From the NCBI GenBank assembly GCA_001790815.1, contig MGDU01000003.1, forward strand, positions 1-40,386: a DNA stretch of 40,386 bases, given 5' to 3'. How positions within the stretch are numbered: position 1 is the stretch's first letter; every line of letters begins with the position of its first letter. Shown here piece after piece: positions 1 through 40,386 of this stretch. The DNA comes from Candidatus Uhrbacteria bacterium RIFCSPHIGHO2_02_FULL_46_47. Its GTDB lineage: Bacteria; Patescibacteriota; Patescibacteriia; GWA2-47-26. A program made the translations under genes and the position numbers. The notes beneath the pieces are model-generated. The model worked only from the letters and a program-made list of their open reading frames with translations. It was not told the origin of the DNA and searched no databases.

Positions 1-67
1 CAGGGAAAGACAATGGATACCCCGCCTCAGCTTCGTTTATTCACCTAGGGCCATGCCGTTGGTCATA

Positions 68-87
68 CCCCGCGGCTTGCCGCGGGG
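68..87. repeat. GC-rich hairpin upstream of the rhuM remnant
   Basis: A perfect 8-bp stem, CCCCGCGG paired with CCGCGGGG, closes over the 4-nt loop CTTG. No T-run follows, so it is not a clear intrinsic terminator. It lies between the window start, where I recognise nothing, and the point where the rhuM reading frame becomes open. It may mark the breakpoint that removed the 5' part of rhuM; that is inference. Confidence 0.45.
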
Positions 88-119
88 TTGTTGATTAGTA
101 TCAATAAACAAAACGATAA

Positions 120-567
120 TACCGTATCAATTCGTTGCGCGGCACGCAATTCCGCATTTGGGCAACGCAGAAGTTGAAAGAGTATATTATAAAGGGATTT
201 GTTATGGATGATGAGCGGTTAGAGAACGGCAAAGTCGCAAAAACATATTTTCAAGAATGGGAGGAACGGATCAGAAAAATCCGAACCTCCGAAGCGAATT
301 TTTACCAAAAAGTACGGGATGTATTTGCGACAAGCGTTGACTATAACCCCAAAGCGGACTATGCGCAGAAGTTTTTTTGCGGTAGTGCAAAGTGTTGAAC
401 AGCGAATCATGTATATGAGAGATTGGATTGCCAAATTGGACGACTTCTTGATCCTGAATGACAAAGAAATCCTGGACACCCCGGGCAATGTATCGCGAAG
501 AGACATGGAGCAAAAAGTCCGCCAAGAACTCGCCGCGTTTAATCAAAAACAACTTTCTCCTCCTTAA
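120..567 (+). pseudogene. rhuM: RhuM-family protein remnant (5'-truncated, internally deleted, frameshifted)
   Basis: The translated string YRINSLRGTQFRIWAT followed by KLKEYIIKGFVMDDERL is the signature of the RhuM family, cassette-borne proteins of unknown biochemical role first named on a Salmonella pathogenicity island. Intact RhuM proteins have roughly 330 residues. Here an in-frame stop at 117-119 cuts off the N-terminal third. The frame then runs through SVDYNP and YAQKFF. At a run of seven T (372-378) one extra T shifts the frame, and the next frame continues AVVQSVEQRIMYMRDWIAKL to 567. MYMRDWI matches the family's C-terminal region, so the central and C-terminal parts are joined with the intervening segment missing. 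A TTG at 135 is the only start-like codon. The gene is almost certainly non-functional. It sits at the 5' end of an array of accessory cassettes, consistent with cassette decay. Confidence 0.8.
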
Positions 568-770
568 GGTAAGGGGTGGTGAGAGGATGTTATGGCAATT
601 TCACAATCGATCCCCCTCCCTCATACGGGAGAGGGGAGGCCTGCCCGCCTTGGGTGGGGTGAGGGTTTGTCTCATTCAACAATTCCCCCCCCCTCTTAAG
701 TTAAGAGGGGGTAGGGGGAGTTATGCCTGCCCGCCTCGGGCGGGACAATTCAACAACCTCCCCACCGCAC
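568..770. repeat. Intergenic GC-rich inverted repeats
   Basis: No gene is supported in this stretch. It is built from repeat pieces that recur in the window: a CCCTCCCTC...GGGAGAGGG arm pair near 612-640, a palindrome CCCCCTCTTAA-G-TTAAGAGGGGG at 689-711, and a CCCGCCTCGGGCGGG block near 730-744. The last block also occurs upstream of modules 2 and 3. It leads directly into the palindrome-promoter module at 771. Confidence 0.6.
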
Positions 771-871
771 AAACGGCTCAATAATTTGCGATCGCAAATA
801 GTTGAGCCGTTTGGTATTTGCGTTAAGTCCAATGTCGCCGACTTGCAAAATCATCTCCTCGAGTGTATCAT
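771..871 (+). promoter_or_regulatory. Cassette module 1: 42-bp palindrome plus promoter
   Basis: Positions 771-812 form a palindrome with outer arms AAACGGCTCAA and TTGAGCCGTTT and an inner perfect palindrome ATTTGCGATCGCAAAT (784-799). It is followed by conserved sequence and a sigma70-type promoter: TTGCAA at 843-848, a 17-nt spacer, and TATCAT at 866-871. The 84 bases from 771 to 854 are identical in all four copies of the module. It precedes NYN copy 1. The palindrome could be an operator, a recombination site or an RNA hairpin in read-through transcripts. The promoter role is supported by spacing and conservation. Confidence 0.7.
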
Positions 872-1019
872 ACTAATCACAATCAGCTGCCTAAACCCGT
901 AGGTCAAGGCGCGGGCATGGCATAAAAAAACCGAACAGGGGAAAATAAAAGAATATGAAACTCAAAAGAAAAATTTTGCGTACATCGACGGCGCAAACTT
1001 ACATAAGGGAATAGGGGAT

Positions 1020-1496
1020 TTGGGATGGGAACTTGACTATCGGCGGTTTCGTGTCTGGTTGAAAGAAAAATATCATGTGGTGAATGCCTACTTGTTTATT
1101 GGTTTTGTCGCAAAGAATAAGAACCTCTATACGTATCTTCAGGAAGCCGGATTTATCCTTGTATATAAAGAAGTAACCTATGACGGTAGAGGCATGGTAA
1201 AAGGCAATTGTGATGCGGCGCTCGTATTAAAAACTGTTTGTGATTTTTATGAAAAGAAATGTGACGGCGCGGTGATCGTTTCAGGCGACGGTGATTATGC
1301 TGAATTGGTCCAGTTTCTGAAAGAGAAAAACGCACTCCGTATCGTTATCTCCCCAAGCAATAAATGCTCGTATTTATTACGAGAGCAGAATATACCGTTA
1401 CTGTATCTTGCTACTCAGCAGAAAAAATTTGAGGCATATAAATATAAAGAAAAAGCCCCCGGTGCAGACGAAACCGCACAAGGGTCTTCTTCATAG
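1020..1496 (+). CDS. NYN-domain (PIN-like) nuclease, copy 1, N-terminus out of frame
   Basis: The product resembles bacterial NYN-domain proteins (LabA/PIN-like fold, predicted metal-dependent RNases). From the TTG at 1020 the frame reads GWELDYRRFRVWLKEKY, then AYLFIGF, LYTYLQEAGF, VKGNCDAALVLK and VSGDGDYAELV. The conserved acidic residues are in GNCDAAL and SGDGDY. The family's first catalytic motif, FAYIDGANLHKG, lies upstream in the same frame (about 978-1013), but no usable start codon precedes it in that frame. The natural ATG at 955 (MKLKRK...) is one base out of frame, because an A5 run (972-976) has one A fewer than needed. Translation from the TTG would lack the DGAN aspartate. The unit is either a pseudogene, a slippage-dependent gene, or affected by a sequencing error shared by both copies. 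A 16-bp palindrome (1493-1508) spans the stop codon. Confidence 0.7.
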   Translation: MGWELDYRRFRVWLKEKYHVVNAYLFIGFVAKNKNLYTYLQEAGFILVYKEVTYDGRGMVKGNCDAALVLKTVCDFYEKKCDGAVIVSGDGDYAELVQFLKEKNALRIVISPSNKCSYLLREQNIPLLYLATQQKKFEAYKYKEKAPGADETAQGSSS

Positions 1497-1560
1497 TGAT
1501 ATCACTATCATAGCATAACAAGCGCTTGTTTGTCAACCATCCTTTATCCACATCACTTTA

Positions 1561-1590
1561 AATGTCATCCCCGCGAAAGTGGGGATCCAG
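1561..1590. repeat. CCCCGCGAAAG hairpin repeat, copy 1
   Basis: The sequence ATGTCATCCCCGCGAAAG... carries a CCCCGC/GTGGGG stem over a GAAA-type loop, followed by GGATCCAG. This family of short palindromic elements is widespread between bacterial genes. Here it follows the NYN stop codon and recurs at 2459-2488 and 3601-3629. It may also help end transcription, although it has no T-run. Confidence 0.6.
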
Positions 1591-1668
1591 TTTGTCCCTC
1601 TCCCTCGCATGGGAGAGGGGAGGCCTGTCCGCCTCGGGCGGGACAATTCAACAATTTCCCCACCGCAC

Positions 1669-1769
1669 AAACGGCTCAATAATTTGCGATCGCAAATAGT
1701 TGAGCCGTTTGGTATTTGCGTTAAGTCCAATGTCGCCGACTTGCAAAATCATCTCCTCGAGTGTATCAT
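1669..1769 (+). promoter_or_regulatory. Cassette module 2: palindrome plus promoter
   Basis: This copy is identical to module 1. The palindrome is at 1669-1710, TTGCAA at 1741-1746, a 17-nt spacer follows, and TATCAT is at 1764-1769. It precedes NYN copy 2 and belongs to the exact tandem duplication. Confidence 0.7.
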
Positions 1770-1917
1770 ACTAATCACAATCAGCTGCCTAAACCCGTAG
1801 GTCAAGGCGCGGGCATGGCATAAAAAAACCGAACAGGGGAAAATAAAAGAATATGAAACTCAAAAGAAAAATTTTGCGTACATCGACGGCGCAAACTTAC
1901 ATAAGGGAATAGGGGAT

Positions 1918-2394
1918 TTGGGATGGGAACTTGACTATCGGCGGTTTCGTGTCTGGTTGAAAGAAAAATATCATGTGGTGAATGCCTACTTGTTTATTGG
2001 TTTTGTCGCAAAGAATAAGAACCTCTATACGTATCTTCAGGAAGCCGGATTTATCCTTGTATATAAAGAAGTAACCTATGACGGTAGAGGCATGGTAAAA
2101 GGCAATTGTGATGCGGCGCTCGTATTAAAAACTGTTTGTGATTTTTATGAAAAGAAATGTGACGGCGCGGTGATCGTTTCAGGCGACGGTGATTATGCTG
2201 AATTGGTCCAGTTTCTGAAAGAGAAAAACGCACTCCGTATCGTTATCTCCCCAAGCAATAAATGCTCGTATTTATTACGAGAGCAGAATATACCGTTACT
2301 GTATCTTGCTACTCAGCAGAAAAAATTTGAGGCATATAAATATAAAGAAAAAGCCCCCGGTGCAGACGAAACCGCACAAGGGTCTTCTTCATAG
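1918..2394 (+). CDS. NYN-domain (PIN-like) nuclease, copy 2, identical to copy 1
   Basis: Every residue matches copy 1, and the short A-run that puts the upstream ATG (1853) out of frame with the catalytic YIDGANL motif is shared. If copy 1 is inactive, so is this one. The unit has its own palindrome-promoter module 898 bp downstream of the first, so both would be transcribed independently. NYN proteins often occur in accessory and defence-related neighbourhoods, and rhuM and Bro-N neighbours fit that setting. The function on cellular or phage RNA is inferred from the fold only. Confidence 0.7.
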   Translation: MGWELDYRRFRVWLKEKYHVVNAYLFIGFVAKNKNLYTYLQEAGFILVYKEVTYDGRGMVKGNCDAALVLKTVCDFYEKKCDGAVIVSGDGDYAELVQFLKEKNALRIVISPSNKCSYLLREQNIPLLYLATQQKKFEAYKYKEKAPGADETAQGSSS

Positions 2395-2458
2395 TGATAT
2401 CACTATCATAGCATAACAAGCGCTTGTTTGTCAACCATCCTTTATCCACATCACTTTA

Positions 2459-2488
2459 AATGTCATCCCCGCGAAAGTGGGGATCCAG
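2459..2488. repeat. CCCCGCGAAAG hairpin repeat, copy 2
   Basis: Exact copy of the element at 1561-1590, carried along by the tandem duplication. It lies between the second NYN stop codon and module 3. Confidence 0.6.
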
Positions 2489-2566
2489 TTTGTCCCTCTC
2501 CCTCGCATGGGAGAGGGGAGGCCTGTCCGCCTCGGGCGGGACAATTCAACAATTTCCCCACCGCAC

Positions 2567-2667
2567 AAACGGCTCAATAATTTGCGATCGCAAATAGTTG
2601 AGCCGTTTGGTATTTGCGTTAAGTCCAATGTCGCCGACTTGCAAAATCATCTCCTCGAGTGTATCAT
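2567..2667 (+). promoter_or_regulatory. Cassette module 3: palindrome plus promoter
   Basis: The palindrome is at 2567-2608, TTGCAA at 2639-2644, and TATCAT at 2662-2667 after 17 nt. It matches modules 1 and 2 up to base 2667, then diverges from 2668 onward. The divergence continues in the stretch after CCCGTAGG, just before the Bro-N start. The switch to new sequence therefore falls at the module-gene junction. Confidence 0.7.
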
Positions 2668-2729
2668 TCTAATCACAATCAGCTGCCTAAACCCGTAGGG
2701 AAACCCGCGGGCATGGCACAGAAATAAAT

Positions 2730-3572
2730 ATGAAACACAATAAACAGATCGCCTTGTTTGAAGGTCAAAAAATCCGCCGGCACTGGGACGCAGAAAAAGA
2801 GCTATGGTATTTTTCGGTGGTGGATATTATTCAGGCACTTATTCAACAGGCGGACTATCAAACTGCCAGAAAGTATTGGAATAAGCTTAAAGAACGGCTC
2901 AAAAAGGAGGGAAATGAGTCGGTGACAAATTGTCACCAACTGAAATTTACGGCCTCCGACGGAAAATTATACCTCACCGACGCCGCGGACGTAGAAACAA
3001 TTCTGCGTCTTATTCAATCCGTACCCAGTCCAAAAGCAGAGCCGATTAAATTATGGCTTGCGCGGGTGGGCTACGAAAGAATCCAAGAAACCACGGATCC
3101 TGAAAAATCTATTAATCGAGGCAGAACGAATTGGCAAAGAATGAGGCGAAGCGAAAAGTGGATCCAGCAAAGGATGATGGGGCAAGAGATACGAAACAAG
3201 CTTACGGATTATTGGAAAAACAGCGAGGTTAAGGAACAGGACGAGTATGCGATACTCACCAACATTATCCATCAAGAATGGAGCGATTTGACGGTAAAAG
3301 AGCATAAGGATCTGAAGAATCTGAATACCCAGAATTTACGCGATCACATGTCGGATGCCGAGCTGGTGTTCACGGCTTTGGCAGAACTTTCTACGCGGCA
3401 GATTGCCGAAACAATGCAAACGAAAGGTTTTGAGGAAAATAAAATTCCGGCTAAAAAAGGCGGCCGCATCGCCAAGAACGCCCGCAAAGAATTGGAAAAT
3501 AAAACCGGGAAAAAAGTCGTCAGTGGTGAGAACTATTTACCATCCTCAAAAACAACGAAGAAGCTAAAGTAA
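2730..3572 (+). CDS. Bro-N / DinD-like protein
   Basis: A 280-residue protein. The N-terminal part (about 1-105) looks like a BRO family N-terminal domain, the DNA-binding module of phage antirepressors: IRRHWDAEKELWYFSVVDII, then LYLTDAADVETILRLIQSV. The C-terminal part (about 180-280) resembles E. coli DinD, the LexA-regulated DNA-damage-inducible protein that antagonises RecA: LKNLNTQNLRDHMSDAELV followed by ALAELSTRQIAE. The C-terminus is lysine-rich. The ATG at 2730 follows a short A-rich leader 63 nt after the module 3 -10 box. It is a single-gene cassette with its own promoter and sits between NYN copy 2 and the protease cassette. Antirepressor or RecA-modulating activity is inferred from the family. 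Confidence 0.8.
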   Translation: MKHNKQIALFEGQKIRRHWDAEKELWYFSVVDIIQALIQQADYQTARKYWNKLKERLKKEGNESVTNCHQLKFTASDGKLYLTDAADVETILRLIQSVPSPKAEPIKLWLARVGYERIQETTDPEKSINRGRTNWQRMRRSEKWIQQRMMGQEIRNKLTDYWKNSEVKEQDEYAILTNIIHQEWSDLTVKEHKDLKNLNTQNLRDHMSDAELVFTALAELSTRQIAETMQTKGFEENKIPAKKGGRIAKNARKELENKTGKKVVSGENYLPSSKTTKKLK

Positions 3573-3600
3573 AACAATGTCATTGCGCCTGCCCTAATCA

Positions 3601-3629
3601 ATGTCATCCCCGCGAAAGCGGGGATCCAG
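3601..3629. repeat. CCCCGCGAAAG hairpin repeat, copy 3
   Basis: Same element as at 1561 and 2459, here with a perfect CCCCGC/GCGGGG stem. It lies 28 nt after the Bro-N stop codon, the same relative place it occupies after the NYN genes. The stretch 3573-3743 otherwise holds a CTCTCCC...GGGAGAGG repeat (about 3681-3720) and no gene. Confidence 0.6.
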
Positions 3630-3743
3630 CAATAATTTCCCTCCCTTAAGGCGCGGGAGGGGTAGGGTGGGTTATGAGATATGTCCCTCTCCCTCGCATG
3701 GGAGAGGGGAGGGTGAGGGTGTCCGTGCAATCTCCCCACCCCC

Positions 3744-3844
3744 AAACGGCTCAATAATTTGCGATCGCAAATAGTTGAGCCGTTTGGTATTTGCGTTAAG
3801 TCCAATGTCGCCGACTTGCAAAATCATCGTCCTGACTGTATCAT
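3744..3844 (+). promoter_or_regulatory. Cassette module 4: palindrome plus promoter with diverged spacer
   Basis: The palindrome is at 3744-3785. TTGCAA (3816-3821) and TATCAT (3839-3844) are unchanged and 17 nt apart, but five of the 17 spacer bases differ from modules 1-3. Unchanged hexamers around a drifting spacer are good evidence of a working promoter. The likely start site is near 3851, leaving about 185 nt of leader before the protease gene at 4036. That leader contains no convincing gene. Confidence 0.7.
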
Positions 3845-4035
3845 ACTAATCACAATTCTCTGCCTAAACCCGTAGGATAAACCCGCGGGCATGGCACAAA
3901 ATCCCTCAACAGGACAAACAGCTCGTCGTCAGAGCACTCTTACTGGATCATGTCTCGAAAGAGGCATGGGTGGTCGCAAGGCCATCGCTGGCGGCGGGCT
4001 TTGTGTTTTTAATCAAAATGAAGTAGAATCAATAT

Positions 4036-5994
4036 ATGAAAAACTATTTAAAAATTGGGTTGTTGCTGATCCTTGCATTAGTACCACTCCATTCAAGTCA
4101 AGCAATCACACAAACCCAAATCAATTCCTTAGTACATGTCGTCTGTCCTGGTCAAAATGATACTTGGTTTAGTGGTTCAGGCACGATCATTGATTCAAAA
4201 GGTATTGTTCTAACTAATAAGCATGTTGTTACCGATCAGTCTGGTAATATCATACGATATTGTGCAATTGGGCTTACAAAAAGTATTAGTAGACCGCCAT
4301 CATTCGATTATACTGCCGAAGTTAAATATTATACGACAGACGAAAATTTAGACGCAGCGATTTTATATATTGATAACAAAAATAATACAACATTCCCCTC
4401 GGTCAATGCGTTTAGTTACGATACTGGTAATCTCAAGCTAGGAGATGGTATTGAGGTCATTGGTTATCCATCAATAGGGGGCAACACGGTAACGTACGTC
4501 AATGGTGTAATGAGCGGTATTCAAGAAAACTACATAAAGACAACAGCACCACTTGAGCATGGAAATTCAGGCGGTTCCGCATATACCTTTAACGGAGATT
4601 TTATTGGTGTGCCGACAGCCGTCGTTGCCGGTTCACTTAACTCCTTAAGTTATGTTCTGGATGTGAATAAATTAAAAATTTGGTTGCAATCAATGTTGGG
4701 TTCAACATCATTGCCGGTATTCAGGCCGGATATACAAAGCAATATTACGGTAAGTAAAGATGTTACACCACCTGATGCATCAAATGCTATCGCTTCTGTT
4801 TATAATGACTCACAGAAAAGTTTAGTTTTGGATTTTAGTAATTCTCAAAATTCTCGAAATCCTTATTTTGAGTGGAGTGGATTTAATGATCCTAGTGGTA
4901 TTAGTGGGTATTACGTTTATTTCGGCTCTGATATTAACGCTAAACCAATTACTGCTGGAGTTTTCACAAATACTAGCAATTTTAATGGATTAATCAATAC
5001 AGAGGGTATTTATTATTTGATAATTCAGGCTCAGGATGAACAAGGTAATATTACAAATCCAGTTTATTGGAACTATCATTATCAAATTTCACCACCATTA
5101 ATAGAATTAAATCCATTGGGTCGGAAGATTAATGAAAATCGTCCCACAAAGATTTATATTTATTCTTACGATAACGGAATGAAGGGAGACTTACTGAAGA
5201 TTATCTATTTGGATATTTCTAAAGTGCAACCCGTCTCTATTCCAACCAATAGCGTTTATATCGAATGGGATGGTATTAATGATAAAGATTTTATTATTGA
5301 CACGAAGGTGCGCTTTAAGGAAGGAAGAACATGGTCAAAATGTAGTTCGAAGGGTGATATATGGTGGAATTTGGGCATTGAGCCAGGTTCTAAAGAATGG
5401 GGCGAGTGGAATACATGCAATGAAGGGTACAGATCGAAGGAGTTTGTATCTACTAAAGATAATTTTTTCACACTCAATAATCTAGATTTAAATAAACCGT
5501 ATAATTTTGAAATGGAGTTGTATATTATTAATAATGGGAAATATGAACAGGCAGATGGTTTTCATATTTTTTCTTTGACACCAACAAAAACTATATCTCA
5601 AGAAAGTGAAACAAAAAATAATAGTTTGACTGGAAGAATATTGTTACAGGTAGAATCTCACGGTGAGGCGTGGTACATTTACCCCGGAAATCAAAAAAGG
5701 TATTACCTCGGACGCCCAGCAGATGCTTTTAATGTAATGCGTAAGCTGGGTTTGGGAGCAAAGCACGACCTCATAATGAACACCACAGTTTTTCCAGTGT
5801 CGCTAGCTGGCAAGATATTGTTAGATGTCGAATCGCATGGTGAGGCGTATTATATTTATCCAAAGGATAGAAAGAAATATTATTTAGGGCGCCCAGATGA
5901 CGCATTCAATGTAATGCGCAATCTAGGTTTAGGCATTTCAAACACTAATCTCAATAAAATTTTAGTTGCGCCAGACTCCGCCTTGCCGAATTGA
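4036..5994 (+). CDS. Secreted trypsin-like (S1C/HtrA-type) serine protease with C-terminal surface repeats
   Basis: A 652-residue exported protease. Residues 1-23 form a signal peptide (hydrophobic LKIGLLLILALVPLHSSQA). A chymotrypsin-fold domain covers about 25-220 with the full catalytic triad: His63 in LTNKHVV, Asp106 in NLDAAIL and Ser178 in GNSGGS. A fibronectin-type or Ig-like segment follows (about 245-350, ISGYYVYFG and YYLIIQAQDEQGN), then a region I do not recognise. Two 42-residue repeats (533-574 and 592-633) begin GRILLQVESHGEAWYIYP and GKILLDVESHGEAYYIYP and end with YYLGRP and FNVMR; I associate such repeats with exported CPR proteins. There is no PDZ domain. The gene is visibly A+T-rich compared with the core genes, suggesting transfer. 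Its stop codon overlaps a possible TTG start of the next gene. It is the first gene of a three-gene cassette behind module 4. Confidence 0.85.
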   Translation: MKNYLKIGLLLILALVPLHSSQAITQTQINSLVHVVCPGQNDTWFSGSGTIIDSKGIVLTNKHVVTDQSGNIIRYCAIGLTKSISRPPSFDYTAEVKYYTTDENLDAAILYIDNKNNTTFPSVNAFSYDTGNLKLGDGIEVIGYPSIGGNTVTYVNGVMSGIQENYIKTTAPLEHGNSGGSAYTFNGDFIGVPTAVVAGSLNSLSYVLDVNKLKIWLQSMLGSTSLPVFRPDIQSNITVSKDVTPPDASNAIASVYNDSQKSLVLDFSNSQNSRNPYFEWSGFNDPSGISGYYVYFGSDINAKPITAGVFTNTSNFNGLINTEGIYYLIIQAQDEQGNITNPVYWNYHYQISPPLIELNPLGRKINENRPTKIYIYSYDNGMKGDLLKIIYLDISKVQPVSIPTNSVYIEWDGINDKDFIIDTKVRFKEGRTWSKCSSKGDIWWNLGIEPGSKEWGEWNTCNEGYRSKEFVSTKDNFFTLNNLDLNKPYNFEMELYIINNGKYEQADGFHIFSLTPTKTISQESETKNNSLTGRILLQVESHGEAWYIYPGNQKRYYLGRPADAFNVMRKLGLGAKHDLIMNTTVFPVSLAGKILLDVESHGEAYYIYPKDRKKYYLGRPDDAFNVMRNLGLGISNTNLNKILVAPDSALPN

Positions 5995-5999
5995 TAGAA

Positions 6000-6230
6000 A
6001 TGAATCTTATGCGAGTTCAATTTACGCAATTATTTCGAAGAAACGAGAACGGCGCACTTACCCCACTTAGTCCTGTTAATATAAATGGAATAGTTTTCGG
6101 GCCCGGTGTTTCCTTTGGTCCAGGTGTGGTTTTTGGCGGAGTTAATCTTTTTGATTTTGTTAACGATGCAATTGAAGCGGATCAAATAAATGGTGTATGG
6201 GTAATACGGGGATTTTACAAGAATCAATAA
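6000..6230 (+). CDS. Small protein with repeated FGPGV motif, function unknown
   Basis: About 76 residues. The core is GIVFGPGVSFGPGVVFGGV, three near-hexad repeats of the type (V/I)xFGPG that suggest a short beta-helical or beta-roll turn, followed by an acidic segment and VWVIRGFY. I do not know a function. A TTG at 5991 overlaps the protease stop codon, and ATGs at 6000 and 6009 are equally possible starts. I chose 6000 because it keeps the gene tight behind the protease without relying on a TTG. The next gene starts 4 nt after its stop, so the three genes are probably cotranscribed and may cooperate. Confidence 0.6.
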   Translation: MNLMRVQFTQLFRRNENGALTPLSPVNINGIVFGPGVSFGPGVVFGGVNLFDFVNDAIEADQINGVWVIRGFYKNQ

Positions 6231-6234
6231 TTTT

Positions 6235-6825
6235 ATGAATGACAAAGAAGATCCACAACGTCTCATTTCTCTTGAGGAATCTATAAAGCAGAGTAAGGAA
6301 AAACTTGATAAGCTAGAGGCTTTTGATGTAAAAATTTATGTCCAGGAAAAAATAAAGGAAGTTGAACAGAAAATAGATTCCAGCAAAATTAATGTTATTG
6401 AGGCACTGGGAATTTTCGTGGCACTCTTCACGTTCATTGCTGTTAATGTTCAGGTATTTAGTAAAATAAATGATTTGGGTTCCGCAATGTGGTTTATGTT
6501 GGTAATGGGCGGTATAACATTGACGATACTATTATCAGTAGAAATATTGATTAGTGGCCGTCAACAGCACTCAACTTCAGGAAAATTGACTTGGTTTCAA
6601 AGTTTGATAGAGGTTACAATTAGTAAATTTGGGTTTTTAATTTTGTTGGCCGCTTTAGAAGTGGTAGCTGGATTTTATTTTACCTATAAAAATCAAGTTC
6701 AGCTCAACAATAGCGCAAGCACAAGTACTAAAGTGGAGATTCAAGCCGACATTCAATCAAAGAGTGACAGCGATGTTATTATTGACGCCAAGGATTTAAA
6801 CAAGTTACTGCCAAAAGGACTATAA
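6235..6825 (+). CDS. Coiled-coil membrane protein with three transmembrane segments
   Basis: 196 residues, not recognised as a named family. Residues 5-50 are charged and heptad-like (SIKQSKEKLDKLEAF ... IKEVEQKI), consistent with a coiled coil. Three hydrophobic segments follow at about 54-75, 85-107 and 131-151. The last 45 residues are polar. This layout suggests a membrane anchor or sensor with a cytoplasmic coiled coil. It is the last gene of the protease cassette, with its ATG 4 nt after the previous stop codon. Whether it controls or receives a signal from the secreted protease is speculation based on linkage. Confidence 0.65.
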   Translation: MNDKEDPQRLISLEESIKQSKEKLDKLEAFDVKIYVQEKIKEVEQKIDSSKINVIEALGIFVALFTFIAVNVQVFSKINDLGSAMWFMLVMGGITLTILLSVEILISGRQQHSTSGKLTWFQSLIEVTISKFGFLILLAALEVVAGFYFTYKNQVQLNNSASTSTKVEIQADIQSKSDSDVIIDAKDLNKLLPKGL

Positions 6826-6915
6826 TGGTGCACGGACTTAGAAAAAGGATCATTTCTTTTTTCTATAATAGTAGTATGTGCGGATTTGTACTTACGGGCA
6901 GCCTGTAACGGGCGC

Positions 6916-6944
6916 TTGGTGTCCCGCCAAAAAAGTGATATAAT
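6916..6944 (+). promoter_or_regulatory. Extended -10 promoter
   Basis: TTGGTG (6916-6921), a 17-nt spacer and TATAAT (6939-6944) with an upstream TG (TGATATAAT). The predicted start falls at about 6951. An ATG there opens only a 17-codon frame (MIVFTHVDNFIYSQISM), so the promoter more likely serves the structured RNA that follows. Confidence 0.55.
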
Positions 6945-6950
6945 CATTTA

Positions 6951-7155
6951 ATGATAGTTTTTACTCATGTGGATAACTTTATTTATTCACAGATTTCTAT
7001 GTAAATAGACTTCAAGCGTGTTTTTTGTTTTGCCTTGACATCATATATGTATATGAGGTAAAACAAAAGCCCCGCTAGCAAAAATGAGTATACGCAAAAC
7101 CCCCGTATTTCTACGAGGGTCCGGTACAAGGAAACCGCGATTATGCGGTTTTTTG
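6951..7155 (+). ncRNA. Candidate structured small RNA
   Basis: Between a good promoter and a T-rich terminator lie about 205 nt with three hairpins. The first has a 12-bp arm TTTTGTTTTGCC (7023-7034) pairing with GGTAAAACAAAA (7057-7068), with one G-U. The second is CCCCCGTA (7101-7108) with TACGAGGG (7113-7120), with one mismatch. The third is the terminator stem. The only reading frame is a 17-codon one at the 5' end. It matches no RNA family I can name. Transcription and structure are inferred. Confidence 0.4.
7133..7155 (+). terminator. Intrinsic terminator
   Basis: AAACCGC (7133-7139) pairs with GCGGTTT (7146-7152) over a 6-nt loop and runs into six T (7150-7155). On the minus strand the same stem overlaps the stop codon of a small reading frame but is followed by only three T. 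Confidence 0.7.
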
Positions 7156-7273
7156 CATTCGTGGAATCAAAATGATCTTTAATAAAGATCCTTCAGCCAC
7201 GACTTGTACATTGCCGGGTGGTAGACCTGTAAAATCGATTTCCCGAACAATGATCGGTTGACTGGTATCCATA
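7142..7273 (-). CDS. Possible 43-residue protein, function unknown
   Basis: Starting at ATG 7273 the frame reads MDTSQPIIVREIDFTG, then GNVQVVAEG and LLKIILIPRM, a plausible pattern of alternating beta strands. I do not recognise a family. No Shine-Dalgarno sequence is visible in front of it. It follows the 54-residue frame on the same strand after a 54-nt gap and stops inside the terminator stem. It could also be the frameshifted remainder of a longer gene. Confidence 0.4.
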
Positions 7274-7327
7274 ACTTTAAATGGACTTCATAACCAGGCG
7301 ACCAACTCTGGTGGAGCTTATGTGCCC

Positions 7328-7492
7328 CTACTGGCCAATATGGCATCGCCAATAGGGATACATAACAAAACCACCGAAGGCAACCGCCCCGCCCACGTTT
7401 GGTAAGAACGTCAGCAGTGTTGCGCACCCGACGCCTTGCGGCGGCGGGGCTGCTCCCTTCGATGGGTGATCTTTGGAGAATGTGATCACCAT
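7328..7492 (-). CDS. Possible 54-residue single-pass membrane peptide with strong RBS
   Basis: The minus-strand ATG at 7492 is preceded by GGAGGAGG with a 5-nt gap, among the best ribosome binding sites in the window. The frame encodes MVITFSKDHPSKG, a proline-rich turn, then a hydrophobic stretch (CATLLTFLPNVGGAVAFGG) and a tail YPYWRCHIGQ. A single membrane helix is likely. I do not recognise the family. Codons 40-54 and the stop overlap a large inverted repeat (about 7318-7366). The alternative is that this stretch is only a structured RNA. Confidence 0.45.
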   Translation of the reverse strand: MVITFSKDHPSKGAAPPPQGVGCATLLTFLPNVGGAVAFGGFVMYPYWRCHIGQ

Positions 7493-7497
7493 GATTG

Positions 7498-7520
7498 CCT
7501 CCTCCGGCGCAAACGGAGGA
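7498..7520 (-). promoter_or_regulatory. Shine-Dalgarno-masking hairpin
   Basis: On the minus strand TCCTCCG (7520-7514) pairs with CGGAGGA (7506-7500), and the latter contains the ribosome binding site of the 54-residue frame. The 7-bp GC-rich stem with a 7-nt loop would block translation unless opened. That makes a candidate RNA switch or thermometer. Confidence 0.45.
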
Positions 7521-7521
7521 A

Positions 7522-7556
7522 TTGACTGTGAAAAAGATCCTTAGGATAGTATATCA
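7522..7556. promoter_or_regulatory. Overlapping divergent promoters
   Basis: Plus strand: TTGACT (7522-7527), a 17-nt spacer and GATAGT (7545-7550), possibly reading toward the gene at 7787. Minus strand: extended -10 TGATATACT (complement of 7548-7556), start near 7541, reading toward the small frames at 7492 and 7273. Both are pattern-based calls. Confidence 0.35.
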
Positions 7557-7786
7557 TGAGTTAGAGATACCGCATATAAAATCTTGTCAACATACCGATG
7601 TTTACCGCTGGCGAACGAAAGATTGCCGCGCTTCGCTCGCGATGACATTTGAAAACATTCTCCCACTCGCACGACTGTGCGACCAATAAAATTATGACCT
7701 ACAAAGCCCTCATCATTTAGGAAAGTCTTGAGCGGAAGGGGGTGCTCAAGAATGTGGTCATTGTGGATACTAAGGTAGAGGCGGTT
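7557..7786. repeat. Non-coding stretch with repeat-like sequence and a hairpin
   Basis: No gene is supported. It contains a GATTGCCGCGCTTCGCTCGC-type intergenic repeat (about 7621-7640). The hairpin TCGCAC-GACT-GTGCGA (7667-7682) has flanks resembling the operators at 12104 and 12497. A small stem CTTGAGC/GCTCAAG surrounds the GTG at 7742. Confidence 0.45.
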
Positions 7787-8083
7787 ATGGAAGAGCACAA
7801 AACGCCGTGGCTTAAACAGTGGACATTGCATACGGTGGAAGTTGTGGAACAAGCGGCCGATGCGGTTGCCCAAAAATTGAGTGAGGATTTAGAAAAGGAA
7901 CACAGTTGGTACGCGGATTTTAAAAATGACAAATTTCATTACATTATCTATCGCGGAAAGATTTTCAAAGTTGATCTGCATAACCACATGCTCTACAAAG
8001 ACGCCAAGCAATACGGCATCACCCTAGGCATTCCCGAGTACCAAGTAGACTTCGCCCCGGACGACAAAATCTGGGAACGATAA
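7787..8083 (+). CDS. Conserved hypothetical protein, about 98 residues
   Basis: A small soluble protein with EEHKTPWLKQWTLHTVEV, EHSWYADFKNDKFHYIIYRG and YGITLGIPEYQVDF. The WYADFKN...HYIIYRGKIF pattern looks like a conserved bacterial family of unknown function, but I cannot give it a domain name. I chose the ATG at 7787, which has GAGG 5 nt upstream. A GTG at 7742 would add 15 residues, but its G-rich upstream sequence is too close and lies in a small hairpin. It is followed by the operator of the first ArsR-like gene. Confidence 0.7.
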   Translation: MEEHKTPWLKQWTLHTVEVVEQAADAVAQKLSEDLEKEHSWYADFKNDKFHYIIYRGKIFKVDLHNHMLYKDAKQYGITLGIPEYQVDFAPDDKIWER

Positions 8084-8124
8084 AAATCGGACACTTCTGT
8101 TTTTCTGTCCTCCACGCACACTAA

Positions 8125-8173
8125 ACATTCCAACATTCTTGAGAATGTGAGAATGTCGTGGTTGTGGTATAAT
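8125..8173 (+). promoter_or_regulatory. Palindromic operator and promoter of ArsR-like gene 1
   Basis: The 32-bp palindrome at 8125-8156 has tandem half-sites ACATTC-CA-ACATTC on one side and GAATGT-GA-GAATGT on the other, centred on TTGA. A consensus TATAAT follows at 8168-8173, so the palindrome covers the -35 position. The same 33 bp (through C8157) recur exactly at 8478-8510, after the gene. The arrangement fits autorepression. Confidence 0.65.
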
Positions 8174-8207
8174 GACAACATGGGGAGTGTGGAAAATTAT
8201 TTGAATT

Positions 8208-8495
8208 ATGGAAAAGAAGATTAAAACCGCGAAGCAGCTTGAGCGGCATTTTAAGGGGATTGCAAATCATTGGCGTTTGCAGATCCTACTTTTAGTTGCG
8301 GATCGCAAGGGAATTACGCTTGAGCAGATTGCCGAGGTACTTGGTGGCAATATGAAAACGATCTCCGAACATACGCGTCGGCTTGTTCAGGCCGGATTGC
8401 TTAATAAGAATTACCGCGGTCGCAATGTGGTGCATGCTTTATCTCCCTATGGCCGCACCATTTGTAAATTTATTACAACATTCCAACATTCTTGA
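8208..8495 (+). CDS. ArsR-family winged-helix regulator 1
   Basis: 95 residues with a winged helix-turn-helix: FKGIANHWRLQILLLVAD, then ITLEQIAEVLGGNMKTISEH as the HTH, TRRLVQAGLLNKNYRGRNV as recognition helix and wing, and VHALSPYGR. No cysteine cluster typical of metal-sensing ArsR proteins is visible, so the effector is unknown. The ATG at 8208 lies 34 nt after the -10 box. The last codons (TTC CAA CAT TCT TGA) lie inside the second copy of its palindrome. The next gene, a membrane-anchored beta-fold protein starting at 8529, is the likely regulated neighbour besides the regulator itself. Confidence 0.8.
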   Translation: MEKKIKTAKQLERHFKGIANHWRLQILLLVADRKGITLEQIAEVLGGNMKTISEHTRRLVQAGLLNKNYRGRNVVHALSPYGRTICKFITTFQHS

Positions 8496-8510
8496 GAATG
8501 TGAGAATGTC
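8478..8510 (+). promoter_or_regulatory. Second exact copy of the ACATTC palindrome
   Basis: The 33 bases 8478-8510 equal 8125-8157. This copy overlaps the 3' end of the regulator gene and lies 19 nt before the next gene. It may be an operator for that gene, a roadblock site or a transcript-end hairpin. Confidence 0.6.
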
Positions 8511-8528
8511 ACTAGTAGTCATTCTGTC

Positions 8529-9278
8529 ATGCGTAAAAAATATATAATAATAACGCTTGCAATTGTCATAATTGGTTTTGGCGTTTTCGTAAGTCGATTG
8601 GCCCGGTTGCCAAGCGAGGAGATAATGACTGAACGTTTTATTACCGCCAACCCTCTTAATCTCAAGCAGATTCAAGGATTTTCAAAATATCGCAGTTGCG
8701 TTGGGCATGACTATCGCGCCCCGACGCTTGCCGGAGAGATGGAAAAATCTCCCCGTTCGATGAAGCATTACGTAGTGGTGAAGCCGGAATTTCGCGGTAC
8801 GATTGATAAAGTAGACGCGTTTGCGCCGTTTGATGGCGAGATCTCGGTTGTTAAAAATGAACTATACAGTGGAAGTCAAGTGTGGTTAACGCCAAATCTT
8901 CGTCGGGCCTTAAAGTGGCAATTTATTTTCTTTCATATCACGCTTGATAAGGGCTTGCAGAACGGTACGAAGGTGACTGTGGGTCAGCATATTGGGACGG
9001 CATACCTGAAGCGCGGCCCTGATGGGACAACGGACAATTTTGATATTGGTTTGAAATTTACCCAGCCAATGCGCCGACCGGCTGTTGATGCTCTGTTTGG
9101 TCATGCGAGACAGAGTGTGGTTGAAGAATATGCGAAGTACGGAGTCCGCGTGGATGATTTGATTATATCGGAAGGCGATCGCGATCTGAGCCCGTGTCCA
9201 CTTTCTTCACGTTATGACGGGCCGGATGTCACGTTTCCCCATAGCATGCTGGCGGATGATTATGTTTGGTTAAAATAG
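8529..9278 (+). CDS. Membrane-anchored protein with M23-like beta-fold, function unknown
   Basis: 249 residues. Residues 5-22 form an N-terminal membrane anchor (YIIITLAIVIIGFGVFV). The outer part has SCVGHDYRAP, SMKHYV, a lipoyl/lysostaphin-like strand FAPFDGEISVV, FFHITLDKGLQNGTKV and VGQHIGTAYL. The FAPFDG...GQHIGT pattern resembles the M23 peptidase beta-fold, but the full HxxxD...HxH zinc site is not evident. I would not call it an active peptidase. It lies 33 nt after the ArsR-like gene and its palindrome, and 1 nt before the flavoprotein gene. Confidence 0.65.
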   Translation: MRKKYIIITLAIVIIGFGVFVSRLARLPSEEIMTERFITANPLNLKQIQGFSKYRSCVGHDYRAPTLAGEMEKSPRSMKHYVVVKPEFRGTIDKVDAFAPFDGEISVVKNELYSGSQVWLTPNLRRALKWQFIFFHITLDKGLQNGTKVTVGQHIGTAYLKRGPDGTTDNFDIGLKFTQPMRRPAVDALFGHARQSVVEEYAKYGVRVDDLIISEGDRDLSPCPLSSRYDGPDVTFPHSMLADDYVWLK

Positions 9279-9279
9279 T

Positions 9280-10554
9280 ATGACCGGAAAGACGCACATT
9301 GAAATGCACGATAGTACGCTTTGGGATGTGGTGGTGATCGGCGGAGGGGCCTCTGGCATGATGGCCGCGGGTCGGGCCGCGGAGATGGGCCGCCGCGTAC
9401 TTCTTCTTGAAAAAAATCCCATGCTGGAAAAAAAATTGCTTATTACCGGAGGCGGACGTTGTAATGTGACCAACAACAAACCCGAGATACGCACGATGCT
9501 TGGGAAGTATAAGGGCAATGATCAATTTCTATTTTCCGCTTTTTCCCAATTTAGCGTACAGGATGCTTTGGATTTTTTTAATCGGCACGGGATGGGAACG
9601 ATTGAGGAAGCGGAAGGGAGAGTATTTCCGGTTTCAAATAAGGCGCAGTCGGTATGGGATGTACTGGTAAAGTATATGAAAGTGGGTGGTGTGCAGGTAC
9701 AGACCAATGCCGCAGTCGTTGGGTTATCTTTTGATCCCGCGACTCACTACATTATTGTTCAAGGTAAGGGAGAGAAAAAAGAGATAATCGCGAAATCCTG
9801 CATTGTTGCCACGGGCGGCACTTCGCGACCGGAAACCGGCTCAACCGGCGAAGGATTTTTGTGGCTTAAAAAATTTGGCCATACTATTATTGAGAATGAT
9901 TTTGCGCTTGTTCCGATCGCGCTTACCGATCTATGGGCAAAAAATTTAGGCGGAGTAACCCTCAAAGATATTAAACTCACCACCTTTCAAAACGGACAGA
10001 AACAAGAGGCGTACAAAGGTAAACTGCTTTTTACGCATTTTGGGATTAGCGGGCCGACAGTTTTAAATATGAGCAAAGCGGTCGGAGAGCTACTGCATTA
10101 TGGCGAAGTTGTGATCGCCCTTGATCTGTTTCCGGGTACTGATGATCAAGAGCTTAAAGCGCGACTTCAATCGCTTCTGATTACTGAAAGCAATAAGAAA
10201 TTAAAAAATACATTGAGCAAACTTATTCCGGCATCACTTGTGTCTGCGGTACTCACTCTTGGTAAAGTAGATGGTGAAACTGTCAATCATAGCGTGCGGC
10301 GTGAGGGCAGGATTACATTAGTCGCACTCTTAAAAGCAATCCCGCTTCATGTCCAGGGTTTGCTTGGTGCCAGTAAAGCAGTCGTGTCTTCCGGTGGAGT
10401 TGCGCTTAAAGAAGTAAATTTTAAGACCATGCAATCGCGTCTAGTGCCCAATCTTTACCTGGTGGGCGATGTCCTCAATATCGACCGCCCCTCAGGCGGT
10501 TATAGTCTGCAACTTTGCTGGACAACGGGATATGTCGCGGGGAGTAATAGCTAA
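9280..10554 (+). CDS. NAD(P)/FAD-dependent oxidoreductase, HI0933/BaiN family
   Basis: 424 residues. The dinucleotide-binding motif VVVIGGGASGMMAAGRAA is at about 17-34 with the acidic beta2 end LLLEKN (Glu44). The family signature TGGGRCNVTN follows at 56-65. An internal SCIVATGGTSRPETGSTGEG, KLLFTHFGISGPTVLNMS and a C-terminal GDVLNIDRPSGGYSLQLCW complete the HI0933-like flavoprotein. Some family members act on bile acids or other small molecules; the substrate here is unknown. A second ATG at 9304 (MHDSTLWDVV) would give the more usual N-terminus. The gene starts 1 nt after the preceding stop codon, so the two are probably cotranscribed. Confidence 0.85.
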   Translation: MTGKTHIEMHDSTLWDVVVIGGGASGMMAAGRAAEMGRRVLLLEKNPMLEKKLLITGGGRCNVTNNKPEIRTMLGKYKGNDQFLFSAFSQFSVQDALDFFNRHGMGTIEEAEGRVFPVSNKAQSVWDVLVKYMKVGGVQVQTNAAVVGLSFDPATHYIIVQGKGEKKEIIAKSCIVATGGTSRPETGSTGEGFLWLKKFGHTIIENDFALVPIALTDLWAKNLGGVTLKDIKLTTFQNGQKQEAYKGKLLFTHFGISGPTVLNMSKAVGELLHYGEVVIALDLFPGTDDQELKARLQSLLITESNKKLKNTLSKLIPASLVSAVLTLGKVDGETVNHSVRREGRITLVALLKAIPLHVQGLLGASKAVVSSGGVALKEVNFKTMQSRLVPNLYLVGDVLNIDRPSGGYSLQLCWTTGYVAGSNS

Positions 10555-10600
10555 TTTTCGATAAAAAGAGTAGAATGAAACAATAAGATAAAATGAGACT

Positions 10601-11314
10601 ATGTCTACACTTGTATTTGACATTGAAACCGTGGGAGAGGATTTTGACGCATTAGATAAGACAACGCAAGAGGGATTGACGCGCTGGATTAAAAAAGAAT
10701 CGGATAACGCGGAAGAATATCAAGCGGCGTTAAAAGAGTTGAAAGACGGTCTTGGTTTTTCACCGCTTACTGGACAAATTGTGGCCATCGGCGTTTTGGA
10801 TTTTGAAAAAGATAAGGCGGTGGTTTATTTTCAAGCGCCCGGGCAGGATTTTGGAGATTTTGAAGAAGACGGCGTGACTTTTCGGCAAATGACTGAAAAG
10901 GAGATGCTCCAGAGTTTTTGGAACGGCGCAAAACAATATCAAGAGTTTGTAACTTTCAACGGCCGCGGGTTTGACGCGCCATTTTTGATACTTCGCTCCG
11001 CTATCCACGGAATTCGTCCGACGTTTGATTTGATGTCCAATCGTTACCTTAGCCGGCAGTGGAATGGCCAGCGGCATGTTGATCTTATGGATCAAATGAG
11101 TTTTTACGGCGCGACCCGCCGCAAAGGCAGTTTGCATTTGTACTGCCGCGCCTTTGGCATAAAAAGCCCAAAATCAGAAGGTATTACCGGCGATGATGTG
11201 GGGCCGCTTTTCAAAGATGGCAAGTTTAAGGAAATTGCCAAATACAATGTTGGCGACCTTCATGCTACCAAGGAGTTATATGATTATTGGAAAAAATATC
11301 TGAATTTTTCTTGA
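10601..11314 (+). CDS. 3'-5' exonuclease related to the PolB proofreading domain
   Basis: 237 residues of RNase H fold. ExoI is VFDIET (Asp7, Glu9), ExoII is FNGRGFDAPFL (Asp125), and ExoIII includes KYNVGDLHATKELY (Asp219). The pattern matches the predicted 3'-5' exonucleases related to the family B DNA polymerase exonuclease domain (PF10108-like). It acts alone, without a polymerase domain. The ATG at 10601 lies 46 nt after the flavoprotein gene behind an A+T-rich promoter-like stretch (TAGAAT near 10570). The next gene starts 5 nt after its stop codon. A role in nucleic-acid repair or turnover is inferred. Confidence 0.8.
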   Translation: MSTLVFDIETVGEDFDALDKTTQEGLTRWIKKESDNAEEYQAALKELKDGLGFSPLTGQIVAIGVLDFEKDKAVVYFQAPGQDFGDFEEDGVTFRQMTEKEMLQSFWNGAKQYQEFVTFNGRGFDAPFLILRSAIHGIRPTFDLMSNRYLSRQWNGQRHVDLMDQMSFYGATRRKGSLHLYCRAFGIKSPKSEGITGDDVGPLFKDGKFKEIAKYNVGDLHATKELYDYWKKYLNFS

Positions 11315-11319
11315 TCAAC

Positions 11320-11538
11320 ATGAAACTTTTTGTCAAAGCTAAACCCGGGATGCGGGAGGAATATGTGGAAAAGATTGATGACACGCATTTTGAAGTATTT
11401 GTGAAAGAGCCGCCGCTCAAAGGGCGGGCGAATGACGGGATTGTGCGCGCGCTTGCAAAGCATTTTGCCATAGCACCATCACGCGTGCGGATTATCTCTG
11501 GCTATACTTCACGCCAAAAAATTATTGAAATAACATAA
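11320..11538 (+). CDS. DUF167 / YggU family protein
   Basis: 72 residues: MKLFVKAKPGMREEYVEK, then FEVFVKEPPLKGRANDGIVR, ALAKHF and VRIISGYTSRQKIIEI. The motif PPLKGRAND and the SGxTSRxKxxEI ending are diagnostic of the UPF0235/DUF167 family, whose function is unknown. The ATG at 11320 gives the usual family N-terminus; the upstream in-frame ATG at 11287 lies inside the exonuclease gene. It is packed between the exonuclease gene and msrA (3-nt gap), so it is part of an operon. Confidence 0.85.
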   Translation: MKLFVKAKPGMREEYVEKIDDTHFEVFVKEPPLKGRANDGIVRALAKHFAIAPSRVRIISGYTSRQKIIEIT

Positions 11539-11541
11539 ACT

Positions 11542-12099
11542 ATGCCACAAAAAAATGAAATCGCGGTTTTTGGCGGCGGGTGTTTTTGGTGCACGGAGGC
11601 AATTTTTAAAATGCTCAAAGGCGTGGTAAGTGTAATGCCTGGCTATGCTGGCGGCCCTTCGACAGGCGTAGGGAATAGTGTGTCGTATGGTCAAGTGAGT
11701 ACTGGCGCGACTGGCCATGCGGAGGCGGTACGCATTGAGTATGATCCCACACGAATTTCATACGAGACATTACTCACCGTATTTTTTGCCACGCATGATC
11801 CGACCTCACTCAATCGCCAAGGCGCGGACGTGGGTACGCAGTATCGCTCTACCGTGTTGTATACTACTGATACACAGAAGCGTGCGGCGGAGCGGATGAT
11901 ACAAGAACTTAATGCATCAACGGAGCAGGGCAAACCGATTGTAACTGAAGTAAAACCGTTTGAGCATTTTTACGAGGGGGAAAATTATCATCGCGATTAC
12001 TACGCAAATAATAAAGATCAGTCGTATTGTCAAATAGTGATTAACCCAAAACTTGAAAAAGTCCGCAAAAAGTTTGCCGATCTTATTAAAACATCATGA
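11542..12099 (+). CDS. msrA: Peptide methionine-S-sulfoxide reductase MsrA
   Basis: 185 residues, full length for MsrA. The active site GGGCFWCTEA has the catalytic Cys14, followed by PGYAGG, YGQVSTGATGHAEAV, FFATHDPTSLNRQGADVGTQYRS and HYRDYY-like NYHRDYY. It reduces the S-epimer of methionine sulfoxide in proteins using thioredoxin. No MsrB domain is fused and no msrB gene is visible nearby. It ends the exonuclease-DUF167-msrA operon. The palindromic operator of the second ArsR-like gene starts 5 nt after its stop codon and could also serve as its 3' hairpin. Confidence 0.95.
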   Translation: MPQKNEIAVFGGGCFWCTEAIFKMLKGVVSVMPGYAGGPSTGVGNSVSYGQVSTGATGHAEAVRIEYDPTRISYETLLTVFFATHDPTSLNRQGADVGTQYRSTVLYTTDTQKRAAERMIQELNASTEQGKPIVTEVKPFEHFYEGENYHRDYYANNKDQSYCQIVINPKLEKVRKKFADLIKTS

Positions 12100-12103
12100 T
12101 CTC

Positions 12104-12161
12104 ACAGTCTCTCAGTCGCACGACTGGGAGACTGTACATATTGGTGGAGGTGTGGTATGAT
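12104..12161 (+). promoter_or_regulatory. Palindromic operator and promoter of ArsR-like gene 2
   Basis: 12104-12135 is a 32-bp palindrome with arms ACAGTCTCTCAGTCG and CGACTGGGAGACTGT (one mismatch) around CA. TATGAT at 12156-12161 is the likely -10 box, and a weak -35 (TGTACA) overlaps the palindrome's end. A closely similar palindrome follows the gene at 12497-12528. Confidence 0.6.
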
Positions 12162-12179
12162 GACGATATATATAGGTAA

Positions 12180-12473
12180 ATGCATTATACAAGTCAACGT
12201 GATATTCATATGCGGGAGTTAACAAAATGTTTGAAAGCACTTGCCAATGAGCGGCGGCTTCTGATTTTACGAGAGCTTGTGCGCCGCGAGCCAATTACTA
12301 TTCATACGCTCGCGAAGCGAATCGGACTCTCACTTAAAAGTACCTCCAAGCATATTCAGAAACTGGTCGAATGCGATTTTATTGAGCGCGAGCAAAAGTC
12401 CTCATTTGTGTGGTGTCATCTAAATCGAAAGCATGGGATGTTACAATCGTTTCTATCTCATCTTAAGAAATAG
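12180..12473 (+). CDS. ArsR-family winged-helix regulator 2
   Basis: 97 residues with the ArsR core: MRELTKCLKALANERRLLIL, LVRREPITIHTLAKRIGL and SLKSTSKHIQKLVECDFIER. It is paralogous in layout to the regulator at 8208, but its sequence and operator differ. The ATG at 12180 lies 18 nt after the -10 box; an internal ATG at 12210 would give a more typical family N-terminus. The gene is bracketed by two similar palindromes, which suggests autoregulation and control of the methyltransferase gene downstream. The ligand is unknown. Confidence 0.8.
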   Translation: MHYTSQRDIHMRELTKCLKALANERRLLILRELVRREPITIHTLAKRIGLSLKSTSKHIQKLVECDFIEREQKSSFVWCHLNRKHGMLQSFLSHLKK

Positions 12474-12496
12474 TATTAATTCTACGTCCTATCGCA

Positions 12497-12528
12497 ACAG
12501 TCTCCGAGTCGCACGACTGGGAGAGTGT
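12497..12528 (+). promoter_or_regulatory. Second palindrome of ArsR-like gene 2
   Basis: ACAGTCTCCGAGTCG and CGACTGGGAGAGTGT around CA, with two mismatched pairs. It lies 23 nt after the regulator stop codon and 23 nt before the methyltransferase start, so it is placed as an operator for the latter. Confidence 0.55.
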
Positions 12529-12551
12529 CATAGTTATGCCGTTGCTTAAAT

Positions 12552-13931
12552 ATGCGCATGGGTGAAGGTCGTCAAGAACATCGGATTACAGGAGGCCAGG
12601 ATCGTCCGCCGGTTATTTCGGAGGTGGTTGATTATTCCCGCGCGGGGGTGCTTTTAGAAAATGAGCTGCGCGAACTTGCTGAGGGTGGAATTACCGAGGA
12701 AACCATGTCACGGGATTGGCAGCCGGCGCAGGAGCAAAAATTTTCTCCTGAAAGCGAAGCGTTATATGATGAGTTGGAGGCGCTTATTACTGAAGAATGG
12801 CAGCAATTTACTGAAGCGCTCGTCGAAGACCCGGTATTGCGGCGCTATTTGCAGATGAAATATAAGGTAGAGGGACGCGACTTGGATGTACTCATGAGCG
12901 CCATCCAGCGCCAGAGCGAGCCGTATCAGGATGAGACAGAGGCCTTTCAGGAATTGGATAGTATACGTAAACGACTCGGGATAGAAGCAGGACTGCGCAC
13001 TTTTGATGCGCTGCGTTGTTTTAAAGATCAAATACGAACGCTTTACTTTTTTGATACCATTCGAGAAAAAATTGAAAAGGGAGATCGTGTACTTGAAGCT
13101 GGTGCGGGTACGGGCATTTTGGCAATTGCCGCAGCCCGTACTGGCGCTGAAGAAGTCGAGGCCATTGAGATCAATCCGGTGACCGCGGTATTTGCGCGGC
13201 GCGTGATTGCGCGATGTGAGGAGCGCGGGATTATTGAAAGTGGCAAAGTCAAAATTCGACTTGGTGATGCGGCAGAATATAAACCTAAAAAAGGAGAGCC
13301 ATCCTTTGACGCGCTGATAAGTGAAAATCTGTACACCGGACAATTCCATGAATTACAAGTACAGCTCAATGATTATCTTTTGCAATTTGTGGATACATCA
13401 CAAGATAAAATTATTCCTCGCGCGATGGTAAACGGAGTAGAATTGATGGATCTTTTAAGCGAATTGCCGCCGCCAAAGCGTTTTGAAGTGGCACAAAAAA
13501 CCGCAGTGGTAGTAAAGGATTTGGGGATTGACCCGCGCGCGCCGAAAGGTATATCGGATCCCAAAGCGTATGATGTACTTCAATTTACGGAGCGGCAGGC
13601 GGTGGGAATGCGCAATCGTATTGTAAAGACTATTGCAAAGGATGGGGTGATTGATAGCGTGGTTATTTTTTCGCTCATCCAAATGTCGAATCGCAAAGGA
13701 AATTTTTTACGCCGCAATGAGAGTGAATTTTTGGGAAATGATTTGGCCATCATGTTGCAGAATCCTCTGGCGGTTAAAAAAGGAGATCGAATCGAAATCA
13801 GTATTTCTTATCGTGCGGGCGATCGTCCCGGGCAAGCGCAGATTCGGGTAAAGCGTTTCCTCCCCGGCGGCATTCCTGCGGAGGAAGTAGGTAATATATG
13901 GGAACAGGACGCGTTGCCACGGGCGGCATAA
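12552..13931 (+). CDS. Class I SAM-dependent methyltransferase, PRMT-like
   Basis: 459 residues. A charged N-terminal region (1-150) of unknown role precedes a Rossmann methyltransferase. Motif I is VLEAGAGTGILAIAAART (about 180-197), the acidic beta2 end is EAIEINP (Glu207), and GDAAEY is at about 238-243. SENLYTGQ (258-264) resembles the double-E loop of protein arginine methyltransferases. The C-terminal beta-rich region (ISISYRAGDRPGQAQIRVKR) also fits the PRMT-type barrel. The substrate is unknown; protein or small-molecule methylation is possible. It follows the second palindrome of the ArsR-like gene and is probably under its control. dnaJ starts 38 nt later from its own promoter. Confidence 0.75.
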   Translation: MRMGEGRQEHRITGGQDRPPVISEVVDYSRAGVLLENELRELAEGGITEETMSRDWQPAQEQKFSPESEALYDELEALITEEWQQFTEALVEDPVLRRYLQMKYKVEGRDLDVLMSAIQRQSEPYQDETEAFQELDSIRKRLGIEAGLRTFDALRCFKDQIRTLYFFDTIREKIEKGDRVLEAGAGTGILAIAAARTGAEEVEAIEINPVTAVFARRVIARCEERGIIESGKVKIRLGDAAEYKPKKGEPSFDALISENLYTGQFHELQVQLNDYLLQFVDTSQDKIIPRAMVNGVELMDLLSELPPPKRFEVAQKTAVVVKDLGIDPRAPKGISDPKAYDVLQFTERQAVGMRNRIVKTIAKDGVIDSVVIFSLIQMSNRKGNFLRRNESEFLGNDLAIMLQNPLAVKKGDRIEISISYRAGDRPGQAQIRVKRFLPGGIPAEEVGNIWEQDALPRAA

Positions 13932-13960
13932 TGGACAGGGGTATATTTTCGTGGTAGAAT
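13932..13960 (+). promoter_or_regulatory. dnaJ promoter
   Basis: TGGACA (13932-13937), a 17-nt spacer and TAGAAT (13955-13960). It starts at the last base of the methyltransferase stop codon region and lies only 9 nt before the dnaJ ATG at 13970, so the transcript would have almost no leader. Confidence 0.6.
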
Positions 13961-13969
13961 GGTTTTTCT

Positions 13970-15037
13970 ATGGCACATAAGGATTATTATGACATTTTAG
14001 GGGTTTCTCGCAGCGCGTCGCAGCAGGAAATTAAGGAAGCGTTTCGGAAAAAAGCAATGGAGCATCATCCGGATCGCGGCGGAGATGCAGCGAAATTTAA
14101 AGAAATCAATGAGGCCTACCAAGCGCTTGGCGATGCGCAGACGCGCGCGCAGTACGATCAATACGGCTCATCTTTTGAGCAGCTGCGCCGGCAAGGATTT
14201 CAAGGCGCTGGCTTTGATCCGCGCGAGATGGGTTTTGATATTGGGGATCTTTCGGATTTGTTTGGCGGGTTGGGTGATATTTTTGGCTTTTCCGCCAGAG
14301 GCGGACAGGGGCGGCGGGAGGCGCGCGGGCGCGATATTGAAATTGAGGTAGGCGTGCCGTTTGAAGAAGCAGTGCATGGCGCAACGCGCGAGATTGAGTT
14401 GGAAAAAATAAATCAATGCGCGCGATGCGGCGGAAGTGGAGCAGAGCCCGGAAGCGGATTTAAAAATTGTCCAACCTGCGGCGGGGCCGGAAAAGTTTCC
14501 AAAATGACGCATTCATTTTTTGGCGCAATACAGACAGTGACAACCTGCGCCTCATGTCATGGTATTGGAAAATATCCGGAAAAAGAATGCGGGTCTTGCC
14601 ATGGCAAAGGGGTAGCACGCGGAAAACGCGTGCTGAAAATAAAAATTCCGGGAGGTATTGATGACGGCGGAACGATTCGCTTTGCCGGAGAAGGCGAGGC
14701 TGTACGCGGCGGAAAACCGGGCGATCTTTATGTACAAGTGCGCGTGAAAGCGCACAAAGATTTTGAACGGCGTGGGAATGATATTTGGAGCCGCGCGGTT
14801 ATTGCGTTTAAAACCGCGGCACTGGGAGGAGTGGTGGACATTCCTACTGTGGATGGCCTGAAGGAACTTAAGATTCCGGCCAGTACGCAATCTGGCACCG
14901 TAATAAAAATGAAAGGACTGGGCGTGCCGCATCTTGGCAGTGGCGGCCGCGGCGACCATTTCGTGGAAATTCACATCAAAGTTCCGGAACATCTTTCCCG
15001 CCAGCAAAAAAAGATGTTGGAGGATTTTGAGGAATAG
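13970..15037 (+). CDS. dnaJ: Chaperone protein DnaJ
   Basis: 355 residues. The J domain (1-66) has HPD at 33-35. A G/F-rich linker (about 70-118) follows, then four CxxCxGxG zinc repeats: CARCGGSG (150), CPTCGGAG (167), CASCHGIG (193) and CGSCHGKG (207). The C-terminal substrate-binding domains run to 355. It stimulates the DnaK ATPase and delivers unfolded proteins. Neither dnaK nor grpE is nearby, so dnaJ stands alone. Part of the linker (SARGGQGRREARGR, about 108-120) is encoded by a CCGCCAGAGGCGGACAGG element (14292-14309). The same 18 bases occur in the hairpin after the gene (15061-15078), so a mobile repeat appears to have been absorbed into the linker. Confidence 0.95.
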   Translation: MAHKDYYDILGVSRSASQQEIKEAFRKKAMEHHPDRGGDAAKFKEINEAYQALGDAQTRAQYDQYGSSFEQLRRQGFQGAGFDPREMGFDIGDLSDLFGGLGDIFGFSARGGQGRREARGRDIEIEVGVPFEEAVHGATREIELEKINQCARCGGSGAEPGSGFKNCPTCGGAGKVSKMTHSFFGAIQTVTTCASCHGIGKYPEKECGSCHGKGVARGKRVLKIKIPGGIDDGGTIRFAGEGEAVRGGKPGDLYVQVRVKAHKDFERRGNDIWSRAVIAFKTAALGGVVDIPTVDGLKELKIPASTQSGTVIKMKGLGVPHLGSGGRGDHFVEIHIKVPEHLSRQQKKMLEDFEE

Positions 15038-15045
15038 TAAAACTC

Positions 15046-15098
15046 CTCGTTCTCCAATTCCCGCCAGAGGCGGACAGGCGCGCGAATTGGAGAACGAG
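15046..15098. terminator. Long inverted repeat after dnaJ
   Basis: A perfect 15-bp stem, CTCGTTCTCCAATTC (15046-15060) with GAATTGGAGAACGAG (15084-15098), encloses a 23-nt loop holding the CCGCCAGAGGCGGACAGG element. There is no T-run, so the terminator role is uncertain. It could equally be a repeat nested in a repeat. Confidence 0.5.
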
Positions 15099-15116
15099 AG
15101 GTGTAGTGATTAAATT

Positions 15117-15713
15117 ATGTACAAGCGACTTGGGCGGGGGTTTTTTGAACGGCCGACCTTGACGGTTTCCAAGGATTTGTTGGGGAAATTTTTAGTACGC
15201 AAAATTGGCAAACAAGTGCTCGTTGGGAAAATCGTGGAGACCGAGGCGTACATTGGGCCGGAAGATCGCGCCTCGCACGCTTTTGGTGGAAAGTTAACAG
15301 CGCGCAATCGCGCTGAATGGATGATTGGCGGGCATGTGTATATTTATTTAGTTTATGGCATGCACTTTCAATTTAATATCTCCACTGGAAAATCCGGTGT
15401 GCCGGAGTGTGTGTTGATTAGGGCGGTTGAGCCGGCCCCTCACCCTAGCCCTCTCCCTCAGGGAGAGGAAAGCAGAAGGGCTAATGGGCCGGGGAAATTG
15501 TGCAAATGGATGAAGTTGGATAAATCTTTTTATAGCGAAGATGTTACAAAATCATCGCGACTGTGGGTTGAGGATAGAGGAATGCGCGTGCCGCGTTCAC
15601 AAATTATCGCCGGTCCGCGGGTGGGTATTGATTATGCCGGACCATATTGGTCAAAAATTCCTTGGCGGTTTTATATTAAAGGCAATCCGGCAGTATCCAA
15701 ACCACACTTGTAA
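15117..15713 (+). CDS. mpg: 3-methyladenine DNA glycosylase (AAG/MPG family)
   Basis: 198 residues. The conserved block IVETEAYIGPEDRASHAFGG carries the catalytic Glu43, followed by TARNRAEWMIGGHVYIYLVYGM, NIST, CVLIRAVEP, NGPGKLCKWMKLDKSF, GPRVGIDYAG and the C-terminal PWRFYIKGNP. It excises alkylated purines in base-excision repair. Residues about 106-122 (APHPSPLPQGEESRRA) are encoded by a CTCTCCCTCAGGGAGAGG repeat that also occurs between genes. It replaces a variable surface loop of the family, so activity is probably retained. The ATG at 15117 follows the inverted repeat after dnaJ. The gene converges on the MFS gene, with 8 nt between stop codons. Confidence 0.9.
   Translation: MYKRLGRGFFERPTLTVSKDLLGKFLVRKIGKQVLVGKIVETEAYIGPEDRASHAFGGKLTARNRAEWMIGGHVYIYLVYGMHFQFNISTGKSGVPECVLIRAVEPAPHPSPLPQGEESRRANGPGKLCKWMKLDKSFYSEDVTKSSRLWVEDRGMRVPRSQIIAGPRVGIDYAGPYWSKIPWRFYIKGNPAVSKPHL
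15436..15475. repeat. Intragenic CTCTCCC palindromic repeat in mpg
   Basis: CCCTCACCCTAGCCCTCTCC continues to CAGGGAGAGG, with a CTCTCCCT/AGGGAGAG stem. Related repeats occur at 612-640, 1600-1622, 3681-3720 and inside the gene at 16991. Here it is in frame and translated. Confidence 0.65.
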
Positions 15714-15721
15714 GTAAGGAT

Positions 15722-16930
15722 TTAAAATTTTGCAGCGCGTGACAAAGTAGATTTATCAGCAAGAACAAGCATAAGAAGCACAAGAAAGCCAAGAAGCGAG
15801 CCGGCTGAAGCAACATGAAATGCCGTAGCAGGAGAAATTGTATCCCAAATGCGGCCAAGCATATATCCGCCCAAAATGACGCCCAGTCCGACAATGGTAT
15901 GAAACACCGCGTAAGCGCTTCCGCGCGCGCCTTGGGGAACAAGATCCGCGATAAGCGCGCGGCCTGAACCTTCAGTGAGCGCAAAGAATAATCCATAGAG
16001 CGCAAATAAGAATAATGTCGCCGCAAATGGCGGCGTTTTTGCAAATCCAAATTCCACAATGGCAAGTACGAACCAACCCGCTGTAATAAGCGGCAGTTTT
16101 CCAATGCGATCACTCCAGATGCCTAAAGGATAGGAAAGTAGCGCATAAAGCAGTGTGAAGCCGGCAAAAAGCACAGGAATCCAGGCAATCGGAATACCCA
16201 CATCATGGGCGCGCACTAAAAATAGTGATTCATTTATTTTGGTAAGCATGGCAATGGTCGTGCCTCCGGTAAAGAGCCAAAATTGCCAGGGAAATTTTTT
16301 GCGCAGTTGCAGGGGCGCGCGCTCAGTTGGTTTTGGTTCGCGAATTCCAAACGCAATCAAGGCAAGCGCGATTGCGCCGGGGATGATAGCCAGCGCGAAA
16401 ATAAGGCGATAGGTGGAGAGGGTAGGTAGGAATAGCAAAAGCAATCCAGCGGCGACAAGCGGACCAAGTACTGAACCAGCTGTATCAATCAAACGCTGAA
16501 AGCCAAAGGCGCGGCCGCGCGCCTTTTCATGCGCAGAATCAGCAATCAGCGCGTCGCGCGGCGCGTCTTTCATGCCTTTGCCAACTCCATCAATGGTGCG
16601 CAGTGTTGCTACTGCAGAAAGAGTTCCGGTCAGCGCAAGAAGCGGCCGCGCCACAGAAGAGAGCGCATAGCCAAGAAAAACAAAAAACTTTCGATTTTTG
16701 AACTTATCCGAAAGTATGCCGGAGATAAAACGGAAAATACTGGTTGATCCTTGAAGCAATCCATCAATAAGTCCTATGCCGGCGCGGGAAATTCCTAGGG
16801 CTGCTAAAAATCCTGGCAAAATCGGAACAATCAAATCCTGTCCAAATCCTGAGGCCAGCGCGACAAAAGCAACAATAATTACATTGCGAGGAATTTTTGA
16901 TTTTGGCGGAGATGCTGTTGGTTTTTCCAT
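15722..16930 (-). CDS. MFS transporter
   Basis: 402 residues from the ATG at 16930 (MEKPTASPPKSKIPRN). About twelve hydrophobic segments are visible. The cytoplasmic loop 2-3 signature SGILSDKFKNRKFFVFLGY and the TM4-5 region TLRTIDGVGKGMKDAPRDAL fit MFS drug/sugar exporters, as does the second-half repeat YPLGIWSDRIGKLPLITAGW. The substrate cannot be told. The frame is open 14 codons further upstream, but the start at 16930 sits 9 nt after a good extended -10 promoter. It is the only long minus-strand gene in the window, convergent with mpg and divergent from the dehydrogenase gene. Confidence 0.85.
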   Translation of the reverse strand: MEKPTASPPKSKIPRNVIIVAFVALASGFGQDLIVPILPGFLAALGISRAGIGLIDGLLQGSTSIFRFISGILSDKFKNRKFFVFLGYALSSVARPLLALTGTLSAVATLRTIDGVGKGMKDAPRDALIADSAHEKARGRAFGFQRLIDTAGSVLGPLVAAGLLLLFLPTLSTYRLIFALAIIPGAIALALIAFGIREPKPTERAPLQLRKKFPWQFWLFTGGTTIAMLTKINESLFLVRAHDVGIPIAWIPVLFAGFTLLYALLSYPLGIWSDRIGKLPLITAGWFVLAIVEFGFAKTPPFAATLFLFALYGLFFALTEGSGRALIADLVPQGARGSAYAVFHTIVGLGVILGGYMLGRIWDTISPATAFHVASAGSLLGFLVLLMLVLADKSTLSRAAKF

Positions 16931-16990
16931 ATTTTCAATAGTATAGCATACTCGCGCGCAGGACTGAAGCATGGTATACTTAGATATATT
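16931..16990. promoter_or_regulatory. Divergent promoters of MFS and dehydrogenase genes
   Basis: Minus strand: TTCAGT, a 17-nt spacer and an extended -10 TGCTATACT (complement of 16940-16948). Plus strand: extended -10 TGGTATACT (16972-16980), 10 nt before the ATG at 16991. Both start codons lie 9-10 nt from their -10 boxes, so leaders would be very short. Confidence 0.55.
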
Positions 16991-18289
16991 ATGAAAAGGA
17001 TTACTGTAATCAGTATAGGGATTTTTGCAGTCATTGGAATTATATGGGGCGCGCGATTCTATTTTAAAAATTTGCGCGGAGCATGGCCGGCAGTATTGCC
17101 ACCCTCACCTGGCCTTCAGCCATCCTCTCCCTCAGGGAGAGGGGGAGGGGAGGGAGAATTGCCATTAAAACTTCCGGATGGATTTTCAATTGAAATTTTT
17201 GCAAAAGATTTGCCGGGGGCGCGGGTGATGGCAATGGGTAGTGGTGGTATGTATGTCAGCCAAACCTCGGAAGGGAAGATTGCGCATATTGGTTTTGATG
17301 TAGATGGCAATGCAACAAGACCCGTTTTAGCATTTAGTAGTTTACAAAAGCCACATGGAATAGTGGTTGATCCAGCTGATAAGTATCATTATTATATTGC
17401 TGAAGAACATCGAATTTTTGAATTTTATGATGCACCGCCTGGAATAACTGGGCCAGAATTCAACAAAATCGTAGATCTTCCTTCTGGCGGCGGGCATTTT
17501 ACGCGCACGCTGGGGTTTGGACCGGACGGGCGGCTGTATGTTTCCATTGGTTCGTCATGCAATGTATGCAATGAGAAGGATAAGCGGCGAGCAAAGATTT
17601 TTTCCATGAATCCTGACGGCAGTGATTTCAAAGGAGTGGCGCGCGGTTTGCGCAACGCTGTATTTTTCACTTGGAATCCGGTTGATGGATCTATGTGGGC
17701 AACGGAGATGGGAAGAGATTTACTTGGCGATGATTTGCCGCCAGATGAGATTAATATTATTCCACCACCTTCCTCTCGTGTGCAAAGATTACCTCCGGAT
17801 ACCGTTTTTGATTATGGCTGGCCAATTTGTTATGGAAAAAATGTGCACGATAGTAATTTTGACCCCGCACCAGAGCAAGCTCGGCGCGGGGCAGGTAAAA
17901 ACGTATGCGAAGATAAAGAACCCAGTTATATTGATCTGCCAGCACATTCAGCGCCGCTTGGCCTGGCGTTTATTCCCGCCGCCTCTGGCGAGCCTCGCCC
18001 TGATGGGCGGGAAGAAGGATGGCCGGAGGACTATTGGTATGATTTGTTAGTGGCCTACCATGGCTCATGGAATCGCAGTGAGCCAACGGGCTATAAAGTA
18101 GCGCGTGTAAAACTTGATGCGCAGGGCAATTATGAAGGCACGGAAGATTTCATTACTGGCTGGCTTCAGCCGGACGGCACTGCGCTTGGCAGGCCGGTTG
18201 ATATTTTAGTCCAACCCGGCGGCATGATATATGTCTCAGATGACAAAGCCGGGGTTATTTACCGAGTGCGGAGAAATGTGCTAGAATAA
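16991..18289 (+). CDS. PQQ-type glucose/sorbosone dehydrogenase-like protein
   Basis: 432 residues. An N-terminal membrane anchor (about 4-20) precedes a six-bladed propeller of the glucose/sorbosone dehydrogenase family: GRLYVSIGSSCNVC, MNPDGSDFKGVARGLRN, WATEMGRDLLGDDLPPDEIN, FDYGWPICYG and AYHGSWNRSEPTGYKV. It is periplasmic or surface-exposed and predicted to oxidise a sugar or aldose with a bound cofactor. Whether this organism makes PQQ is unknown. Three short segments look repeat-derived: residues 37-57 (PSPGLQPSSPSGRGGGEGEL), a CCCCGC...GCGGGG element near 17865-17893 (APEQARRGAGK), and SGEPRPDGREEG near 17988-18018. A YidC homologue starts 7 nt downstream. Confidence 0.8.
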   Translation: MKRITVISIGIFAVIGIIWGARFYFKNLRGAWPAVLPPSPGLQPSSPSGRGGGEGELPLKLPDGFSIEIFAKDLPGARVMAMGSGGMYVSQTSEGKIAHIGFDVDGNATRPVLAFSSLQKPHGIVVDPADKYHYYIAEEHRIFEFYDAPPGITGPEFNKIVDLPSGGGHFTRTLGFGPDGRLYVSIGSSCNVCNEKDKRRAKIFSMNPDGSDFKGVARGLRNAVFFTWNPVDGSMWATEMGRDLLGDDLPPDEINIIPPPSSRVQRLPPDTVFDYGWPICYGKNVHDSNFDPAPEQARRGAGKNVCEDKEPSYIDLPAHSAPLGLAFIPAASGEPRPDGREEGWPEDYWYDLLVAYHGSWNRSEPTGYKVARVKLDAQGNYEGTEDFITGWLQPDGTALGRPVDILVQPGGMIYVSDDKAGVIYRVRRNVLE

Positions 18290-18296
18290 ACGACAT

Positions 18297-19067
18297 ATGT
18301 TAAGCATCCTTTGGCATGATTATCTGTTTGCCCCGCTTTTGAATCTTTTGATTTATCTTTACAACGGGGTGGCTTTTGAAAATCTTGGACTCGCCGTTGT
18401 CTATATGACGGTAATGTTGCGCGTTGTGCTTATTCCGTTTTCCATTATTTCCGAACGTAGCGCGTTTAAGTACGAAAAAATTCAGGAAGATCTTGTGATT
18501 ATCCGAAAAGAATTCAAAGACGATCCGGTTGCGCGCAAAGAAGAAATTCGCGCCATTTTGCGCGCCAATAGAATTAGTCCATGGGCTTCATTTTTGCTTC
18601 TTGGGTTCCAATTGCTTACTTTGATTTTATTGTATCAGGTATTTGTAGGCGGCATGGGGGGGAAACTTAATGCTCTATATCCATCAGTATCGCGCCCTGA
18701 TATTATCAACACGCAATTTCTATGGCTTGATATAGCAGTACGCAATTACTATGCCGCCGGAATAGTCGGCCTGCTTTTGTACTGGCAAATCTGGCGCAGT
18801 CAGCGCAAACGCAAAGGCAATCTGATCGCGAATGATCTTGTTTTTCGTTTTGCCTTTCCTTTGTTTACCTTTCTTATTTTAGCCAGTCTTCCTTCGGTAA
18901 AAACCGTGTTTATTTTAACTGCTATGCTGTTCTCCTATGTGGTGCACTTGTTCCGGCCATTTTTTACGCGCAAACTTCAAGCAGTAAAACATAGCGCACT
19001 CCGCCTTCATGAAAAGATTGTAAGTGCCGGAAATGGGGAAAAAGCAAAAGCCGGCGCGCACCATTAG
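18297..19067 (+). CDS. yidC: YidC/Oxa1-family membrane insertase
   Basis: 256 residues, short like Gram-positive and CPR YidC, without the large periplasmic domain of proteobacteria. Hydrophobic segments lie at about 8-22, 31-50, 95-115, 140-160 and 180-215. The conserved groove helix LAVVYMTVMLRVVLIPFSI carries Arg42, the position of the hydrophilic-groove arginine. A cytoplasmic helical hairpin follows (AFKYEKIQEDLVIIRKEF...). It inserts membrane proteins with or without SecYEG. The usual rpmH-rnpA-yidC order is absent. The ATG at 18297 is 7 nt after the dehydrogenase stop codon, so the two may share a transcript. Confidence 0.8.
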   Translation: MLSILWHDYLFAPLLNLLIYLYNGVAFENLGLAVVYMTVMLRVVLIPFSIISERSAFKYEKIQEDLVIIRKEFKDDPVARKEEIRAILRANRISPWASFLLLGFQLLTLILLYQVFVGGMGGKLNALYPSVSRPDIINTQFLWLDIAVRNYYAAGIVGLLLYWQIWRSQRKRKGNLIANDLVFRFAFPLFTFLILASLPSVKTVFILTAMLFSYVVHLFRPFFTRKLQAVKHSALRLHEKIVSAGNGEKAKAGAHH

Positions 19068-19068
19068 T

Positions 19069-19097
19069 TGGACAATATAATAAAAGTGTGATATTAT
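19069..19097 (+). promoter_or_regulatory. Promoter of the SPFH gene
   Basis: TGGACA (19069-19074), a 17-nt spacer and TATTAT (19092-19097). The ATG at 19106 is 8 nt after the -10 box, so the mRNA would be leaderless or nearly so. Confidence 0.55.
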
Positions 19098-19105
19098 TGT
19101 AAAAT

Positions 19106-19681
19106 ATGGAAGAATCATTAGATCGCATGATGTATTCATTCGTGGTGGAGGATGTGTTAAAAGGGTTTTTTGTATATGTGCCGCCGGGATATGTGGCCTG
19201 CGTGTATGATCTTGGGCGCGGGGTGCTTAAGAAATGTTTGCTTCCGGGATTGCACTTTAAAGTGCCGTTCTGGCAAAGAGCAAAATTATTTAACACGCAA
19301 ACGCTTGAATATCGGCTTTCTAAAGATTTTAATCTGAAAAATGTGCGGGCAATGGGGGACACACCGGTTTCGGCAGTAACTATGGATGGCAAAGCTGTTA
19401 CCATTGAAGGAACTCTATTGTTGAGACTGGATGTAACGCAAATTCCAAACATTTGGCAAAACATTGGTGAGGATTTTGTGGACAAAATCGTGCGGCCAAC
19501 AGTGCGTTCTCGCTTGCGCATGATTGCAACGCGATTTACCTACGCGGATTTTGTCGGCAATCAGCGCGACAGCGTTGAAGAGCAAATCAAAAACGAATTG
19601 GAAAGAATTTTTTACCCGCGCGGCATTCGCGTGGAAAATGTATTGCTCTCCGAGGTAGGGAAGGCAAGAGGAGGGGAGTAG
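19106..19681 (+). CDS. SPFH/Band 7 (prohibitin-like) protein, short
   Basis: 191 residues spanning the Band 7 core: YVPPGYVACVYDLGRGV, LLPGLHFKVPFW, FNTQTLEYRLS, DGKAVTIEGTLLLRLD and RGIRVENVLLSEV. SPFH proteins form oligomeric membrane scaffolds and often regulate proteases. Two things are unusual. There is no N-terminal membrane helix, and the protein ends right after the core with GKARGGE, lacking the long coiled-coil C-terminus of prohibitins (about 280 residues). The last codons merge into a G/A-rich sequence, so a 3' truncation by rearrangement is likely. An intrinsic terminator follows. Confidence 0.7.
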   Translation: MEESLDRMMYSFVVEDVLKGFFVYVPPGYVACVYDLGRGVLKKCLLPGLHFKVPFWQRAKLFNTQTLEYRLSKDFNLKNVRAMGDTPVSAVTMDGKAVTIEGTLLLRLDVTQIPNIWQNIGEDFVDKIVRPTVRSRLRMIATRFTYADFVGNQRDSVEEQIKNELERIFYPRGIRVENVLLSEVGKARGGE

Positions 19682-19720
19682 GGAGGGAGATTCGGAAGAC
19701 GTCGCGAATATCTGCTTCGG

Positions 19721-19759
19721 AACACGCTCGGTCTAGGCTGAGCGTGTTTCTAGTTTTTC
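19721..19759 (+). terminator. Intrinsic terminator after the SPFH gene
   Basis: AACACGCTC (19721-19729) pairs perfectly with GAGCGTGTT (19740-19748), followed by TCTAGTTTTTCT. It separates the SPFH transcript from the repeat-bearing gap. Confidence 0.7.
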
Positions 19760-19816
19760 TAGTTCCTCGCTCTGGTCCTCGCGCCGTACAACGATCTCTT
19801 ATATGAGTAATTATAG

Positions 19817-20038
19817 GCGGCGCTGCGGGTTTCCTCAGCAGACATCTCTCGACGTCTTCCTCATGGGGAAGAAAATGAAAAGATATTATGCCCGCTCGGC
19901 CTCCGCAGAATGTTTGCTGTGGTCTGCCGATGCACCACGGCCGTATTGAGGAAAGGAAAAAAGCGGGCCTGCGGGTCTCCTCAGCAGGCATCTCCCGATA
20001 GCTTCCTCCTCAATGGGGGTAGAGAAAAAATAGAAAAG
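19817..20038. repeat. Direct repeat pair in the gap before the CDF gene
   Basis: Two imperfect direct copies, about 19817-19882 and 19963-20038, share CTGCGGGT-TCCTCAGCAG-CATCTC-CGA and CTTCCTC...ATGGGG...AGAAAA. On the minus strand each begins a short frame with M(P/S)AEETR. Neither frame is convincing as a gene. The 412-nt gap 19682-20093 holds this pair, the terminator and the CDF promoter. Confidence 0.55.
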
Positions 20039-20047
20039 GATTTTTTG

Positions 20048-20089
20048 TTGACTTTTACGCGCGGCATGGTAGGGTGAAGGTAGGAGGAG
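20048..20089 (+). promoter_or_regulatory. Promoter-like sequence and strong RBS deciding a TTG start
   Basis: TTGACT (20048-20053) has a poor -10 match (TAGGGT, 20070-20075). The important part is AGGAGGAG at 20082-20089, whose core ends 6 nt before the TTG at 20094. This ribosome binding site supports TTG as the start codon. Confidence 0.55.
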
Positions 20090-20093
20090 TTCT

Positions 20094-20768
20094 TTGAGTA
20101 CACGACACCTTCACCTGCATTCTGCAACAGGCCTGTCAAAAAAGCAGAAGTATTTGCGGGTCGGGATTGTTCAGATCGCGGTTTTCATGCTTGAGGTTGT
20201 TGGCTGGGTATTTTCTGGCAGCGTGACCCTGCTTGGGGACGCCTGCCATGTGGCGTTTGACGCGCTTGCCTCATGGGTGGGTTTTATCGCGGTTGGATCC
20301 GCGGAAAGGCACAAAGATCTCCGGGTTGCGCATCGCATTGAGGCAAAAGGCACGAAAGTCAACGGCTTCCTTCTGATCGTGGCCGCGCTGTTTCTGACAA
20401 TCACGATCATCTATCATAATAGTGGCGTGCATGAAGTAAATGGAGTGTGGGCGCTTGCCTCGCTTGCAGTGGGACTTGCCGCGAACTTTTTCTGCGTGCG
20501 AATTTACGGCCATACCCATGATGATGATCTCATGGCAAGCGCGCGCGTTCATGTGCTTCTTGATATCCTGTCCTCATTCATCGCGGTTGTCAGCACCTTG
20601 CTTGTGGCACTGACCGGATTTGCGAAGTTTGATCTTTTCTTTAGCATCCCGCTGGTATTTCTCTTTGCGGGGGTTGGACTCTGGTTCATTCACCGTGCTT
20701 ACGCGCGTTTGCGTAAGATGCAGATGGATGACGCCGCAGAAGAAGAACATGGCGGAGGAGCAGCGTAG
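20094..20768 (+). CDS. Cation diffusion facilitator (CDF) metal transporter, membrane domain only
   Basis: 224 residues with six hydrophobic segments. TM2 carries GDACHVAFDALASW (His52, Asp56) and TM5 carries VHVLLDILSS (His153, Asp157), the HxxxD pair expected for the transport site of zinc-type CDF proteins. A histidine/aspartate cluster (GHTHDDD, about 139-145) lies between TM4 and TM5. The C-terminal cytoplasmic dimerisation domain is missing; only a short tail follows TM6. Zn2+ export in exchange for protons is the likely role. The N-terminus starts at a TTG supported by a strong ribosome binding site. Transcription ends at the composite terminator that follows. Confidence 0.8.
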   Translation: MSTRHLHLHSATGLSKKQKYLRVGIVQIAVFMLEVVGWVFSGSVTLLGDACHVAFDALASWVGFIAVGSAERHKDLRVAHRIEAKGTKVNGFLLIVAALFLTITIIYHNSGVHEVNGVWALASLAVGLAANFFCVRIYGHTHDDDLMASARVHVLLDILSSFIAVVSTLLVALTGFAKFDLFFSIPLVFLFAGVGLWFIHRAYARLRKMQMDDAAEEEHGGGAA

Positions 20769-20769
20769 T

Positions 20770-20812
20770 GAGGCGGTAAATAGTTGACATACCGCCTCTT
20801 TTTTGATATAGT
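20770..20812 (+). promoter_or_regulatory. Composite terminator-promoter
   Basis: GAGGCGGTA (20770-20778) and TACCGCCTC (20790-20798) form a 9-bp stem followed by six T (20799-20804), terminating the CDF transcript. The 11-nt loop ends with TTGACA (20784-20789), a perfect -35 box. After 17 nt, which contain the stem's 3' arm and the T-run, lies TATAGT (20807-20812). One 43-bp segment therefore ends one transcript and starts the next. The ATG at 20822 is 9 nt after the -10 box. Confidence 0.75.
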
Positions 20813-20821
20813 AAAGCTATT

Positions 20822-22573
20822 ATGATTAAGCGCGTATTTTTTAGTATTCTTATTCTTTTTGCAGGTATTTTGCCGGCTGTTGTTTACGCGGCAGACAGTG
20901 GATCTGTGACTGAAGATTTTGGAAATACTTCACGGCGCGAAGAGCGTAACACTTACGCTTTTTGGGATACAAAAAACAAAGCCGTAAGTTTGCCGCTTCA
21001 ATATTCAATTCGCGCGCTTACGCTTCCGGCAGAGAGCACAATATCCACTCCGCAAACCACCAGCTTTGCTGAAGTGGCGGATAGATTCAGCCGCATTCCT
21101 GTTGGAAAAATCAAGGCCAACGCGCTTGTCGCTGGAGACGGGAAAATTACCTTTGTCGCGGATCAAAATCGACTTTACGCAAGTTTGGCTCAGGGCATTG
21201 AATTAACAGGCGGCCGCGTTGCAGAACTTTTAGGCGCGGAAGTCAAAACGCTTGAATCAGGAGAAGGCAAAGTATTGGTGGGCGGAAAATTAAAAGGAAA
21301 ATCATTTTTGGTGGAGCTTGAGCTGCAGGGGTTTGTGGCCTCCGCCGCGGCGCAATCAAAAAAATTGGCCAGCGCAGGCGGAAATAAGTATTTTACAAAA
21401 GCCACGCTTACGGCCGAAGCAGATTTGCCTACTGGAACACAGATTGAATACTTTCTTTCCGGGGATGGCGGAGCGCATTTTGAAGGCGTATTGCCGTCAG
21501 TCGCACATGATTTTACAAACAAGGGCAATGATTTGCGTTTTAAGGCCGTGCTGGTAACGCAGGACGCTTCCGCAACGCCATTTTTATTGAAAGTACGCGT
21601 TGATTATACAGTCGCTGAGCCGGAAACCTTGGCCACGATTCGCAAGCGCGACTCGCAGCGAATCGCGGATTTAAAAAATATTGCGAACGCGCTGGAGAAA
21701 TTTAAAAAAGAGCGCGGGGTGTATCCGTCCGCGGATGATCAGGTAGCAAGCGTGCGGTATGAGCTGATGGGTCGCTTGCTTATTGATGGCAAATTTATAA
21801 GCAAAATGCCGCAAGATCCCAAACGAGCGGAGGATAGCGCGCGTTTGTATGATTATGTGGCAAGCAAAAACGGGCTGGCATATCTTTTGCGCGCGCAACT
21901 TGAAGAAACAGCAAACAAGCAATTGCAAAAAGATGTGGATGCCAAACCGCTGGAACCCAATGTGTATGATTATACCTGTGATGATCCGTGGTATTGCGCC
22001 GGAAAAGGGTTTTTGGTGGTAAACATTCCACCTCCTCCTGCGCCACCTGCCATAGGAGTCGCTGAGATTTTACAGGATGAAAAAGGACGCGTCTGGCGTA
22101 TCGCAACCGTTGGCGGTGGAGAAACACCGTCCCAAAAGAGAAAACTCTATATTCCTTCGCCGAGCTTGTTGTCAAATCTGCGGAATTTTTACGCGCAGAT
22201 GCGTAAAGTCGGGCGCGAGCAAATTGAAAATGTGCCGCGCGCGCGACTAATAAAAACCGCGGACAAAGATGATATCTATTATATTACCGAAACATTTTTA
22301 AAGCGGCGCATTCCAAGCTCTGAGGTTTTTAAATCCTACGGAAATGATACGCGCGAAATTGTCATAGTTCAGCCTCAGGAGCTGGCGGCATACAGAGACT
22401 CGCGGCTTATTCGGTTGGTTGGCGATACGAGAGTTTGGTATCTTGAAGGCGGGGCGCGGCGGCTTGTCACAAATGCAGAGGTTATGAAAAAATATAAATT
22501 TGAATGGAAGCATGTCGCGCCGGTAAATTTCGCGGAATATAATAGTTATCCGGAAGGCGCGCCGTTGGATTGA
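20822..22573 (+). CDS. Secreted protein with pilin-like (T2SG-type) segment and C-terminal surface repeats
   Basis: 583 residues. The signal peptide covers 1-23 (FFSILILFAGILPAVVYA). The region 30-260 is beta-rich and unrecognised. About 274-350 resembles the periplasmic part of type II secretion major pseudopilins or type IV pilins (RDSQRIADLKNIANALEKF, RGVYPSADD, MPQDP, YDYVAS), but lacks the N-terminal prepilin helix. A CDDPWYC segment and a proline-rich hinge (NIPPPPAPPA) follow. Two C-terminal repeats (about 480-515 and 528-565) share (A/S)RLI, a Y(I/L) strand, and EV(F/M)KxY. Such repeats recur in exported CPR proteins. The likely place is the cell surface. It is driven by the composite promoter at 20784-20812. 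Confidence 0.65.
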   Translation: MIKRVFFSILILFAGILPAVVYAADSGSVTEDFGNTSRREERNTYAFWDTKNKAVSLPLQYSIRALTLPAESTISTPQTTSFAEVADRFSRIPVGKIKANALVAGDGKITFVADQNRLYASLAQGIELTGGRVAELLGAEVKTLESGEGKVLVGGKLKGKSFLVELELQGFVASAAAQSKKLASAGGNKYFTKATLTAEADLPTGTQIEYFLSGDGGAHFEGVLPSVAHDFTNKGNDLRFKAVLVTQDASATPFLLKVRVDYTVAEPETLATIRKRDSQRIADLKNIANALEKFKKERGVYPSADDQVASVRYELMGRLLIDGKFISKMPQDPKRAEDSARLYDYVASKNGLAYLLRAQLEETANKQLQKDVDAKPLEPNVYDYTCDDPWYCAGKGFLVVNIPPPPAPPAIGVAEILQDEKGRVWRIATVGGGETPSQKRKLYIPSPSLLSNLRNFYAQMRKVGREQIENVPRARLIKTADKDDIYYITETFLKRRIPSSEVFKSYGNDTREIVIVQPQELAAYRDSRLIRLVGDTRVWYLEGGARRLVTNAEVMKKYKFEWKHVAPVNFAEYNSYPEGAPLD

Positions 22574-22600
22574 TGAATTAGGAATGATGAATTTAGAATT

Positions 22601-22774
22601 ATGAATGAAAGTCAAACCGTAGACGGATATTGTGTAAAATGCAAGCAAAAGCGGGAGATGAAAAACGCCTCCGAGGTAGAAATGCCGGGAAAGGGCGCTA
22701 CCGTGCGACGCGCCATGACAGGCGCATGCGCGGTGTGCGGGACGAAAATGTTCAAGATTTTGGGGAAGAAATAA
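22601..22774 (+). CDS. DUF5679-like zinc-ribbon peptide
   Basis: 57 residues: GYCVKCKQKREMKNASEVEM and ACAVCGTKMFKILGKK. The two CxxC pairs and the KREMKN motif match the DUF5679 family of small zinc-ribbon proteins of unknown function. The gap before it (22574-22600) is an ATGAATTA-type repeat. It may be cotranscribed with the preceding gene. Confidence 0.75.
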   Translation: MNESQTVDGYCVKCKQKREMKNASEVEMPGKGATVRRAMTGACAVCGTKMFKILGKK

Positions 22775-23060
22775 GCTCGGCGTGAGTTGTGACGCAAGCT
22801 AGACCACCTTGGTCAGCCCGCACGAAAACTCGCGTCGGCGCTACCGCGAGGTAAAAGAAAGATTATATTCGCCGCGCTCCGGCTCGCCTCGCAATAACCA
22901 CTTGAACAGAAATCAATCAAAGCAATGCTCGGCTGCGCCAGGGTTTTCTTAGCGGGCATGCCCTTCGGTGGTCTGCGCTATATCAATTGATCCACGCCTC
23001 GCATAGAGGGATGGAGTGAGAGAAAATGTTACTGCTCGAGGGGGTGGTTTTGTTTTTGAA
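22775..23060. repeat. Non-coding gap with imperfect inverted repeats
   Basis: No gene is supported in this roughly 300-nt gap. AGACCACC...GCCCGC (about 22801-22823) is roughly the inverse of GCGGGC...GGTGGTCT (about 22954-22977). A CGCCGCGCTCCGGCTCGCC piece resembles the intergenic repeat near 7625. Confidence 0.4.
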
Positions 23061-23063
23061 ATG

Positions 23064-23072
23064 TGCTATAAT
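23064..23072 (+). promoter_or_regulatory. Extended -10 promoter of the NMNAT gene
   Basis: TGCTATAAT at 23064-23072 is a perfect extended -10 element. The ATG at 23079 begins 7 nt after its last T, exactly where transcription should start, so a leaderless mRNA is predicted. Confidence 0.6.
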
Positions 23073-23078
23073 GCTTTT

Positions 23079-23633
23079 ATGAAAATAGGATTATTTATTG
23101 GGCGGTTTCAGCCACTACATTATGGGCATTTGCTGATGATAAAACAGTGTGCGAGCAAGGTAGAGCAGTTGATAATCGGGTTGGGATCAGTAAATGTCGC
23201 GCAGTCATGCCAAGATCCATTTACCGCGCAGGAGAGAATGGAAATGATTAAGAAAGGAATGAAGGAATTAGGAATCAGGAACTCCGACGCTGCAGGTCGG
23301 AGCCCCGACCCATCAGGGCGTCGGGGTTATGAGATTGTTGAGTTGCCGGATATGGCAAGTGATGAAGCCTGGGTGAAGATGGTGGCAAAAACAGCAGGGA
23401 AGTTTGACATCTCTTGGTCTGGCGATAAGCGCGTAGTTTCCATATTTGAAAAATCCGGATTGCCGGTTGTGCGGATTAAGGAATTTCCCGGATTATCCGG
23501 AACAAAGATCCGGCGCCGCATGGCGCAGGGTCAGAACTGGCTTAAACTGGTGCCGCTATCGGTAAGGAAATATCTTGCAGAGATTGGGGCAGTAAAACGT
23601 GTGCGAAATTTATGTCAATCCAAACCGCGATAA
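23079..23633 (+). CDS. Nicotinamide-nucleotide adenylyltransferase-like protein
   Basis: 184 residues from the ATG at 23079. The nucleotidyltransferase signature IGRFQPLHYGHLLMI (G8RFQP..H14xGH17) and SGTKIRRRM, corresponding to the ISxTxxR motif, fit archaeal-type NMNAT (NadM-like), which makes NAD+ from NMN and ATP. VGSVNVAQ-like GSVNVAQSCQDPFTAQERM also matches. Residues about 67-82 (RNSDAAGRSPDPSGRRG) are encoded by two back-to-back palindromes (23282-23325), a repeat inserted into a loop. The frame is open upstream to 23016, but the leaderless promoter fixes the start at 23079. The SMR-like gene overlaps its 3' end by 22 nt. Confidence 0.75.
   Translation: MKIGLFIGRFQPLHYGHLLMIKQCASKVEQLIIGLGSVNVAQSCQDPFTAQERMEMIKKGMKELGIRNSDAAGRSPDPSGRRGYEIVELPDMASDEAWVKMVAKTAGKFDISWSGDKRVVSIFEKSGLPVVRIKEFPGLSGTKIRRRMAQGQNWLKLVPLSVRKYLAEIGAVKRVRNLCQSKPR
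23282..23325. repeat. Double palindrome inside the NMNAT gene
   Basis: CTCCGAC-GCTGCAG-GTCGGAG is followed immediately by CCCCGAC-CCATCAGGGC-GTCGGGG. Both stems are 7 bp. The insert is in frame and translated. Confidence 0.65.
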
Positions 23634-23977
23634 TTCTCATCATAACAATTTTAGCGAATGCGTTTGCAAATGTATTTTTGAAATTGGGGACGCAGAAATT
23701 ACCAGCATTGGATCTTAAAAATCTTATTGCCAATCTCCCGAAGATTTTAAGCAATCCGTGGATATTGCTGGGCGCGGTTTTATTTATAACAAATTTTCCG
23801 CTTTACAATTTGCTCCTGCAAAGAATGAAACTGTCAATCGCGTTTCCGCTCATTACTTCCAGCGCTTTCGCGGTTGCCGTTATTGTATCCTATTTCGTTT
23901 TTCACGAAGGTTTGCGCGCGCCGCACTATATTGGACTTGGATTATTGGTAATTGCTTTATGGCTACTCGCACGATAG
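23612..23977 (+). CDS. SMR/EamA-like small membrane transporter
   Basis: 121 residues with four hydrophobic helices (about 5-22, 46-66, 72-94 and 100-120). MSIQTAIILIITILANAFAN, LKLGTQ, SIAFPLITSSAFAVAVIVSY and GLGLLVIALWLL resemble small multidrug-resistance or single-domain drug/metabolite transporters. The conserved Glu in TM1 of Smr pumps is not present, so drug export is not assured. A role in flipping lipid-linked or cationic substrates is possible. Start ATG 23612 overlaps the NMNAT gene by 22 nt, so translation is probably coupled. Confidence 0.7.
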   Translation: MSIQTAIILIITILANAFANVFLKLGTQKLPALDLKNLIANLPKILSNPWILLGAVLFITNFPLYNLLLQRMKLSIAFPLITSSAFAVAVIVSYFVFHEGLRAPHYIGLGLLVIALWLLAR

Positions 23978-23994
23978 TTAATTTAAAATGTAAA

Positions 23995-25278
23995 ATGCAA
24001 AATGTAAAATTTCTTATTGCGACATTTTTAATTTTTAATTTTACATTTTACATTGCGCCTACGGCGCATGCCGAGACTCCGGAGCAGGTTCAGCAATTGA
24101 TTGAAACGCGGCAAAAACAGATCGCTGATTTGGAAGTGCAGATTTCAGAATATTGGAAATCCGTTGATGAGAAAAAAGCCAAAGGCGAGTCAGTTCAGAA
24201 TGATATTGAAATTTTAAAAGAAAAAATCGCGCAAAGCGAACTGGAGATTAAGAGTTTGAATCTGGCAGTGGAAGAAGCCGGATATAAATTAATACAAGCC
24301 GAGTCAAAAATCGGGACAGTTGCCGGAAAAATGGATAAAATGCGCGGGCGGATCGCGTTTTCGCTCCGCCTGATTCGCGAGCGTGAGGAAACTCCGACCT
24401 TGCTACGATTTGCCGAGTCCGAGCGGCTTTCCGATGTATTTTCGGTATTAAGTGAGCTTGCACAATTTAACGATTCGCTTAAAAATACACTTGATGAGCT
24501 CAAGAATACCAAAGCGGAACTGGAAAAAACTCGCGAGGATATTGCGGAAGAGAAACAGACACAAGAGCGTTTGAAGCGTTTTGAGCAGTCGCAAAAGGAA
24601 ATTATCGCGCGGCGCAAAGAACAACAAGCGAAGCTTTTAAAGCAGATAGAAAAGGAAAAAAATAAGCTCATCAGTACGATTGAAACCAAAAAACGCGATC
24701 TTCAAAAAATCAAGGAGCAGATTACTTATTTGGCGCAGGTTGGCGTTTCAGCTGAAGAAGCGGTGCGCTATGGTGAGTTGGCAGCAATTCGCACCGGCAT
24801 ACGCACCGCGTTTCTTATCGCGGTTTTGGAAGTAGAATCGCGTCTGGGGATAAATGTTGGAAAAGGCAATTGGAAAGATGATATGCACCCGCGCGATCAC
24901 GATGCATTTCTTGCAATTACGAGCAAGCTTGGTCTTGATCCTGATACAACAAAAGTTTCCAAAGCGCCCTCATATGGCTGGGGCGGAGCAATGGGGGCGG
25001 CGCAATTTTTGCCCAATACTTGGCTGGCTTATGAAGCGCAAGTGGCGCAACTTACAGGGCATAATCCTCCCAGTCCGTGGAATTTGGAAGACGCGTTTAC
25101 CGCGGCGGCCTTAAAACTTGCCCGCGGAGGCGCGTCCAGTAAAACAAGAGCAGGCGAGATTCGCGCGTCCAAAGCATATATATCAGGAAGCGGAAATTGC
25201 ACCAAGAGCATTTGCAATAGTTACTCCAATCTTATCCAAAATAAAGCGGATGATATTGAAGCGGAACTTAGTAAGTGA
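23995..25278 (+). CDS. Secreted lytic transglycosylase with N-terminal coiled coil
   Basis: 427 residues. The signal peptide is 1-26 (ending APTAHA). Residues 30-245 form a long EnvC/PcsB-like coiled coil. The catalytic domain (about 255-400) has the transglycosylase glutamate in LEVESRLG (Glu281), GWGGAMGAAQFLPNTWLAY (329-346) and the helix WNLEDAFTAAALKLARGGA. It cleaves peptidoglycan glycan strands, with the coiled coil probably recruiting or restraining it at the division or export site. The frame is open upstream into the SMR gene; I chose ATG 23995 because it gives a clean signal peptide. The signal peptide itself is encoded by an AATGTAAAATT...AATTTTACATT inverted repeat (about 23987-24054). 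Confidence 0.8.
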   Translation: MQNVKFLIATFLIFNFTFYIAPTAHAETPEQVQQLIETRQKQIADLEVQISEYWKSVDEKKAKGESVQNDIEILKEKIAQSELEIKSLNLAVEEAGYKLIQAESKIGTVAGKMDKMRGRIAFSLRLIREREETPTLLRFAESERLSDVFSVLSELAQFNDSLKNTLDELKNTKAELEKTREDIAEEKQTQERLKRFEQSQKEIIARRKEQQAKLLKQIEKEKNKLISTIETKKRDLQKIKEQITYLAQVGVSAEEAVRYGELAAIRTGIRTAFLIAVLEVESRLGINVGKGNWKDDMHPRDHDAFLAITSKLGLDPDTTKVSKAPSYGWGGAMGAAQFLPNTWLAYEAQVAQLTGHNPPSPWNLEDAFTAAALKLARGGASSKTRAGEIRASKAYISGSGNCTKSICNSYSNLIQNKADDIEAELSK

Positions 25279-25306
25279 CGAATTTCCGCAATTCACCTAA
25301 ATTACT

Positions 25307-26353
25307 ATGTTTAGCTGGTTGAAAAGAATTATCCTTGCGTTTGCAGCGGTTGTTATCGTTATTGGTTTTTATTTATTTATCCCTGTTACTGTTAAGCCAG
25401 CGGACAACATTGTCTGGGGCGTGACATTTACAAAATCCTACGCGCAGTATTTGGGGCTGGACTGGAAACAAACCTATCTGGCCATTCTTGATGATCTTGG
25501 AATACGCGCAGTACGCATCGGCATAAACTGGGATGAAATTGAGCCAACGCAAGGACAATTTGATTTTTCCGATTATGATTGGATGATGGACGAGGCGCAA
25601 AAACGCGGTGTTACCATTTTACCCGCTATTGGTTTTAAATTGCCGCGCTGGCCCGAGTGCCGCGCTCCACAGTGGGCAGTGAAGTGGCTCCCGGAGGATT
25701 GGGCAATGTGGAAGCGTTATCTTGATGTTGGAGTGGGGCCGCGTCGGCAAGAGTTTGAGCAAGCGCAATTTGCAATGATGAAAGCCGTAATTGAACATTT
25801 TAAGAATCGACAAAATATCAAGGCCTGGCAAGTGGAGAACGAAGGATTTATCGGCTGGTTTGGTGATTGTCCGCCAATTAAAAATTCTTTTGTGCGCCGT
25901 GAAGTAGAATTTGTGCGCGGCCTTGACCCGCGTCCTACCGTTATGACCGAATCCGGAGAGCTTTCAACCGGATTAAAATCGGCGTTTGTCGCGGATGTTG
26001 TTGGAACAAGTCTGTATCGCGAGGTCTGGAGCCCGACTTTTGGATTTATTACCTATCCTTTGCCACCGTCATTTTATAGCCGTAAAGGCGCGCTTTTGCG
26101 CTTATGGGCGCCGCGTTTTATTATCACTGAACTACAATTGGAGGCCTGGGCGCCAAAAGGTATTTTGAATATGCCCATTGAAGAGCAGATGAAAATTTTA
26201 AGCCCGGAGGAAATGAAATCCGATTTGGAATATGCTCGTCGCACCGGAGTTGATGAGATCTATGCCTGGGGCGCGGAATGGTGGTGGTGGTTGAAATTAA
26301 AAGGTTACCCCCAGCTTTGGGAGACAGCACGCGAAGGATTCAGCAAAAGCTGA
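25307..26353 (+). CDS. Membrane-anchored glycoside hydrolase (GH-A clan TIM barrel)
   Basis: 348 residues. A signal anchor (about 6-25) precedes a beta/alpha barrel of the beta-galactosidase/cellulase type: VRIGINWDEIEPTQGQFDFS, ILPAIGFKLPRWPE, IKAWQVENEG with acid/base Glu179, and PRFIITELQLEAW with the likely nucleophile Glu275, then DEIYAWGAEWWWWL. The fold and the NE/E pair assign it to clan GH-A. The exact family and sugar are unknown. It lies between the lytic transglycosylase and two receiver proteins. Its stop codon is inside the stem of its terminator. Envelope or environmental glycan trimming is inferred. Confidence 0.75.
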   Translation: MFSWLKRIILAFAAVVIVIGFYLFIPVTVKPADNIVWGVTFTKSYAQYLGLDWKQTYLAILDDLGIRAVRIGINWDEIEPTQGQFDFSDYDWMMDEAQKRGVTILPAIGFKLPRWPECRAPQWAVKWLPEDWAMWKRYLDVGVGPRRQEFEQAQFAMMKAVIEHFKNRQNIKAWQVENEGFIGWFGDCPPIKNSFVRREVEFVRGLDPRPTVMTESGELSTGLKSAFVADVVGTSLYREVWSPTFGFITYPLPPSFYSRKGALLRLWAPRFIITELQLEAWAPKGILNMPIEEQMKILSPEEMKSDLEYARRTGVDEIYAWGAEWWWWLKLKGYPQLWETAREGFSKS

Positions 26354-26379
26354 GCTTTTCCCAACCAAAGCTCAGCTTT
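26346..26379 (+). terminator. Perfect 13-bp stem terminator
   Basis: AAAGCTGAGCTTT (26346-26358) pairs with AAAGCTCAGCTTT (26367-26379) over an 8-nt loop. The hydrolase stop codon (26351-26353) lies in the 5' arm. The 3' arm ends in only three T, so it is a moderate terminator. Confidence 0.6.
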
Positions 26380-26397
26380 GGATTTTGCGGTATTATG

Positions 26398-26406
26398 TGC
26401 TATAAT
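26398..26406 (+). promoter_or_regulatory. Extended -10 promoter of the receiver genes
   Basis: TGCTATAAT at 26398-26406, 10 nt before the ATG at 26417. It lies directly after the terminator of the hydrolase gene. Confidence 0.55.
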
Positions 26407-26416
26407 AATAAACTGT

Positions 26417-26806
26417 ATGCTTTTTGGAAAACGCCCTAAAAAACCGAAATTGCTTATTTTAGAAGATGACGCGCTTTTGATACAAATGGTAAGCAAACGA
26501 TTTCACGACGAAGGATTTGATGTGACCGCTCTTATGAGTGGAACTGAAGCTTTGGGTACCGCGAAGAAAATTTTACCGGATATTATTTTGATGAATTTAA
26601 TTTTGCCGGGCCTTGACGGTTTTGCAGTACTCAAGCAGCTTAAAGCAGACAGTAAAACAAAACGGATTCCGGTAGTGGTGATGTCTGAGTTGGAACAAGC
26701 GGCAGACGCAAAATCCGCAAAAGCGCTTGGCGCCGAAGCGTATTTTTTAAAAACACATACGGAATTTGATAAAATTGTTGAAGCCATAAAAAAGCGAGTT
26801 AAATGA
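26417..26806 (+). CDS. Receiver-domain protein lacking the phosphoacceptor aspartate
   Basis: 129 residues, a single CheY-like receiver with no output domain. The acidic pocket LLILEDDAL (Asp17, Asp18), the switch serine VVMSELE (Ser90) and the lysine FLKTHTE (Lys112) are kept. The phosphorylation site reads DIILMNLILPG, with Asn60 in place of Asp; the codon is AAT. Such pseudo-receivers usually act by protein interaction without phosphotransfer. I chose ATG 26417 (MLFGKRPKKPKLLILEDD), which sits behind the extended -10 box. A second, canonical receiver starts 10 nt after its stop codon. No histidine kinase is in the window. Confidence 0.85.
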   Translation: MLFGKRPKKPKLLILEDDALLIQMVSKRFHDEGFDVTALMSGTEALGTAKKILPDIILMNLILPGLDGFAVLKQLKADSKTKRIPVVVMSELEQAADAKSAKALGAEAYFLKTHTEFDKIVEAIKKRVK

Positions 26807-26816
26807 TTCAGTTGAT

Positions 26817-27197
26817 ATGGCAAAAAAGAAAAACCGCATCTTGTTGATTATAGAAGATGATGAAATTTTGCTGCGCGCGCTGTACTTATTTTTTGAAAAT
26901 AAAGGGTTTACCATCGCGTCAGCAACTGATGGCGATACGGGATCAAAAATGGCAGATCGTTTAAAACCCGATATAATCCTTTTAGATCTTATGTTGCCCA
27001 AGATGAGCGGCTTTGATGTTTTAAAGTATGTCAAAGCAAATCCGGCATTGCGCAATACCCCTGTAATTGTGCTTTCAAATCTGGGAGATACAGAAGATAT
27101 AGATCACGCAAAAACGCTTGGCGCCGCGGACTATTTTGTAAAAGCGCGTACGGATTTGGATATGTTGGGAAAAAGAATTGAAAAAATTTTAAAATAG
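26817..27197 (+). CDS. Single-domain response regulator (CheY-like)
   Basis: 126 residues. All canonical receiver positions are present: IIEDDE (Asp14, Asp15), phosphoacceptor Asp57 in PDIILLDLMLPKMSG, Ser87 in VIVLSNLG, and Lys109 in YFVKART. There is no output domain. It lies 10 nt after the degenerate receiver and 9 nt before a membrane-protein gene, so the pair and the surface-protein genes may be one operon. Motility, pilus or adhesion control is possible, but the sequence gives no direct evidence. Confidence 0.85.
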   Translation: MAKKKNRILLIIEDDEILLRALYLFFENKGFTIASATDGDTGSKMADRLKPDIILLDLMLPKMSGFDVLKYVKANPALRNTPVIVLSNLGDTEDIDHAKTLGAADYFVKARTDLDMLGKRIEKILK

Positions 27198-27206
27198 AAT
27201 AATTGT

Positions 27207-28028
27207 ATGCGTGATCGCTGGTTAAATTTCGTTCTTCATTTGACCAACCGCATTTACGCGCGCAAACAGAGCGTATTAGCACATGAGGGCTTGAAATCCG
27301 CGGGAGATATTGCAGCGCTTGTTTTGTTGGAAAGTGTACTTGCTCTTGTTTCATTCCCTCTTTATGTCGGACTGAAGCCGGCGACCGTAACCGCGTTTTT
27401 GCAGGAAAAGGGCGGCTATGCAAAAATCGCTTTTGATTACCATTTGCGCAGAATACTTACGCTTACCGGAGTAAGCATTGTACTTGTTATTTGGCTTTTG
27501 AAACTCGCGCTTATTATTTTTGTGCCGGCGTTTTATGGTCCTTTGCGTTTATATAGTGTATCTGAAATTAGTCCGGTTCCTTTGCAAAATAAAGAGCTTA
27601 TTGCGGCTGACACTCAAATCCAAACCGCCAGAATCATTGAAACAATGCCAAAGCCGCGACTTGTTGAGGTCCGCAAAGAAAAAGGCGGTGATTATGTATT
27701 TTTCGGAACCGGAAAATCCGGAACCGAGATAGTACTTTTGCTTTCCGGTCAGCAATCGGCAGTTTATACTGAATCTGTTGATAAAAGCGGACATTTTGCC
27801 ATCCGGCATTCTCAGAAAAATTTTAAGTTAAATGAGGGAAACCATTCCGTTATTGTATTTAGCTATGATAAGGATATTCAGGCGCGTAGCAATATTGCCT
27901 CAGAGCAGTTTTTTAAAGTTACCAGCACATTTACTGATCGGCTGATAAAAAATATAGATATTCTGGCAAATTGGTCAGTTATCATTATTCTTGCCATTGG
28001 AATTTTTTTAACGGCATTGACTCTCTAG
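27207..28028 (+). CDS. Membrane protein with extracytoplasmic Ig-like domain, partner of the giant surface protein
   Basis: 273 residues. The N-terminal module has two helices (about 34-55 and 84-107) separated by LQEKGGYAKIAFDYHLRR. An extracytoplasmic beta domain follows (about 155-240: YVFFGTGKSGTEIVLLLSG, AVYTESVDKSGHFAIRHSQ). A C-terminal helix spans 256-273. The N-terminal module resembles residues 33-115 of the giant protein next door (ISLPLFL...LQEKGF...HLKSYAMRRKISIA). The beta domain resembles the giant protein's last domain (FSGTALPKADVVIYIHS, AVIYRTKASKDGIWTIRHSQ). It is therefore a miniature of that protein without the repeat region. A TAGAAT box 6 nt upstream of the ATG suggests a leaderless start. 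Confidence 0.7.
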   Translation: MRDRWLNFVLHLTNRIYARKQSVLAHEGLKSAGDIAALVLLESVLALVSFPLYVGLKPATVTAFLQEKGGYAKIAFDYHLRRILTLTGVSIVLVIWLLKLALIIFVPAFYGPLRLYSVSEISPVPLQNKELIAADTQIQTARIIETMPKPRLVEVRKEKGGDYVFFGTGKSGTEIVLLLSGQQSAVYTESVDKSGHFAIRHSQKNFKLNEGNHSVIVFSYDKDIQARSNIASEQFFKVTSTFTDRLIKNIDILANWSVIIILAIGIFLTALTL

Positions 28029-28031
28029 CGT

Positions 28032-31000
28032 ATGGCACGGAAATTGTTGCAATTTTTTCTAAAAACATCGGCAGTCATCTTTTTCTTAAAGGAGAAAATG
28101 ATTAAAACGAATGGATTGTTCAAAACTGCCCTCTACGCGGTAGTAATAATTTTAATGGAGTTTATATTCGCGATTATATCGCTTCCGCTTTTTTTGCTTG
28201 TTTCGCCCCACAAGCTTCAGGAAAAAGGATTTATTTTTCCAATAGGCAAGTTGGAGCATCCGCATCTTAAAAGTTACGCGATGCGCAGAAAAATAAGCAT
28301 TGCGACTATCGGCGGCGCCGGAGGAATTTTTATTGCCAAGATATTATTTATCAGTATTGTGTCTTCCTATCTTCTTGGCGTACAGCCGCTACTTGCCGCT
28401 ACATTTGATTGGACTTTTGGTGCTTCAAGTGATTTTTCCTTTGATAGTTCAAAAATTGAAGTAACTGGAGGAGTTGCTAGACTTAAAAATTTAGGAACTA
28501 CTACCAGCGGTGCTACGACAAACTCCGGGTTTACCACTGATGCTACAGGCTGGACTTATGCGGATTGGGATCAAGGCGGCGGCGAGTCAAATGTTACTGG
28601 AGCGCACCAGTCATCCGGCGGAAATACCGGCGGATGGATTAATGTGAATTTTCCATCCGGATCAAATGATGAATTTGGCGGATATTGGCGACAAGGGTTT
28701 ACCACCACCGGAGATAATCCAACCACAACGGTTAGTTTTGATTGGCAAGTGACGGCATTTGATTCTACGCCTGCTCCTATAACTTTTAAGCTGTTTGCGT
28801 TTGTTGATACTGGTACAGGAGTTCCGGTAATTGGACAAGAAGTATGGACATCAGGAGAAATTACTGGAACAAGCGCATGGGCGGCAGTCAGTAGTTTTGA
28901 TGTGTCCGCAAAAGTGACCACCGCCGGCACTTATTATTTAAAAGTTGCGGTATGGCTAGAAACTCCGGGATCTTCAACCGGTCCGTTTACATTAGGATTT
29001 GATAATGTGGCACTTAATTGGACAAAAACAACCAATATTTTTGACACCAGTAGGCCAACAATTTATCCCAACACAGCGCTTACGCCTAGTCACGTGGCAA
29101 GCTGGAATTCATTTACTGAAACCGCGACAAAAAATGGTGGGGAAATATATTATCAGCTTTCCGATGATAACGGAGTAACCTGGAAATTCTGGAATGGATC
29201 ATCATGGGCAACAGCCGGCGCTGGAAATTATAATACCGCAACAGCTGTAAATACAAACATCGCAAGTTTTCCAACCGCGCCAAATCAAATAAAATGGAAT
29301 GCATTTTTGGAAAGTGATGGAACCCAGCAGGTTATTTTGGATACTGTTACGATTGGCTATACTGATAATGATCCGCCGGATATTTTGAATCTAGCCGGCG
29401 CACAGCAAACCTCAAATGGTCGGGTATATGTGACTTATGATTTGCAAGATGACAACAGCGATCCCTCAAGTTTGGTAACTTATGAATACTCGCTTACCGG
29501 CGCGTTTGCCGGCGAGCAAACAGCCATGACTGCGGATACTGGCGATGTGAACCACAGCGGCGTGTCGGGACTAACCAGTTCTCTTACTGGCACAGCCCAT
29601 ACTTTTGTTTGGAATGCCGGAGCAGATCTTGGCGCGGTGTATAACACAACCGTATATGCGCGTTTGCGCGCCAACGATGGAATCACAAATGGCGCGTATG
29701 CCTCTTCATCCGCATTTACGGTTGATTACGTTGTGCCAACTGTATCTAATGTGTCTGCAGCGCAAACTTCCGGCACAACCAATGTGGCCATCTCCTATGA
29801 TGTTTCCGACAATACCGCTGATAATCTTTTGCTAGAAGTGGATATTTCCGAAGATGGAGGAGCAACCTGGACAGTGACGGACACATCTGTTTCAGGCAAT
29901 GTTGGCTCCGACGTTACCTCTGGAGTTGGTAAGAGCATTACCTGGTCCGCAGGTACGGATTTTGCAAATCAGCAGCAAAGTGACATTCAAGTCAGAGTGC
30001 GGGCAAAAGATAAATATCAAAATCAAGGTGTAAATGTTGCATCTGTGAACTTTAGTTTAGATACTTTGCCGCCAGTAACCCTTACTGCCTCTGATCTTCT
30101 TTCCCAACCCGTCTCCGGAGATACTGCTGTGCTTATCGGTGGATCATTTACTGAAACCAATCCCAACACCAATGATTTCTATGTTGCCATAAATGGCGAA
30201 TCCTATGGTTCAGCCACCTCCGGTACCGGAAATACTGCCACTCCGTCAAATCAATCCACCGCGGTTGGCGCCATCCTTGACGGCAATGACTACATTTCCA
30301 AAGTCAAAATTACGCACACTGATGACTTTGGCCAAGCAACCAATAATGAAAACACCTCGTCGGCCACTGCGTACAAGTATGTGAAACCATACACGCCGCA
30401 AGCGCCCACGCTCTCCAACCCAGTGACGACACGACTGGATCTTCTTGTAAATCCGAATGCGTCTGAGGCGAGTAGCCTTGAGTACGCAATACAGGAGACC
30501 ACAACGGGCAATTACGCGCAAGGCAACGGTACCTTAGGCGTTTCCGCGGTGTGGCGCGCGCTTGGCACATCAGCCGGACAATGGGGCGATGGGCTTGCAG
30601 TATCCGGAAAAGTGCGCGTAACCGGGCTGACCTCGCCGGTGGCAAATTATATTTTCAAAGTAAAATCGCGCAATATCTCAGATGGCGCGCACGCCTCTTC
30701 CTCGGAGTCGGCTTTTTCCGCCACCGCGCAAATTACCAATACCGCGCCGTCTATAACGTTTAATACAGTGGCGCAACCCACAGATGGCACACAGTATGTC
30801 AATGTAAACTATACCGGCACGGACGGCCAAGGCGATATTGCATCTCTTGATGTTGCGCAGTACTCCACTGATAACAGCACATGGTCGGCAATGGCAGAAA
30901 AAAGCGGCGCGGGATCCGAAGGAACCGCGAATTTGACATTTTTGTCAACCGGAAGCGCGCATATTTTTGCTTGGGATTCCGGAGCGGATTTGCCCAATGT

Positions 31001-34000
31001 TGAGGATGACACGGTTTATGTGCGTTTGCGCGGAAATGACACCCTTTTAAGCGGGACAACTGCAACCGCATCAGCATTGGCAGTAGATAATAAAGCGCCA
31101 GTTGTTGCGAACGCGACTGCGGCGCAAGATGTTGGCGCGCGCACTGTAACAATTACTTATGATCTGACAGAACATAATACTTCAACCGTGGTTTTTGAGA
31201 TTTCACAAGACGGCGGGTCAACATGGACTGTGACGACAACTTCCGCTTCAGGCGCATTAGGCGCTGGCGTAACAGCCGGCACGGGAAAAATAATTGCCTG
31301 GAATGCCGGTACGGATTTTGATAATCAGTATCAAATTGATATGCGCGTGCGCTTGCGCGCTACTGATACAAAGGGCAATGCCAGCGCGTACGCGCAGTCC
31401 GCGAATTTTACGGTTGATACCAATGATCCGGTGGTCTCCAATGTGACAGCGGCGCAAGATTCCGGGGCTAATACTTTTACCTTTAATTATGATGTTTCCG
31501 AGGATGCGGGGAATGTAACAGTGGGACTTGAAATTTCAGGTGACGGAGGGTCTACCTGGACCGTGCCTATAACTTCCGCCGCTGGCGCGGTGGGCGCGGG
31601 AGTTACGCCAGGCACGGGAAAAACAATTACTTGGAATGGCGCGACTGATTATAATAATCAGGAAAAGACCAACATGAAAATCAGAATTACAGCCACGGAC
31701 GGATTTAGCAATAACGTCAGCGCTTCTTCAGCGAATTTTTCTTTGGATACCAAAGCGCCGCGGGTTACCAATATGAGCGCCGCGCAAGTTGCCGCCTCTA
31801 CCAATGTTACATTTACTTATGATCTTGCTGATCAAAATACCTCACTTGTGGAATTGGATATTTCCGAGGATTCCGGCGCAACTTGGACTGTGACGGATAC
31901 ATCAGTTTCCGGAAATGTGGGAAGCAGTATATCAGCCGGAGCAAGTAAAACAATAACTTGGGCCGCCGGCACGGACTTTGATGAGCAACAACAAGTGGAT
32001 TTGCGCGTGCGCGTGCGCGCAAATGACCCTTATAATAATCAATCTGCCAATGCCTCATCAGTTGATTTTTTCCTTGATACGCTAAATCCGGCTGTGCTTA
32101 CTTCCACCGATCTCCTTTCCCAGCCCGTCTCCGGAGACACCACTGTGCTTATTGGCGGATCATTTACGGAAACCAATCCCAACACCAATGATTTTTACGT
32201 GGCGATAAATGGAGGCGCGTACGGTTCAACCACTTCTGGCACTGGAAATACTGCCACCCCATCAAACCAAGCCACTGCCGTGGGAGCTACCCTTGACGGC
32301 AATGATTATATTTCCAAAGTAAAGATTGTCCACACTGATGATTTTGGCCAAGCCGCGGTGAACGAAAATACTTCTCCCACAACTTCACTCAAGTATGTAA
32401 AGCCATACACGCCCTCGGCGCCGACAGTGGATAATCCGGCAGTTGGCACAGTTGATGTTTTGATAAATCCGCACGCCTCAGAAACAACTGGCTTGGAATA
32501 CGCGATTTTTGAAACTTCGCAGACAAAATATGTGCAAAGCAATGGCACTCTTGGCGCATCTGCCGTATGGCAAACTCTTGGAGTCGGGGCAGGTCAGTGG
32601 GGTCAAACTTCCGGCGTGTCCGGGAAAATTATCGTGAATGGTTTAGCCACACACTCATACTTGTATCAATTTAGGGTAAAATCGCGCAATACTTCTGACG
32701 GCGCGCACGTCAGCTCAAGTGAAAGCGCTCTTTCAAGCGGAACTTCCTCAACCAACCAATCACCAACCATTTCGCTTAATTCCGTAGTACAAACAACAGA
32801 CGGAACAAAGTATGTAACGGTAAATTACACAATAAGCGATCTTGAAAGTGAGAGTGTGAGTTTAGTTGTGGTTCAGTACTCAACTGATGGCACGATTTGG
32901 GAAACTATGACGGAAAAGACAGGAGCGGGAAGTCAGGGAACTGCCGGACTGTCAACAAGCTCCGCTGGACAAACACACACTTTTGTATGGGATGTTGCCA
33001 CTGACCTAGTCAATAAAGAAAATAATACAGTTTATGCGCGCCTGCAAGCAAATGACGGCACATCAAATGGCGGCCTGGCAACTTCCAGCGCGTTTACAGT
33101 TGATACAAAAATTCCTGTGATTTCCCAAGTCAATGCTTCTCAAGTGAGCGGGTCTAATAATGTCACTTTTACCTATAAATTGACTGATTTATCGCAATCA
33201 AATGTAGAACTTGATATTTCAGAAGATGGCGGCGCAACTTGGACTGTTACTGATACAAATGTAAGCGGGGACGTGGGAAGCGGTGTAGCATCCGGCACGG
33301 GAAAAACAATTACTTGGAGCGCGGGCGTTGATTTTGATGAGCAAGAGCAATCTGATTTGCGCGTACGCGTTCGCGCGACTGACGCGTATGGCAATGCCGG
33401 TATCAATGCCTCCTCTGCTAACTTTACACTGGATACTAAAAATCCTGTGGTTGGGAGTGTTACTGCTTCTCAAAATTCCGGTTCCACCAGTGTAACGATT
33501 GCTTATACACTTGCGGATACCAATACCTCCACGGTTGAACTTGATATTTCAGAAGATAATGGCGCCACATGGAGTGTAACTGATACAAGCGTAAGCGGAA
33601 ACGTGGGGTCAGGAATTACCGCTGGAAGCAAGACAATTACCTGGAGCGCCGGTACGGATTTTTCAGGACAAGAGCAATCTGATTTGAAAGTGCGTGTGCG
33701 CGCAACTGATACATTTGCCAATGCCAGCGGCAATGTTGAATCCAACGCATTTTCTTTAGATACCAAAGCCCCAACCATTTCTAATCTTTCCGCATCACAA
33801 ACACTTAATTCTCAAAATGCAGTATTTACCTACACGCTTTCAGATAGCGGGCCAGTAACCATGGTTTTGGATATTTCCAGCAATGGGGGGAATTCCTGGG
33901 GTGTTACAGACACCAGCGTAACAGGGGATATTGGCGCAGAAATTACGGCAGGATCCAAAACGATTACATGGAACGCAGGCACGGATTTTTCTGGAAATGA

Positions 34001-37000
34001 TGAAACAGATATGCGAATACGGCTTCGCGGTACGGACAGTTCAAATAATGTAAGCGCGTTTGTGGAATCAGCAAATTTTAGTGTTGATACCAAAGCGCCT
34101 GTTGTGCAAACAAGCGCGGATTTGAAAGCCCAGCCAAGTGCTGGTGACACTACTGTGCTTATTGGCGGATCATTTACTGAGAGCAATCCCAACACCAGTG
34201 AGTTCTTTGTTGCTCTAAATGGAGGATATGGCGGAGCTACCGCGGGAGGCAGCAATACTGCCGCGCCTGCTGATCAGGCAACTGCGGTAGGCGCAACCTT
34301 AGACGGAAATGACGTAATATCAAAAGTAAAAATCGTGCATACTGATGATTTTGGCAAGAGCGCGACAAATGAAAATACTTCTCCCAATGCTGATCTGAAA
34401 TACGTAAAACCCTACACTCCGCAGGCGCCAACCGTAAACAATCCGCAAAATACATCAGTAGATATTACGATTAATCCTCATGCCAGCGAAGCCGCAGGAC
34501 TGAAGTACGCGATTTACGAAGAAACTACTAATAAATACGCAAGCGATACTAATCCGCTTACTTTAAAAAATAGTCCGGATTGGAAAACCTTGGGAGTGGG
34601 CGCAGGTGAGTGGGGACAGATTTCTGGAGTTTCCGGTAAAATTACGCTTACTGGTCTTTCTTCGCCAGTTGCGCAATATAGATTTAAAGTGAAATCCAGA
34701 AATATCTCTGATACGTTAAATCGCGCCAGCAGTGAAAGCGCTTTATCTGCCGTGGCGGCCATAGCCAATACAGCGCCCACAGTTGCGATTGTAAGCGCCG
34801 CACAAGCAACCAGTGCTTCCTATGTTACGATTAATTATACAGGCACTGATGCGCAAAATGACACCAATAACCTTGTGTTTGAGCAGTATTTGCGAGATGG
34901 AACAGTATGGAATACCATGACTGAAAAATCCGGAGTTGGATCTGAAAGTTTAACCGGTCTTGCTTTTAGCGCAAGTGGAACAAATCATGTGTTTGCCTGG
35001 GATGCGGCTACTGACATTGCCAGTACAGAAGATTCAACAGTTTATATTCGCTTGCAATCCACGGATACGCTTATAAATAGCAATACAGCAACTTCATCAG
35101 CATTTACAGTTGATACGCTGGGGCCCGCAATAACTAATATCAATGTAAGTCAAACGCCGGCAACAGGGGATGTGGTTATTGATTACGACTTAGATGACAT
35201 TTCCGGAGCAGATAATACAGTTGAACTTTCCGTTTCGGATAATAATGGGCAAGCATATAAAACTCCTAGTATCGGATCAGTCAGCGGTGATGTTGGATCT
35301 GGAATTTCAGCAGGCAAGAGCAAGAGAATCAATAATAAAGCCAAAGATGATTTTCCCAATAACGAAACAAGCAATGCCAAAGCAAAAATACGCGCGACTG
35401 ACAAATACGGCAATGTCAGCACGCAGGAATCCGGACATTTTACTTTTGATACCAAAAAGCCAGTAGTGCAAAATGTGAGCGCCTCCCAAGGGGCCGGATC
35501 AACTGATGTGGCAATCAGTTATGAACTTACAGATGGCACGCCTGCTGGACATCTTATAGCATTTGAAGTATCTGAAGATGGCGGTACAACATGGACTGTG
35601 ACCGCAACAACAACAACCGGTGAGGTTGGGACAGGGCAGACCACTGGCACCAAATCATTTACTTGGAAAGCAGGAGCAGATTTTTCAGGAAAAACTAAAA
35701 CTGCAATGCGTCTGCGCGCGCGATCGCTTGATTATTTTGGCAATCAAGGTTCATTCGCGCAGTCAGCCGATTTTGCTTTAGATACGGAAGCGCCGTCAAT
35801 TGGCAATATGGCGGTTGCGCAAACGCTTGAAAAACGCGAGGTTGAGATAAACTACGATCTTAACGAATTTTCCAACCAATCAATTTTGGTCTTGGAAATC
35901 TCTTCTGATGGCGGTGCAAGCTGGACAGTTGCCACCACCACTGCTTCCGGAGATATTGGCGCATCAGTTCCCTCAGGCGCGCAGAAAAAAATAATCTGGA
36001 ATGCCGAAGCAGATTTCCCGGATCAGGAAAAATCAAATGTCCGTACGCGCCTTAAAGGAACAGATACATTTGGAAATCAAAGCATGTTTTACGAATCAGC
36101 GGATTTTTCAGTTGATACTGCCGCGCCGCTTGGATTGGCTTCTTTTAGCAAATTTTCCGCAACTGAAACTTCAGCAACAGTAAATTGGGCAACCGTAACA
36201 GACGCGCATTTTAGCCGTTTTGAGCTTTGGCATGGTACAAGTGAAGCTGATGTGCAAAATAGAAGCGGAAGCGCTCAAAAGTGGGGGTCGGACAATGATA
36301 GCGCGCTTGCCATCGCAACAACCAGTGCCACGGTTATTACCGGAATTTCCACGACTGGCAATTATTATGTAAAAATTTGGGCTATTGACGCGCATGGCAA
36401 TGAGAAAACTGTTGATCATATTAATGTATTTACGTCTTTTGCCGCGCCTCCCGGGCTAGAGCGACGCGGAAGTACCGCGCCTCCGCCTTCGCCTCCGCCT
36501 GGTATTGTGCAAGATACGACTGCGCCGGGAAAACCAATTCTTTCTTCTGTTGCAACGCCGACCAAGGATAAAACCATCAAGATTTCCGGTTTAGCTGAGG
36601 CAGACTCATCAATCAATATCTATGATAAAGAAGTATTGATAGAACATTTGACGACAAAAACCGATAAAAACAGCGAATTTGAACATACACTCGTATTTGA
36701 AGAAGGGGAGCATGTGCTGACTGTGCGCGCGATTGATGAATCAGGAAATGTGAGCGACGGATCTGATCCGGTAAATGTTACTGTTGATCTTACCGCGCCT
36801 GCCTCCCCAATTCTGCTTAGCCATCATGATGGCGATAGAGTGACTGAAGAAACGATCACTCTTTTGGGTGTAACTGAATCATTTGCAAAAGTGGAAATTA
36901 CATTTGATGGCGAGACACCTTTTGAAGTATCCGCGGATGAAAACGGCGGCTGGACATTTATTTTGCCAAATACATTTGCGCTTGAAATTGGCACGCATGA

Positions 37001-37811
37001 AATTACCGCGCGCGCGTTTGATCTTGCAGGCAATCGCAGTAAAGATGTAAAGATACGCATTGAACGAATTGAACCTGTGGCGCAAATTCCTTTGTCTTCT
37101 GAAGCGGAGATTACTCCTCCGACTGAAGAAGTTCCTTCTGCGGCGCCTGAAGCGGCTGTGCCAGAAGCCTTGCCAAGAGGAGCGCCGTCACTTCCGGGGG
37201 TGGTGGAAGCGCCAACAGTCGGCGTTGGTCCGGGCGCAGTAGAGGCGCCTTTGGCGCCGTCAATTCCTGTTCCATCCGTAGAGATTATTCGCGAAACAAC
37301 TGAAGCAATTGAACTTCCAGGCGTGCCTGCGCCAAAAATTGTAACAATTGTCGTTCCTGAAAAGGTGGAAGAAGAAAAGCCAAAAGGAAAAGTTATATCG
37401 TCAATACGAGAAAAAGTTAGAGAAGCGATAAAAGAGCCGGTGCAAGGAAAAATCTTTACCTTTAGCGGAACTGCCTTGCCAAAAGCAGATGTGGTTATTT
37501 ATATTCACAGCGCCCAAGCGGTTATCTATCGCACTAAAGCTTCTAAAGACGGTATTTGGACTATTCGCCATTCTCAAGATATTCTTGCGCTTTCCCCCGG
37601 CGTGCATACTATTTTTGCCGTAAGTCTTGATCCAAAAGCAAAAGTAAAAAGCCGGCCAAGCCCGGTCGCGCAATTTACCGTAACCAAAAATAAATGGGTC
37701 GCGCTATTTCAATATCTTAATTTGCCAACCACGGCAGCGACCGTAATCTTTCTGATGTTTACGGTTGCATGGCTTTATAAGGTGCGCAGTAAAAGAGAAG
37801 CAGTCTTATGA
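28032..37811 (+). CDS. Giant repeat surface protein (3259 residues) with Asp-box Ig-like domains
   Basis: Two N-terminal helices (about 33-57 and 90-115) and a C-terminal helix (about 3233-3250) with a basic tail anchor the protein. After a jelly-roll-like region (about 125-445) come four domain types. A domains (about 110 residues, ten copies) mostly carry the SxDxGxTW Asp-box, for example SEDGGATW. C domains occur four times. B modules (SGDT.VLIGGSFTE.NPNT) and FN3-like F domains (YVKPYTPxAPT... FKVKSRN) occur three times each. The order is C-A-B-F, C-A-A-A-B-F, C-A-A-A-B-F, C-A-A-A. An FN3 domain (about 2699-2800), two bacterial Ig domains (2832-3010), a Pro/Glu/Ala-rich stalk (3015-3137) and a final Ig-like domain (from 3139) follow. 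It lies 3 nt after its miniature relative and overlaps the glycosyltransferase gene by 4 nt (ATGA). Adhesion or an extended cell-surface fibre is the likely role. Confidence 0.8.
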   Translation: MARKLLQFFLKTSAVIFFLKEKMIKTNGLFKTALYAVVIILMEFIFAIISLPLFLLVSPHKLQEKGFIFPIGKLEHPHLKSYAMRRKISIATIGGAGGIFIAKILFISIVSSYLLGVQPLLAATFDWTFGASSDFSFDSSKIEVTGGVARLKNLGTTTSGATTNSGFTTDATGWTYADWDQGGGESNVTGAHQSSGGNTGGWINVNFPSGSNDEFGGYWRQGFTTTGDNPTTTVSFDWQVTAFDSTPAPITFKLFAFVDTGTGVPVIGQEVWTSGEITGTSAWAAVSSFDVSAKVTTAGTYYLKVAVWLETPGSSTGPFTLGFDNVALNWTKTTNIFDTSRPTIYPNTALTPSHVASWNSFTETATKNGGEIYYQLSDDNGVTWKFWNGSSWATAGAGNYNTATAVNTNIASFPTAPNQIKWNAFLESDGTQQVILDTVTIGYTDNDPPDILNLAGAQQTSNGRVYVTYDLQDDNSDPSSLVTYEYSLTGAFAGEQTAMTADTGDVNHSGVSGLTSSLTGTAHTFVWNAGADLGAVYNTTVYARLRANDGITNGAYASSSAFTVDYVVPTVSNVSAAQTSGTTNVAISYDVSDNTADNLLLEVDISEDGGATWTVTDTSVSGNVGSDVTSGVGKSITWSAGTDFANQQQSDIQVRVRAKDKYQNQGVNVASVNFSLDTLPPVTLTASDLLSQPVSGDTAVLIGGSFTETNPNTNDFYVAINGESYGSATSGTGNTATPSNQSTAVGAILDGNDYISKVKITHTDDFGQATNNENTSSATAYKYVKPYTPQAPTLSNPVTTRLDLLVNPNASEASSLEYAIQETTTGNYAQGNGTLGVSAVWRALGTSAGQWGDGLAVSGKVRVTGLTSPVANYIFKVKSRNISDGAHASSSESAFSATAQITNTAPSITFNTVAQPTDGTQYVNVNYTGTDGQGDIASLDVAQYSTDNSTWSAMAEKSGAGSEGTANLTFLSTGSAHIFAWDSGADLPNVEDDTVYVRLRGNDTLLSGTTATASALAVDNKAPVVANATAAQDVGARTVTITYDLTEHNTSTVVFEISQDGGSTWTVTTTSASGALGAGVTAGTGKIIAWNAGTDFDNQYQIDMRVRLRATDTKGNASAYAQSANFTVDTNDPVVSNVTAAQDSGANTFTFNYDVSEDAGNVTVGLEISGDGGSTWTVPITSAAGAVGAGVTPGTGKTITWNGATDYNNQEKTNMKIRITATDGFSNNVSASSANFSLDTKAPRVTNMSAAQVAASTNVTFTYDLADQNTSLVELDISEDSGATWTVTDTSVSGNVGSSISAGASKTITWAAGTDFDEQQQVDLRVRVRANDPYNNQSANASSVDFFLDTLNPAVLTSTDLLSQPVSGDTTVLIGGSFTETNPNTNDFYVAINGGAYGSTTSGTGNTATPSNQATAVGATLDGNDYISKVKIVHTDDFGQAAVNENTSPTTSLKYVKPYTPSAPTVDNPAVGTVDVLINPHASETTGLEYAIFETSQTKYVQSNGTLGASAVWQTLGVGAGQWGQTSGVSGKIIVNGLATHSYLYQFRVKSRNTSDGAHVSSSESALSSGTSSTNQSPTISLNSVVQTTDGTKYVTVNYTISDLESESVSLVVVQYSTDGTIWETMTEKTGAGSQGTAGLSTSSAGQTHTFVWDVATDLVNKENNTVYARLQANDGTSNGGLATSSAFTVDTKIPVISQVNASQVSGSNNVTFTYKLTDLSQSNVELDISEDGGATWTVTDTNVSGDVGSGVASGTGKTITWSAGVDFDEQEQSDLRVRVRATDAYGNAGINASSANFTLDTKNPVVGSVTASQNSGSTSVTIAYTLADTNTSTVELDISEDNGATWSVTDTSVSGNVGSGITAGSKTITWSAGTDFSGQEQSDLKVRVRATDTFANASGNVESNAFSLDTKAPTISNLSASQTLNSQNAVFTYTLSDSGPVTMVLDISSNGGNSWGVTDTSVTGDIGAEITAGSKTITWNAGTDFSGNDETDMRIRLRGTDSSNNVSAFVESANFSVDTKAPVVQTSADLKAQPSAGDTTVLIGGSFTESNPNTSEFFVALNGGYGGATAGGSNTAAPADQATAVGATLDGNDVISKVKIVHTDDFGKSATNENTSPNADLKYVKPYTPQAPTVNNPQNTSVDITINPHASEAAGLKYAIYEETTNKYASDTNPLTLKNSPDWKTLGVGAGEWGQISGVSGKITLTGLSSPVAQYRFKVKSRNISDTLNRASSESALSAVAAIANTAPTVAIVSAAQATSASYVTINYTGTDAQNDTNNLVFEQYLRDGTVWNTMTEKSGVGSESLTGLAFSASGTNHVFAWDAATDIASTEDSTVYIRLQSTDTLINSNTATSSAFTVDTLGPAITNINVSQTPATGDVVIDYDLDDISGADNTVELSVSDNNGQAYKTPSIGSVSGDVGSGISAGKSKRINNKAKDDFPNNETSNAKAKIRATDKYGNVSTQESGHFTFDTKKPVVQNVSASQGAGSTDVAISYELTDGTPAGHLIAFEVSEDGGTTWTVTATTTTGEVGTGQTTGTKSFTWKAGADFSGKTKTAMRLRARSLDYFGNQGSFAQSADFALDTEAPSIGNMAVAQTLEKREVEINYDLNEFSNQSILVLEISSDGGASWTVATTTASGDIGASVPSGAQKKIIWNAEADFPDQEKSNVRTRLKGTDTFGNQSMFYESADFSVDTAAPLGLASFSKFSATETSATVNWATVTDAHFSRFELWHGTSEADVQNRSGSAQKWGSDNDSALAIATTSATVITGISTTGNYYVKIWAIDAHGNEKTVDHINVFTSFAAPPGLERRGSTAPPPSPPPGIVQDTTAPGKPILSSVATPTKDKTIKISGLAEADSSINIYDKEVLIEHLTTKTDKNSEFEHTLVFEEGEHVLTVRAIDESGNVSDGSDPVNVTVDLTAPASPILLSHHDGDRVTEETITLLGVTESFAKVEITFDGETPFEVSADENGGWTFILPNTFALEIGTHEITARAFDLAGNRSKDVKIRIERIEPVAQIPLSSEAEITPPTEEVPSAAPEAAVPEALPRGAPSLPGVVEAPTVGVGPGAVEAPLAPSIPVPSVEIIRETTEAIELPGVPAPKIVTIVVPEKVEEEKPKGKVISSIREKVREAIKEPVQGKIFTFSGTALPKADVVIYIHSAQAVIYRTKASKDGIWTIRHSQDILALSPGVHTIFAVSLDPKAKVKSRPSPVAQFTVTKNKWVALFQYLNLPTTAATVIFLMFTVAWLYKVRSKREAVL
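29373..36125 (+). repeat. Higher-order tandem repeat inside the giant gene
   Basis: Domain starts at nucleotide level: C at 29373, 30747, 32763 and 34776. A at 29736, 31098, 31428, 31758, 33114, 33444, 33771, 35124, 35460 and 35793. B at 30072, 32088 and 34098. The B-to-B spacing is about 2.01 kb twice, so a block of roughly 670 residues was duplicated. Stretches such as CTTATTGGCGGATCATTTAC are identical between copies, pointing to recent duplication or gene conversion. Confidence 0.75.
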
Positions 37812-39001
37812 AAATAGCATTTATTGGCCAAAAGGCCATACCTTTCTATAGAGATGGGGGAGTGGAGCGGCATGTGGAGGAGCTGGCCACAAGATTAGCC
37901 GCGCGCGGCCATGAGGTTACCGTGTATGTACGGCGCCGTTATGTGGCAACCAAAGAAGATATTTGGCGCGGCGTGCGCCTTGTTCGCGTGCCAGAAATTC
38001 CTACTAAACATCTTGGTTCGATTTCGTCAACTTTTTTTGCTACGCTGCAGGCAGTATGCAGAGGACAGAGGACAGAGGACAGAGGACAGAAATCTATTTT
38101 CCGTCTTCCGTCTTCCGTCTTCCGTCGTCAGGGTTACGATATCATTCACTTTCACGGCGTGGGGCCATCACTCCTTTCTTGGATCCCGCGAATTTTTACG
38201 CGGGCGAAAATCGTGGTGACTTTTCATTCCATTGATCGTTTTCATGCAAAGTGGGGGCCGCTGTCGCGCTTAGTTTTGTGGCTGGGCGAGTGGACTGCCG
38301 TGCGTATTCCGCACGCCACCATCGCGGTTTCGCACGAAATTGCAAAATATTGCAAAAAGCGGTTTAAAAAAAATGTGCATTATATTCCCAATGGCGTGGA
38401 AATTAAAAAGCCACCCGCGGATGCAGAACTTAGACGATGGGATTTGCAGAAAGATAAGTATATGCTGACCGTGGCGCGCCTCGTGCGCCATAAAGGGATT
38501 CATTATTTAATTGAAGCGTTTAAGCAAGTGCCGGATGCTATCAAGGGAGAAATGAAATTGGTAATTGTCGGCGCGCCGTCTTTTACCAAGGATTATGAAA
38601 AATATCTTAGGCAATTAGCCGGTGAAGATCATCGCATTGTATTTACCGGCTATCAAACCGGAGAAACACTTAATCAACTTTACGCGCACGCGTATTTATA
38701 CGCGCATCCGTCGGAATCCGAGGGATTGTCGCTTACGATTTTGGAAGCCATGAGTTTTGGAAAATGCGTGCTTATTTCCAACATTCCGGAAAATCTGGAA
38801 GTGATTGACCACTCCGGCGTGCCGTTTGAAGTAGGCAACACCGATGATCTTGCGGAAAAGATGGCTTCGCTTATCAATCACCCGGAAATTGCAGAGGCAA
38901 AAGGCAAGCTCGCGCTTGGCTTTATTAAGCGGAATTTTGAATGGGACAAAGTAGTTGCGGCAACCGAAGAATTATATAAAAAACTATCCCCAAGGCGCTG
39001 A
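37808..39001 (+). CDS. GT-B glycosyltransferase (GT4-like)
   Basis: 397 residues. The N-terminal Rossmann lobe begins MKIAFIGQKAIPFYRDGGVERHVEEL with the GGVERH acceptor-side motif, followed by DIIHFHGVGPSLL and VVTFHSID. The donor lobe has YIPNGVE, LTVARLVRHKGIHYLIEAF, IVFTGY and HPSESEGLSLTILEAMSFGK, the EX7E-type motif of retaining GT4 enzymes. It probably transfers a sugar to a cell-surface glycan or to the neighbouring surface protein. The ATG overlaps the giant gene's TGA (ATGA), so translation is coupled. Residues about 85-107 (GQRTEDRGQKSIFRLPSSVF) are encoded by a minisatellite, between two conserved strands. Confidence 0.85.
   Translation: MKIAFIGQKAIPFYRDGGVERHVEELATRLAARGHEVTVYVRRRYVATKEDIWRGVRLVRVPEIPTKHLGSISSTFFATLQAVCRGQRTEDRGQKSIFRLPSSVFRRQGYDIIHFHGVGPSLLSWIPRIFTRAKIVVTFHSIDRFHAKWGPLSRLVLWLGEWTAVRIPHATIAVSHEIAKYCKKRFKKNVHYIPNGVEIKKPPADAELRRWDLQKDKYMLTVARLVRHKGIHYLIEAFKQVPDAIKGEMKLVIVGAPSFTKDYEKYLRQLAGEDHRIVFTGYQTGETLNQLYAHAYLYAHPSESEGLSLTILEAMSFGKCVLISNIPENLEVIDHSGVPFEVGNTDDLAEKMASLINHPEIAEAKGKLALGFIKRNFEWDKVVAATEELYKKLSPRR
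38061..38128 (+). repeat. GAGGACA / CCGTCTT minisatellites inside the glycosyltransferase gene
   Basis: Four tandem GAGGACA units (38061-38088) are followed by an A/T-rich spacer and three CCGTCTT units plus a partial one (38101-38128). Both are 7-nt periods. The total length leaves the reading frame intact, but unit gain or loss would shift it. Confidence 0.75.
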
Positions 39002-39037
39002 TTGCGCCAGATTGCTTTTTGTGATAGTCTAAACTAT

Positions 39038-40386
39038 ATGCGCTCCCTAACCAAACTCTCCACCCTGCTTGCCACCCTTGTCGTGGCGGTCTTTTCCGTG
39101 CTGATTTACCGCGGTTGGGCGCAGTCAACCGCGACCACGATTGGGAGCAATATTACGACAACCGGCAGTATTTCAACAACAGGAAACATTCTTTCTGTTG
39201 GGAGCGCCAATCCTAGCAGCAGTGGTCTTGGCTTTTTAAGACGATTACATTTATTAGGACCATCTTCTGAGAATGGACGCACAGGTATTGTGATAGAAAA
39301 TGGCGTAAATGGCAAACGATGGGAATTTGGCGCTTACGAAGGCCCTGAACTTGCCATTATGGATCGAGGAACTAGCGCTTCTCCTTTGGCCAATACGTTT
39401 TTCCGTGTTTTTGGGATTAATCCTTTAAATACATTTGTGTTAGTTGATGGCAATGTAGGTATAGGAACTGTCAGCCCTACGTATGATCTTGATGTAGTTG
39501 GAACAATACGAACCGGCAGTACTTCACCACTTGTTATTTTTGAGGATTCAGACGGCACCGCTAATAAGAAGCGTTTGGATTTTGGATATTTTACTAGTCA
39601 GCTTGAAATTTCGGCGAGAAATGATGCCGAAGCGTTTGTGCGGAATATTTTAACGCTCCAGCATGATGGCAACGTTGGCATCGGGACAACGAGTCCGGCA
39701 ACGAGACTGCAAATCAATAATGCGGATGACACGAGTGTTGAACCGCTGAGAATTTATAATGACAATGGAAATTTGGCTTTCACGTTTGATGTTAATTCAG
39801 CCGGTCAGGGACTGCTGGGAGTTTATAGCGATGGAACTCAAACACAGCAGTTTTATTCCGGAGGCGATAGTTATATTAACACAGGCAACCTTGGCATCGG
39901 GACAACGGGTCCGGGTAGTGAGTTAGACGTGAGAGGGTCATATACGACCCCCGGCGCTGGCGGTTTTTCGGCAGATGGTGTTGCTCGCATTTATTCAACC
40001 AATGTTGCTGGAGCCGGGGTTGGCGGGGTATTGGCATTAGGGGGCGAGACAGCTCTTAGCACCACACCTTATCCTTTTGCTTTTATTCAAGGGGCTCAAC
40101 AAACCGTAGGCGAATATGGCGGTGTCCTTTCCTTCTGGACGACTTCTAGCGGTGGAGGCGGCGAAACTAACAGTGCGAATTATGAAAGGATGCGGATAAC
40201 AAAGAACGGCAATACGGGAATTGGCACAACAAGCCCTGGTGCAAAACTTCAAGTAACAGGCGGTGACGCGGCAATTACCACTCAAGGCAATGGCATGATC
40301 CTAAAAGCCACTGATGGCGCAAGCTGTTATCGGGTTACCGTCAACAACGCCGGCACACTCGCGACTGCTTCAGTTACTTGTCCGTG
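39038..40386 (+). CDS. Secreted tail-fibre-like surface protein with GNVGIGTTSP repeats (3' end outside window)
   Basis: The frame is open from ATG 39038 to the window end (449 codons plus 2 nt), so the gene is truncated here. A signal peptide (MRSLTKLSTLLATLVVAVFS..., cleavage near RGWAQS) precedes a Thr/Gly/Asn-rich region. Four copies of (D/N)GN(V/T)GIGT(T/V)SP-type motifs lie near 39446, 39662, 39884 and 40207, each followed by a short strand such as DLDVVG, RLQI, ELDVRG or KLQVTG. This repeat is common in phage-tail-fibre-like and bacterial surface proteins that form trimeric beta-structures. A weak promoter lies upstream (TTGCGC, 17 nt, TAGTCT). It is placed after the glycosyltransferase gene, so it may be a glycosylated surface protein. 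Confidence 0.75.
   Translation, partial: MRSLTKLSTLLATLVVAVFSVLIYRGWAQSTATTIGSNITTTGSISTTGNILSVGSANPSSSGLGFLRRLHLLGPSSENGRTGIVIENGVNGKRWEFGAYEGPELAIMDRGTSASPLANTFFRVFGINPLNTFVLVDGNVGIGTVSPTYDLDVVGTIRTGSTSPLVIFEDSDGTANKKRLDFGYFTSQLEISARNDAEAFVRNILTLQHDGNVGIGTTSPATRLQINNADDTSVEPLRIYNDNGNLAFTFDVNSAGQGLLGVYSDGTQTQQFYSGGDSYINTGNLGIGTTGPGSELDVRGSYTTPGAGGFSADGVARIYSTNVAGAGVGGVLALGGETALSTTPYPFAFIQGAQQTVGEYGGVLSFWTTSSGGGGETNSANYERMRITKNGNTGIGTTSPGAKLQVTGGDAAITTQGNGMILKATDGASCYRVTVNNAGTLATASVTCP

Follow-up and report, generated by a model that had tools for sequence, protein, structure and literature searches.

Repeated promoter modules in an Uhrbacteria genome carry the 5′ end of a LOOT RNA, a probable cis-acting leader of accessory genes

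The DNA analysed here, referred to as the window, is the whole 40,386-nucleotide stretch of the contig, and it contains four repeat blocks lying in the same direction. From 5′ to 3′, each block consists of a palindrome of about 44 bp, a promoter (TTGCAA-17-TATCAT) and the 5′ portion of LOOT, a known structured RNA (Rfam RF03000) (Table 1). An initial annotation had described four codirectional modules with 84 shared bases; these are real, with 86 consecutive identical bases common to the four blocks, all on the + strand (770-855, 1668-1753, 2566-2651 and 3743-3828), and the homology between blocks runs beyond the 84 bp through a hairpin that this annotation had left unnamed, the first LOOT hairpin, P1. 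The palindrome that it had placed in each module is likewise present (44-46 bp, 91% self-complementary, GCGATCGC centre) and is the strongest centred palindrome of the whole window. Its promoter assignment also held: the sigma-70-like promoter is conserved in all four blocks and is kept at 79% identity in a relative of the same family (G002). Because a single match at this score is at chance level, the promoter call rests on conservation.

Blocks 1 to 3 retain only P1 and then run into two NYN-domain genes and a Bro-N domain gene, whereas the complete LOOT of block 4 is followed by a gene for a secreted-type trypsin-like protease; the Pfam matches agree with the domains named originally. As first described, every gene stands behind a promoter module of its own, unlike integron cassettes. 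The genes had also been called unrelated to each other. They are accessory, and the NYN, Bro-N and protease genes do differ, but the two NYN genes are exact duplicates. The NYN unit is duplicated in tandem (759-1801 = 1657-2699, one mismatch, offset 898) and bounded by module copies, so that three different genes, not four, stand behind the blocks. A usable start is lacking for the NYN frame: at an A-run, the ATG at 954 (and at 1852) is shifted from it by one base. The pairing of LOOT with a protease gene was found again at another locus (L078).

Table 1. Positions of the repeat blocks, LOOT elements and downstream genes in the window.
Feature	Position	Strand	Evidence or remark
Block starts	770, 1668, 2566, 3742		same direction
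Palindrome copy 1	770..813	.	repeat and palindrome searches
Palindrome copy 2	1668..1711	.	
Palindrome copy 3	2566..2609	.	
Palindrome copy 4	3742..3787	.	
Promoter TTGCAA-17-TATCAT copy 1	843..871	+	conserved across the four copies and in G002
Promoter copy 2	1741..1769	+	
Promoter copy 3	2639..2667	+	
Promoter copy 4	3816..3844	+	
LOOT P1 only, copy 1 (tetraloop-receptor hairpin)	888..922	+	31.3 bits, own model R1; folded
LOOT P1 only, copy 2	1786..1820	+	
LOOT P1 only, copy 3	2684..2718	+	28 bits, own model R1
LOOT P1 of block 4	3861-3896	+	
Complete LOOT RNA, block 4	3861..3986	+	Rfam RF03000 model, 65.4 bits
Long helix 5′ strand AGCTCGTCGTCAG, block 4	3920..3932	+	
GAAA tetraloop of P4, block 4	3957..3960	+	proposed docking into P1 receptor
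Long helix 3′ strand CTGGCGGCGGGCT, block 4	3988..4000	+	beyond Rfam model
U-tract TTGTGTTTTT after long helix	4001..4010	+	near-invariant, terminator-like
NYN-domain gene copy 1	954..1496	+	PF01936
NYN-domain gene copy 2	1852..2394	+	duplicate of copy 1
Bro-N domain gene	2730..3572	+	PF02498; start 11 nt 3′ of P1
Secreted-type trypsin-like protease gene	4036..5994	+	PF13365 (Trypsin_2); after complete LOOT
Small gene	5991..6230	+	apparent homologue behind G002 LOOT locus
Membrane protein gene	6235..6825	+	apparent homologue behind G002 LOOT locus

Covariance model scores separated the blocks into two kinds. The block 4 RNA scored 65.4 bits against the RF03000 gathering cut-off of 46.4 bits, matching the whole model, including the P5 hairpin, with the P1 internal loop CCUAAA/CAUGG and a GAAA loop in P4 as in Rfam LOOT; our own model R1 gave 119.8 bits over 3861-4015. 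Blocks 1 to 3 stayed below the cut-off (21-22 bits) and reached 28-31 bits with R1 (E about 1e-5 to 1e-4) in P1 only; they are shortened LOOT relatives and not full members. LOOT RNAs above the cut-off occurred in 81/381 genomes of the class, with several copies per genome, and in 0/14 named control genomes. A P1 pattern search of public genome and viral contigs returned many non-LOOT matches, several of them in group I intron-like sequence, and pattern matches therefore entered the analysis only once the LOOT model had scored them. As a general rule, sharing of P1 among the LOOT copies of one genome was weak (mean identity 0.51 within vs 0.39 between genomes); four genomes (G132, G123, G101 and G192) show it clearly.

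The 11-nt tetraloop receptor has the sequence CCUAAG_UAUGG (PMC11381326). In the LOOT family the corresponding pairs were CCUAAA/CAUGG (56) and CCUAAC/UAUGG (20), and the GAAA loop was present in 97/99; judged by sequence, P1 is an 11-nt-like GAAA-tetraloop receptor. RNAalifold found, unprompted, a long 3′ helix that is missing from the Rfam model, whose conserved 3′ strand and U-tract lie beyond the modelled region. In its 5-pair core 95.5% of cells were paired, with two-sided changes in every pair; the covariation score of P1 plus the long helix was 0.645, vs 0.06-0.16 when slid, and the swap control gave 78 vs 12. The long helix shares sequence with P3 and is followed by the U-tract in 90/99 LOOTs. 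In 18/97 loci the P2 5′ strand recurs near the start codon, compared to 1.2 in swapped controls; most loci have no such copy. P2 is degenerate in the block 4 LOOT, which, though complete, may thus be unable to switch in the usual way. Enrichment of TATAAT-like hexamers ahead of LOOT was only modest (57/99 vs 34 by chance).

Rfam types LOOT as a free RNA ('Gene; sRNA'), and our literature search returned no description of its role, the one paper found to name LOOT RNA giving just its covariations. A trans-acting small RNA, positioned before genes only through promoter sharing, would fit this typing, the several copies per genome, and a conserved part ending in a helix and U-tract, which suits an independent RNA equally well. 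Against it, among 98 related LOOTs the following gene was codirectional in 93/97 (p = 5e-23), consistently close by, with a distance from LOOT to start codon of mostly 35-90 nt; the P2 strand copies were matched, locus by locus, to the start codon of the same locus; and the classes of downstream genes were biased (proteases, SNases, methylases, restriction enzymes and zinc ribbons). The genes downstream of LOOT are accessory and mostly membrane or secreted, a membrane-type segment being found in 77% of their proteins vs 30% of neighbours. Together, these data point to cis action and leave a trans-acting role unlikely.

The palindrome was examined separately from LOOT. Its pattern has 10 copies in the genome, four in the blocks and six elsewhere, vs 0 for the reversed control, and a chance origin of the copies is excluded. 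The six other copies have no attached promoter, LOOT or cassettes; they precede RNase P RNA and a PaaX/Cas2-like gene on contig C22 (both assigned by eye), occur in further intergenic settings, or fall within lysS. That the lysS copy is an in-frame insertion was rejected, as alignment shows no length change relative to G001; the frame is open, and relatives carry other palindromes at the same codons. The palindrome was also rejected as a LOOT component, being missing from the LOOT loci of relatives. It is a dispersed element unrelated to LOOT that lies upstream of the promoter. Like REP/RPE-type repeats it is short, dispersed and mostly intergenic, with one copy within a reading frame; unlike them it has only about 10 copies, and lysS is not lengthened by it. 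If it were instead a functional unit, a repressor or activator site duplicated with the promoter and placing the genes in one regulon, its position about 30 bp upstream of the -35 box of every block and the copies preceding RNase P RNA and the PaaX/Cas2-like gene would be accounted for. The homologous LOOT promoter of G002 lacks it, however, that genome giving one weak palindrome match, and the remaining copies are intergenic in other contexts or within lysS. We consider a regulatory site somewhat less probable still than a trans-acting RNA.

The array had initially been read as a possible gene-capture platform, each block being a recombination site, through palindrome or module, that takes in new genes. 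Tandem accessory genes of one direction separated by repeats do recall integron cassettes, and unrelated accessory genes behind identical promoter modules, a palindrome at 10 sites and the exact NYN duplication could all be cited in favour. A search with the 84-bp core nevertheless found these four copies only, which that annotation had itself named as refuting the idea, and the palindromes at other sites stand without the remaining module parts. NYN homologues were present in 28/95 genomes and Bro-N homologues in 21/95, and the 18 homologous loci examined have no LOOT leader, indicating that the module is not carried along with these genes. No IntI or tyrosine recombinase was detected among the proteins scanned in the window, and the sole PF00589 match of the genome lies on another contig (C1). 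In integron cassettes an attC-like site stands at the 3′ end; here the repeat precedes each gene on its 5′ side, supplying a promoter and an RNA leader. After the core search, the palindrome search in 95 genomes, the homologue contexts and the recombinase search, capture is not supported and we regard it as the least probable of the alternatives. One half of that proposal stands: the exact NYN duplication is accounted for by homologous recombination between copies of the module.

A local origin is suggested by the one relative that shows synteny, G002, whose locus has a single degenerate LOOT leader at the block 4 position and a resident Bro-N gene with its own upstream region and no module, a further point against capture. 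This arrangement indicates that block 4 is ancestral, that blocks 1 to 3 are local duplications, and that the module was copied onto resident genes. Block 4 would thus be the ancestral complete unit of promoter, LOOT and protease gene; the palindrome-promoter-P1 piece would have been duplicated in this lineage onto resident NYN and Bro-N genes, and unequal homologous recombination from one module copy to another would afterwards have doubled the NYN unit. NYN and Bro-N proteins are cytosolic and atypical as LOOT clients, and blocks 1 to 3 may therefore have no regulatory meaning.

Our preferred reading, to which we give a probability of roughly 70%, is that the blocks are a promoter with a LOOT leader, locally duplicated in blocks 1 to 3, and that LOOT acts in cis to tune the downstream accessory gene. 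From its sequence features LOOT looks like a cis-acting attenuator. Transcription would start just 5′ of P1, and the GAAA loop of P4 would dock into the P1 receptor; the P3 5′ half could pair either locally or with the strand about 70 nt downstream, forming a GC-rich, terminator-like helix followed by the U-tract. In about a fifth of loci, the P2 5′-strand copy at the start codon may compete for the P2 3′ strand. Read-through, translation or both would then be tuned in response to a signal. Blocks 1 to 3 would have lost the switching part, so that their genes would be expressed without attenuation. LOOT resembles attenuation and translational riboswitch leaders in being a 5′ leader that has a promoter to itself and helices predicted to exclude one another, with a terminator-like helix and U-tract; a subset also has a start-codon strand that could compete for a leader helix. 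It differs in its clients, which are diverse accessory membrane, secreted and DNA-modifying genes and not one metabolic pathway.

LOOT probably controls its downstream optional genes in this bacterial group. More tentatively, and with slightly less than even odds in our judgement, it may be a widespread cis switch of Patescibacteria for floating surface, secreted, nuclease and restriction-modification genes, operating through a tetraloop-receptor fold, a terminator-like helix and some start-codon strand swaps, with promoter and P1 as a portable module copied onto new genes within a genome. With these data, a catalogued RNA yields a testable hypothesis, that of a cis leader whose 3′ end is defined, with a predicted contact between tetraloop and receptor, an alternative helix, and a client list dominated by membrane or secreted and DNA-modifying accessory genes. 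If true, the variable genes of Patescibacteria would have in LOOT a general means of control, with some cases where nothing beyond the promoter and first hairpin had been copied onto new genes.

Four plus-strand blocks, each preceding a gene that Pfam assigns to NYN (two copies), Bro-N or Trypsin_2, have 86 consecutive identical bases in common, confirming that the four-copy repeat described in the initial annotation is real. BLAST within the genome with a 92-bp repeat query returned exactly the four array sites, and the palindrome part alone matched six further sites, on contigs C1 (2), C2, C18 and C22 (2). A pattern search counted the palindrome 10 times in the window genome (reversed control, 0) and in none of 94 relatives, two of the same family included; a looser DNA search gave a single 35-bp match, in the family member G002. 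In lysS, the same codon positions hold different near-perfect palindromes, with the frame kept, in the window genome G000 and its family members G001 and G002 (loci L012, G000:C2:29368-29410; L389; L390). The G002 lysS palindrome occurs once more in that genome, similar CGATCG-centred palindromes lie on C10 and C20 of G000, and the minus-strand G000 lysS also carries a CCTCTCCC/GGGAGAGG-type intergenic repeat (PSPQPSPIKGEGEKQVPLPEGEEGRRTGEG) within its reading frame.

Rfam searches identified a complete LOOT, a structured RNA, in block 4 and sub-threshold matches in blocks 1-3. We built a covariance model, R1, from 76 LOOTs with 30 nt of 3' flank; it scored block 4, itself among the 76, at 119.8 bits and blocks 1-3 at 28-31 bits (E about 1e-5 to 1e-4). 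In blocks 1-3 LOOT is reduced to its first hairpin, P1, with the gene immediately after, and the array holds every one of the genome's four LOOT matches. Because every block matches LOOT, blocks 1-3 by P1 only, the shared module comprises the palindrome, the promoter and the LOOT 5' end. What chiefly explains the repeat is an already described RNA family, whose setting here is unusual in being partly truncated and duplicated; what truncation would entail in blocks 1-3 we can only infer.

Positions of the array features and of other features in the window
Feature	Position	Location	Detail
Shared repeat (starts)	770; 1668; 2566; 3743	Blocks 1-4	+ strand
Promoter		One in each of blocks 1-4	TTGCAA-17-TATCAT
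Sub-threshold LOOT matches	888; 1786; 2684	Blocks 1-3	Rfam
Complete LOOT RNA	3861-3986	Block 4	RF03000; Rfam 65.4 bits, cut-off 46.4
Long helix	3920-3932 with 3988-4000	Block 4	AGCTCGTCGTCAG with CTGGCGGCGGGCT
Tandem duplication	759-1801 = 1657-2699	Units 1 and 2	One mismatch, offset 898
NYN frame offset	954-985; 1852-1883	NYN copies 1 and 2	At A-run (GAAAAAT)
Near-consensus promoter	1507-1536; 2405-2434	Pointing back into NYN genes	TTGACA-18-TATGAT with TG; minus strand
Virulence_RhuM-family fragment	319-567	Contig end	C-terminal
Open frame	28032-37811		3259 aa

Unprompted, RNAalifold on 76 sequences formed a helix between the P3 loop region and a strand lying 3' of the Rfam model. The five core pairs of this long helix are 95.5% paired, with two-sided changes in every one; the covariation score of the core plus P1 was 0.645, compared with 0.06-0.16 after a shift of 1-3 columns, and a separate swap test found strong helices in 78 of 98 loci (12 expected). 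A near-invariant U-tract (CTTTGTGTTT or TTTTTTG) follows the 3' strand in 90/99, and in block 4 the long helix dominates the predicted minimum-energy fold. At the 3' end, the Rfam LOOT model lacks about 25 nt. Since the long helix draws on bases of the local hairpin P3, the two structures would compete, as the helices of attenuators do.

The P1 internal loop reads CCUAAA/CAUGG at 56 loci and CCUAAC/UAUGG at 20, resembling the known GAAA receptor CCUAAG_UAUGG (PMC11381326), and GAAA is present in the P4 region in 97/99, so that it likely docks into the P1 loop. GCCTAAACC-GAAA-GGCATGGC hairpins on viral contigs (L232, L253, L257, L263, L285 and others) have the same receptor-like internal loop, but belong to an unrelated RNA, in sequence resembling group I introns. 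Exact copies (at least 9 nt) of the P2 5' region end within 25 nt of an ATG at 18/97 loci versus 1.2 in swapped controls (for example, CCGACCAAGGCtATG in L054 and CCCAACCACaATG in L063), and could serve at the start codon as an alternative partner for the P2 3' strand.

The array had been proposed to be a capture platform, which our results do not support; they favour local duplication through homologous recombination. Units 1 and 2 are exact tandem copies of one another, and their identity stops where the block 3 leader starts to diverge, the mark left by unequal recombination between copies of the module. Relatives of NYN and Bro-N were present in 28/95 and 21/95 genomes, and none of the 18 such loci examined has a LOOT leader. 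In G002, a Bro-N homologue (78% identity) with different upstream sequence is followed by a single LOOT promoter with a degenerate LOOT, a 71-aa gene and, judged by eye, what appear to be homologues of the window's genes at 5991-6230 and 6235-6825. This layout and the 79% identity of the LOOT promoter part between the two genomes make it most likely that block 4 is where LOOT stood ancestrally and that the window lineage then copied the module upstream. The contig breaks at the Virulence_RhuM fragment, immediately ahead of the array, and the array may be longer than seen.

Outside the window genome, P1-only or degenerate leaders are rare (L107, Yanofskybacteria; L268, a viral contig; L091, in G002). 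Locus L089 of genome G031 is an independent small array, with two LOOT leaders (1613-1697 and 2307-2429) 694 nt apart that have near-identical P1 and unrelated downstream genes. Genomes G132, G123, G101 and G192 hold LOOT pairs alike in P1 and not in P2-P3; therefore, duplication of the leader 5' end is not unique to the window, and the average effect of P1 sharing within genomes is weak.

Both NYN frames lie one base off the only ATG, and homologues start in frame, indicating a frameshift common to both copies, slippage or a mistake in the assembly. The minus-strand promoter aimed back into each NYN gene contains a perfect palindrome (AACAAGCGCTTGTT) in its spacer, ATAGTGATATCACTAT overlaps or follows its -10, and it looks like a repressed antisense promoter. 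Elsewhere in the window, the 3259-aa frame has weak Ig-like and Reelin-type matches only and is probably a giant surface protein.

LOOT exceeded the cut-off in 27/95 relatives and in 81/381 class genomes, but in no genome of the 14 named controls. In our collection (98 relatives plus block 4), the downstream gene is codirectional in 93/97 (p = 5e-23), its start codon mostly 35-90 nt past the Rfam LOOT end. These client genes are mutually unrelated, including zinc-ribbon proteins (10), trypsin-like proteases (6), DNA methylases, staphylococcal-type nucleases, GmrSD and HsdR restriction proteins and others, with no housekeeping family among those shown; 77% encode a strong hydrophobic segment versus 30% of neighbouring genes. 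The LOOT-protease pairing recurs in L078, and a complete LOOT precedes a zinc-ribbon gene on an IMG/VR viral contig (L281, 2928-3080) that also encodes a terminase-like protein (assigned by eye). The behaviour of LOOT is that of a cis leader ahead of accessory genes, which it would regulate, possibly through a ligand.
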